This document shows, piece by piece, positions 1 through 45,704 of a DNA stretch of 45,704 nucleotides. Source of the DNA: Chloroflexaceae bacterium (lineage in GTDB: Bacteria; Chloroflexota; Chloroflexia; Chloroflexales; Chloroflexaceae); assembly GCA_012033195.1 (NCBI GenBank), contig JAAUSQ010000010.1, positions 1 through 45,704 of the forward strand. The letters are read 5' to 3'. Under the pieces are notes generated by a model that did no database searches, was not told the DNA's origin, and worked only from the letters and a program-made list of their open reading frames with translations. Positions within the stretch are counted from its first letter, which is position 1; every line of letters starts with the position of its first letter. Both the position numbers and the translations under genes were made by a program.

Positions 1-52
1 AGTTTTTTTTGGCGTACAATGCGCTTGCGACTATACGGGCGATGCTGCTACG

Positions 53-1483
53 ATGGCGCTGATCGAGCAGGTTTTCTGGTGGAGCGCCGTAACTGGGCAG
101 GCGGCATGGTTTTACGGCAGTAGCCTGATTCTGCGGCAGGTCAAGCATAATACCGCAATTGTTCCGGTTATCACGCCGGGCGTGCTGGCAGTCTCTGCGG
201 CAGCGCTGGTACTGATTGTGCTGGGCACTGCGACCAATTTACTGGTCGACTATAGCACCGCGCTTCCGGCGGCCTTTGCCGGAACGTGGGTGCTCACCAG
301 TGGGGCGCTTTACCCGCTCTATATCACATACAATGGTGTGGTGATGGCAAGTGCGCTGGTCAACTTTGCGCGGGCACTGCTCCATATCAGCCCCGCCCGC
401 ACCGATAGCCAGCGGGCCTTTCAGCGCCAACTGCAACTGCTCACGGGGGGCGGATTTGTGTTTGTGATCGGGGCGCTCTGGCTTTCGTCCAACTATCATT
501 GGGACTTCGGATTCTCGCCGCTGGTCGGCTATGTCTGTCTGTTTGTCGGGCTTGCCCTGCTTGGTTATGGTATCGCCGCATTTGGCATGCTTGTTGAAGG
601 GCAGGACATTCGGCGCGACTTTATCTATACCTTCACCAGTATCTCACTCCTCCTGGTGCTGTATGTCGGGTTGCTGCTGGTGGTGGGCAATCTTTCCGCA
701 TCGATGACAATCCTGCTGATCGGGCTGGTCATCGTGACACATACCGCCTTTGATAGTGGACGTGCCCTGCTCGACCGACTGTTCTTCAGCCGTGCCGAGC
801 GCACCGCCCGCGCCGAGGCCCGCGCCTATGCAACCGTGCTGGGTACATCGCCAGTGGTGCCGCCGGCCTTTGTTGTGCCAGCGCCAGTATTGCAGCCCGA
901 CGAAGCCGACCCGGAACCGGACGAACCAGCAGGCGAGCCGGATGCGCCAGCGCCAGAAGCACTCACGCTTACACAGACCGCGCTGCGTCCGGCGAGCAAA
1001 GCATTTCAAGATCAGGTGCGCCGCGCTATTACCGACTTGAAAAGCCCGCCGCAACTCTCGCAAAGCTCGCTGCTCACGCTGCCACTGGTAACCCAGCGCT
1101 TGCAACAGACTGGACAGGACGACAACCGCTTGAGCCGTGCAACCGCGCTGCGCGAACTGTTGATTGAGCAAATCGACAATCTCCAACCCGGCGACGATAT
1201 GTCATCGCGGGTGGGGGATGCGTGGCGCTTCTACAATGTGCTGCACTACCCGTATGTACGCGAGATTTCACGCAAGACGGCCCTGAGCGAAGCCCGCCGC
1301 CTCGAAGAGCAGCGCCGCCGCAACGGGCAGCGTGATGCCAGCGAACTTGAACAGGTGCTGCTGTGGCTGGCAGATATTGACGAAAACACCTTTTATAAAT
1401 GGCAACGCCGCGCCTCCGATACAATTGCAACGATTCTGTGGGAAGAAAACAGCAAACTTGCCGCCACCGATGGGCAGCGCTAA
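53..1483 (+). CDS. 7-TM sensor-like membrane protein, no kinase domain
   Basis: The first ~240 residues hold about seven hydrophobic segments (near 10-28, 38-62, 72-100, 128-148, 155-178, 190-212, 216-236). The last two, with the GYGIAAFGMLVEG region between, look like the 7-TM input module found in many histidine kinases. No H-box or ATPase domain follows. Instead there is a Pro/Glu/Asp/Ala linker (~275-305) and a ~170-residue helical, charged C-terminal domain with the motifs DAWRFYNVLHYPYV and ENTFYKWQRR. I do not recognise that domain. The frame stays open upstream to the left edge and no Shine-Dalgarno precedes the ATG, so the real start may lie outside the window. The gene is followed by a strong terminator. 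Function unknown; a signalling or DNA-linked output role is only a guess. Confidence 0.6.
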   Translation: MALIEQVFWWSAVTGQAAWFYGSSLILRQVKHNTAIVPVITPGVLAVSAAALVLIVLGTATNLLVDYSTALPAAFAGTWVLTSGALYPLYITYNGVVMASALVNFARALLHISPARTDSQRAFQRQLQLLTGGGFVFVIGALWLSSNYHWDFGFSPLVGYVCLFVGLALLGYGIAAFGMLVEGQDIRRDFIYTFTSISLLLVLYVGLLLVVGNLSASMTILLIGLVIVTHTAFDSGRALLDRLFFSRAERTARAEARAYATVLGTSPVVPPAFVVPAPVLQPDEADPEPDEPAGEPDAPAPEALTLTQTALRPASKAFQDQVRRAITDLKSPPQLSQSSLLTLPLVTQRLQQTGQDDNRLSRATALRELLIEQIDNLQPGDDMSSRVGDAWRFYNVLHYPYVREISRKTALSEARRLEEQRRRNGQRDASELEQVLLWLADIDENTFYKWQRRASDTIATILWEENSKLAATDGQR

Positions 1484-1600
1484 CGCGGCGCTCTCCTGAT
1501 TTCATCATTTCAGACTCATAGTAACTTAATCTTTGCACGGTACACTGCTATCAACAACGTAGAGAACCGTTGTGCATGTGTAACCTCCTTGTTGCGCTTG

Positions 1601-1632
1601 CCCCCGCTCTGGCCCCCTAGAGCGGGGGTTTT
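1601..1632 (+). terminator. Rho-independent terminator
   Basis: A perfect 10-bp stem (CCCCCGCTCT at 1601-1610 with AGAGCGGGGG at 1619-1628) encloses an 8-nt loop and is followed by TTTT. It ends transcription of the upstream membrane-protein gene and separates it from the lipoprotein genes. Confidence 0.85.
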
Positions 1633-1765
1633 GATTCGCCCGCCGTGTGATACGGCCTCAAAGGGACTTTATCTTGCTGGCATCCTCGGCACAGGAGTGC
1701 TACTATACATAGACAGTAGAAATGCCGATAGAGAGATATCAGATACCTGGAGGGAGGTTGTTCCT

Positions 1766-2920
1766 GTGCGTTACCTGATCGCCCTGCTTGTGCTCCCATT
1801 GCTGCTGGGGGGCTGTGGCCTTTCGGCAAGCGGTTCGGCGGCTGCCGAAGCTTCACCGGTGGCGGTGGTTGAAACCGATATACCACCCATTCCGCCGACG
1901 GAGCCTGCCGCCCCACCAACGGCTACACCTGCCCTACTAGTGGCAACCATCGCCCCGGCGACCGATACACCGCTGCCGCCCACGGCAACGGCCACATCCG
2001 CCCCGCCAACCAACACGCCCACGCCTGCGCCACCCACTGCTACCCCCACCCCCGATCCGGTGGCGGGTCTGACTATTCCCGACCTGCGGACGCGGGCCTA
2101 TGGCAGCGAGGGCGATATAAACATTGGAGAGATTTACAACTATGGAGCGGGCTAGCTCACGACCTACCGCATCAGCTACCCGGCAGACGGCTTGCGCCTG
2201 ACCGGACTGCTGCATGTGCCCGATGGCGCTGGCCCCTTTCCGGTTATTATCGCCAATCGTGGGCATATTGATCGTGCCATTTATCAGCCAGGGATGGATA
2301 GCCGCGCCTTCTCGGATGTGATGGCTCGGAATGGCTATCTTGTGGTAGCGCCCGATTATCGCGGCTATGCTGGCGGCGACGAGGGGCCGAACCCATTCTA
2401 CACTGGCTACTATGCCGATGTCATCAACCTGATACCAATGGCACAGCGCCTGCCGATGGCCCGCCCCGGCAAGGTGGGCATGTGGGGGCACAGTCGCGGC
2501 GCATCGATCACCGTGGCGGCCACAACCATTCTCACCGATCAGATTGCCGCCGCCGTAGTGTATGCGCCTGCTCCAGCCGACCTTGCCGAAGATTATTATC
2601 GGCGCTACCGCCAGAGTGGGGGCAACCCCGGCAGCGATACGTGGCCCTTCCCGCCCGAAGCCAACCCGGATGCCTACCGCCGCGTTTCGCCAATAAACTA
2701 TATGGATGTGGTTGACGCGCCGGTGATGCTGCACCACGGCACGGCGGATACCGTCGTAGATGTCAGCGCTAGTGTTGCGATTGCTGATACGCTGCGTGCG
2801 CTTGGCAAAGATGTCACACTCTACACCTACGAGGGTGCGGGGCACGCGTTGCAGGGCCAGTATGAGCAACTCTATTTTCAGCGCACCGTCGATTTCTTCC
2901 GTCAGCATATGGGAGAGTAA
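1766..2920 (+). pseudogene. Alpha/beta hydrolase lipoprotein with in-frame TAG
   Basis: The start is a GTG preceded by GGAGGGAGG (1748-1756); the 20-residue signal peptide ends in the lipobox LLGGC. A Thr/Pro/Ala linker follows, then a secreted prolyl-oligopeptidase/dienelactone-hydrolase-like domain. The catalytic triad is visible as GHSRGA (Ser), GTADTVVD (Asp) and GAGHALQG (His). Codon 130 (2153-2155) is TAG. The same frame continues at once with LTTYRISYPADGLRLTGLL, the usual entry strand of this fold, so one gene of about 384 codons is interrupted by a single stop rather than a frameshift. This could be a nonsense mutation, a base-call error or readthrough. The domain after the stop is fully conserved, which argues against old decay. 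The next lipoprotein gene starts 4 nt after its stop. Confidence 0.75.
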
Positions 2921-2923
2921 TCT

Positions 2924-4177
2924 GTGGCATGCTTTCGCTACTTTCTGATAAGCTTGCTTGCTGGGGGGCTGCTGGCGGCGTGTGCCCCACCAGCAAACGA
3001 TATCGTTGAGCCTATTGCCCGCACGACTGCCACGGCAACCGCCACCGTCCCGCCGCCGCCTGCTACGGCAACCGCCCCCCCGACGGTGACGGCTCCGCAC
3101 CCAACCGCGCCGCCTGCGTCTGCGGTGGTGCTGCCTGCTCCGCTCTACTATCTGGCGGAGGGCGATATCTGGCGGATGGAACAGGATGGCAGCACGGTGC
3201 TGCGGATCACCGACGAGCTATCAAATGTGATTGAGTTTGATATCTCACCGCTCGATGGACGGCTCGCCTACACCCTGGGCACCAACGACCATACCGCACA
3301 AACGCTGGTGCTGGCGGCGGCAGATGGCAGCGCCCCCACGCCGCAGACACGCAGCGAAACACGCCTGGGCAGTCCGCGCTGGTCGCCCAATGGCACCCTC
3401 CTGGCCTACGATACCAGTGGGCGGAGCGATTTGAGCGATACGGGCGGCACCTATATTTTGGATACCCGGACACCTGGCGCACTGCCCGAACTGTTGCAGC
3501 CCAACGCACCTATTCCCGACCCGACCAACCCGACGGGGGGCGAGTCGTATGAATTTTATGCGCCGCTGGCGTGGTCGCCCGCCGGGGATGCCTTGCTCTT
3601 GCAGGCGAGCTTCGGGCTTGCTGTGCGTCCCCTGACTGGCGAACTGATGAACCTGCTGGCCCCTCCCGGTGCTGATATGCCACGCCTGCCCTGCTGCGAT
3701 GCCACCTGGAGCCAGGATGGGCAATCGGTGTATGTGGCGAGCGATGGCGATCTGGTGCTGAGTACTATCACGCCGGGATTGTGGCAAGCCGATCGTATCA
3801 GTGGCCAATCGGCAACCCTGGTTATGCGACGGCAGGCCGGGTCATTTGCACCGACAGCGGCACCCTACGAAACACCCGGTGGTCGGTTGCTCATGTTTGC
3901 GACCGTGACCCGTCGGGTGCCGATACCGGGGATGGGGCCGCCGCCGCTGCTGATGAGCACGTATGATAGAAGCCGTGATCCTGCCTTCACCTACCTCCGC
4001 ACCGATGAATATGTGCCCGATGAGATTCTCTGGGCGCAGGATGGGAACGGTGCAGTACTGCGGGTGTTCGACAATACCTCACCGATGCGGTCGCTGGTAT
4101 GGTTGCCCGCTGATGGCAGTGCAGCCGTACCACTTGAGCGCGACGGCAGCAACCTGCATTGGGGTATGGTACGGTGA
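2924..4177 (+). CDS. Lipoprotein with WD40-like/TolB-type beta-propeller
   Basis: The GTG start lies 3 nt after the preceding stop with GGGAGAG upstream, so it is probably co-transcribed with the hydrolase lipoprotein. The signal peptide ends in a lipobox (LLAAC, Cys near residue 19), followed by a Thr/Ala/Pro linker to ~70. The remaining ~350 residues show repeated PD40/TolB-like blades: YYLAEGDIWRMEQDG, SPRWSPNGTLLAYDT, LAWSPAGDALLLQ, ATWSQDGQSVYVASDGD, EILWAQDGNGAVLRV. It should be a lipid-anchored extracellular propeller. Ligand and partner are unknown; the neighbour suggests a shared extracytoplasmic role. Confidence 0.8.
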   Translation: MACFRYFLISLLAGGLLAACAPPANDIVEPIARTTATATATVPPPPATATAPPTVTAPHPTAPPASAVVLPAPLYYLAEGDIWRMEQDGSTVLRITDELSNVIEFDISPLDGRLAYTLGTNDHTAQTLVLAAADGSAPTPQTRSETRLGSPRWSPNGTLLAYDTSGRSDLSDTGGTYILDTRTPGALPELLQPNAPIPDPTNPTGGESYEFYAPLAWSPAGDALLLQASFGLAVRPLTGELMNLLAPPGADMPRLPCCDATWSQDGQSVYVASDGDLVLSTITPGLWQADRISGQSATLVMRRQAGSFAPTAAPYETPGGRLLMFATVTRRVPIPGMGPPPLLMSTYDRSRDPAFTYLRTDEYVPDEILWAQDGNGAVLRVFDNTSPMRSLVWLPADGSAAVPLERDGSNLHWGMVR

Positions 4178-4215
4178 AGAAACACGGCCTATTCACCAGG
4201 TTTTCACCAGACGAC

Positions 4216-4245
4216 GTGACAACGCCCTTGACGACACGGTATAAT
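4216..4245 (+). promoter_or_regulatory. Sigma-70-type promoter before alpha/beta hydrolase
   Basis: GTGACA (4216-4221), an 18-nt spacer and a perfect TATAAT (4240-4245) lie 33 nt upstream of the ATG at 4279. A transcription start near 4252 would give a leader of about 27 nt. Confidence 0.55.
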
Positions 4246-4278
4246 GGGCATGCAATTCTTTCTATGTATTGAAACAGC

Positions 4279-5166
4279 ATGACAGAATATAGAGAAACAA
4301 CGCCAGAAATGGCAGTAACCAGCACGCCTCCGCCCGCGCCGCCGGAGGTGCCCGAACTCACGATTATCGCTGTGCATGGCAATGGCGGCAGCAAAACCCG
4401 CTTTCAACGGGCGCAGCCGCATATGCCACATTCTATTCGCTTTCGGGCCGTGACATTACCAGGGTTTGCCGATATGCCCCGCGACCCGGCACTGCAATCG
4501 TTGTATGACTATGCCAACTATCTGCGGCAGATCATTCTTGAAGAAACGCCGCCCATTGTACTGCTTGGGCACGGCGTTGGTGCGTCGATTACGCTGGAAT
4601 ACATCCAGCGCTTTGCCAGCACCGTCAATGGCATTGTGCTGCATTCACCCGTAGGGGTGCGAGCGAAACAGCGCTTCTTTGCACGGCTGATGCAGATACC
4701 AGTCGCGCGTAACATCGCGCAGCATCTGTTTGCAGCGCCGTATATGCGCCCTATTCTGTCCCGGTTGCTCTTTTCGCATCCGGTGCCGAATGAATACCTG
4801 GAGCGCTTCTTTCACGATTATCGCTCGTGTGATGTGTTCGCGCAGATGTTTGAATTGATCACAACCGCGTGGTTCGACGCATTGCAGCCGCGCCAGATTC
4901 CAGCAGTGCTGCTGTGGGGCGAACGCGAACAGCGCCTGAGCATCGAGCAGATGCATGTGTATCAGCATTTGTTGCCCAACAATATTACACGGATTGTGTC
5001 GAATTGGGATCATTTCCCGATGGTGGAGCAACCCGAACAGTATGCCCGCGAGGTGGTACGGCTGGCACGCATGATGCTTGAGAAGGCAGCAGCGCCAACC
5101 AACGGTACGGCTGCCATTGAAGTGGTCACTGGACGAGGAAATTCGTTTGAGATACGTATTGACTGA
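4279..5166 (+). CDS. Alpha/beta hydrolase-fold protein lacking nucleophile Ser
   Basis: The protein has 295 residues and an alpha/beta-hydrolase layout: HGNGGSKTRF (oxyanion-hole region, ~33), the strand LLGHGVGAS (95-103), a helical cap, LLWGEREQ (acid region) and NWDHFPMVEQPE (His). The nucleophile elbow normally reads GxSxG. Here residue 99 is Gly (codon GGC at 4573-4575, one base from AGC Ser), and the usual acid position of the WGexD motif is Glu. The fold is clear but the enzyme may be inactive or use other chemistry. It has its own promoter. Its 3' end overlaps the next gene by 20 nt. Substrate unknown. Confidence 0.8.
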   Translation: MTEYRETTPEMAVTSTPPPAPPEVPELTIIAVHGNGGSKTRFQRAQPHMPHSIRFRAVTLPGFADMPRDPALQSLYDYANYLRQIILEETPPIVLLGHGVGASITLEYIQRFASTVNGIVLHSPVGVRAKQRFFARLMQIPVARNIAQHLFAAPYMRPILSRLLFSHPVPNEYLERFFHDYRSCDVFAQMFELITTAWFDALQPRQIPAVLLWGEREQRLSIEQMHVYQHLLPNNITRIVSNWDHFPMVEQPEQYAREVVRLARMMLEKAAAPTNGTAAIEVVTGRGNSFEIRID

Positions 5167-5542
5167 GGCACAGCAGGCGTTTCTGGATGAGCTGCACTAT
5201 GCAGTGATCGGCACACTCAACCCGGATGGGACGATTCAGCAGACGGTGGTCTGGTATCTGCGCGAGGATAACAAACTGCGCTTTGGTATTGGCGGCAACA
5301 GTATCAAGGCACGCAACCTGCGGCAGAACCCAACCATTACCGTGAGCATTGTGGACAAGACCCGCTACCTCTCGGTGAGCGGCACTGCTGTGCTAGAACC
5401 CTCCGACATCGACCTGCGCCGCCGCCTTGCAGCTCGCTACCTGGGGCCAGAACGGGTCGAAGAGTGGGTCAGCCGTCGCCCCGATGCGCCGCGCCTGAGT
5501 GTGCGGGTCACCATTCTACGTGCCTATGGGCAGCGTGTGTAG
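5147..5542 (+). CDS. PPOX-class (F420/FMN-type) oxidoreductase
   Basis: This is a small split-barrel protein of the pyridoxamine 5'-phosphate oxidase-like superfamily. The characteristic start (LTEAQQAFLDE), the strand pair AVIGTLNPDGTIQQTVVWY and KARNLRQNPTITVSIVDK are all present. Family members bind F420 or FMN and reduce or oxidise small molecules. I place the start at TTG 5147 because GGACGAGGAA (5131-5140) sits at good spacing before it; a TTG at 5159 is the alternative. A longer reading to an ATG at 5078 adds non-homologous sequence. It overlaps the end of the alpha/beta hydrolase gene, which suggests coupled translation. The cofactor cannot be decided by eye. Confidence 0.8.
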   Translation: MRYVLTEAQQAFLDELHYAVIGTLNPDGTIQQTVVWYLREDNKLRFGIGGNSIKARNLRQNPTITVSIVDKTRYLSVSGTAVLEPSDIDLRRRLAARYLGPERVEEWVSRRPDAPRLSVRVTILRAYGQRV

Positions 5543-5590
5543 GTGCGGTAGCGCACTGTCTGCGCTGCGTGCCCGCGCCTGAAATGCTCT

Positions 5591-6876
5591 TTAGCGTCCG
5601 GTGCCATTTTCTGAAGGATCCCGCCTGGTGCAGCCAACCAGTTTGAGGAAGATTGGTACAAGCTGTGGATCGAATTGGATGCCCGCCTGCTCGGTGATGT
5701 ACTGACAGGCGGCTTCTTTTGTCCATGCCGTGCGGTAGGGGCGGTCGGAACGGAGCGCATCCCAAACATCGACCAGCGCAAAGATGCGTGCCGAGAGCGG
5801 AATATGTTCACCGCGCAGGCCATATGGGTAACCTTTGCCGTTCCAGTGTTCGTGGTGATACAGGGGGATGTCCATCGCCGGGCGCAGATACTCAATTCCC
5901 TGAAGCCATTCGGAGGCATAGTGCGGGTGCGCCGCCATAATCTTCCACTCTTCCTCGGTAAGCCCTCCGTTCTTCCGCAGAATAGCATCGGGTACGCCAA
6001 GCTTGCCAATATCGTGCAGCAGCGCCCCCGCCGAATGTGCAGTACCTCTTCTGCCGACATCCCAAGGGTAGTGGCCATCTGTTCGGCCAGTTCTACCACC
6101 CGCCACGAATGCCCGCCGGTTTCGTGGTCGCGCAGTTCGACTGCCCGTGCCCAACCTACCAACGTCGAGTCGTAGGCGGCGGCAATCTGGCGCAGCAAGG
6201 CTTCGCGTTCCTGAATATACTGCTGCTGGATCTGTTCAAACTCAACATTGGCAGTCACATCGATTGTTGCAACCATATCGGCCTTACGCCCCATAAAGGT
6301 TATGGTGTGCGAAACAATCTGCACCCAGAACACATGACCCTGTTTGTTGCAGTGTCGCCAGCGCCCCGAATCAAACAGAATATCGCGGCCCTGCTGCATC
6401 TCTACTATCCAGTATGAGCGTTCGTTAGCAAGTTGCTGATGCAGCAATGTGACATCTTCGGGCGGGCGTATATCAGTAATCTGCATCTGCAAAAACTCTT
6501 CGCGAGTGTAGCCATACTTTGTGACGGCAGCGTGATTCACCTCTAGAAAGGCGAGCGTTTCCAGATCGTACAGCCACATCGGGATCGGATGTTTCTGGAA
6601 GAGCAACTCGAACTGGTGCTGCCGTTCCTGGCGTTCCTGATCTACCTGATACTCACGCCAGAAAATAATTCCGCTAATCAGTGCGAGGAACAGGCTAGTC
6701 GCCAGAATGCGGACAGACTCCTGGCGCTGATGTATCAGCAGGATCTGTTCCCAGGGCAGTGGCAACGATGCAATGAGTTCTTCTGAAGATATAATCCAGA
6801 TCGTCGCAAAAACCAGATAAGCCAGGGGTATCAGTCCAATAAAGTACGTTGATCGCAAATGCTTCATAGCCATCAT
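5591..6876 (-). CDS. PAS-HD-GYP cyclic-di-GMP phosphodiesterase (frameshifted)
   Basis: The start reads MMAMKHLRST. Two TM segments (~10-30 and ~58-75) are followed by a PAS domain (~85-205, PIPMWLYDLETLAFLEVN) and an HD-GYP domain. The HD motif (LLHDIGKLGVPD) and the HHEHWNGKGYPYGL motif are both intact, so it should hydrolyse cyclic di-GMP at the inner membrane. The frame breaks at a C5 run (6025-6029, plus strand). Restoring one base gives LHIRRGALLHDIGK and a protein of ~428 aa. GATACT lies 5 nt before the first ATG and no strong Shine-Dalgarno is visible. It is convergent with the PPOX gene and divergent from gdhA. Confidence 0.85.
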
Positions 6877-7063
6877 CTTTCAGTATCAGCAAGGCAATAT
6901 GACAGGCAGATATGTAAGGTGGCCCGGACAAAACAGGAAGCAATAGCACTGGTCTTTATCAGTGTACACCAGAAACTACCTTTTTTTGTACATAGCGCAT
7001 TCTATTGCAGGATATGCTTTCACTTTTTGCAATTGTTGCTTCAGAGGGTTGTGCCGCACAGTG

Positions 7064-7069
7064 TATACT
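7064..7069 (+). promoter_or_regulatory. -10 element upstream of gdhA
   Basis: TATACT at 7064-7069, directly preceded by TG, lies ~57 nt before the gdhA start. No convincing -35 box is seen, so this is a tentative promoter assignment. Confidence 0.35.
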
Positions 7070-7125
7070 GGGTATGCGCCACCCGCCGGGGGTGGTGATA
7101 GGCTTGAATCTCAACGAGGAGTGCA

Positions 7126-8397
7126 ATGACCATTCTGTCACATCCAATCGATGAACAATCAAATCCGTTTGCGATAGCACAACAACAATTTGATATCGCC
7201 GCCGATCTGCTCGACCTGAACATGGGCACCCGCCGCCGCCTGCGGGTGCCACGCCGCGAGTTGAAAGTGGCCGTACCCGTGCGCCTAGATAACGGTGATA
7301 TCGAAGTATACGAAGGTTACCGTGTGCAGCACAATGTTGCACGCGGCCCTGCCAAGGGCGGTATTCGGTATCATCCCGATGTTGATATCGACCTGATCCG
7401 GGCGCTTTCGATGTGGATGACATGGAAGTGTGCACTGGTCAATATTCCGTTTGGTGGGGCCAAAGGCGGTGTCACCGTCGATCCAGAGCGGCTGTCGCTG
7501 GGCGAATTGGAGCGGCTGACGCGGCGCTACGCGGCAGAAATCAGCATTATTATTGGGCCAGAGAAAGATATCCCCGCGCCCGATATGAATACCAATCCGC
7601 AGGTGATGGCCTGGATTATGGATACCATTTCGATCCATCGCGGCTACACGGTGCGCCCCACCGTCACAGGCAAGCCGCTGCATGTCGGCGGCTCGGAAGG
7701 GCGGACCGAGGCAACTTCACGCGGGATGATCTGCCTGCTGCGGGAGGCGTGTCGCCATCTGGAAATGCGGATGGATAAGAGCAGTGTGGTGATCCAGGGC
7801 TTCGGCAATGTGGGGGGCAATGCAGCACGCTTGCTCTACGATACGGGGGTGAAGGTGGTAGCCGTCAGCGATGTACGGGGCGGACTGTACAACGCCGACG
7901 GGCTGGATATTCCGGCTATCCAGCGCTATCAGGCACAGACTGGCACGATGGCAGGCTACAGCGAGGCCGAAGGTGTGACCAACGCCGAACTACTGGAACT
8001 GCCCTGCGATATACTGGTGCCCGCCGCGCTGGGCAATCAGATCACCCGCGAGAATGCGGCCCGTATCAAGGCACGTATCATTGGCGAAGCAGCCAATGGC
8101 CCCACTACACCCGCCGCCGATGCTATTCTGGCGGAGAACGGGCATTTTGTTATTCCCGATATTCTGGGCAATGCGGGCGGTGTGATTGTCAGCTATTTCG
8201 AATGGGTGCAGGGCTTGCAAGAGTATTTCTGGTCGGAGCACGAAGTGGTGGAGAATCTGGAACGCATTATTATCAAAGCCTTCCACGATGTTGTGAAGGT
8301 TGCGGAGAGTCGCCATAATCATATGCGAACGGCAGCCTATCTGCTGGCAGTGCGGCGGGTTGCCGACACCGCCGAGACACGCGGCGTGTATCCATAG
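7126..8397 (+). CDS. gdhA: Glutamate dehydrogenase (Glu/Leu/Phe/Val family)
   Basis: The protein is 423 residues, normal for hexameric NAD(P)-dependent glutamate dehydrogenases. Visible motifs are GPAKGGIRYHPDV (75-87), PFGGAKGGV with the catalytic Lys (~108-116), PAPDMNTN, and the Rossmann motif IQGFGNVGGNAA (~223). It interconverts glutamate and 2-oxoglutarate plus ammonia in the cytosol. The ATG has GAGGAG 4 nt upstream. It is monocistronic, convergent with comF. A branched-chain or phenylalanine dehydrogenase is less likely given the length. Confidence 0.93.
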   Translation: MTILSHPIDEQSNPFAIAQQQFDIAADLLDLNMGTRRRLRVPRRELKVAVPVRLDNGDIEVYEGYRVQHNVARGPAKGGIRYHPDVDIDLIRALSMWMTWKCALVNIPFGGAKGGVTVDPERLSLGELERLTRRYAAEISIIIGPEKDIPAPDMNTNPQVMAWIMDTISIHRGYTVRPTVTGKPLHVGGSEGRTEATSRGMICLLREACRHLEMRMDKSSVVIQGFGNVGGNAARLLYDTGVKVVAVSDVRGGLYNADGLDIPAIQRYQAQTGTMAGYSEAEGVTNAELLELPCDILVPAALGNQITRENAARIKARIIGEAANGPTTPAADAILAENGHFVIPDILGNAGGVIVSYFEWVQGLQEYFWSEHEVVENLERIIIKAFHDVVKVAESRHNHMRTAAYLLAVRRVADTAETRGVYP

Positions 8398-8444
8398 AGG
8401 CGATAGACACGGGGCGCGGGAATAATGGTCTTCATATCGTTCGC

Positions 8445-9098
8445 CTACTCGTGATGACTACGGCCCAGGGCCAGCGCACGCACCTCGCGGGCACCGGCGC
8501 GGCGCAGCGCTGCGGCACAGGCTAGCATGGTTGCGCCGGTGGTGAACACATCATCGAGCAGCAGCACACGCGGCGGCGGTGGCACACGTGCCTGCCATAG
8601 AAATGCATCCTGAACGTTCTGCTGCCGCTGCTGCATATTCAGGCCCACCTGGGTGGCTGTGTTACGCTGGCGCACCAGTCCGGTTATCAGCACGGGCAAC
8701 CGCAGCGAGGCTGCCAGGTGGTTCGCCAGCAGTTCGCTCTGGTTGAAGCCGCGCTCGGCAAAGCGGCGCGGATGTAACGGCACGGGGATCAGCACATCGG
8801 CAGGGAGGGGTTGCCGTTGCAGGTATTCGTGGAGCAGGGCCGCAAGCGGGGCTGCCATCCGTCGCGCCCGTTCGTATTTGAGTTGATGGATCGCCTCGCG
8901 CAGTGGCGCGTCAAACAGAAACGCCACACCGATAGCATCCAGCACGGGTTGATGGCGCGGCATTGCGGCCTGATAGGGCTGCAAGCGGGCAAGGCACCCC
9001 GCACACAGCAGGCTACCGACCTGCCCGCATCCGGCGCAACGGTCGGGAAAGAGCAGGCCAAGCAGTCCATCGGTCAGCGATTGTAGCGAGAGCGCCAT
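8445..9098 (-). CDS. comF: ComF-family amidophosphoribosyltransferase-like protein
   Basis: An N-terminal four-Cys zinc ribbon (C21, C24, C32, C35: CAGC...CAGC) is followed by a type I phosphoribosyltransferase domain with the PRPP loop LLLDDVFTTGATM (~178-190). The length of 217 aa is normal. ComF proteins act in DNA uptake/processing for transformation in competent bacteria, with unclear enzymology. It is followed 12 nt upstream on the same strand by the coiled-coil membrane protein gene; whether they share a transcript is unknown. Confidence 0.9.
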   Translation of the reverse strand: MALSLQSLTDGLLGLLFPDRCAGCGQVGSLLCAGCLARLQPYQAAMPRHQPVLDAIGVAFLFDAPLREAIHQLKYERARRMAAPLAALLHEYLQRQPLPADVLIPVPLHPRRFAERGFNQSELLANHLAASLRLPVLITGLVRQRNTATQVGLNMQQRQQNVQDAFLWQARVPPPPRVLLLDDVFTTGATMLACAAALRRAGAREVRALALGRSHHE

Positions 9099-9110
9099 AT
9101 TGTTGCCTGC

Positions 9111-10629
9111 CTATACATTCGGGTTGCTGTTCGGGTCGTAGGGCGGCGGGCTGGCAGGCGTGGCAATGGTGCTACTGCCGCCACCGATGCTGCCCATAAT
9201 CGCACTGCGTGCCGTTTCGGAGCCAAAGCCCCACGCCAGCAGCGCCGCGTAGTCGCTCCATGGATTGGCCCCAAATATATCGTTGGACATATACAACTCG
9301 TTGAAGCCGGCAATTGCCAGCAGGATGATGACCACGGCATAGCTCGCATAAGCGAACAGGTGCAACCGCAACCCGGCCCGCCCCGACTCGGTCTTGAGGT
9401 CGATAGGGCCAGTGATTGGTGGCAGCGGCAGCGCAACCGGGAGCGCCATGCTCACATCGCTGGAGACACCAAGCGTAAACGAAATGCCCTCATTGCCAAT
9501 CGGCGACTTGGCACGCTGCTGCTCGATAACGGCACGCATATCGCTGGCGGTCGTGCTCAGTTCTTGCGAAAGCTGTTCGTATGCTTGGACATCGCCGGGG
9601 GTCAGGTTTGCGAGGTGCTGCCGCAACGCATCAATACGGCTGCGCCACTTCTGAAATTCCTCGGTGCTCTCGATGCGCTCGTTCAGGCTCTGTGCTTCCT
9701 GGAGCCTGGATTTCAGGGTGAGATAGCGCTCGATATTGATGCGGATGCCATCCAGTTGCTTGCGGAGTTCTTCGGGGTTGCTCAAGTCGGGCGCACGGTT
9801 GGCAGCATCTTCCAGTTCACGGGTCATCGTCTGTCCAAAGCGCCCTGATACGTCGGGTCGGCGGCATCGTTCAGGCGTTGCAGCAACGTGTCTTTATAAT
9901 CAAACTGGGCCTGCCAGTCGTCGCGCTGCCGATACCAACGGGCCAGCAGTGCTTCTGCTGCCTCGATAGACTGGCGGGTAGCGGCAAGGTCGTTTGAGTC
10001 AAGCGCAGTATCGGCATCGATCAGGCTGGTAGTGATGCGGCGGCGAAATGGTGTGCCGCCCGTTTCGGAACGCAGTTGCGACCGGATGCGCCCGATGCGT
10101 ACCAGCAACTCGTCGCGGGGCGTGCCTGTGCCCGATACACCGACAGAATAATACCGAAGGCAATCCCCAGGATGAGTATCAGCAGCGGTAGCAAGGGGCT
10201 GTGCTTGATACGTACCAGCATTGGAACAACTAGCGTGCCCTGGCTATGCCGTATCAGCAGGTCGCCGGTGAACTCGCCACTCCGCACCCCCTGAAAATTG
10301 AATGCCACCGATACGCGTGCCAGCGCACCCGTAGGCACTTCGGCGGGTGTCTCGGTTGTGCTTTCGAGCAGGGTGGCGGTCAAGCGTTGTGCCGGGATTG
10401 CCACGCCGCCATCAATGCGTATCAGGTCGGACGCAACAACCTCGATAATATCGAGCGGCTGTGATGTCTGGATGAGCACGGTACGAACGGGTTGTTCGCC
10501 ATTCATTGCAAAAATGGTAAGCTGGGTTGGCGAAGCAGTGATAAATTCCTGGGCACGCGCCGGAGCGCTGGCATGCAGCAGGCTGGCAAGCAGTAGCACA
10601 CGGCCACACAGGAGCACCAGTCGTTTCAT
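9111..10629 (-). CDS. Secreted/two-TM coiled-coil protein (two frameshifts)
   Basis: The start is MKRLVLLCGR (ATG at 10629) with GGAG upstream. Order: a signal peptide cleaved near ARAQE, a ~115-residue beta-rich extracytoplasmic domain, a TM helix (LLPLLILILGIAFGIIL), a long helical coiled-coil region (~165-390), and a second TM helix (~435-455) near a Gly/Ser/Pro tail. The frame breaks at a G4 run (10117-10120) and at CCC 9843-9845. One added base each gives QARPRDELLVRIG and YQGRFGQTMTREL and a single ~506-aa protein. At the second site the two frames meet as ATGA, so two coupled genes remain possible. I do not recognise the family; a structural or scaffolding role at the membrane is inferred only from shape. 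Confidence 0.6.
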
Positions 10630-10853
10630 TGGGCACGTCTCCTTGCTACAAGAGCGAGTCATGCGCAGATAGAAGCGCTGAATATTGCGTCAATTATAGC
10701 TGATAATAGCAGGGAGGTGTGCAGGGGGCGAAAGAAGCGCACAGCGCAAAGGGCACAACCGGGGTAATAGGCGATAGGCTAGCCCGTGCAGGCGTGCGTT
10801 CTGCCCCTCCGCCTGCCTACAGTGTGGGGCCAGCGGTAAGGGGAGCAGCGCCC
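10630..10853. other. Intergenic region, no gene seen
   Basis: It holds a GC-rich stretch with a short AGGGG/CCCCT hairpin near 10837-10854 and the string AAGCGCACAGCGCA that recurs near 20070. There is no U-tract and I see no convincing terminator or RNA gene. Confidence 0.3.
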
Positions 10854-12071
10854 CTACACAAACGCCTCAAACACACGGTTGCCGAGCATACGCCCCTGAT
10901 GCGTCAGCCGCACACTGTCGGCGGTGCGCTCCAGCAAGCCCTGTGCTTGCAGGTCGGCCAGGGTGTCGCCGTACACCTCGTCAAGCCCTACGCCGCAGCG
11001 TAGCCGGAAGTGTTCCAGGTTCAGGCCCACATTCAGCCGCAACCCCATAAAGACCGTCTCTGCATACAGGTCGGTCGGGGTAAGGTTGGTCACTTCGGCA
11101 ATTGGTCGCCGCCCCTCACGCACAGTGGCAATGTACGCATCAACCCGCAGCATATCATAGTAGCGTTGCGGGTAGACGTGCCCGTGTGCGCCCGCGCCTG
11201 CCGCCAGATAATCGCTATTGAGCCAGTAGGCGAGGTTGTGCTGGCAGGCGTGGGTTGGTACCCGACCAGGGGCAGGTGCGGCAGTGCTGCGTGCCCAGTT
11301 GCTAATCTCGTATTGCTCATAACCCGCCGCCGCCAGACGTTCCATAGCCGCCTCGTACATCGCGCCCGTGACATCGTCGTCGGGCACACTGACGCGCCCA
11401 CCAATTACCTGGGCATACAGCGGTGTTGACTCTTCGAGGATGAGCGAATAAAGCGACAGATGATCGGGTTGCCACACCGCCACCTCATCCAGAATGGCGT
11501 GCCATTGCGCTATCGTTTGCCCTGGCAAACCAAAGATAAAGTCGAGGCTGATATTATCGAACCCGGCACGGCGGGCCGTGTCGTAGCAGGTGCGTGCATC
11601 GGCGGCGCTGTGGGTGCGCCCCAGAATACGCAGCGTCGGATCGTGCAGTGTTTGTACCCCTAGGCTCAGGCGGTTGATGCCAAGCGACCGTACCCCGCGC
11701 AGGTAATCGAGTGCGGGGGTGGCATCACCAAGCACATTACCAGGGTTTGCCTCAATGCTAATTTCGGCCCTGTCCAGTGTCACCAGCCGACTGGCAGCCT
11801 GCAAAATACGCTCGAACTGGTCAAGCGTGAGCATGCTGGGAGTACCACCGCCGAAGAAGATGGTCGGGCGCAATACGGCACTGGTCAGCGGCGGCGCGTG
11901 CCCGTTGCTACCAGGCGCGGCGGGCAACGGCGGCGGCTCTAGCATGGCAAGCTCGGCACACAGCGCATCGACATAGGGGCCGATGCGGTCTTCGAGATTG
12001 GCATAGGTATTAAAATCGCAGTATGAGCAGCGCCGCTCACAGAAGGGAATATGAATATACAGATGCTTCAT
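10854..12071 (-). CDS. hemW: HemW-type radical SAM heme chaperone
   Basis: The start is MKHLYIHIPFC (ATG 12071); an upstream in-frame ATG adds unrelated sequence. The radical-SAM cysteines are C11-x3-C15-x2-C18 (CERRCSYCDF). GGGTPSML and the HemW signature HNLAYWLNSDYLAAG, followed by a HemN-like C-terminal domain, complete the picture; 405 aa is typical. Members were long called oxygen-independent coproporphyrinogen oxidases but are now viewed as heme-binding chaperones. The start overlaps the stop of the upstream membrane-protein gene as ATGA, so translation is probably coupled. Confidence 0.9.
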   Translation of the reverse strand: MKHLYIHIPFCERRCSYCDFNTYANLEDRIGPYVDALCAELAMLEPPPLPAAPGSNGHAPPLTSAVLRPTIFFGGGTPSMLTLDQFERILQAASRLVTLDRAEISIEANPGNVLGDATPALDYLRGVRSLGINRLSLGVQTLHDPTLRILGRTHSAADARTCYDTARRAGFDNISLDFIFGLPGQTIAQWHAILDEVAVWQPDHLSLYSLILEESTPLYAQVIGGRVSVPDDDVTGAMYEAAMERLAAAGYEQYEISNWARSTAAPAPGRVPTHACQHNLAYWLNSDYLAAGAGAHGHVYPQRYYDMLRVDAYIATVREGRRPIAEVTNLTPTDLYAETVFMGLRLNVGLNLEHFRLRCGVGLDEVYGDTLADLQAQGLLERTADSVRLTHQGRMLGNRVFEAFV

Positions 12072-13110
12072 ACGTTTTGTTGTTTCTGCCGTACGGCTTC
12101 CCGACGCGCTTTGTCGTCGGCGGCCCACACATAGCGGAACCACATTTCGGGTTTGCGGGTAAGGTATACAATGATGTAAATCATCAGCCCAATGACAAAT
12201 TGTACCAGTGCATACAGCAGTGGCGGCACTGCATCCAGAAAATCGCCCGTGATAATTTCGTCCTGCGGTGGCAGCGGTAGGCCAGTGGCGGCGGCGATGG
12301 CATCCAGCGGCAAGGGAATGACAGCCGTAAAGATCAGCAGCCGTAGCACCAGATCATAGATGGAACCAATGATAAATGCAGCAAAAATCAGGGTGCGTGC
12401 GCCCTGCATCCCGAACCATGCCATGATGATGCCCAGGATCTGACCGAAGCCAAACAACACCCACAGCCCGATCAGGATGACCCATAGCGACGGCACCACC
12501 TGGAAAATCACGCTGATAATGGGCAGGTACAGCACAATCAAGCCAAGCGTGCCAAGCAAGTTGAGCACGGCAATGATCATCAGCACGGTAATACGTTTGG
12601 GGCGTGGCGGGATGGTGTAATCCTCTTCGCGAACAGCGATATCGCCATAGGATGGATAAAACACCGCTGCAAGCATCGTGGTCAGGATCGGGAGCACGGC
12701 CACCACCAGCAAGCCCACGCCGCCCCAGAAGATAGCCTGATCGGTTGCGGTGCGTACTTCGCCATAAAACTCGATGCCGGCGGGCAATTCGAGGGCCTGC
12801 AATTCTGCAAAGAAGGGCATCGGTAAGCCATAGGCCGCAAGCTGGGCACCCCGCAATAGGACCAGGGTCAGGCCAAGCAGGGCCAGAATAATGCCCATCA
12901 AGATGGTGTTCGGGATACGGGCAATCGCAATTGCCCCTTCCGGAAGCGCCGCACTTCCTCGACAAGTTCGCTGGCCTCTCTGTGATAGATATCGGCCCGG
13001 TCGCACAGCCGGTTTGCAATCTCGTCTGGTGGTTTTTTGCGGGCAAGTTGCCCTGCCACATACCCGATCATCTGGTTGCGGGTCATTTTCGGCTGGTGAA
13101 ATTCGCTCAT
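12068..13110 (-). CDS. Multi-pass membrane protein coupled to hemW (frameshifted)
   Basis: The start MSEFHQPKMTRNQ (ATG 13110) has GGAGGG 8 nt upstream. The first ~60 residues form a soluble helical segment (IGYVAGQLARKKPPDEIANRL cut short here: IGYVAGQLARKKPPDEI) and the rest has about six TM helices. The frame breaks at CCCC 12934-12937; one added base gives RRFRKGAIAIARIPNTILMG and a ~347-aa protein. No known family motif was recognised. Its stop overlaps the hemW start by ATGA, so it is probably expressed with hemW, but nothing in the sequence ties it to heme chemistry. Confidence 0.65.
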
Positions 13111-13220
13111 GCTGACACCCTCCTGCGTCTGAAGATGCACCTGTTTGCGTTTCAGTATAAACGCAAAGGGCGAAGGCTGCACGCCCCCGCCCGTTTCTTC
13201 GGCATCATTCCGAGCATGCC

Positions 13221-14153
13221 TTACATATTGGCAACGTGTTCGTGGGCGTGGTAGCTGCTCCGCACCAGTGCGCCGCTTTCGACGTGGCGAAAGCCGCGCT
13301 GCAACCCTTCGCGCTTGAACATCTCAAACTCGGCAGGGGTGACATAGCGGTCAATCGGCCAGTGGCTATCGGTTGGTGCGAGGTACTGCCCGATAGTCAT
13401 CACGTTGACATCACTGCGGCGTAGCGCATCCATCACTTCCAGCACTTCGGCGTTGGTCTCGCCTGCACCCACCATCAGGCCGCTCTTGGTGACCATGTTA
13501 GCATCGAATGCCCGCGCACGCGCCAGCAGTTCGAGGCTCTGCTCGAAGCCAGCGCGGGGACGGAAGCGGCGGAACAGGCGCGGCACCGTTTCGATATTAT
13601 GGTTGAGCACGTCGGGTCGCGCTTCGAGTACCATCTGAAGTGCGGCCCAGTTGCCGTCGAAGTCGGGTATCAGCACTTCAACCTTGCAATCGGGGTTGTA
13701 CGCGTGGATCAGTTCGATGCAGCGCACAAAGATATGTGCCCCGCCATCGGGTTGATCGTCGCGGTTGACCGAGGTGAGCACGGCATGCTTGAGCTTCAGG
13801 TGCGCCACGGCATGCGCCACCCGCTCTGGTTCGTGTTCATCGATGGCAGCAGGCTTGCCCTTGCCAATTGCACAGTAGCGGCAGCCACGCGTGCAGACAT
13901 CACCGAGTAACAAAAAGGTAGCAGTGCGGTGGTTCCAGCAGTCGCCAATATTCGGACAGCGGGCCTCCTCGCAGACCGTGTGCAGGTCGAGGTCACGCAT
14001 CAGGCTGCGTACATCTTTATAGTTCTCACCCGTTGGCGCGGGGGCCTTCAGCCATGCCGGACGCTTCGGAGTCGGGCGGGTCGGGGTGGGGGTATGGGTT
14101 GCTGGCAGGGTGGGCTGTGCTTCGACAGCCGTCAATGGAATAAATTCTGCCAT
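13221..14153 (-). CDS. lipA: Lipoyl synthase
   Basis: This radical SAM enzyme inserts two sulfurs into protein-bound octanoyl groups. Both iron-sulfur motifs are present: C61-x4-C66-x5-C72 (CEEARCPNIGDC) for the auxiliary cluster and C87-x3-C91-x2-C94 (CTRGCRYC) for the SAM cluster. The C-terminal SSYHAHEH matches the conserved RSSYHA ending. A Thr/Pro-rich N-terminal extension (~14-30) is unusual but harmless-looking. It lies 33 nt downstream of lipB on the same strand, forming a lipB-lipA operon. Its product serves the E2 protein encoded at 32.6 kb. Confidence 0.97.
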   Translation of the reverse strand: MAEFIPLTAVEAQPTLPATHTPTPTRPTPKRPAWLKAPAPTGENYKDVRSLMRDLDLHTVCEEARCPNIGDCWNHRTATFLLLGDVCTRGCRYCAIGKGKPAAIDEHEPERVAHAVAHLKLKHAVLTSVNRDDQPDGGAHIFVRCIELIHAYNPDCKVEVLIPDFDGNWAALQMVLEARPDVLNHNIETVPRLFRRFRPRAGFEQSLELLARARAFDANMVTKSGLMVGAGETNAEVLEVMDALRRSDVNVMTIGQYLAPTDSHWPIDRYVTPAEFEMFKREGLQRGFRHVESGALVRSSYHAHEHVANM

Positions 14154-14186
14154 GCTTGCTCCTTACTAGCTTCGTTCGAGCGCTTG

Positions 14187-14930
14187 TCATGTATCTCGAT
14201 CTATCGTCACAACTTCAACAGCAAAGACATCTGCAAAGTGGTCAAGCAGTCGGCTTGTCACGGCGGGCAGCGCCGGGGTGGTGTCAAGCACCTGTTCAAG
14301 CGATGTTACGCCCCGGTCGCGGATGCCACACGGTACAATCTGGCTAAAGCCGTGCAGGTCGGTGCGTACGTTCAGCGCAAAGCCGTGCGTTGTGACGCCG
14401 CTGGCACTGAGATGCACACCAATTGCTGCTATTTTAACATCAAGGTCGTTTTCAGTGGGCAACGCGGCGGGCCAATCGGCGCGGTGGGGACGCTGCGCGT
14501 TCAACCATACTCCGGTCAGTCCTTCCACGCGACCCGCTGCAAGGCCGTAGTCTGCCAACACCTGTATGATTACCTCTTCCAGCTTCCGCAGGTAGCGCAG
14601 CAGATTGGCCCCGTGCCGCGATAGCTTCAGGATTGGATAGCCGACAATCTGCCCCGGCGCGTGATATGTCACATCGCCGCCCCGGTTGGTCTCCACAACG
14701 GCAATACCCTGCTGCGCCAGTGCTGCGGGTGTCGCCAGCAAATTGCTCTGGTCGGCGGCGCGGCCCAGCGTAATCGTCGGCGGGTGTTCAAGCAGCAGCA
14801 GCGTGTCTTCAATCTGTCCAGATGAGCGGGCCTTTGCGAGTTGCCGCTGCCATTCCCAGGCTTCAGTATAGGGTACACATCCAGCGTGAACAACCTGGAT
14901 CGTGCGTGTTTCAACAGATGTTACTTGCAT
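14187..14930 (-). CDS. lipB: Octanoyltransferase
   Basis: LipB moves octanoate from acyl carrier protein to lipoyl domains, the step before LipA. Signature motifs: GGDVTYHAPGQIVGYPIL, KIAAIGV (catalytic Lys) and THGFALNV, with the active-site Cys in VPCGI. I start at ATG 14930 (MQVTSVETRT), giving 247 aa; a longer reading to 14996 adds unlikely sequence. There is no Shine-Dalgarno, but a TGgTATACT element ends exactly 6 nt before the ATG, which suggests a leaderless mRNA. Confidence 0.95.
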   Translation of the reverse strand: MQVTSVETRTIQVVHAGCVPYTEAWEWQRQLAKARSSGQIEDTLLLLEHPPTITLGRAADQSNLLATPAALAQQGIAVVETNRGGDVTYHAPGQIVGYPILKLSRHGANLLRYLRKLEEVIIQVLADYGLAAGRVEGLTGVWLNAQRPHRADWPAALPTENDLDVKIAAIGVHLSASGVTTHGFALNVRTDLHGFSQIVPCGIRDRGVTSLEQVLDTTPALPAVTSRLLDHFADVFAVEVVTIDRDT

Positions 14931-14936
14931 AACACC

Positions 14937-14945
14937 AGTATACCA
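14937..14945 (-). promoter_or_regulatory. Extended -10 promoter of lipB-lipA, leaderless
   Basis: On the minus strand TGGTATACT is followed by the 6-nt GGTGTT and then the lipB ATG. With standard geometry transcription would start at or next to the A of the ATG, which fits the absence of a ribosome-binding site. Confidence 0.55.
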
Positions 14946-15033
14946 CAGTGGCAAAGAGAGCGGCGGCGCAGCCCGGTCTGCTCGGCGCTGAGGCACCCCT
15001 CCCCCTGCCCCTTACCTATAGCCGCTTGCCGCG

Positions 15034-15564
15034 CTACCCGCCCGCCCGATATGCGGCCAGTGTTTTTTGCTGGCTGCTCCACTTCAGCGGTGGGAGATCG
15101 GCAAGCGGCACCACCTGCACTGCGGTGCTCTCGGCAGTCGGGTGTAGCGTGCCGCCGATGGCGCACCCCACAAAGCCAAACACAATGTAGGGCATGCGTG
15201 GGTCGGCATACGATGGGCTGACCTCGTAGGTGAGGAAGCGCAGATCTCCCACTATCAGCCCGGTCTCTTCTGCGGCCTCGCGGATGGCGGCGGCTTCGGG
15301 TGTTTCGCCAAACTCGACATGACCGATGGGCAGGTGCCAGATGCCCGCATCGGGCGGCAGCGCACGCTGGGCTAGCACAATACCACCCTGATACTCAATA
15401 ATGACAGTTGCGGCAATCTGCGGCAGTGGATACCACACCCACCCGCACTGCGGGCAATACAGCCGCTCGCAGTCGTGGACTAGCCCGCGCACCAGCAGCG
15501 TTGCATCAAGCGGGCAGAAGCGGTACTGATAACGGGCCGGGTATTCATCGATAGTTGGGAGCAT
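15034..15564 (-). CDS. Nudix hydrolase with N-terminal zinc ribbon
   Basis: An N-terminal four-Cys ribbon (C17, C32, C37, C40) precedes a complete Nudix box at ~81-103 (GHVEFGETPE...REAAEETGL). The 176-aa protein should cleave a nucleoside diphosphate-X substrate using Mg2+. The zinc ribbon recalls NADH pyrophosphatase-type or ADP-ribose-type members, but the substrate cannot be read from sequence. No clear Shine-Dalgarno lies before the ATG; a TATACT on the minus strand near 15670 could serve as promoter. Confidence 0.88.
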   Translation of the reverse strand: MLPTIDEYPARYQYRFCPLDATLLVRGLVHDCERLYCPQCGWVWYPLPQIAATVIIEYQGGIVLAQRALPPDAGIWHLPIGHVEFGETPEAAAIREAAEETGLIVGDLRFLTYEVSPSYADPRMPYIVFGFVGCAIGGTLHPTAESTAVQVVPLADLPPLKWSSQQKTLAAYRAGG

Positions 15565-15696
15565 AGTTCTGGTTTCTGCTGTCAGGTGTTATTGAGGAGT
15601 TAGCGGGTGGTGAGAAAGGCACGTGCCCGGTATTGATTGCTGATTGCCTCCTCCAAATCCTACCCATTAGTATAGCATGCTGTGCGGGCGGCATCG

Positions 15697-15705
15697 TGGT
15701 ATAAT
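15697..15705 (+). promoter_or_regulatory. Extended -10 promoter of MoxR/VWA genes
   Basis: TGgTATAAT (15697-15705) is a perfect extended -10. A start near 15712 would give the MoxR gene a leader of roughly 145 nt with no long ORF in it. No -35 match is obvious. Confidence 0.55.
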
Positions 15706-15857
15706 GCTAACCAGCACCCCGGTATCAACCAACAAGATGGGATACAATGGTGTCTCCTCCCTGGTCTGTTGCTTAACCTCTTCGGACACGTTGCCGAGTG
15801 TCGCGGCGGCAGGCTTCACAAATGCACACAACCACGATCAGAAAGGATAACGGCTTC

Positions 15858-16823
15858 ATGTTTACGAGCATCGCCGATGTACGTACTGCCCTCTGTGAGC
15901 AGCAATATATTCCTTCAGATGAGATTTCGACCGCCATGTTCCTGGCAGATCGTCTGGGTAAACCGTTGCTGGCAGAAGGCCCCGCTGGTGTTGGGAAAAC
16001 CGAACTGGCGAAGGTCTGGGCCGGAGCCACTGGACGGGAACTGATTCGCTTGCAGTGCTACGAAGGGCTGGATGAAACAAAAGCCCTGTATGAATGGGAG
16101 TATTCCAAGCAGTTGCTCTATACCCAACTGCTGCGCGACAAGCTCGGCAACCTGCTGAGCGATGCCGCCACCCTGCACGATGCCGCCGACCGACTGGCTG
16201 CCGAAGAGGATGTTTTTTTCTCGGAGCGCTTTCTGCTGCGCCGCCCGCTGCTCAAGGCCATCACCAGCGATAATCCGACTGTGCTGCTGATTGACGAGAT
16301 CGACCGGGCCGATGCCGAGTTTGAAGCGTTTCTGCTGGAAGTGCTCAGCGATTTTCAGGTGAGCGTGCCCGAACTCGGCACGCTGGTTGCCAAGCATCGC
16401 CCGATGGTGATCCTGACCAGCAACAACACCCGCGAACTGAGCGAAGCCCTCAAGCGGCGCTGTCTGTATATTTATGTGGATTATCCTAGCCTGGATGCGG
16501 AATTGCAGATTGTGCAACTGAAGGTGCCCGAACTGGGAGGCAAGCTCGCAGCGCAGGCGGTTGAGTTTGTGCAGCAACTCCGTAACCTCGACCTGAAGAA
16601 GCACCCTAGTGTCAGCGAGACGATTGACTGGGCCAGGGCGCTGGTGCAACTGAATGCACGCTCGCTCGACAAAGAGACGCTTGAGAACACGCTCAGTGTG
16701 CTGCTCAAGTATGAGAGCGACCTGCAACGCGCCCGCCGTGCGGTCAATCAGGCGGCTTCGGAGACACCGCCGCGCCGCCGCACCAAGGGCCAGTTGCCAA
16801 CCGACTACGAGAACTACCGCTAG
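15858..16823 (+). CDS. MoxR-family AAA+ ATPase
   Basis: The start at ATG 15858 (MFTSIADVRT) has GAAAGGA upstream; an earlier ATG at 15798 adds poor sequence. The Walker A is GPAGVGKTE (41-49), Walker B LLIDEIDR (143-150), sensor I TSNNTRELS, and the arginine-finger region ALKRRCLY. MoxR ATPases are chaperone-like machines paired with von Willebrand factor A proteins to mature metalloenzymes or complexes. The VWA partner follows 72 nt downstream, so this is a typical MoxR-VWA pair. The client is not identifiable here; no CO dehydrogenase genes are present. Confidence 0.9.
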   Translation: MFTSIADVRTALCEQQYIPSDEISTAMFLADRLGKPLLAEGPAGVGKTELAKVWAGATGRELIRLQCYEGLDETKALYEWEYSKQLLYTQLLRDKLGNLLSDAATLHDAADRLAAEEDVFFSERFLLRRPLLKAITSDNPTVLLIDEIDRADAEFEAFLLEVLSDFQVSVPELGTLVAKHRPMVILTSNNTRELSEALKRRCLYIYVDYPSLDAELQIVQLKVPELGGKLAAQAVEFVQQLRNLDLKKHPSVSETIDWARALVQLNARSLDKETLENTLSVLLKYESDLQRARRAVNQAASETPPRRRTKGQLPTDYENYR

Positions 16824-16895
16824 ACCTGTGCCGCCCCTGCGCTGCTGGTGGGGTCGGCACCATCCTTGTAGCACCAGAATGCGAGAGCAACGTGT

Positions 16896-18320
16896 ATGGA
16901 TGAACGAGTAGTCAATTTTATTGCCGCCCTCCGCGCCAGTGGCGTGCGTGTGAGCGTGGCCGAAAGCGCCGACGCGCTGCGTGCCATGGAGAGTGCTGGC
17001 ATTAGCGATAGAGATCTGTTTCGGGCGGCACTTCAGGCAACCCTGATTAAAGACGTGCGTAGTATTCCTGAATTTGAGCGGCTGTTCCCGCTGTACTTCA
17101 ACATCAACCCGCCGCCGCCCTTGCAGCAGATGGGGTCGGGGCAGGGCACGGGTCGCCCGCTGACACCCGAAGAACAGCAGCAGTTGCAACAGATGCTTGA
17201 GCAGATGCTGCGGAATATGTCGCCCGAACAACTGCGCGAACTCTTCCAATCGATGATGAGCGGGCAGCAGATGACCAATGAGCAACTGCGCGAGATGTTG
17301 CCAGCCATGCCTTCACCGTTCGGGCGCTATATGACCCAGATGCGGATGATGCAGCAGGCGATGCGCGACATGGAGTTTGACCGGATGGAGCAACTGCTCC
17401 AGGAACTGTTGCAGCAGCTTCGTGAGGCGGGTATGAGCGAAGAGGCGCTGGCCGAGATTGAGGCGACCGCCCGCGCCAATCAGGAAGCGCTGGCCGAGCA
17501 GTTGCAGCAGCAGATGCAAGAACAGATGCTTGGCGCAATGCAGCAGGAAAGCCAGAACCCGCGCCCGTCCAGCCAGCTTATCGACCAGCCGTTCGAGTAC
17601 TTCGACCGCCGCAACATGGACGATATGCGGGCTGTGATCAATCGGCTGGCGGCGCAGTTACGGTCGCGGGCGGCGCTCCGGCAGCGGCGCGGCAAAACAG
17701 GCACACTGGATGCCAAGCGCACGATTCGCAGCAATATGCGGTATGGGGGCGTGCCGATTACGGTACACTATCGCCGCCGCCATCTCAAGCCCAAACTGGT
17801 CGTCTTAATCGACCGCAGCGAGTCGACGCGCTCGGTGACAACGTTCCTGCTGATGCTGATTTACGCCCTGCAAGACCAGGTGAGCCGTACACGCAGTTTT
17901 GCGTTTATTGATGACCTGACCGACATCAGCACCTACTTTGCCGAGGCACGCCCAGAGCAGGCGATTGAGAACATTATGAACACGGTGCGGGCCACGCGCT
18001 CGTATAGCACCGACCTAGGCACCAGCCTGGAAACGCTGGTGCGCGACTACCTCGGCGCGGTCGACCGCCGCACGACCGTGATTGTGTTGGGGGATGCACG
18101 CAACAACTACAACGACCCGAACCTGCCAGCCTTCGAAACGCTGAGCCGCCGCGCCCGCCGCATCATCTGGTTTAATCCGGAGCCGCCGCATATGTGGGGC
18201 CAGTTCGACCCCGGCTCACTCACCAGCGATATGCTGGAATATGCGCCCTTCTGTCAGGCGGTGCATTATGTGAGCAACCCGCGTCAGCTTATGGCCGCCG
18301 TCGATACGTTGTTTGCATAA
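16896..18320 (+). CDS. VWA domain protein, CoxE-like partner of MoxR
   Basis: This 474-aa protein has an N-terminal helical CoxE-like domain (to ~70), a long Gln/Met/Glu-rich low-complexity helical region (~75-220), and a C-terminal VWA domain. The MIDAS is complete: DRSES (306-310), a Thr in the STDLGTS loop, and the Asp in LGDARNN. The family works with MoxR AAA+ ATPases. The central Gln/Met-rich segment is much longer than in ordinary CoxE proteins, probably forming an extended coiled coil. No signal peptide or TM helix is visible, so it should be cytosolic. Confidence 0.88.
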   Translation: MDERVVNFIAALRASGVRVSVAESADALRAMESAGISDRDLFRAALQATLIKDVRSIPEFERLFPLYFNINPPPPLQQMGSGQGTGRPLTPEEQQQLQQMLEQMLRNMSPEQLRELFQSMMSGQQMTNEQLREMLPAMPSPFGRYMTQMRMMQQAMRDMEFDRMEQLLQELLQQLREAGMSEEALAEIEATARANQEALAEQLQQQMQEQMLGAMQQESQNPRPSSQLIDQPFEYFDRRNMDDMRAVINRLAAQLRSRAALRQRRGKTGTLDAKRTIRSNMRYGGVPITVHYRRRHLKPKLVVLIDRSESTRSVTTFLLMLIYALQDQVSRTRSFAFIDDLTDISTYFAEARPEQAIENIMNTVRATRSYSTDLGTSLETLVRDYLGAVDRRTTVIVLGDARNNYNDPNLPAFETLSRRARRIIWFNPEPPHMWGQFDPGSLTSDMLEYAPFCQAVHYVSNPRQLMAAVDTLFA

Positions 18321-18404
18321 CGGGTAAGAGGCCAGGAGCGATAGGCAATGGGCCGTTCGCGCTCGCCCCGGATGGGTGAACCGACTTCTAGAAAAGGAAA
18401 CATT

Positions 18405-20099
18405 GTGTCAGCAACCGCGACCACACCAACCACATCAACTGGAATAGCCGAGCGTTGGCTGTCGGGTACGCACGGCAAAACACGCTACTGGGCCGCCGAA
18501 CACGCCGACGGTGTACCGCTTGTGCTGCTCCACGGTTACGGTGGCCTGATTGAGCACTGGCAACGGCTGATGCCGCTCCTGGCAGAGCAGCACCCGGTTT
18601 ATGCACTCGACTTACACAACTTCGGTTATTCGTCTGTGCTCACCGTTACGCCGAGCAAAGACATCTGGGCCGCACAGGTGGCCCACCTGATCCGTGCGGT
18701 GGTGCAGCAACCTGCGGTTATCATCGGGCATTCGCTTGGCGGTGCCATTGCCGCACAACTGGCCCACAACGAGCCGTCGCTGGTGCGGGCACTGGTGCTG
18801 GTCAATAGCGTGGGCAACCCGCCCGACCATGCCCCGTCGCTGGTTGAGCGGGCACTGTTCGGCGTCTTGCAGGTGCCCGGTCTCGGTGAGTTGCTGGCTC
18901 GCACGATGACCACCACGGCGGGCGTGCGCTATAATCTGGAACTGAGCTATCACGACAAATCGCAGATTACGCCCGAAATGGTCGAAACATTCGCGGGGCC
19001 GTTGCGCCGCCCCAATGGGCCAGATGCATACCTGGCCGTCACCCGTACCTTCTCGTCGTTGCCGCTTGATCTGGATGAGGGGTGCATTACACAGCCAATT
19101 ATGATTGTGTGGGGCGAGCAAGACCACGCCATGCCCGCAACGCTGGCAACCCGCCTGAAAGAGCGCTTTTTCCCCGATGCCGACATTCGCTACATTCCAG
19201 AGAGCGGGCATTGCTGCTTCGATGAGCGCCCCGCAGCGTTCACCGAGATTGTGCTGCCCTGGATTGAGCGGCAGTACGCTGTAACCCCTATGCCGCCCAT
19301 CACACTCGCAGCTATCTATCGCACCCTTGCGGCGCACTTTGGCCCGCCGCACGAGTGGTGGCCGATCTTCGGCGACGACCCGGCCTTTGAGCAGATACTC
19401 GGTGCGGTACTGGTGCAGCAGACCCGCTGGGAAGCCGTCGAGCAAGCTATTCTGCGGCTCCAGCAGGCCGGGTTGCTGGCCCCTGCTGCGCTGGCCCGCG
19501 CCGATGCCGAGCAGGTCGCGCTGCTGCTGCGTCCGGTAGCGTTCTACCGCCAGAAGGCCCCCGGCAGTATTGCCATCAGCGCCTACCTCTGCGAACGCTA
19601 CGGCGGCGATGCCCATACATTGCTGGCGCAGCAGCCAACCGCCGACCTGCGCCGCGAATTGCTGGCACTGCCGCGTATCGGCAACGAGACTGCCGACGTG
19701 ATCCTGCTGTACGCTGGCGGGCACGCTGTGTTTGTGGTGGATGACTACACCCGCCGCTTGATGGGCCGCGTCAATCCTGCGCCTGCCTTCAACTGGGAAA
19801 AAGCAAAATACGACTATGTGCGCGACCATATTGAGCGTGAGCTTGCGCCACTGGTGGAGGCTGGGTCGGCTGCCATCACGCTCTACGCCGATTACCACGC
19901 CCTGATTAACGAGCAGTGTGTGCGCTACTGCACTGCCACCCGTCCGCGCTGCGATGGCCCACCGGCCCGCCGCGTCTACAGCTTGCAGGAAGGGCGCAAC
20001 TCGTACCTCGACCGACACGACGGGTGCCCGCTGCGCGATGTGTGCGCGTGGTATCAGGCACGGGGCGCAGAAGCGCACAGCGCACAGCGCAAAATATAG
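18405..20099 (+). CDS. Alpha/beta hydrolase fused to endonuclease III-like glycosylase
   Basis: The start is GTG 18405 with AAAAGGA upstream. Residues ~20-290 are an alpha/beta hydrolase with an intact triad: GHSLGG (Ser 110), WGEQDH (Asp 240) and SGHCC (His 269). Residues ~296-564 are an HhH-GPD DNA glycosylase: LVQQTRWEAVEQA, the helix-hairpin-helix LPRIGNETAD (422-431) and catalytic Asp in VVDDYTRR (446). The Lys of bifunctional endonuclease III is Glu here (GNETA), as in monofunctional MagIII-like enzymes. Cys 515, 519, 526, 551 and 557 include CPLRDVC and could hold an iron-sulfur cluster with an insertion. The join is an in-frame ATG at 19290 without a Shine-Dalgarno. A real fusion, or two genes joined by an indel error (common here), are both possible. 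Confidence 0.75.
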   Translation: MSATATTPTTSTGIAERWLSGTHGKTRYWAAEHADGVPLVLLHGYGGLIEHWQRLMPLLAEQHPVYALDLHNFGYSSVLTVTPSKDIWAAQVAHLIRAVVQQPAVIIGHSLGGAIAAQLAHNEPSLVRALVLVNSVGNPPDHAPSLVERALFGVLQVPGLGELLARTMTTTAGVRYNLELSYHDKSQITPEMVETFAGPLRRPNGPDAYLAVTRTFSSLPLDLDEGCITQPIMIVWGEQDHAMPATLATRLKERFFPDADIRYIPESGHCCFDERPAAFTEIVLPWIERQYAVTPMPPITLAAIYRTLAAHFGPPHEWWPIFGDDPAFEQILGAVLVQQTRWEAVEQAILRLQQAGLLAPAALARADAEQVALLLRPVAFYRQKAPGSIAISAYLCERYGGDAHTLLAQQPTADLRRELLALPRIGNETADVILLYAGGHAVFVVDDYTRRLMGRVNPAPAFNWEKAKYDYVRDHIERELAPLVEAGSAAITLYADYHALINEQCVRYCTATRPRCDGPPARRVYSLQEGRNSYLDRHDGCPLRDVCAWYQARGAEAHSAQRKI

Positions 20100-20264
20100 G
20101 CGCGGGGCACGGTGCACAGTGCAGGCGGGTGTTCCGCATTCGACACCATCTCAAGAATCAGTCATAATACATACAGGCTGTCTGTTTTTTGTCGAATACA
20201 CCAGACCACTGGCATACTGTGTGCATATCCACCCACAAACACCAGAGAGGAGCAACCCTTGACA

Positions 20265-21032
20265 ATGATTGATGTTGCCGAAGTGTGTGCTTGGGCACGC
20301 GAAGCGGGTGCAATCGCGCTGCGACACTTCCGCACGGTACAGGGCCAGCGCAAAGCAGATAATAGCATTGTGACACAGGCCGACCTTGAAATTGAGCAAA
20401 TGCTCCGCGAACGCATTCAGCAGCGCTACCCCCACCACGCTATCATCGGTGAAGAGCAAGGCGGCGACGTAACCGGACACGAATATATCTGGGCGCTCGA
20501 CCCGGTGGATGGCACCAATGCCTTTGCATTTGGCCTGCCTACCTGGGGTATCTCTATCGGCATCCTTCGCAACAGTCAGCCCTTTCTTGGCGTCATTTAT
20601 ATACCAGTGAGTGATGATATGTACTGGAATGAGGCGGCGGCGCAGGCCTACTGGAATGGTCAGCCTATCCGGGTGAGCGCTGCCACCGACTACGACGGGC
20701 AGGACTGGATCACTGTCTCTTCGTATGCCCACCTCGATTATGACATTACCTTCCGGGGCAAGACGCGCTCGACTGGCAGCACCGTTGCCCACTGCTGTTA
20801 TGTAGCGCAGGGCAGTTCGGTTGGGGCGCTGCTGGGGCAGGTGCATCTCTGGGATGTTGCGGCAGCCATGCCGATTGTCGAAGCAGCCGGCGGGCACATT
20901 ATCACACTGGATAACGACCCGCTCGATCTGGGGACGTTGCTTGATGGACGGCTTGCCCCCAGGCCTTTGCTGGTGGTGACACCAGCCTTACACAAAACGA
21001 TCATTGGATCGATACGTGAGAAAGGACAATAA
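20265..21032 (+). CDS. Inositol monophosphatase-family phosphatase
   Basis: A Mg2+-dependent phosphatase of the IMPase/FIG superfamily. Metal-binding motifs are visible: GEEQGG (Glu), LDPVDGTNAF (the DPxDGTxNF motif), and WDVAAAMPIVEAAGG near the C-terminus. Substrates may be inositol phosphate, histidinol phosphate or another sugar phosphate; the sequence does not decide. GAGAGGAG (20245-20252) lies 6 nt before a TTG at 20259 and 12 nt before the ATG at 20265, so initiation at the TTG two codons earlier is equally plausible. It is followed after 6 nt by the site-2 protease gene, so they form an operon. Confidence 0.88.
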   Translation: MIDVAEVCAWAREAGAIALRHFRTVQGQRKADNSIVTQADLEIEQMLRERIQQRYPHHAIIGEEQGGDVTGHEYIWALDPVDGTNAFAFGLPTWGISIGILRNSQPFLGVIYIPVSDDMYWNEAAAQAYWNGQPIRVSAATDYDGQDWITVSSYAHLDYDITFRGKTRSTGSTVAHCCYVAQGSSVGALLGQVHLWDVAAAMPIVEAAGGHIITLDNDPLDLGTLLDGRLAPRPLLVVTPALHKTIIGSIREKGQ

Positions 21033-21038
21033 CTATAT

Positions 21039-22217
21039 ATGGGTTGGTCATTTCGGGTTGCGCGTGTTTCAAATATTGATATTAAAATTCACGCTACCTT
21101 TTTTCTGATTGTACTACTGTTTGCGTTTCAATGGGGTGTCGCCAATGGGTTGGCTGGGGCTGCGTTTGGGTCCCTGCTGATTATCCTGCTGTTTGCCTGT
21201 GTCACCCTGCACGAGCTTGGGCATAGCATCACCGCACAGCGTTTTGGTATTGATGTGCGCGAAATTGTGCTGTTGCCGCTGGGGGGGGTGGCAATCCTCA
21301 GCCGCAACCCTGCCAAGCCGATGCAAGACTTGCTGATCGCGGCGGCTGGCCCGCTGGTCAATGTTGTGATTGCGATCATGCTGGCGGTTGTGCTGGCGCT
21401 CACGGGCGACCTGAGTATGTTGGGGGCCAGCGCTATGGTGCAGGGCATTGATGCGCCGCTCACCTGGACAACTATGCTGCTGTGGCTGCTCGAAGCCAAT
21501 ATCCTGCTGGTGATTTTCAATCTGATTCCGGCCTTCCCGCTCGATGGTGGGCGCATTCTGCGGGCAGTGCTGGCAATGTTCATCGGGCAGCGCCGCGCCA
21601 CCCGGATTGCCTCGGTGGTGGGGCAGGGCTTCGCGCTGCTTATGGGTCTGTATGCGCTGCTCACGCTGCAATTCTTGCTGCTGCTTATCGCCGTCTTTAT
21701 CTTCTTTGGCGCGGGCCGCGAGAATGTAGAAGAGCAAGCGAGCACGGTGCTGAGTACGCAGCGGGTGGGCGATGCCTATAACAAGTATGTGTTGACGCTG
21801 ACGATTGGCGACCGGATCAGCAAAGTACTCGACTATATTCTGACGAGCTATCAGCCCGACTTTGCGGTATTGCAGGGCAATCGGTTGCTGGGTATTGTCA
21901 CTCGCGATGATGTGCTGAACACGCTGGCCCGCTCACCAAACGACTCGAACATTCTGGATGTGTATGTCACAACCGTGATGCGGCGTGAGGTTGTGCGCGT
22001 GGACGCAAACGCCACGCTCGACGAAGTACGTACCGTGATGGGCGAACAGAGTGCTCGCGTTGTAGCGGTGTACGAAGGCGAAACATACCTTGGCCTGATC
22101 AATCAGGACGATCTGGCGGAGGCCTTCACGGTGCTGAGCTTTATGGAGCGCTTCCGGCGCAGGCCGCCTTCCGGAACGACTGCCAGTGCTGCTGAAGTTG
22201 CGCAGGATACACAGTAA
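21039..22217 (+). CDS. Site-2 protease (M50) with tandem CBS domains
   Basis: An integral membrane zinc metalloprotease with the metal site HELGH (58-62) and the third ligand in FPLDGGR (~168). About five TM helices fill residues 15-235. A C-terminal CBS pair (~245-375) carries the motifs RLLGIVTRDDVL and TYLGLINQDDL and may sense adenosine nucleotides. This is the SpoIVFB-like group III of intramembrane proteases. The substrate is unknown. It ends in a very strong terminator. Confidence 0.92.
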   Translation: MGWSFRVARVSNIDIKIHATFFLIVLLFAFQWGVANGLAGAAFGSLLIILLFACVTLHELGHSITAQRFGIDVREIVLLPLGGVAILSRNPAKPMQDLLIAAAGPLVNVVIAIMLAVVLALTGDLSMLGASAMVQGIDAPLTWTTMLLWLLEANILLVIFNLIPAFPLDGGRILRAVLAMFIGQRRATRIASVVGQGFALLMGLYALLTLQFLLLLIAVFIFFGAGRENVEEQASTVLSTQRVGDAYNKYVLTLTIGDRISKVLDYILTSYQPDFAVLQGNRLLGIVTRDDVLNTLARSPNDSNILDVYVTTVMRREVVRVDANATLDEVRTVMGEQSARVVAVYEGETYLGLINQDDLAEAFTVLSFMERFRRRPPSGTTASAAEVAQDTQ

Positions 22218-22223
22218 ACACAC

Positions 22224-22263
22224 CGGCCCCCTCGCTCATCCGCTGAGCGAGGGGGCCGTTTTT
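22224..22263 (+). terminator. Rho-independent terminator
   Basis: A perfect 15-bp stem (22224-22238 with 22244-22258) and a 5-nt loop TCCGC are followed by TTTTT. It ends the IMPase/site-2 protease operon. Confidence 0.95.
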
Positions 22264-22311
22264 CTATTGGGTACCGTTGGTATGGTCGATCTGAATGAGA
22301 AATATAGCGCG

Positions 22312-23073
22312 ATGGCACTGTCAATCAATTTTTATGATCAATATCTGTTGATTACTGGCGGAACACGAGGCATCGGGGCGGCGGTGGCGCAAGAAGCGAT
22401 TGAAAGCGGCGGGCATGTCGTTATTACGGGGACGGCTAGCGAGCCTCCTGCATGGCTCGCTGAGTGTCAGCAGCGCTTCCCAGCGCAGCAACTCGGCTAC
22501 GAACAGCTTGACCTTGCAGCCGATGACTGGCTGGCACGGGTGGATGCCATCGTTGCGGCTTACCCTGCATTCTCGGTGCTGATCAACAACGCTGGCATTA
22601 CCCGCCCGTCCGATATCCGCGACGAAGAGCTAACTGAGTTTGCAAAGGTCATACAGGTGAACCTGACTGCGCCCGCAATGCTGAGTGCACGGGTAGCGCT
22701 GGGGATGACGGCCCAGTGTTACGGGCGCATTGTAAACATTTCTTCGGTACTGGGCATTACTTCGATCAAGGGGCGGGCCGCGTATTCCTCCACCAAAACG
22801 GGCATTATCGGGCAGACGCGCTCGTGTGCGCTCGACTTTGCGCCGGATGGTATTCTCATTAATGCAGTGTGTCCGGGCTTTGTCGCAACCGATATGCCGC
22901 GTGCCACACTCGGCGAAGCAGGGCTGCAAAAGCTGGCCCAGGAACGCATTCCGCTCGGGCGGGTTGCCGAACCCGCCGACCTTGTCGCGCCGATCCTGTT
23001 TCTGGCCAGTAGCCTGAATACGTACATCACCGGACAAACACTGGTTGTCGATGGCGGGTATGTGATCTGGTAA
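22312..23073 (+). CDS. Short-chain dehydrogenase/reductase (FabG-like)
   Basis: A classical SDR with TGGTRGIG (15-22) for NAD(P), NNAGITR, the catalytic Ser in ISSVLG, YSSTK (Tyr and Lys), and the C-terminal GQTLVVDGG. It most resembles 3-oxoacyl-ACP reductase or a related alcohol dehydrogenase; substrate undecided. I start at ATG 22312 (MALSINFYDQ), which gives the normal distance to the Rossmann motif. ATG 22282 is possible. Neither has a strong Shine-Dalgarno, and readings starting before 22264 would run through the terminator. Confidence 0.88.
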   Translation: MALSINFYDQYLLITGGTRGIGAAVAQEAIESGGHVVITGTASEPPAWLAECQQRFPAQQLGYEQLDLAADDWLARVDAIVAAYPAFSVLINNAGITRPSDIRDEELTEFAKVIQVNLTAPAMLSARVALGMTAQCYGRIVNISSVLGITSIKGRAAYSSTKTGIIGQTRSCALDFAPDGILINAVCPGFVATDMPRATLGEAGLQKLAQERIPLGRVAEPADLVAPILFLASSLNTYITGQTLVVDGGYVIW

Positions 23074-23182
23074 GGGTGTCTGCCCTTGCTCGCACCGCAG
23101 CAGAGAGCGCAGGAGCGGCTTCTCATTCTGCTCTCATTTTATGTGCGATACCTCACAGTTATACGCCCTCAAGCAATATACA

Positions 23183-23196
23183 CTGATCTATGTCAA
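23183..23196. promoter_or_regulatory. FNR/CRP-like dyad upstream of Trx-like gene
   Basis: CTGATctatGTCAA matches 8 of 10 defined positions of the FNR consensus TTGATn4ATCAA. It is centred ~70 bp upstream of the predicted transcription start, a position usable for activation, and lies just before a Crp/Fnr-family gene, so autoregulation is conceivable. A single match by eye is weak evidence. Confidence 0.25.
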
Positions 23197-23223
23197 AAGC
23201 ATATTGTACAATCTTTTTCGATT

Positions 23224-23252
23224 GGACAGTGTGCCCCCGCATGAAGATAATA
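23224..23252 (+). promoter_or_regulatory. Promoter of Trx-like/crp operon
   Basis: TGGACA (23224-23229), exactly 17 nt, then GATAAT (23247-23252): 5/6 matches in each box. Start near 23259, 20 nt before the ATG of the thioredoxin-like gene. Confidence 0.55.
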
Positions 23253-23278
23253 GATATTGAAATATTGAGGGTATAATA

Positions 23279-23548
23279 ATGGTACGTGTATATGTGGCTG
23301 AGCATTGCCTCGGTTCGCAACGGGCACAACGATTGGTAGCGCAAGTTCGGTTATGCTATCCTGATGCAGCACTGGAAATTGTAGATATAACGATACCGGG
23401 CACGGTGATACCGCCTGAGATTTTTGCAACACCGATCTATACCTGGAACGATCACATTATCTTTCTGGGCAACCCGAGCGAAACTGCCCTGCTGGATTAC
23501 ATAAGGAGAGATTATGAGTACAACGGCCATCGACACCAGCGCAACTGA
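23279..23548 (+). CDS. Small thioredoxin-fold protein, CxxS type
   Basis: An 89-aa protein starting MVRVYVAEHC with GAGGG 7 nt upstream. A thioredoxin-like pattern is seen: beta strand, C10-L-G-S13 in place of CxxC, and a cis-Pro-like ATPIYTW near 60-66. A single Cys favours a glutaredoxin-like monothiol or non-redox role. Its end overlaps the start of the crp-like gene by 35 nt; the last ~10 residues look unlike the family and the natural stop might be slightly earlier if an indel error is present. It is co-transcribed with the regulator. Confidence 0.65.
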   Translation: MVRVYVAEHCLGSQRAQRLVAQVRLCYPDAALEIVDITIPGTVIPPEIFATPIYTWNDHIIFLGNPSETALLDYIRRDYEYNGHRHQRN

Positions 23549-24247
23549 AGAACCGTCTTTTAATAAAACGGCCTACCTGCAAACGATTGATATCTTCCAG
23601 GATTTGGAACAGAGCGAGGTGGATGCGTTGGGCAAACGCACGCCGATGCAGCGGGTCAGGCCGGGGACGGTTTTTTATTCGCCGGAGCAATCTGCCGAAG
23701 TGCTCTTTATTTTAAAAGAAGGTCAGGTGCGGTTGTATCACCTCTCGCCGGAAGGCAAAGAGTTGACCACCGCAATCATTGACCCTGGTACTATTTTTGG
23801 CGAGATGGCGCTGCTTGGTCAGAAGCTCCACGAGAGCTATGCGGTGGCGCTATCGCCCTGCCTGCTCTGCCTGATGAGCCGGGAAGACGTGAAGCATGTG
23901 CTGTTGAGCGATCCGCGTGTTGCCGCTCGCATTGCCGAAATCCTCGGCAATCGCCTGATTGATGCACAGCGCCGTCTCTCCGATTTTGCCTTCAAGAATA
24001 TTCCGCAACGGCTGGCAAGCGTGCTGCTCGAACATGCCCGCCCTCCCCGGCGGCGGTTGTTCCGCAGCCCCGAAAGCGAGCTTGAGTGCCCTTCACCCAC
24101 GAGGCAATGGGGGCGCTGGTTGGCACGCACCGCGAGACCATCACCAAGATATTAAACGATCTGCAACATCAGGGTATTATCGAACTGCGGCGGGGTCGGG
24201 TGCTGATCCTCGACCCGGAACGGTTGCGCGCCTGTAGTCTGTCGTAA
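23514..24247 (+). CDS. Crp/Fnr-family transcription regulator (frameshifted)
   Basis: AAGGAGAG precedes ATG 23514. A cyclic-nucleotide-binding-fold domain (~25-145, with PGTIFGEMALLGQ) is followed by a long dimerisation helix. The frame breaks at CCC 24089-24091. One added base gives ELECPFTHEAMGALVGTHRE, a winged helix-turn-helix recognition motif, then ITKILNDLQHQGIIEL and a wing, for ~244 aa ending at TAA 24247. No FNR-type Cys cluster is seen at the N-terminus, so it is probably not an oxygen-sensing iron-sulfur FNR. Effector unknown. It is translated with the preceding thioredoxin-like gene. Confidence 0.87.
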
Positions 24248-24255
24248 GCGGGGCG

Positions 24256-25304
24256 CTACACAATCTCAATCCCTGGTGCGGCAATAACCGCGCCGATACG
24301 CCAGATCGGGAGCGCTTCGGCGGCGAAGGCGGCCTCAAGCTGTGCGGCGGCTTCGGGTGCGACGGCAAACAGCAACCCGCCCGATGTCTGCGGGTCGAAT
24401 AACAACAGCTTGCGGCCTTCGTCTATTGCCGCTCGATAGCGCACATAGCCATTCTGTTCAACAAAGTCTTTGTTGCGGAACAGCCCGCCCGGTGCAATGC
24501 CGCCCTGGGCATAGTCGAGCGCACCGGGCAGCAACGGCAGTGCCGCTGCCGCAATGCGTAGCCCAACGCCACTATTACGGGCAATTTCGGCACCGTGCCC
24601 CAGCAACCCATAGCCGGTAATATCGGTGGCGCTGTGGAAGCTGCCGTGTGGGAGTGTCTGGGCAAGCTCAGCGGCGCGTTTGTTCAGCCGCAGCATGCTC
24701 TGCGTGGATGCGTCGATATGGGCCGCCTGTACCTGCCCACGCTTGAGCGCCGTACTGATGATGCCCGTGCCAAGCGGCTTGGTGAGCAGCAGCACATCGC
24801 CAGGGCGGGCGTTGGCCTTGGGTGTGATGCGGTCGGGGTGGATCAGACCGGTAACACACAGCCCATACTTCGGCTCTTGATCGACCACCGTATGCCCGCC
24901 GACAATCACCGCGCCCGCCTCGGCGACTTTGTCGGCTCCCCCTGCAAAATCGCCGTGATGATCTCAGGCGGCAGGTCGGCAGGAAAGCCCGCTACCGCCA
25001 GCGCCGTGATAGGTCGCCCGCCCATAGCATACACATCGCTGAGCGCATTGGCGGCGGCAATTGCGCCGTAGGTGTACGGGTCGTCCACGATAGGCGCAAA
25101 AAAGTCAACCGTCTGCACTAGGGCCGTCTCGTCGTTGAGACGGTACACGGCAGCATCATCGCGCACCCCCAGACCAATGATCAGGTCGGGATGGGTGGCG
25201 AATGTAATACCGGCGAGCACATCCGTGAGAGCACCCGGCCCCAGTTTAGATGCTCAACCTGCGCCGGTTGCCATATTGGTCAGGCGGATCTGTTCATGTG
25301 ACAT
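24256..25304 (-). CDS. selD: Selenophosphate synthetase, probable selenoprotein (frameshifted)
   Basis: SelD makes selenophosphate from selenide and ATP. The start [16 protein letters not shown] leads to a TGA at codon 17 (25254-25256), then [15 protein letters not shown]. The TGA is exactly at the catalytic Cys17/Sec position of SelD (family GAGC/U-x-x-K), so I read it as selenocysteine. A second frame break lies in a C5 run (24938-24942); one added base gives [20 protein letters not shown], the normal sequence. The repaired protein is 349 aa, the usual length. Other motifs: [23 protein letters not shown] and the C-terminal DPQTSGGLL. No other selenium genes (selA, selB, selC, mnmH) are in the window. 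TGGTATATT lies 3 nt before the ATG. Confidence 0.88.
25214..25237 (-). promoter_or_regulatory. Candidate bacterial SECIS hairpin in selD mRNA
   Basis: Starting 17 nt after the UGA, CGGGUGC (25237-25231) can pair with GUGCUCG (25220-25214) over 7 bp including three G-U pairs, leaving a 10-nt loop UCUCACGGAU. Position and size fit bacterial SECIS elements that recruit SelB, but the pairing was done by hand and the G-U content makes it weak. Confidence 0.4.
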
Positions 25305-25383
25305 CTGAATATACCATCGTCGCCCGGCCATGCTGATCGGGCGCATCTACGAAGCCCGCCGGGGCTGTATGCCAGTGCTGCTT

Positions 25384-26034
25384 CTACCGTCCCTCGGCTT
25401 CGGCCAGTATTTCGGCAAAGCCTTCGCGCCAACCGGGTGAAAGCGTTTCGATGGCTTCGGCACGGCGCAGCAGTTCGACATTCGTTTTGTCGAAGTAGTA
25501 CAGGTGGTTGATCTGGCGCACCGTCAGGCTGTCGGGTGGCCGCGCAACCAGTTCGATCTGGTCGCCTGCGCCTACCTCGCCCGCTTCGAGCACCCGCACA
25601 TAAAACCCGACCATGCTACTTTGCAAAAACGGCTTGAGAAAATCGGGTGCGCCCATGCGGATGCCAAGCTTGAAGCACGGCGAACGCGGCTGGCTCACCT
25701 CGACCAGCGCCGCCCCAAAGCGGTAGCGGTCGCCAATAGACACGCTGTCCTCGTCCATCCCTTCAACAGTGAAGTTCTCGCCAAACTGCCCCATCGTGAA
25801 ATCGTCGCGGCCCAGTTCGCGCTGCCAGTAGGCATAGTGGGCTAGCGGGTAGATATACGCCGCTTTGTGCACGCCACCGTGTGCAACCAGATCGGCCTGC
25901 CCGTCGCCGTCTAGGTTCAGGCGGCGCAACATCACCCGCCCGTCGATTGGCTCCTTAAAGATGCCTGTGGAAACCATCCGCCCACGATACTCAATCTCGG
26001 TGGGCATACTCACATTGACAGAATGAATACGCAT
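25384..26034 (-). CDS. MOSC domain protein (YiiM-like)
   Basis: A 216-aa MOSC protein with the early HGGVHKAAYIYP motif and the conserved Cys in QPRSPCFKLG (~124). MOSC domains, relatives of the molybdenum cofactor sulfurase C-terminus, carry sulfur or transfer oxygen from molybdenum centres; YiiM-type members reduce N-hydroxylated compounds. AAGGA precedes the ATG, which begins 13 nt after the zwf stop, so it is the third gene of a gnd-zwf-MOSC operon. The substrate is unknown. Confidence 0.88.
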   Translation of the reverse strand: MRIHSVNVSMPTEIEYRGRMVSTGIFKEPIDGRVMLRRLNLDGDGQADLVAHGGVHKAAYIYPLAHYAYWQRELGRDDFTMGQFGENFTVEGMDEDSVSIGDRYRFGAALVEVSQPRSPCFKLGIRMGAPDFLKPFLQSSMVGFYVRVLEAGEVGAGDQIELVARPPDSLTVRQINHLYYFDKTNVELLRRAEAIETLSPGWREGFAEILAEAEGR

Positions 26035-26046
26035 ACCTGTTCCTTG

Positions 26047-27550
26047 CTATGCGGCACCGTTTTCGTGCAACCCACACAACCGCAGCCACCGCCGACCATC
26101 ACGGGCAACAAAACTATCGGCATCATCTGGCCCCCAACTGCCAGGTTGGTAGATGGTTGGCTTCAGGCTGTCGTTGGTTTCCCATGCCTTGATGATCGGG
26201 TCCATCAATTCCCAGGCCCGTTCAATCGCATCGCCGCGAATGAACAGCGTGGCATCACCAATGATAGCATCCATCAGCAGGCGCTCGTAGGCTTCCGGAA
26301 TGGCGGTGAACTCGCAAATATCGTTATAATGGAAGGTCATATCGACCGAGCGTGTTTCCGACACGGTACCGGGCAGTTTGGCCTCGAAGCGGAAGTGCAT
26401 ACCCTCGTCGGGCTGAATGCACAGGCTCAGCACATCGGGATTGACCGACTTACCGGGTGGCATCGGGAAGATGGTATGCGGCGGCATCCGGAACTGCACC
26501 AGTACTTCTGATACCTTGGTTGCCAGCGCCTTGCCCGACCGCAGATAGAACGGCACGCCGTGCCAGCGCCAATTATCAATATACAACCGCATCGCTGCAT
26601 AGGTCGGGGTGCGCGAACCCTCTGCAACCCGTTCGGCTTGCTGATAGCCCTGATACTGCCCGAAAACAACATTATCAAGCAGGTCGCCGTCGGTGATGGG
26701 GCGAATGGACGACAATACCTTGACCGTCTCGTTGCGGACGGCATCGGCGGAGAACGAAAACGGCGGCTCCATTGCAATCAGCGCCAGGAGTTGCAGCAGG
26801 TGGTTCTGGAACATATCACGCACAATGCCCGCGCTATCGTAGAAGCCTGCCCGACTGCCTACATCGACCTGCTCGGCAACGGTGATCTGCACATTGTCGA
26901 TGTAGTTGCGATTCCAGACGTTCTCAAACACGGTGTTGCTGAAGCGAAAGAAGGTAATATTCTGCGCCGTCTCTTTGCCAAGGTAGTGGTCAATACGGTA
27001 CACCTGATGTTCGCGGAAGTGCGAGAGCACAATGCTATTCAGCTCACGGGCCGACTCAAGGTCGTGGCCGAAGGGCTTCTCGATGATAATGCGGCGCTTG
27101 GCATCGTTGTCTTTGCTTTCTTTGGCCATCCCCACTGCCGAGAGCATTTCAACCACAGTGACATAATACTCAGGTGCGGTGGAAAGATAATACAGCCGAT
27201 GGACGGGTTGCTCTGCTTCCAGTTCACGCAGAAAGGCATGCAATCCTTCGTAGTCGGTGCCTTCGTTCAGGTCGCCCTGATAATAAAACAGGCGCGGCGC
27301 GAATTCTTCCCAGCGGGCTGCGTCGAACGTCTCGCGGGAATGTTTTCCCCCCTTCGCGCATGCGCTCCCGAAACTCTTTGTGGCTGTAGGGTCGCCGTGC
27401 AAAGCCCACGATGTGTGAGTCCATATTCAAGCGCTCTTTAATGTACAGGTTGTACAGCGCCGGAACAAGCTTGCGTTGCGTCAGGTCGCCCGACGCACCA
27501 AAGATAACAATGGTTGTTGGGGGTGATGTGCTGGCTGTGGGTGTGGTCAT
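26047..27550 (-). CDS. zwf: Glucose-6-phosphate 1-dehydrogenase (frameshifted)
   Basis: First enzyme of the oxidative pentose phosphate pathway. The NADP-binding motif [13 protein letters not shown] is near residue 17 and the substrate signature RIDHYLGKE is intact, with EKPFGHD upstream of it. The frame breaks in a G6 run (27347-27352, plus strand C6). Removing one base gives [18 protein letters not shown] and a 500-aa protein of normal length. It is the one clear insertion-type error besides E1beta. GAGGATA lies before the ATG, and gnd ends 38 nt upstream on the same strand, so zwf is the second gene of a gnd-zwf operon. Confidence 0.93.
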
Positions 27551-27588
27551 TGCTCGTATATCCTCGTTTGCTGATCTAAAAACCTGTT

Positions 27589-28497
27589 TTACAGATCTGT
27601 CTTTTTGACGACGTGCCCGCCAAACTGTCCACGCAGTGCCGAGAGCAGCTTATCGCTGAATGGTTCCGGGTCGCGGGAACGGAAGCGGCGCTGCAACGAC
27701 AGCGTGATGACTGGAATAGACACATTCAGGTCAATCGACTCCATCACCGTCCAGCGGCCTCGCCGGAGTCGGGCACATACGCGGCGATGCCTTCGAGTTC
27801 GGGGTTTGCGGCAAGCGCGGCGGCGGTCAGGTCGAGCAGCCACGAGCGCACCACACTGCCATAGCGCCAGATCTCGGCAATCTGCGCGAGGTCGAGGCCA
27901 AATTCGGTCTTGTGCTTCATCAGGTCGAAGCCTTCGGCATAGGCCTGCATCAGACCATACTCGATACCATTGTGGACCATCTTCACAAAATGACCGGAGC
28001 CAGTCGGCCCGACGTGTCCCCAGCCTTGATCGGGGGCGGGGGCCAGCGTCTCAAAGATGGGCGTGAGGCGCTCGACGGCGCAGTCTCGCCACCGACCATC
28101 ATGCTATAGCCTTCTTTCAATCCCCAGATACCGCCACTGGTGCCCACATCAACCATAAAGATACCGCGCTCTTTCAGGTGCTGACCCTGTCGAACAGTAT
28201 CGTTGTAGTTGCTATTGCCGCCATCTATCACCGTGTCACCCTCGGCAAGCAGTTCGCCGAGTTGCATAATCGTCTGCTCGGTTGGATCGCCAGCAGGCAC
28301 CATTACCCACACGGCACGCGGGCGCTCAGCTTGCTCACCATATCCGCCAGCGACTCGGCGGGGATTGCGCCGGCGGCGGCGGCGCTCTGCACAGCTTCGG
28401 CGTTGCGGTCGTACACGACCAATGTATGCCCCCCCTGAAGCAGACGGGTTGTCATATTGGCACCCATTTTGCCCAGGCCAATCATGCCCAGTTCCAT
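27589..28497 (-). CDS. gnd: 6-phosphogluconate dehydrogenase, short form (three frameshifts)
   Basis: Oxidatively decarboxylates 6-phosphogluconate to ribulose 5-phosphate. The start [15 protein letters not shown] (ATG 28497) has AAAGGAG upstream. Conserved motifs are IDGGNSNY and [18 protein letters not shown], and the signature [10 protein letters not shown]. Frame breaks at GGG 28320-28322, GG 28077-28078 and CC 27758-27759. One base at each restores [27 protein letters not shown] and [13 protein letters not shown]. The repaired length is ~303 aa, fitting the short GndA-like NAD/NADP class rather than the 470-aa form. First gene of the gnd-zwf-MOSC operon. Confidence 0.9.
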
Positions 28498-28618
28498 GTG
28501 TTTGCTCCTTTTGTCTGCGGTTGTTTGTTGTGGGCCACAATACACTGTGCCACGTGGCAGTGCTGGTGTAGCTCCGCGCGAACCTTTGAACAGGAAAGTA
28601 TGATATGACTTTAATACG

Positions 28619-28666
28619 GAACGTATCAACCAGCGTTCCATCTAGGTCGAAAATGACTGCATGCAT
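28619..28666 (-). pseudogene. N-terminal remnant of HAD-family phosphatase
   Basis: On the minus strand an ATG at 28666 opens MHAVIFDLDGTLVDTF, a textbook HAD motif I with both Asp residues. After about 16 codons the homology stops and the frame runs into the gnd promoter region without any later HAD motif in any frame. I read it as the leftover 5' end of a phosphoglycolate phosphatase or beta-phosphoglucomutase-like gene lost by deletion. Confidence 0.55.
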
Positions 28667-28769
28667 AGAGAACCTTCAGATATTATTTTTATGCCTCTTT
28701 TGCATTCTACCACCGGTTGACACGGCTGTTTGTAGAAACTGTTACAATAGCCGCGAGGAGGTAAAGCAT

Positions 28770-29153
28770 ATGCCCACAATACATGCTCTGGATCATCTGG
28801 TTTTGACGGTGCGTGATATCGAGGCGACCTGCCGTTTTTATGAGCGCATCCTCGGTATGCAGTCGATTACGTTCGATAATGGCCGCCGTGCACTGGTGTT
28901 TGGGCAGCAGAAGATCAACCTGCACCAGCAGGGCAGCGAGTTTGAGCCAAAAGCGGCCCGCCCGATGCCCGGTTCGGCAGATTTGTGTTTTCTCACCAGT
29001 GTGCCGGTTGCCGAAGTGGTCGAAGAATTGCGGATGAAGCATATTCATATCATTGAAGGGCCAGTCGAGCGCACAGGCGCAACCGGGCCGCTGCTTTCGG
29101 TCTACTTCCGCGACCCGGATATGAACCTGATTGAAGTAGCCAATATGCTGTAG
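28770..29153 (+). CDS. VOC-family (glyoxalase/bleomycin-resistance fold) protein
   Basis: A 127-aa vicinal-oxygen-chelate protein. GAGGAGG (28755-28761) precedes ATG 28770. Two beta-alpha-beta-beta-beta modules are seen: LDHLVLTVRDIEATCRFY...LGM and ADLCFLT...LLSVYFRDPDMNLIEVAN. His, Glu and related metal-ligand positions are present (LDHL, NLIEV). It resembles members annotated as virulence-associated or glyoxalase-like; the substrate is unknown. It is divergent from gnd. Confidence 0.88.
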   Translation: MPTIHALDHLVLTVRDIEATCRFYERILGMQSITFDNGRRALVFGQQKINLHQQGSEFEPKAARPMPGSADLCFLTSVPVAEVVEELRMKHIHIIEGPVERTGATGPLLSVYFRDPDMNLIEVANML

Positions 29154-29159
29154 CAAGCG

Positions 29160-29264
29160 CTGCCCAGGGGTAGGGATGGCCTCACGCCCTGCCCCAAAAA
29201 GATGCTACCATACCAGCAGGAACCGCACGCACAAAGGAATACAGGCGTGTCAACAACTGCCAGC
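29160..29264 (-). ncRNA. Candidate omega/reRNA region and right end of tnpB element
   Basis: TnpB nucleases of IS200/IS605-type elements use a guide RNA made from the 3' end of tnpB and the sequence just beyond it. This GC-rich stretch downstream of the tnpB stop is where it would lie. I could not place the element boundary or guide start by eye. Confidence 0.3.
29210..29254. repeat. Two-block repeat, 3' side of tnpB
   Basis: ATACCAG (29210-29216) and GTGTCAAC (29247-29254) occur here in the same order and orientation as in the block at 30411-30437 on the other side of tnpB. The spacing is 30 nt here and 12 nt there. Confidence 0.4.
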
Positions 29265-30401
29265 TCAAGCAGGCAGCTTGTATCCAGCCCCAACGGGTGA
29301 GGCCGACACAATAGGCTGGTTGACGGCAGCCCTGGAAATGTTCACGGCAGCGTTTACGTCGGCGTTGGCCTGATAGCCACACGCGCCACAAAGGAACTGA
29401 TCTTGCGTTTTGCGATTTGCCTTGTCACAATGTCCACAGGCGCTACAGGTGCGACTGGTGTAGCGCGGGTCAACAAACGACACGCGCACCCCGTCACACT
29501 GGGCTTTGTAGCTGACAAACTGACGCAACTGGTGGAAGGCCCAATTCGCGTGCTGCCGCCGCTGGCTGCGTCGAACCGTGGCCCGCGCCCGAATACCCTT
29601 CAGGTCTTCAAGCGCGAGTGCCTTACGCTGCTGTTTTGCCTTCTGAACCAGCCGCTTACTGATCGTGTGGTTGACCTGGCGCTGAAAACGCGCCTCTTTG
29701 CCCGCAAGCTGACGCAACCGCCAGCGGGCGCGGCGGGTGTTGGCTGTTTGCAGCCTTTGACGATGCCGAAAGCGGCGCTCACGTACGTGCTTGACCTGCT
29801 CACCACTGAAGGTTTCGCCGTCGCTATCGGTCGCCAGATTGACGATGCCCAGGTCTACGCCAAGCACACCAGTCGGCTCATCGGGCGCGGGATTGGCTTT
29901 GGTCTGGGTGATGTGGAGATACCAGACGTTCGCACGGCGCAAGAGTTCCGCGCTGCCGATTTTCCAGGTGGTGTCGTACAGATGGCGGCGCTGATAGTCA
30001 CCCAATACCAGTTGCCCGACAACGCGCCCGTGCACGGTGTTCAAGCTCACCCGGTCCAGGCTCATCAGCCGATAGGTGCGTGCATCGTAGCGAATGCTGC
30101 TGTCAGCACCAAACACCGGGCAGGTATCGCTTCCCGTGGAACGCGCCGCACGCACGGCCTCTGCCGCCTTATCACGAGCACAACACGCAAGCTGTGCGCC
30201 AAGCCCAAACTCAGCGCGTGTCGCGCCATAGACAAGGTGATGCAGCTTGTTCTTGTTGGTCACACCCTGTTCCCAGGCAACCGACGCGCAATAGGTTGCC
30301 GCACGGTTGAATGCCTGTTGCGTTGCGTGCACCATGGCATCAGCCACGCTATCAAGCGCAACTTTGCAGCATATGGTACGTGTGGAGAGTGTTGCATTCA
30401 T
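29265..30401 (-). mobile_element. tnpB: Solo TnpB (IS200/IS605-type) RNA-guided nuclease gene
   Basis: A 378-aa TnpB/IS1341-type protein. The RuvC-like catalytic residues are in GVDLGIVNLAT (Asp), ALEDLKGI (Glu) and NADVNAAVNI (Asp), with a zinc finger CSACG...CGACG between the last two. The frame is intact from MNATLSTRT to the end. No tnpA transposase gene is adjacent, so the element is non-autonomous or moves with an external TnpA. TnpB proteins are guide-RNA-directed DNA nucleases that help element retention. It is inserted between the VOC gene and the E1alpha operon and has its own consensus promoter. Confidence 0.92.
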
Positions 30402-30407
30402 AGAGAC

Positions 30408-30436
30408 ATGATACCAGATACGAACGTGTGTGTCAA
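30408..30436 (-). promoter_or_regulatory. tnpB promoter, consensus -35 and leaderless
   Basis: On the minus strand TTGACA (30436-30431), exactly 17 nt, then TATCAT (30413-30408), then 6 nt to the tnpB ATG. There is no Shine-Dalgarno, so the mRNA is probably leaderless. Confidence 0.65.
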
Positions 30437-30437
30437 C
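30411..30437. repeat. Two-block repeat, 5' side of tnpB
   Basis: ATACCAG (30411-30417) and GTGTCAAC (30430-30437) match the pair at 29210-29254. The block overlaps the tnpB promoter, so it may be a terminal repeat of the element, a regulatory site, or both. Confidence 0.4.
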
Positions 30438-30527
30438 GGTTCCCAACCCCAATGCGGACGCCGGAGGTAGCCGCCGTTCGCCAATTCCTCTGCCGCCGAA
30501 AGTCGGCAGTTTCCTTGGAGGTTTTCG

Positions 30528-31586
30528 ATGAGCCAGTCAATGGAGACACCCTCGACCAATCACACAAGCGAGCAGCCAACCCTTCCGCGCCATCTTCAGC
30601 TTGGCCTATCGGATGAGCAGGTGATTGCCGCGCTGTGCGGGATGCAACGCGCCCGCGAAGTGGACGACCGGCTGTGGGTACTCAGTCGGCAGGGCAAGGC
30701 CCATTTTGTGATTACCTCGGCAGGCCACGAGGCAATTCAGTTTGGTTGTGGCTGGGCTATCCGCGTTGGGCACGATTATGTAGTGCCCTACTACCGCGAT
30801 ATGGCGCTGGCGCTGGCACTGGGGCAGACTTCGCTCGATTTGCTGCTGCACGCGATGGGCAAGCCCACCGATCCGGCCAGCGGCGGGCGGCAGATGTTCG
30901 GGCATTTTAGCAGTCGCAAGCTGCGGCTCGTCAGCGGCTCAAGTTCGGTGGGCAGCCATATTGTGCATGCCGTCGGGCTGGCGCTGGCCTTTCGCATCAC
31001 AGGCGAGACCGATATTGCATCGATTACCTTCTTTGGGGAGGGTGCAACGTCGGAGGGCGCGTGGCACGAGGGCATCAGCATTGCGGGCGTGCATCAGCTT
31101 CCGGTGGTGTTTGTCTGCGAAAACAACTCCTATGCGATATCGGTACCGCTTAAGAAAGAAGTGCCCGTGCCCGATGTGGCGACCAAAGCAGCGGGCTATG
31201 GCATGCCTGGTGTGATTGTTGATGGTACCGATATCTTCGCTGTGTATGAAACCGTGCGTGCTGCGATGAAACGCGCCCGCTCCGGGGGTGGCCCCACGCT
31301 GGTTGAGTGTAAGACCCACCGCCTGCGCCCGCATTCCAATTCTGACGACCATACCAAATATCGCCCTGCTGATGAGATTGCCGCGATGCAGGAGCACGAC
31401 CCGATCCAGCGTTTGCTGGCCTATGTGGTGGAACACAACCTGATGACACAGGAGGAGTGGGACGCGGCCCGCCAGTCTATTCGGCAGGAGGTGAACGAGG
31501 CGACCACCACCGCCGACCGGGTGCCCGACCCGCCGCTGGAATCGCTGTTTGCGCATCTGTATGGGACGGAGGAGCACGATGCCTGA
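30528..31586 (+). CDS. 2-oxoacid dehydrogenase E1 alpha subunit
   Basis: The 352-aa alpha subunit of a thiamine-diphosphate-dependent dehydrogenase, closer to branched-chain 2-oxoacid dehydrogenase (BkdA) than to pyruvate dehydrogenase by its VVPYYRDMALALALG and TKYR segments. The thiamine-diphosphate motif is FGEGATSEGAWHEG...ENNSYAIS. The phosphorylation-loop region HRLRPHSNSDDHTKYR is typical. TTGGAGG precedes the ATG. It overlaps the E1beta gene by 8 nt and starts a three-gene E1alpha-E1beta-E2 operon. No E3 gene is adjacent. Confidence 0.92.
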   Translation: MSQSMETPSTNHTSEQPTLPRHLQLGLSDEQVIAALCGMQRAREVDDRLWVLSRQGKAHFVITSAGHEAIQFGCGWAIRVGHDYVVPYYRDMALALALGQTSLDLLLHAMGKPTDPASGGRQMFGHFSSRKLRLVSGSSSVGSHIVHAVGLALAFRITGETDIASITFFGEGATSEGAWHEGISIAGVHQLPVVFVCENNSYAISVPLKKEVPVPDVATKAAGYGMPGVIVDGTDIFAVYETVRAAMKRARSGGGPTLVECKTHRLRPHSNSDDHTKYRPADEIAAMQEHDPIQRLLAYVVEHNLMTQEEWDAARQSIRQEVNEATTTADRVPDPPLESLFAHLYGTEEHDA

Positions 31587-32563
31587 ACTGACCTTCGTTG
31601 ATGCGATCCGCAGCGCCCTGCGCGACGAGATGGCCGCCGATGCGCGGGTATTTGTGCTGGGGCAGGATGTCGGCGTGAAGGGCGGCGTGTTCCTGGCAAC
31701 CGATGGCTTGCAGGCCAGCTATGGTGAGTACCGCGTGATTGATATGCCGATTGCTGAGGTTGGCATTGTGGGTGCGGCAATCGGCGCATCGCTGCACGGT
31801 CTGCGTCCGGTTGCCGAAATCCAGTTTGCCGATTATATTCAGCCTGCTATTGACCAGATTATCAATGAGGCGGCCAAGTTTCGCTACCGCACCGCTGGCG
31901 ATTGGTCGTGCCCGCTTGTGGTGCGTGCACCGTTTGGCTCTGGCATCCACGGCGCACTCTACCACTCGCAAAGCACCGAGGCGCTGTTTACCAGCACCCC
32001 TGGCCTGAAGGTGGTTATCCCCGCCACGCCTTATGATGCCAAGGGACTCTTGATTGCCGCCATCCGCGACCCCGACCCGGTGGTCTTTTTTGAGCACAAG
32101 CAACTCTACCGCACGCAGCGCGGCGAGGTGCCCGATGGCAGCTACATCGTGCCACTGGGCAGTGCTGCTGTGCGCCGCACCGGACGCGATATGACAGTGT
32201 TGAGCTATGGCCTGATGCTGCACCATAGCCTGACGGCTGCCGAACAGGTGGCCGAAGAGGGTATCCGTGTGGAGGTGATTGATCTGCGAACGCTCTACCC
32301 ACTTGATAAAGAAACGATTCTTGAATCGGTGCGAAAGACGGGCAAGGCGATGATTGTGCACGAGGACAACCTGACGGGTGGCATCGGCGGCGAGATCAGC
32401 GCCATGATCACGGAACACGCCTTTGAATATCTGGATGGCCCGGTGCGGCGGGTGGCTTCGCCCGAATGTGCCCGCGACGGCCTTCAACGAGGCGCTTGAA
32501 GCGTATTATATGCTCAATCCGCAGAAGATAGCCGATGCTATCCGCAACTTGGCGGCCTACTGA
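31579..32563 (+). CDS. 2-oxoacid dehydrogenase E1 beta subunit (frameshifted)
   Basis: The start MPELTFVDAIR (ATG 31579, GGAGGAG upstream) overlaps the E1alpha stop. Motifs include LGQDVGVKGGVF, the transketolase-type core VRAPFGSGIHGALYHSQS and EDNLTGGIGGEI. The frame breaks at CCC 32461-32463. Removing one base gives VASPNVPATAFNEALEAYY and an end at TGA 32563, for 327 aa, the normal length. With E1alpha it forms the heterotetramer that decarboxylates the 2-oxoacid and acylates the lipoyl group of E2. Confidence 0.92.
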
Positions 32564-32592
32564 GTAGTGCTCGAACAAAGGATGCGTGTCTT

Positions 32593-33959
32593 ATGCCAAC
32601 TGATATGCGAATGCCCCAACTCAGCGAGTCGATGCAGGAGGCAACGATTACCCGCTGGCTCAAGCGCGAGGGCGATACCCTCGTGGAGTATGAGCCGATG
32701 GTGGAGGTGGAGACCGATAAGGTAACAACCGATATTCCCTCGCCAGCAGCGGGTACTATTCTGAAAATCTATGTGGGCGATGGCGAGGTGATCGAAGCCG
32801 GAGCGCTGCTGGTATCCATCGGGCATCCTGACGAAGTCGCCGCACCCGCGCCCGAACTACCTGCCGCCACGCCGCCCGTGTTGCCGCCTGTCTCACCGGT
32901 TGCTGCAAAGGTCGCCGCCGATCTGGGGGTGGATCTGACGAAGGTGCGCGGCACGGCGACCGGCGGGCGCATCACCAAGCAGGATGTGCTGGCCTATGCC
33001 GAGAACCACAATGCGGCGACCCCTGCCATCCTCACCGAGCGCCTCAATCCCGCGAGCAATGTGCCATTAAACCCGGCGGGTGTCATTACACCAGCGGTGT
33101 CGCGGCTGGCAGCAGCCTATAACATCGATCTGCGCCACATCCAGGGCAGCGGCGCGGCGGGCGGGTTACCCGCAACGATGTGCTGGCGTATATTGAGGCG
33201 GGCGCACCGGTGCCGGTTGTTGCCGTAACTGGCACCACCATGCCACTGCCGACGGTGCTGCCTGCCGCACCCGATGACATAGATGACCTGGTGGTGCCGC
33301 TCTCGGCGATGCGGCGCACGATTGCCGAGCATATGGTCCGCAGTGTGCAAACCAGCCCGCACGTCACCACGGTGATGGAGGTAGACCTTGCGGCGGTGGG
33401 TGCCCACCGTGCGGCACATCGCAACGAGTTTGCACAGTGGGGCGTACGGCTGACATATACAGCCTATATGGTGGCGGCAACGGCAGCGGCGCTGCTCAAG
33501 CATCCAGCGGTGAACGCAAGCTGGCACGAGAACGGTATCCGGCTGCATCGGGTGATCAATATTGGGGTGGCGACCGCGCTGGGTGAGGCAGGGCTGATTG
33601 TGCCAGTTATCAAAGATGCCGACGAGAAATCGCTAACGGGGCTTGCCCGTGCGATCAACGACCTGAGTCTGCGGGCACGCGCCGGACAGCTTGCCGCCGA
33701 AGAGGTGCGCGGTGGCACGTTTACTATCACTAACCACGGCACATCTGGCTCGCTGATGGCAACGCCAATTATTCATCAGCCACAGTGTGCCATTCTGGGC
33801 ATGGGCGCAATTGAGCAGCGCGTGAAGGTGGTGCAGGGCATGCTGGCAATTCGTCCAATGGCCTACCTGGGCCTGACCTTCGACCATCGCATGCTCGACG
33901 GGGCGGGAGCCGATGGGTTCCTGGCGAGTGTCAAGCAGCATCTGGAGGCGTGGCAGTAA
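32593..33959 (+). CDS. Dihydrolipoamide acyltransferase E2, two PSBDs (frameshifted)
   Basis: Order: a lipoyl domain (1-80, lipoyl Lys 43 in VETDKVTT), an Ala/Pro linker, a peripheral-subunit-binding domain (~101-137, GGRITKQDVLAYAE), a second one (~166-202, TPAVSRLAAAYNIDL...VTRNDVLAYIE), and the acyltransferase core with NHGTSGS and the active-site DHRMLDG. Having two binding domains is unusual; one is standard. The frame breaks inside the second domain near GGG 33163-33165. One added G gives GSGAAGGVTRNDVLAY and ~455 aa. Third gene of the operon; it depends on lipA and lipB for activation. Confidence 0.9.
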
Positions 33960-34051
33960 CAGGCGAGGGGCAAGCGGCAAGCGGCGCGGGAAGCATGGAC
34001 TGTGTACCCGTCTCAGCGAAGGGCAGTGCTGCCCTTTGCGCCACAGCGAGC

Positions 34052-34081
34052 AAAAAAATACCCTCACGCCATTGTGAGGGT
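34052..34081 (-). terminator. Rho-independent terminator of small membrane protein
   Basis: On the minus strand an 8-bp perfect stem (ACCCTCAC 34081-34074 with GTGAGGGT 34067-34060) is followed by a run of seven T within nine bases. Confidence 0.85.
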
Positions 34082-34120
34082 AGCAGACAGTAGTATCTTT
34101 GTGTGATTACAGGTGGGAAG

Positions 34121-34396
34121 TTAGCGCTTGCTGTCAACCGACGGCAGCAGGTCGATGAATGCGCCACCAATGGTGCCCGCGCCCGCAGTGAATAGGCCCA
34201 GCATTACCGGCAGTGTCATACCGAACTCGGCGGCACCTTCGAAGCCAAAGCCAGCACTCATGCCACTCAGGATACCCAGACCAGCACCGGCAACTGCACC
34301 AACAAACATTCGGTTGCTAAAGAGACTGGTACCTTCCTGATCGACGACAACCGACTGAAGTTCCTCTGCGTGAACGGTTTCGCGTGACTGCATCAT
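34121..34396 (-). CDS. Small Gly-rich two-TM membrane protein
   Basis: A 91-aa protein (MMQSRETVHAEELQ) with GGAGGG before the start. Two Gly/Ala-rich hydrophobic segments (~31-52 and ~60-80) resemble glycine-zipper-type helices: VGAVAGAGLGILSG and GLFTAGAGTIGGAF. It has a good terminator and probably its own promoter in the AT-rich region 34430-34490. It is unrecognised; holin-like or stress-related small membrane proteins are possible guesses. Confidence 0.6.
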   Translation of the reverse strand: MMQSRETVHAEELQSVVVDQEGTSLFSNRMFVGAVAGAGLGILSGMSAGFGFEGAAEFGMTLPVMLGLFTAGAGTIGGAFIDLLPSVDSKR

Positions 34397-34507
34397 CGCA
34401 TGACCCTCCCTGTGTTTTTAATGATATCTGATGCTTTAATTGATGCTCGTGTGGTATATAATCTATATAATATAGTTATAGCACGGTAGTGAACGATTGT
34501 CAATACA

Positions 34508-34556
34508 TTGCACACTGTTTTGCAATCGATTTTGCAGAAATTGCTCATGCATTGCA
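34508..34556. repeat. Phased TTGCA motif array
   Basis: TTGCA begins at 34508, 34520, 34532 and 34552, with a TTGCT at 34541. The first three are exactly 12 bp apart. The spacing near one helical turn suggests several protein subunits binding one DNA face. Regulator unknown. Confidence 0.4.
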
Positions 34557-34717
34557 CAGATACCTGTGAAAAAAAGATCAGTATTATGAGATAATAACTT
34601 CTTTTCTTTTTAAATAGCGTTAACTAGCTATGCTGTTCCAGATATCGATATCAGATCAAGAAGATTGGTATTTTCTTCACAAAAGCCACCTTTGCTGCTA
34701 TATCATTCAGAGCAATA

Positions 34718-34726
34718 TGTTATAAT
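34718..34726 (+). promoter_or_regulatory. Extended -10 promoter upstream of cta operon
   Basis: TGtTATAAT (34718-34726) has a perfect -10 with the TG extension. Start near 34733 would give ctaC a leader of about 390 nt. Confidence 0.45.
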
Positions 34727-35028
34727 GGCTCTAAATTAAGAAACAGCGAGAAGATTTTGTTATCAACGTGAACCGTACCTTCACTTAACTGGCAACCTTG
34801 CGGTATTGTGCTCATTCGGGGAAGAACAGGGCCGCACCCTCGTACAGTGTCCCTATTGCTCTACCTGATACGAAAGCCACACTGCCTTTGCACAGCCTGG
34901 TTAACTTTGGCGGCTGTCGGGCGTTGATAATTGGGAATATGTATGATAACGTTGTGTTCGGTAATCCTCGCTCCCCACGTCACACGGCATTATCGAGCGT
35001 TAAACGAAGGCTGTTGGTATACAAACAA

Positions 35029-35046
35029 GCAGGGGTTCGCCCCTGC
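35029..35046 (+). other. UUCG-tetraloop hairpin in ctaC leader
   Basis: GCAGGGG-TTCG-CCCCTGC forms a perfect 7-bp stem closed by a stable UUCG tetraloop, ~80 nt before ctaC. No U-tract follows, so it is not a standard terminator. Confidence 0.5.
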
Positions 35047-35126
35047 ACATAGTAGTTCTATGGGTCACGTAATACCCAACTGATACAGGTGTATGGAAAC
35101 ACCTCTGGATGCTAGAGAGGAAAGGC

Positions 35127-36242
35127 ATGGCACTTTGGCGTATTTTGAGAAGCCAACTACTCTGGGTTGGCGGATTGGGTGCCCTTGGTAGCGTGGTATG
35201 GCCCGGTGTGGCAAGCGCTCAGAGCGTCCCCTCCCCGCTCGATCCCGCTTCGCCCAACGCAGCACTGGTTGCCAATCTGTACTGGATCATCTTCTGGATG
35301 TCGGTGGTTGTGTTTGTGCTGGTGGAAGGCCTGTTGATTTATTCAGCGATTCGGTTCCGTCGGCGGGACGACAACGAAGTTCCGGTGCAGGTACATGGCA
35401 ACAATCGGATGGAAATTGCCTGGACAATTGGCCCCGCGCTGATTGCCGCCGCAGTCTTTTTCCTATCGTGGCAGGTAATGCTCGCCGACCGTCCGCCAAC
35501 TGCCGACGGGGTATCGGCGGTGTCGGTCGCCAGTGTGTGCTTCAACAACGATGTAAGCCCCGAAGAGGCCGCCCAGTTCTTGGCGGTTTCAACCGTGACC
35601 ATCGAAGTGGTGGGGCGGCAGTGGTGGTGGGCCTACAACTACCTCGATTATGGCTTTACGTCTGCCGCCGATCTGTATGTGCCCGTCGGCGAAGTGGTGG
35701 TGCTACAGCTTACCAGTCGCGACGTGGCCCATTCGTGGTGGATACCGCAGCTTGGCGGCAAGCAAGACCTTTACCCTGGTGCAACGACCTATAGCTGGTT
35801 CCAGGTGACTGAGCCGGGTGTCTACGAAGGCCATTGTACCGAACTGTGTGGGTCATCGCACGCCTATATGCCAATGCGGGTTGTAGCGGTACCTGCCGAC
35901 CAGTTTGATACCTGGGCCCAGAACCAGGCCGCCGCCAACGAGGTGGTCGAGCGCGACTACAGCAGCAACGAACTGGCATCAGAGGGTCAGGATCTCTTTA
36001 CCAGCAAGGGCTGCATCGGTTGTCACGCAGTGGGTGGCCTGGGTGCCGGGGCCGAAGTTGGGCCGGACCTGACCAACTTGGCGAGCCGCCAGCAGATTGC
36101 AGGTATGCTGCCCTACAACCGCGAAAACCTCAAGAGCTGGATTATCGACCCGTCGCAGAAACCGGGCTCGAAGATGCCACGTATTCCACTGACTGACGCC
36201 GAGGCTGAAGCAATTGTGGAGTATCTTGATACGCAGCGCTAG
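35127..36242 (+). CDS. ctaC: Cytochrome c oxidase subunit II with fused cytochrome c (caa3)
   Basis: The start is MALWRILRSQ (ATG 35127, GAGAGGAAAGG upstream). After a signal/leader segment ending near SAQ (32), two TM helices (~48-73 and ~97-118) anchor a cupredoxin domain. All CuA ligands are present: H202, C237, E239, C241, H245, M248. A C-terminal cytochrome c domain carries CIGCH (296-300) and a distal Met in SKMPRIPLTD. Such caa3-type subunits accept electrons directly from a soluble donor. First gene of ctaC-ctaD-ctaB plus two small genes. Confidence 0.95.
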   Translation: MALWRILRSQLLWVGGLGALGSVVWPGVASAQSVPSPLDPASPNAALVANLYWIIFWMSVVVFVLVEGLLIYSAIRFRRRDDNEVPVQVHGNNRMEIAWTIGPALIAAAVFFLSWQVMLADRPPTADGVSAVSVASVCFNNDVSPEEAAQFLAVSTVTIEVVGRQWWWAYNYLDYGFTSAADLYVPVGEVVVLQLTSRDVAHSWWIPQLGGKQDLYPGATTYSWFQVTEPGVYEGHCTELCGSSHAYMPMRVVAVPADQFDTWAQNQAAANEVVERDYSSNELASEGQDLFTSKGCIGCHAVGGLGAGAEVGPDLTNLASRQQIAGMLPYNRENLKSWIIDPSQKPGSKMPRIPLTDAEAEAIVEYLDTQR

Positions 36243-36373
36243 CAACCGTGCGGTTATTGATGGCTGTGCTTGACGGTACACAGAGGTAGAAGTAGAAGAG
36301 AAGCGTAAGCGGGAGTAAGGAGTAAGGCCACACCTGCTCACTGCTCGCCTACTAGATGTAGAGGTTAGAACCC

Positions 36374-38020
36374 ATGGCAACTATTTCCGTGCCCCAGCAT
36401 AGTATCCCCTGGACACAACGGGGCATTATGAGCTGGATCACCACCGTCGATCATAAGAAGATTGGCATTATATATATGACCCTCGCCTTCTTCTTCTTTA
36501 TTGTGTCGGGTCTCCTGGCGATGGTGGTGCGCCTGGAGCTTACGGTACCCGGTCAGCAGTTTGTCTCTGCCGACCTGTATAATCAGATCTTTACGATGCA
36601 CGCAACCGGCATGATCTTCCTGTTTGTCATCCCATTCTTCGCCGGGTTGGGCAACTTCCTGGTACCGCTCCAGATTGGCGCAATTGATATGGCCTTCCCG
36701 CGTATCAATGCGCTTGGTCTGTGGATGGCGCTGTTTTCCGGCATCATCATGTTTGGTGGCTTCTTTGTGGCTGGTGGCGCTGCTGCGGCAGGCTGGACAA
36801 GCTACCCGCCACTTTCGAACAGCACCTATTCGCCCACTTTGGGGCAAGACCTGTGGATCATCGGTCTTCAGGTGCTTGGCATTTCAAGCATTCTCAGCGC
36901 GGTCAACTTTCTGGTGACGGTGGCAAATATGCGTGCTCCTGGCATGACATGGCGTAAAATCCCGCTCTTTACGTGGTCGGTGGTGACCGCGCAGGGCATG
37001 GTGCTGGCGGCAACCCCGATGCTGACGGGCGCACTGACAATGCTGCTGACCGACCGCCAGTTCGGGACACGCTTCTTCGATGCCGCGCAGGGCAACCCGC
37101 GCCTGTGGCAGCATATGTTCTGGTTCTACTCGCACCCGGCAGTCTACATTATGATCCTGCCTGCGATGGGTGCGGTGAGCGATATTCTGCCGGTCTTCTC
37201 ACGCAAGCCAATCTTTGGCTACTTTGCGATCTTCCTGTCCACCGTCCTGATTGGTGTGTTTGGCTTTACCTCGTGGCTGCATCATATGTTCACGATTGGA
37301 GCCAATCCGGTGGTTGAAACACTGTTTATGGCAACCACGATCATCATTGCGGTACCGACGGGGCTGAAGATTTTTAACTGGATTGCCACAATGTGGGGTG
37401 GTTCGCTCAACCTGAAAACACCGCTGTACTATGTGTTGGGCTTCCTGTCGATGTTCCTGATCGGTGGTATCAGTGGCGTGTTCCAGGGGTCGGTACCACT
37501 TGATAAGCAGCTACACGATACCTACTGGGTGGTGGCACACATTCACTATGTGCTGTTTGGTGGCAGCGTGTTTGGCATCTTTGCCGCGCTGTTCTACTGG
37601 TGGCCCAAGTTCACCGGGCGCATGCTGGGCGAACGGCTCGGTATGATCCAGTTCTGGACAATGTTTATCGGTATGAATGTAACGTTCTTCCCGATGCACA
37701 TTCTGGGCCTGCTTGGAATGCCGCGCCGCTACTTCGACTATCCAGCGGGGCGGGGCTGGGAAATCTACAACATTATTGCAACCGTGGGCGCGTTCCTGGT
37801 GGCGCTGTCGGCGTTGCTGTTTATCATCAATGTCGTCATCTCGCTGACACGTGGCGAACGAGCCAGCGACGATCCGTGGGAGGGCAACACGCTCGAATGG
37901 GCCACCTCCTCGCCGCCGCCTGATCATAACTTTGATAAGATCCCACCGCTGACCAGCGACCGCCCGCTGTGGGACTTGCGGGTACGCAAGCTGGGTATCC
38001 AGACCAAAGACATACACTGA
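36374..38020 (+). CDS. ctaD: Cytochrome c oxidase subunit I, A2 type
   Basis: A 548-aa twelve-TM heme-copper oxidase subunit. Heme ligands are in [10 protein letters not shown] and HIHYVLFGG, CuB ligands in SHPAVY and WLHHMF. The D-channel Glu of type A1 oxidases (GHPEVY) is absent; the segment reads YSHPAVY, the Tyr-Ser signature of type A2 oxidases, which often have a cytochrome c-fused subunit II as here. AGAGG precedes the ATG. It is the catalytic subunit reducing oxygen to water and pumping protons. Confidence 0.96.
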
Positions 38021-38138
38021 TAACGTACTGCATCGGTGGGTTGCCCCTGAAACAGGAGAGAGCGGAGAGGGGGCCACGCACAGAGTGTAAATGAGCATTG
38101 CGCTCTGTACGGTATCCTGGAAATATGGAAGAGGTACG

Positions 38139-39802
38139 ATGAAACAGAACATAACACGCTTCCGTTCGGCAGCAGGGTGGCTGCTGGCGGGCGGAAGCAT
38201 CGCAACACTGGCGTTGCTGATGACGGGCGAGCATGCCGTGCTGGTGGTGCTGGCGGCGCTCGTTAGCCTTGCGAGCAGCGCCATCGCATGGCACCACCGC
38301 AACGCCGAGCCACTGGTACGCCAACCCTGCTGCTGATCCCGCTGGTGCTGCTATTGCAGGTAGCGCTCAGCCACGATACGGTATGGGCTGCGGCTCCGGC
38401 AGTGGCGAGCCTGGTACACCCTGGTATCTGTGTGCTGCCCGTCGGTCTGATGCTGGTGCCCATGGTGGCGCTGCTGGTGCCCGATGCCAATGTAACGCTA
38501 CGGCTTGGCGCACGCGCTACCCGGCGCAAGCGCCGCTATACCCGCCTGACAATGGCAGGCGCGGCGGTGGCGTGGGTGTTGCTGGTTGCGGGCAGCTTGA
38601 TGCGCCACGACTTCGCTGCCGACTCGTTCTATGCGAGCACATTGCTGTTGCTGAATGGTCTGGTGCTAACAGCAGTATGGCAGACGTGGCAGGAGCGCCG
38701 CACTGATGCGGTGCTGGTTGGTTCGGTCGGGGTGGCGGTGGTGTTGCTGGCGCTGATTGATGCGCTGGTGCTGGCGGGTGTTGGCCCACTGACAAGCCTG
38801 TATACACCGCTGGCTGTCCTGATAACGCTGCTGTGGATGAGCATGCTGCTGTTGGGTGCGCTGACGCTGCGCCGCCCTGCGCCGATGCTGGCAGAACCCG
38901 CCGCGCACGTTGCGCCAGAAGCGGCAGTCGAGAAGCGGCCCACGCTGCTGTCCGACTATATGAGCCTGACCAAGCCGAAGGTGGTGTCGTTGTTGCTGGT
39001 GACCACACTGGCAGCGATGTATATCACTGATGCCGGGTTGCCCTCGCTGGCGCTGGTCTTCTGGACAATGCTGGGCGGCTACCTTGCATCGGGCGGCGCG
39101 GGTGCGATTAACTGCGCCTTTGAGAAAGATGTTGACATAAATATGGGGCGCACCAGTCGCCGCCCTGTTCCGAGTGGGCGCATCAAACCAGAGCACGCGC
39201 TGCTGTTTGGTAGTACGCTGGTAGCACTTTCGTTTGTGGTGCTGGCAACCTTTGTCACCCTGATGGCGGCGGTGTTGTCGCTGATTGGTGCCTTCTATTA
39301 TGCTATTGCATATACGCGCTGGCTCAAGCGGCATACCTGGCAAAACATCGTCATCGGTGGTGGCGCGGGTGCAATCCCGCCAATGGTTGGCTGGGCCGCA
39401 ATGACTAACTCGGTATCACTGGTGCCCGTGATTCTGTTCTTGATTATCTTCTACTGGACACCGCCGCACTTCTGGGCGCTGGCGCTGGTAAAACAAAAAG
39501 ACTATGCCCGCGCTGGTGTGCCGATGCTGCCTGTGGTGGCGGGCGAAGCCGAAACGCGCTGGCAGATCTGGCTCTACTCGGTGCTGCTGGTATCGTTTAG
39601 TTTTATTCTTACGCCGATCCACGCGATGGGACTGATGTACCTGGGATTGGCGGCGGTGCTGGGTGGCTTCTTCCTGTACTACGCCTGGTTGGTGTGGCGC
39701 AGGGGCGATCAGGCTGCAATCTGGGGCCTCTATAAATATTCACTGCTCTATCTGGCGTTGCTGTTCGGGGCGATGGTGCTCGATCAGTTGGTGCTTGGAT
39801 AG
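38139..39802 (+). CDS. ctaB: Heme O synthase with extra N-terminal membrane region (frameshifted)
   Basis: The C-terminal ~290 residues are a UbiA-type protoheme IX farnesyltransferase: SLTKPKVVSLLLVTTLAAM, NCAFEKDVDINMGRTSRRP and YTRWLKRHTWQNIVIGG. The first aspartate of the usual NxxxDxxxD motif is Glu here. The N-terminal ~250 residues have about seven TM helices and faintly resemble heme A synthase, without clear heme-ligand His pairs. The frame breaks at CC 38320-38321; one added base gives EPLVRPTLLLIPLVLLLQ and 554 aa from ATG 38139 (GAAGAGG upstream). I recall that other Chloroflexia heme O synthases carry a similar uncharacterised extension. Makes heme O for the neighbouring oxidase. 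Confidence 0.9.
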
Positions 39803-39860
39803 CAAACCGCATGGCCCGCCCTTTCACCGTGGGCCGTGTGCGATATATGGGAGATTGACA

Positions 39861-39980
39861 ATGAGCGATGAAACACGCCGGAAGAACCTGCGCCTCGGTC
39901 TGATCCTGGGTGCAGTGGCGCTGTTTATGTTTATGATTATGCTGCTGTGGGCGCGTCAGTATATGGCGCTGCCTGTTTGA
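39861..39980 (+). CDS. 39-aa single-TM protein, likely oxidase accessory subunit
   Basis: A tiny gene, MSDETRRKNLRLGLILG onward, one TM helix (~11-32), GGGAG upstream of ATG 39861. Its position between ctaB and another small membrane protein suggests a minor subunit or assembly peptide of the oxidase. No homology beyond this is recognised. Confidence 0.65.
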   Translation: MSDETRRKNLRLGLILGAVALFMFMIMLLWARQYMALPV

Positions 39981-40001
39981 TAGCACTGGAGAGCATTACA
40001 T

Positions 40002-40262
40002 ATGACAACGCCCGAACAGAAGACGTTTGCATCGGTTACGCTAACGCCCGACGAAGAATGGACCGAGTTGCATGCCCACCTGCCCGACCCCAGCATCTGG
40101 CCGATCATCATTGCGCTGGGTATTAGCGTGCTGCTGACCGGCATTGTGATTAACCTGCTGGTGATCCTGATCGGTCTGGCGATCTTCGCTTTTGGTCTGG
40201 GTGGCTGGATTTATCAGGATATTATGGTGAGCCTGCGCCAGGACGAACATGGGCATCACTAG
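40002..40262 (+). CDS. 86-aa two-TM protein, likely oxidase subunit IV-like
   Basis: A short soluble N-terminus (to ~35, TPDEEWTELHAHLPDPS) is followed by two TM segments (~34-52 and ~54-72) and a His-rich end (EHGHH). Size and place in the operon resemble the small subunit IV of bacterial oxidases. It begins 21 nt after the preceding tiny gene, so they are co-transcribed. No Shine-Dalgarno is strong. There is no subunit III gene (ctaE) in this operon. Confidence 0.65.
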   Translation: MTTPEQKTFASVTLTPDEEWTELHAHLPDPSIWPIIIALGISVLLTGIVINLLVILIGLAIFAFGLGGWIYQDIMVSLRQDEHGHH

Positions 40263-40442
40263 CGGCGTGAGGGGATAGTCCGTGCCGAGAGAGCCGGTCG
40301 GTTTAAACCTCCGGCTCCTGGCTACGAGGCCTGCCTGCGCGGGCTGTCTTGGTGCCGTCTGACTCTTGCCGCTCGCCTGAATAGTTTTGCGCTACTGTTC
40401 CTCTGCCCCCACTCCCCACTTAAGGGGCGAGGGGGTATGTTG

Positions 40443-42071
40443 TTACCCTAGTGCCTCCGAGGGCGTAGAAGCCGCGCCTTCCTGTACCCGCTCCTTAATC
40501 TTTTGTCCCTCAATCATCAGCGCTGCAATGATGGCGCTTGCCAGTGCCAGGACTGCCGAGAGCAGCATAATAGTGCGGAAGCCGACCAGAAATGCCTGAT
40601 CAAGCGCAAGCCGCAACTGGTCGCGCAGTTCGGCGGGCGTACTGGCGGGCACTGCTGCAGCGCCGAGTTTGGTGCGCTCAACGGCTAATTCTTCCTGCAC
40701 TGTGGGCGAGAGATCGAGCGGTGCGGTGCGCTCGTCAAGCTGAACATTAAAAACATTGACCATGACAATACCAAGAATGGCAATTGCCAGCAGACCCGCC
40801 GTGCGTGATGCGGCATTGTTGATGCCCGATGCAATGCCGACGTGCTCTCTATCAACCGCGTTCATCACGGCGGTCGTCAGTGGCGGCACACAGATCGACA
40901 TACCGATGCCAAGCACCACAATCGCCGGAAAGAAGGTAGTCCAGTAGCTCCCGCCGATACCGGGCAGCGCAAACAGCGCAAAACCGCCCGCCGCGATGGT
41001 GCAGCCAATCGCAAGCGGCCAGCGTGCGCCGTGGCGCTCCACCAGACCGCCCGACCAGCGCGAGATCAGGAACATCAGCACGGGGAAGGGCAGGAAGGCT
41101 GCGCCCGCTGCGGTGGCGGTGTAGCCCTGCACCTGAATGAGATTGAAGGGCAGGAAAAAGAGCGACCCACCAAGCGCAAAATACAACAGCAGGGTGAGTA
41201 GATTGGCCCCGCTGAAGGTGCGCGACTTGAAGACATACAGCGGGAACATCGGGTTATCGGCGTGGCGCTCCACCACCAGAAACAGCGCCAGCATTATGAC
41301 ACCAAGCATAATGCTACCCCATACCCGTGGATCAGCGAAGCCATACAACGAGCTTTCGGTCAGGCCAAACACCAGACCACCGAGGCCCAGCGTACCGAGC
41401 ACCGCCCCTTGCCAATCGAGCTTGCCGTGCTGATGGGAGCGGCTTTCGGGCACGTGCCAGAAGAGCAGTACCAGAATGATAATCGCCAGCGGTATATTAA
41501 TAAAGAAGATCCAGCGCCACGAGATATTTTCAATCACATAGCCGCCGATCACTGGCCCCAGCGCGGTAGTCATGGCCGAGAAGCCCGACCACGTACCGAT
41601 AGCTCTGCCGCGATCTTCTGCCGAGAAGGTTGCGCTGATGATTGCAAGGCTGCCCGGTACAAGCAGCGCTGCACCAATGCCCTGCACGGCACGCGCCAGG
41701 ATCAGCATGGCGGGGGTATCGGCAAAGCCACACCAGGCCGATGCAAGGGCAAAGATGGCAATGCCCATCGCATAAATCAGGCGGCGTCCGTAGCGGTCGC
41801 CCAGTGCGCCACCAACCAGGATCAGCGCGGCAAGAAAGAGTGTATATGATGCGACAATCCATTGCACATCCGTCACGGTGGCTTCCAGATCGGCTTGTAA
41901 CGCGGGCAGTGCCACGTTAACAACGGTACTATCAATAAAGGCCATGCTGGAGCCGAGAATGGTTGCCACCAGTACCCAGGGCTGCGAACGCTTGTCACAG
42001 GGGTTAAAGCCGGTATCTGCTTCTCTGGACATTACCTGCTCGTCGCAGGGCCGTTTTAGCGAAAGCGCCAT
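40443..42071 (-). CDS. DHA2-family MFS drug exporter (EmrB/QacA type)
   Basis: A 542-aa protein with about 14 TM helices. Family motifs: SMAFIDSTVVNVALPAL in TM1, WIVASYTLF, GALGDRYGRRLIY (motif A), RAVQGIGAALLVPGSLAII, and GPVIGGYV (motif C of antiporters). Likely a proton-driven exporter of hydrophobic drugs or a related compound; the substrate cannot be inferred. GAGAGGA precedes the ATG. It is convergent with the cta operon and divergent from ung. Confidence 0.93.
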   Translation of the reverse strand: MALSLKRPCDEQVMSREADTGFNPCDKRSQPWVLVATILGSSMAFIDSTVVNVALPALQADLEATVTDVQWIVASYTLFLAALILVGGALGDRYGRRLIYAMGIAIFALASAWCGFADTPAMLILARAVQGIGAALLVPGSLAIISATFSAEDRGRAIGTWSGFSAMTTALGPVIGGYVIENISWRWIFFINIPLAIIILVLLFWHVPESRSHQHGKLDWQGAVLGTLGLGGLVFGLTESSLYGFADPRVWGSIMLGVIMLALFLVVERHADNPMFPLYVFKSRTFSGANLLTLLLYFALGGSLFFLPFNLIQVQGYTATAAGAAFLPFPVLMFLISRWSGGLVERHGARWPLAIGCTIAAGGFALFALPGIGGSYWTTFFPAIVVLGIGMSICVPPLTTAVMNAVDREHVGIASGINNAASRTAGLLAIAILGIVMVNVFNVQLDERTAPLDLSPTVQEELAVERTKLGAAAVPASTPAELRDQLRLALDQAFLVGFRTIMLLSAVLALASAIIAALMIEGQKIKERVQEGAASTPSEALG

Positions 42072-42190
42072 ACCAATAAGATCCTCTCTCAGTTGTAACT
42101 CTGTACTCTGCTCGCTGCGTTTTGTTTCCTAATGGTCAATTTTTTGGGACATTGGTATTGTACTGCGAATTTTCGCACCGAAAAAGATAG

Positions 42191-42220
42191 TTGTTTCATC
42201 ATAACGCGCTGTGTTATACT
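42191..42220 (+). promoter_or_regulatory. Promoter of ung
   Basis: TTGTTT (42191-42196), 18 nt, then TATACT (42215-42220) preceded by TGt to form an extended -10. Start near 42228, 26 nt before the ung ATG. Confidence 0.55.
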
Positions 42221-42253
42221 ATTCGTAATCATTCGTAGTATCTATGCAAAGCA

Positions 42254-42937
42254 ATGACAACATCTTTTCGTTTCCCAAACACATGGCACGATATTCTGGG
42301 TGAAGAGTTGGCAAAACCATATATGCTGCAACTCCAGGACTTTTTGACCGAGGAGCGCAGCAACTATACGATCTACCCGCCGAAGCGTCAGGTGTTTACG
42401 GCGCTGGAGCTGACCCCCTACGATCAGGTGCGCGTGCTGATACTGGGGCAAGACCCGTACCACGGCCCCGGTCAGGCACATGGGCTGTGCTTCTCGGTGC
42501 TGCCGGGGGTGCCTGCGCCGCCATCGCTGGTAAATATTTTTAAAGAACTGCACGACGATGTTGGCTGCTTTGTGCCCAACAATGGCTATCTGGTGCCGTG
42601 GGCGGAGCAGGGCATTTTGCTGCTCAATGCGGTGCTGACGGTGCGAGCAGGGCAGGCCAACGCGCACAAAGACAAAGGCTGGGAGGTCTTTACCGACCGG
42701 GTTATTCAGGCGGTCAGCGCACGAGCAGCGCCGGTGGTCTTTGTGCTATGGGGCAACTACGCCCGCAAGAAAGTCAAGCTGATTGACACCACCCGCCATA
42801 CCATTGTGCAGTCGGCGCACCCGTCGCCGCTGTCGGCCCGCAATGGCTTTTTTGGCAGCCGTCCGTTCTCGGCGATTAATCGCATATTAGAGCAGCACGG
42901 CAGCACACCCATCGATTGGCAGATTCCTCATTTATAA
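42254..42937 (+). CDS. ung: Uracil-DNA glycosylase, family 1
   Basis: Removes uracil from DNA to start base-excision repair. The water-activating loop LGQDPYHGPGQAHGL, the FKEL region and the Leu-loop HPSPLSARNGFFGSRPFSAIN are all present, with the catalytic Asp and His intact. The 227-aa length is normal. The ATG has a weak Shine-Dalgarno and its own extended -10 promoter. Confidence 0.96.
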   Translation: MTTSFRFPNTWHDILGEELAKPYMLQLQDFLTEERSNYTIYPPKRQVFTALELTPYDQVRVLILGQDPYHGPGQAHGLCFSVLPGVPAPPSLVNIFKELHDDVGCFVPNNGYLVPWAEQGILLLNAVLTVRAGQANAHKDKGWEVFTDRVIQAVSARAAPVVFVLWGNYARKKVKLIDTTRHTIVQSAHPSPLSARNGFFGSRPFSAINRILEQHGSTPIDWQIPHL

Positions 42938-43059
42938 GGGTGTGTACTGCTATGCGAGTGTTGTATTTTGTGGTACACTTCGCAGAAATAAAAAGTATCA
43001 AAGCGATACTTCAATAGGATTAGTTGATATTGGTAGGGTGCAGCCTGGAATGGAAATGT

Positions 43060-44154
43060 ATGCAGTTTAAAGACTCTATTTTACAGTTGCCCGTGTATAA
43101 GCCATCAAATCTAACCGCAACCCAACCCGGTAGTATGGTGAAGCTTTCTTCAAATGAGAATGCACTCGGCCCCTCGCCCAGAGCGCTGGCAGCAATGCAG
43201 GCGGCGATAGGTCTGTGCCACAGCTACCCCGACTCGTCTGCGCTGGCGCTCCGGGTCGCCCTCGCCAATCGGGTGGGCCTTTCGCCCAATAGGGTTATCT
43301 GTGGCAATGGCTCCGACGAGCTGATTATGTTGCTCTCGCTTGGCTTCTTGAGCGAAGGCGATGAAGCAGTGATGGCGGCGGGTACATTTATTAGCTACCT
43401 GTTGCGGACCCGCGAGATGGGCGGCACGGCGGTACAGGTGCCACTGCGCCCCGATTATACCCACAACCTGCCCGCAATGCTGGCAGCTATCACGTCGCGC
43501 ACCCGCCTGTTGTATGTATGCAACCCCAACAATCCGACTGGTACATCGGTGGGAGCCGACGAAATCAGCGCGTTTCTGGCAGCGGTGCCCGATCATGTGC
43601 TGGTGGTGATGGACGAGGCCTATGTTGAGTATGCCATTCGTCCCGACTTTCCCGACACGGTGGCAGCATTGCGTGCTGGACGCAAGAACCTGATTATTCT
43701 GCGTACCTTTGCCAAGATTCACGGGTTGGCCGGGCTACGGCTTGGCTATGGCCTTGCTCATCCGGAGGTGATCGAGTATCTGCACCGGGCGCGTCCGGTC
43801 TTTAATGTCAACACGCTGGCCCAGGTTGGTGGACTTGCAGCACTGGATGATGAGGAACACATCGCGCGCACCAGAGCACACGCGCAGCGGAGCCGTGCTT
43901 TTTTTGAGCACGAACTGGGTATGCTCGGGTTGCAGCCGATAGCCAGCGAAACAAACTTTATTGCGGTGTATGTTGGGGACGATGGAGCCATCGCAGAAGA
44001 ACTGCGGCAGCAGGGATATGCAGTGATGCCGATCTCTGGCTGGGGCGTCTCCGGCTGTATCCGTATCTCATTTGGCACGATGGAGCAGAATGCTGGCTTT
44101 ATGGCGGCATTGCGCTATGTGCTGGAACAACGGTCAGTGTTGACCAGCATCTAG
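43060..44154 (+). CDS. hisC: Histidinol-phosphate aminotransferase
   Basis: A PLP-dependent class I/II aminotransferase of 364 aa from ATG 43060 (MQFKDSILQLPVYKPS). Typical HisC features: LSSNENALGPSPRAL near the N-terminus, NPNNPTGT, MDEAYVEYA and the PLP Lys in RTFAKIHGLAGLRLGYG. It makes histidinol phosphate from imidazoleacetol phosphate and glutamate. No other histidine genes are nearby; related aromatic or cobalamin-linked aminotransferases are alternatives. A TTG at 43024 would add 12 unlikely residues. Confidence 0.88.
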   Translation: MQFKDSILQLPVYKPSNLTATQPGSMVKLSSNENALGPSPRALAAMQAAIGLCHSYPDSSALALRVALANRVGLSPNRVICGNGSDELIMLLSLGFLSEGDEAVMAAGTFISYLLRTREMGGTAVQVPLRPDYTHNLPAMLAAITSRTRLLYVCNPNNPTGTSVGADEISAFLAAVPDHVLVVMDEAYVEYAIRPDFPDTVAALRAGRKNLIILRTFAKIHGLAGLRLGYGLAHPEVIEYLHRARPVFNVNTLAQVGGLAALDDEEHIARTRAHAQRSRAFFEHELGMLGLQPIASETNFIAVYVGDDGAIAEELRQQGYAVMPISGWGVSGCIRISFGTMEQNAGFMAALRYVLEQRSVLTSI

Positions 44155-44460
44155 GACGATGCAACCGAACGAGGCACAGGGGAACGAGGACACGGGCACG
44201 TCCTGATACTTGCACAGGTATCGGAAACTGGTGTGATGACAGCGCGTCGTTGGTCGGGGTTTCACGCAACTCCGGCAGGCAGTCGTGTCCTCTGTTTTGA
44301 TACTACTGGCGTCGTATGCATACGCCCCGATGTTCTTCCCCGGCCTTGCCAGTGCTGGCCTGTATAGTGCGGTATAAACAGCTCAATGGTTTTTTCCGGC
44401 GCAGCGCGGCGCGGGTATCGTATTGCCTGATCGTGCATCAGCTATGGATGAGGGGAAACG
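44155..44460. other. 306-bp intergenic region
   Basis: No gene seen. It contains a 12-bp perfect palindrome CGTATGCATACG (44313-44324), which could be an operator, and GTATAAA at about 44371-44377 as a possible -10. GAGGGGAAACG just before 44461 is the ribosome-binding site of the next gene. Confidence 0.4.
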
Positions 44461-45617
44461 ATGTTACATGCGCGCCTGAATGGGTATCTCACGTATTTTG
44501 AACGTCTGGCGACCCAACCAACCAACCACTGGAATGGTTTTTATATGTCGCAGCACGAGGGGATGAACTTTGCGCTGCGGTATCAGCTTTCTTTTGCCTG
44601 TTATGCGCTCGGTGCGCTGGCGCTGCATCCGATCGCGAGCCGCGCTGAACAGCAACGCGCCCGCTCTGCGATGGCGGCCCTGATTGACCGGATGTTACAG
44701 CGGCGTGTGTGGGCGTACTGGGCCGCCCGTGCCGACCAGCGCAACACGGATATTGATCCGATTAATGAAGCGAATGTGCAATATAGCGGGGCGCTCTCGA
44801 TGATGCTGGGCGCGTATCGGGTGGCGGGCGGCGATACCCGCTATGACGAGCCGTTTACGCTGGTCTGGAGTCCGGCTGATCGGTTCCATTATACTCATAC
44901 GTCGGTGGTTGATACGATAGCCAACCAGATGCAGCGCAATCGGCACCACGGTGTGGAGTGTGAACCGGGGCGCATCAATGTGAGCACGATGAACCACGCC
45001 CTGTGGGGCAACCTGCTGCACGACCGGATATTCCATACCACCTATGCGATAACGCACGATCTCTGGTTTGAATATGTTGTGAAGCATCTGGTGCAGCGGG
45101 GACTGCGCCTGATGGGGCGGACGATCTTCCAGGCGGCTATACCAGCCGGCTCTGGCCTGGTGCCTCGTTTGGCAATACCTTTACCGATGCCTGGGCGCTG
45201 GCCTGTATGGTGGCGCTGGCTCCTGATCTGGCGCGTGAACTTGCGCCGCGCTTTATCAAAACGGTTGTGCATCTGCCGCCCAACCAGAACGGCGCGTTGG
45301 TGCATGTGCCAGTAGGGGCAATGTGGCAGGCCAAAGAAGCTGCCGACGAAGCCACCGCAACCGGCTTTAGCTATCTGCTAGCGGTGGAAATGGGCGAAGC
45401 GGAACTGGCGGCGGCGTTGCTCAACTTTGCCGACAGCCACCTGAACCCGACCGACCACGAGGGAGGCCGCTTTTATAATGCAGGGCTGGCCCCGATCTAC
45501 ACCACGGCACTCTTTGCGCTTGGAGAGGCGGGCGGGTTGCAGGTGCTCGCCAATGCTCACCCCGCATCGGATGAGACATCAATGGATACTGAGGAGAACT
45601 TTGCCGTAAGCCATTAG
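44461..45617 (+). CDS. Linalool dehydratase/isomerase-like protein (frameshifted)
   Basis: The protein resembles the (alpha/alpha)6-barrel linalool dehydratase/isomerase fold: GFYMSQHEGMNFALRYQLS, NEANVQYSGALSMMLG, and a CEPGRINVSTMNHALWG segment that aligns with the family's CEP...CN active-site stretch. The first Cys is kept but the second active-site Cys position is Thr here. The frame breaks at GG 45132-45133; one added G gives TIFQGGYTSRLWPGASFGN and a 385-aa protein ending HPASDETSMDTEENFAVSH. GAGGGGAAACG precedes the ATG. No signal peptide. The substrate is unknown and the family call is from memory of its motifs. Confidence 0.6.
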
Positions 45618-45668
45618 CGCGGCGTGTTGTGCTGGTGTGTACTTCTGCTGTTGTTTGTTCTTATAGTC

Positions 45669-45703
45669 TGCCCCCACTCATCGATGTAGGAGTGTGGGGC
45701 AGG
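45669..45703. repeat. GC-rich imperfect inverted repeat
   Basis: TGCCCCCACTC (45669-45679) and GAGTGTGGGGCA (about 45690-45701) form a hairpin with one bulge. CTGCCCCCACTC recurs at about 40411, downstream of the cta operon, also beside a hairpin. It may be a dispersed intergenic repeat or a terminator without U-tract. Confidence 0.35.
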
Positions 45704-45704
45704 T

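Follow-up and report, generated by a model that had tools for sequence, protein, structure and literature searches.

The joined open frame at 18405–20099 (forward strand) of the window, the whole 45.7-kb stretch of DNA analysed here, is very probably not a conserved two-domain enzyme but an ancestral pair of neighbouring genes, encoding a hydrolase and a DNA glycosylase, which was joined in one assembly by a missing hydrolase stop. The firmer finding is an insertion in the iron-sulfur loop of the glycosylase. As a fusion the frame has little importance and the loop is worth more; the new aspect rests on the loop and not on the fusion.

On the forward strand, no stop interrupts the frame between 18345 and its end at 20097–20099 (584 codons), and two candidate starts, ATG 18348 and GTG 18405, are available to it. 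Judged from the sequence context, the latter is the likely start, because a purine-rich stretch lies just upstream and the position matches the starts of the orthologues. In the 583-aa form, Pfam recognized Abhydrolase_1 at residues 57–295 (8.1e-29) and HhH-GPD at residues 352–480 (6.1e-11), with ATG 19290 in the same frame as the hydrolase. The frame, the Pfam matches and the individual residues confirmed the description given in the earlier note, namely a single open frame linking a hydrolase with an intact triad to an HhH-GPD domain with a catalytic Asp and cysteines. The following features were distinguished.

18405–19289, forward strand: alpha/beta hydrolase region with a likely GTG start (ATG 18348 possible), from Pfam, the triad and orthologues.
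19260–19292, forward strand: the join, with LPWIER in frame into ATG 19290, from the reading of the frame and the stops in the other frames.
19290–20099, forward strand: MagIII/MpgII-like HhH-GPD DNA glycosylase, present in full and beginning at its usual Met, from Pfam, conserved residues and a predicted model.
19929–20045, forward strand: iron-sulfur loop C-x6-C-x24-C-x5-C, from the cysteine positions and comparison of loci.

The fused two-domain architecture was not recovered in any relative. The family survey comprised 41 genomes, including that of the window, and 40 of these gave a match at E ≤ 1e-45; a joint match over all 583 residues was found in one of the 41, the window's own genome, which is the single representative of its genus in the survey. 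The phylum survey covered 400 genomes, and the glycosylase was matched at E ≤ 1e-12 in 87 of them; 47 of the 57 matches from beyond the order were retrieved, leaving 10 out. None of the 77 glycosylase loci that were read (80 loci fetched, 77 containing the glycosylase) contained the fusion. The hydrolase lay directly upstream in two of these 77 loci, both from the sister genus g15, and a hydrolase-like frame was present on the opposite strand in three; more distant hydrolases would be missed in this comparison, because many loci have flanks of no more than about 2 kb. Conserved fusion was rejected on the basis of the family survey, the phylum survey and the 77 loci.

Both genomes of sister genus g15 (G014 and G025) carry the hydrolase and glycosylase orthologues as adjacent genes in the same order as in the window (L039, JAAUTZ010000136.1; L040, CALCJV010000048.1), the hydrolase orthologue lying at 4090–4995, but in two different frames that overlap by ATGA instead of the single frame seen here. 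Two adjacent genes in close relatives is the arrangement that the earlier note had named as refuting the two-domain protein, and both relatives that have the genes together show it. The window hydrolase and the two sister-genus hydrolases form one clade with a support of 99/100, from which we conclude that the two genes were already neighbours before the join arose. Just two of the 30 other Chloroflexales glycosylase loci examined have the pair side by side. The gene upstream of the glycosylase varies among genera and includes, as read by eye, CBS-domain types and glucan-phosphorylase-like ends, and the hydrolase relatives in the family survey sit away from the glycosylase.

Several long glycosylase frames (e.g. 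1020, 697, 462 and 380 aa) resembled other fusions, but none contained a hydrolase match; on re-reading the frames of 1020 and 697 aa, the glycosylase's own frames were 301 and 271 aa. No relative was found in IMG/VR, and the plasmid search returned only glycosylase matches below 60% identity (25 records). An alpha/beta hydrolase–HhH-GPD fusion was likewise not found in searches of the open-access literature. When the joined protein was aligned together with stand-alone hydrolases and glycosylases, the hydrolase rows came out split.

The assembly consists of 430 contigs and is 86.9% complete, and the frame model indicated many abrupt frame changes in the window. The earlier suspicion of many indel errors proved justified: seven frameshifts were supported by homology, about one per 6–7 kb, and six of the seven shift the frame as a missing base would. 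They affect the following genes.

5639–6849, reverse strand: HD-domain sensor, frameshifted, from homology of pieces in different frames.
23508–24220, forward strand: Crp-type regulator, frameshifted, from homology of pieces in different frames.
24262–25253, reverse strand: AIRS-type gene, frameshifted, an intact single frame in relatives.
27338–28497, reverse strand: gnd (two shifts) and zwf, encoding 6-phosphogluconate and glucose-6-phosphate dehydrogenase, with pieces in several frames.
32500–33956, forward strand: E2 acyltransferase, frameshifted, an intact single frame in relatives.

For gnd, zwf, the HD-domain sensor and the Crp-type regulator, the support consists of pieces in different frames that match consecutive parts of a profile or successive domains of the enzyme. 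Further switches indicated by the frame model, at 9841, 12941, 27751 and 45133, lacked confirmation by homology and were left out of the count. Two further joins, at 5128 and 31584, were rejected as frameshifts, as each separates two distinct genes (by Pfam at 5128; by eye from the translations at 31584). The gnd/zwf region on the reverse strand is the densest frameshift cluster of the window.

At the join itself, the last conserved residues of the hydrolase, LPWIER, are in frame with ATG 19290 and form the tail, as in family members, and the glycosylase keeps its usual Met and N-terminus at 19290. Each of the other frames contains a stop here, at 19265–19267 and 19282–19284. The frame with the stop at 19265 is not closed again until 19388, and a shift in the missing-base direction downstream of 19267 would for that reason not produce a tidy gene end by itself. 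Between 19260 and 19284 the sequence lacks any homopolymer of at least three bases, and the frame model showed no frame switch between approximately 13.2 and 23.4 kb. The caution expressed earlier, that the join at ATG 19290 could be an artefact, is sound, although unproven.

The ancestral state was presumably a generic alpha/beta hydrolase gene followed immediately by the gene of a MagIII/MpgII-type DNA glycosylase that stands alone; the sister genus shows the pair with an ATGA overlap and probably with coupled translation. The hydrolase stop would then have gone missing through an indel, for which an assembly error appears marginally less probable than a real and recent event. We judge an artefact and a real join to be nearly even, with the latter slightly ahead, because supported frameshifts occur about once per 6–7 kb overall, while none is apparent nearby and the join lacks a homopolymer. 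An even chance is given to a real, recent and local fusion, in which the stop was lost in the lineage of the window and a protein of approximately 60 kDa with two independent domains would be produced, ATG 19290 perhaps still serving as an internal start that yields free glycosylase. The frame that is open and clean on both sides and the hydrolase tail that remains in frame up to the join agree with this, and the tight ancestral spacing makes fusion in one step easy; the absence of the fusion from any second genome in the family survey or the 77 loci, the adjacency of the pair in so few of the other Chloroflexales loci and the near-absence of a linker argue against it. The clean 13.2–23.4 kb region, the in-frame LPWIER tail and the lack of a homopolymer favour a real join, and this species may accordingly make a real two-domain protein. 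If the join is real, two independently folding enzymes share one chain with almost no linker between them.

Somewhat short of an even chance is left for a pure assembly artefact, by which the cell has two separate genes, like the sister genus, and the hydrolase stop is masked by an indel of the assembly. The seven supported frameshifts with their prevailing direction, the fragmented and incomplete assembly, the two-gene state in both sister-genus genomes and the normal Met retained by the glycosylase all speak for this, whereas the stretch free of frame switches and the join lacking a homopolymer speak against it, and after 19267 the commoner type of error yields no nearby stop unless there is a further change. 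A functional hydrolase–glycosylase repair enzyme, whose hydrolase would process lesions or products for the glycosylase, is highly improbable. The only point in its favour is that both active sites are intact, but the glycosylase is widespread without a hydrolase neighbour, the upstream genes vary among genera (by eye) and the hydrolase relatives sit away from the glycosylase; no link of the hydrolase to DNA repair was found in the loci read. The apparent two-in-one enzyme probably does not represent a functional design, because the genes are separate in relatives and joined only in one error-prone assembly. Where an assembly is rich in indels, an architecture should be claimed from joined frames only after a second genome has shown it. 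The composite reading, in which a real young fusion, formed by recent loss of the stop between two tightly coupled genes, coincides with a Chloroflexales branch whose iron-sulfur site was rebuilt by about 22 inserted residues that split the cluster loop and, in two sister families, carry three further cysteines and perhaps a second metal site, we consider unlikely as a whole.

Whatever caused the join, the glycosylase most likely functions in the same way as its relatives. Without the hydrolase part, from Met 19290 onwards, it scored 44.9 bits against PF00730 (HhH-GPD; cut-off 26.2). The catalytic Asp151 (19740–19742) is invariant in an alignment of 72 rows, and Glu133 at the HhH position (19686–19688) is at least 90% conserved therein. 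When a profile built from these rows was compared with solved structures, MagIII (1pu6) ranked first (6e-38), followed by Endonuclease III (EndoIII). A confident structural model predicted for the glycosylase without the hydrolase (mean pLDDT 94.3, pTM 0.91, first helix at residues 6–17) matches the structures of both; with MagIII it has the fold in common (TM 0.59–0.60 by query length, 28% identity), as well as the Glu at the HhH position and the catalytic Asp. Against the NCBIfam model PRK13913, however, it reached 70.6 bits with a cut-off of 192, and we accordingly label it MagIII/MpgII-like and not as a PRK13913 equivalog. MpgII has four C-terminal cysteines, as does the window glycosylase, and its second and third cysteines are two residues apart, in contrast to 24 residues here. 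MagIII, unlike the window glycosylase, presumably lacks an iron-sulfur cluster, and MpgII is for this reason the closer in kind. Both domain names proposed in the earlier note hold, the MagIII-like one by the top profile match 1pu6, with MpgII-like being nearer in kind.

EndoIII (Nth) shares the fold and the iron-sulfur cysteines with the window glycosylase, but has a catalytic Lys where the latter has a Glu, and its model TIGR01083 gave 53.4 bits, compared with a threshold of 211.7. A Glu at the HhH position, as found here, is present in MpgII of Thermotoga maritima, and is described as a mark common to Tma-MpgII, Hpy-MagIII and Mja-UDG (PMC11754123). Because Glu133 replaces the Lys of EndoIII, Asp151 is invariant and the Glu is common to MpgII and MagIII, the sequence points to a monofunctional alkylbase glycosylase of the MagIII/MpgII kind, a reading that covers both the putative substrate and the putative mechanism. 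The HhH domain would bind DNA and flip out a damaged, probably alkylated purine, which the catalytic Asp would remove with no lyase step, since the Glu occupies the place of the EndoIII Lys. The iron-sulfur loop would help to hold the DNA. Two further HhH-GPD genes are present in the same genome, on contigs C396 and C37, and the one on C396, with a frame of 276 aa, may be its Nth.

The cysteines of the iron-sulfur cluster begin at 19929, 19950, 20025 and 20043 and correspond to Cys214, 221, 246 and 252 of the glycosylase, all four being invariant in the 72-row alignment. The loop departs from the canonical C-x6-C-x2-C-x5-C in that 24 residues instead of two separate the second cysteine (19950) from the third (20025), an insertion of about 22 residues. 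The gap measures 24–25 residues in every one of the 29 Chloroflexales loci in which it is readable (of 30 loci, one being truncated at the edge of its contig; including L043–L057, L061, L062 and L149–L161), compared with two residues in all 47 other Chloroflexota loci. In the window's family, 22 loci lack cysteine in the insertion, which typically reads GPPARRVYS... there; in seven loci from two other families of the order (L057, L149–L154) it contains three extra cysteines (C-x3-C-x2-C), which possibly hold a second metal site. No description of the insertion was found in searches of the open-access literature. Splitting of the cluster loop with all four ligands kept bears on the role of the cluster, as a structural clamp or as a redox sensor, for which the Chloroflexales offer matched natural variants, without extra cysteines in one family and with three in two others.

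The hydrolase has its triad at Ser 18732–18734, Asp 19122–19124 and His 19209–19211, and these residues are identical in all 16 aligned family hydrolases, that of the window included. With 103.6 bits (Pfam cut-off 25.8), Abhydrolase_1 assigns it to the fold, and it would act on an ester-type substrate. All NCBIfam models shown for named hydrolases scored below their cut-offs, and we therefore keep it as a generic hydrolase. Many genomes of the family have one or two copies of such a hydrolase, and a paralogue with 45% identity lies elsewhere in the same genome (contig C80, 7672–8532). Directly upstream of the joined frame, at 15798–18320 on the forward strand, are a MoxR-type ATPase gene (named by eye) and a VWA/CoxE-like gene.

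Follow-up and report, generated by a model that had tools for sequence, protein, structure and literature searches.

The selD gene of Chloroflexaceae bacterium very probably encodes a selenocysteine-containing selenophosphate synthetase (Sec-SelD), in which the UGA at codon 17 would specify selenocysteine (Sec) instead of ending translation. The gene lies in a stretch of 45,704 nucleotides of contig JAAUSQ010000010.1, the whole of which is hereafter called the window. This reading is well supported at the level of sequence by the codon itself, its conservation, the decoding machinery of the genome, and the constraint on a downstream hairpin and its codons among relatives; from these we infer the actual insertion of Sec and the activity of the enzyme. 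An earlier note on this DNA had proposed that the organism decodes UGA as Sec, and the tRNA-Sec, selA and partial selB genes, the conserved TGA and the hairpin all support that proposal.

The gene and its internal codon are located as follows:

24256-25304, minus strand: selD, for selenophosphate synthetase (selenide, water dikinase), in two pieces that both match TIGR00476.
25254-25256, minus strand: in-frame TGA at codon 17, very probably read as selenocysteine, at a site where 176 genes carry only TGA, TGC or TGT.

Translation on the minus strand would start at the ATG at 25304 and run through sixteen codons to the TGA at 25256-25254, so that both the coordinates and the codon number given in the earlier note proved exact. 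This TGA is the sole in-frame stop of the N-terminal piece and falls at the catalytic codon. When it was taken as a residue, residues 7-123 matched the selD family TIGR00476 with 160 bits (E 7e-47; cut-off 125), which corresponds to positions 1-121 of the family model; positions 132-310 are matched by the 3' piece with 188 bits, in the other frame, since an indel separates the two. The N-terminal part also aligned to the chain of PDB entry 3u0o, which we take to be E. coli SelD (E 1e-30), and to entries 2yye, 2zod and 2zau, presumably Aquifex aeolicus SelD (E 2e-24); both proteins have Cys where the window has UGA. Residues 1-33 align without gaps to 3u0o and residue 17 falls on Cys17 of the E. 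coli protein, which bears out the correspondence previously noted.

Counting the window's own gene, TGA occupies codon 17 in 48 of 49 selD genes examined from the order, with TGC in one (G027). SelD scored above the cut-off in 47 of 61 genomes of the order, with exactly one TGA in nearly every one, and selD was found in 315 of 400 genomes of the phylum, where most of the matches listed show exactly one TGA. In a sample of 96 genes from the phylum, in which Cys cases are over-represented as they were fetched on purpose, codon 17 is TGA in 78, TGC in 13 and TGT in 5, and among 80 genes from many phyla the corresponding figures are 47, 25 and 8. No other codon occurs at this position in the 176 genes, and the position is catalytic; the suspicion that a random stop was unlikely is thus vindicated, and on this comparative evidence the TGA is no chance stop. 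Among the same 61 genomes of the order, tRNA-Sec matches of at least 59 bits occur in 43 of the 47 genomes with a full SelD versus 1 of the 14 without. As a separate observation, genome G021, rated 99% complete, has a tRNA-Sec of 74.4 bits yet no full-score selD.

The earlier note had described a frame running from ATG 25304 into a normal SelD, of which the start and the TGA stand, whereas the frame itself is broken further downstream. The features that bear on this break are:

24938-24942, minus strand: run of G that lacks one base compared with CAGGGNGGNGC in the relatives, where a frameshift, probably an assembly error, separates the two selD pieces.
26047-28650, minus strand, and 23514-24155, plus strand: split genes for glucose-6-phosphate dehydrogenase (G6PD, zwf) and 6-phosphogluconate dehydrogenase (gnd), and a shortened Crp-like regulator.

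At the G run the relatives read CAGGGNGGNGCNGA(C/T)AA and the window CAGGGGGAGCCGACAA; beyond it, the other frame carries the remaining 230 residues of SelD. The open reading frames left are 24906-25220 and 24256-24909, so the gene as annotated would appear as two ORFs with its start lost; trouble with the start in ordinary annotation had been foreseen in the earlier note. One-base indels are frequent in this assembly: zwf is divided between two frames (27224-27550 and 26047-27402), gnd is broken into at least three pieces, the pieces of both genes match consecutive stretches of one family in different frames, and the Crp-like ORF is without its helix-turn-helix part, the DNA-binding end. Since the relatives' selD is intact at the G-run site and housekeeping genes close by are broken too, the selD frameshift is most likely an assembly error; indels so widespread in genes of central metabolism argue for such an error and against decay. 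The frameshift is nonetheless what could be said for a decayed pseudogene, in which the TGA and the broken frame would both be real damage and no SelD would be made. We consider this very unlikely, as the TGA is kept in 47 relatives of the order whose genes are otherwise intact, the protein is well conserved apart from the two sites, and the splitting of gnd and zwf and the shortening of the crp-like ORF make the indels look like faults of the assembly.

The machinery for Sec decoding was found in the genome to which the window belongs (G000; 4.8 Mb in 430 contigs, 86.9% complete), as the earlier note had suggested checking. A tRNA-Sec with anticodon UCA lies at C137:6563-6655 (64.9 bits, cut-off 47), selA at C39:340-1425 (464 bits) and selB at C107:28-1038, the latter scoring 285 bits over the first 324 positions before the contig ends. 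SECIS binding is the role of the C-terminal domains of SelB, and SelB-wing_3 was not found in the assembly, a point against the Sec reading, although it would be expected if the C-terminal half of selB, which runs into the contig end, lies in a gap. The decoding genes weigh against the idea that the TGA is a misread TGC or TGT and that this SelD has Cys. That explanation could draw on the error-prone assembly and on the TGC of G027, a relative of the same family, but the visible errors are one-base indels and not substitutions, and almost all relatives carry TGA, which makes it more improbable still than a pseudogene. Least credible of all, to the point of being negligible, is an ordinary amino acid at UGA through a genome-wide reassigned code or readthrough: the frame is indeed open through the TGA, but COX1, E1_dh and selA of this genome all terminate at TGA, so that reassignment across the genome is unlikely, the only alternatives in relatives are Cys codons, which is the pattern of Sec/Cys exchange, and a tRNA-Sec is present. 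Elsewhere in the genome TGA is an ordinary stop.

Under the preferred reading, that of a Sec-SelD, a signal for Sec insertion should be sought just after the UGA, and a bSECIS-type hairpin does follow it, as the check proposed in the earlier note would have it:

25228-25242, minus strand: apical hairpin of a putative bSECIS, which pairs in the same register in the relatives with Sec.
25215-25255, minus strand: predicted lower stem (GAGCAU/AUGUGCUC) that encloses the hairpin, a fold seen in the window only and on weaker evidence.

The putative element has a 5-bp stem, GGGGC/GCUCU, with two G-U pairs, and a loop, CGGGU, that starts 16 nt past the UGA. This layout agrees with a published bSECIS model, which describes a loop of 3-9 nt, an upper stem of 4-16 bp, a G in the first two loop positions and a distance of 16-37 nt from the UGA (PMC13188914). 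Against the Sec reading, the hairpin of the window's gene is no more stable than its shuffles (z -0.19) or than synonymous versions (z +0.38), and a longer fold of 80 nt has no special stability; an Rfam search of the window gave no match, nor did any pattern typical of a promoter or terminator stand out in it. Stronger evidence for the hairpin comes from the relatives, in which both pairing and synonymous sites are conserved where the gene carries UGA. Over 74 distinct Sec sequences, 84% of cells show the five core pairs formed (shuffle mean 78%), a level equalled by none of 2000 column shuffles; the figure for 17 Cys sequences, a control drawn mostly from other lineages, is 57%. Codon choice at the hairpin is skewed as well, Gly being GGG in 43 of 48 cases (33% elsewhere in the gene), Pro CCG in 40 of 40 (48%) and Leu CTA in 14 of 48 (4%). 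These pairing and codon counts come from related sequences, so that shared ancestry inflates them and p-values overstate their independence.

A side case is provided by the selD of G027 (locus L032), where TGC replaces TGA, the hairpin bases are kept and a tRNA-Sec is still present in the genome. To judge from these sequences, this is likely a recent Sec-to-Cys change, after which kept hairpin bases are what would be expected; hairpin remnants following such changes have been described (PMC1794560).

Sec-containing SelD, or SPS2, has been reported in prokaryotes (PMC1794560, PMC4561486, PMC13188914), the bSECIS of Sec-SelD has been modelled earlier (PMC4561486), and a 2006 study assigned three selenoproteins to Chloroflexi (PMC1794560). 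The gene in the window resembles these proteins in belonging to the same family (TIGR00476), in its catalytic UGA at the position of E. coli Cys17 and in the putative bSECIS directly downstream, and differs in that its copy in the assembly is frameshifted. The third residue before Sec is G (GAGU, compare GAGC in E. coli), whereas most of the order has CAGU. The selD of Chloroflexus aurantiacus J-10-fl (G029, locus L057; PMC3150298), of the same family by kinship, carries TGA at the same codon and is 67% identical over the N-terminal 120 residues; unlike the window's gene, its frame is intact.

Also located in the neighbourhood of the gene is:

25384-26034, minus strand: MOSC-domain protein (YiiM type), separated by 79 bp from selD, which follows downstream in the same orientation.

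A conserved MOSC-selD operon was considered and set aside, and we claim no functional link between the two genes, because a MOSC gene adjoins selD in none of 77 related loci.

Within a search limited to few families and an incomplete genome, we found one match to the Molybdopterin domain, without a TGA, no TGA-bearing member of the AhpC-TSA, CMD/AhpD or thioredoxin families, and no SelU (selenouridine synthase), which leaves SelD as the sole selenoprotein candidate from that search. That SelD is the only selenoprotein of this bacterium is a doubtful proposition; if it were so, the Sec machinery would serve, as far as is visible, to make its own supplying enzyme, with neither a formate dehydrogenase selenoprotein nor a selenouridine synthase to justify it. 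Three relatives (loci L199-L201), C. aurantiacus included (L199, 77246-77659), have a gene for an AhpC/TSA-type protein with an in-frame TGA in the motif DRFFUPHC (UxxC), which from its sequence is likely a second selenoprotein in them; the window's genome yielded no such gene.

The mechanism that we propose is the well-known one. At UGA17, SelB carrying Sec-tRNA-Sec would bind the putative stem-loop just downstream, and SelB-dependent insertion of Sec would replace termination. The Sec, placed in a flexible N-terminal loop, would act as the selenium-handling catalytic residue that is Cys in many homologues, and SelD would produce selenophosphate from selenide and ATP. Selenophosphate would in turn be passed to SelA for the Sec-tRNA required for translating SelD itself.

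That SelD can have Sec at this position is textbook knowledge; the arrangement is the norm in this lineage, the finding is correct but ordinary, and the selD of the window is very probably another member of a large known selenoprotein family. Automatic annotation of the gene will err twice, at the internal UGA and at the frameshift. For the organism, the finding indicates that UGA is decoded as selenocysteine in this relative of Chloroflexus, and for the lineage, with TGC in G027 and TGA in its close relatives, it offers a usable natural series for the study of Sec-to-Cys conversion.
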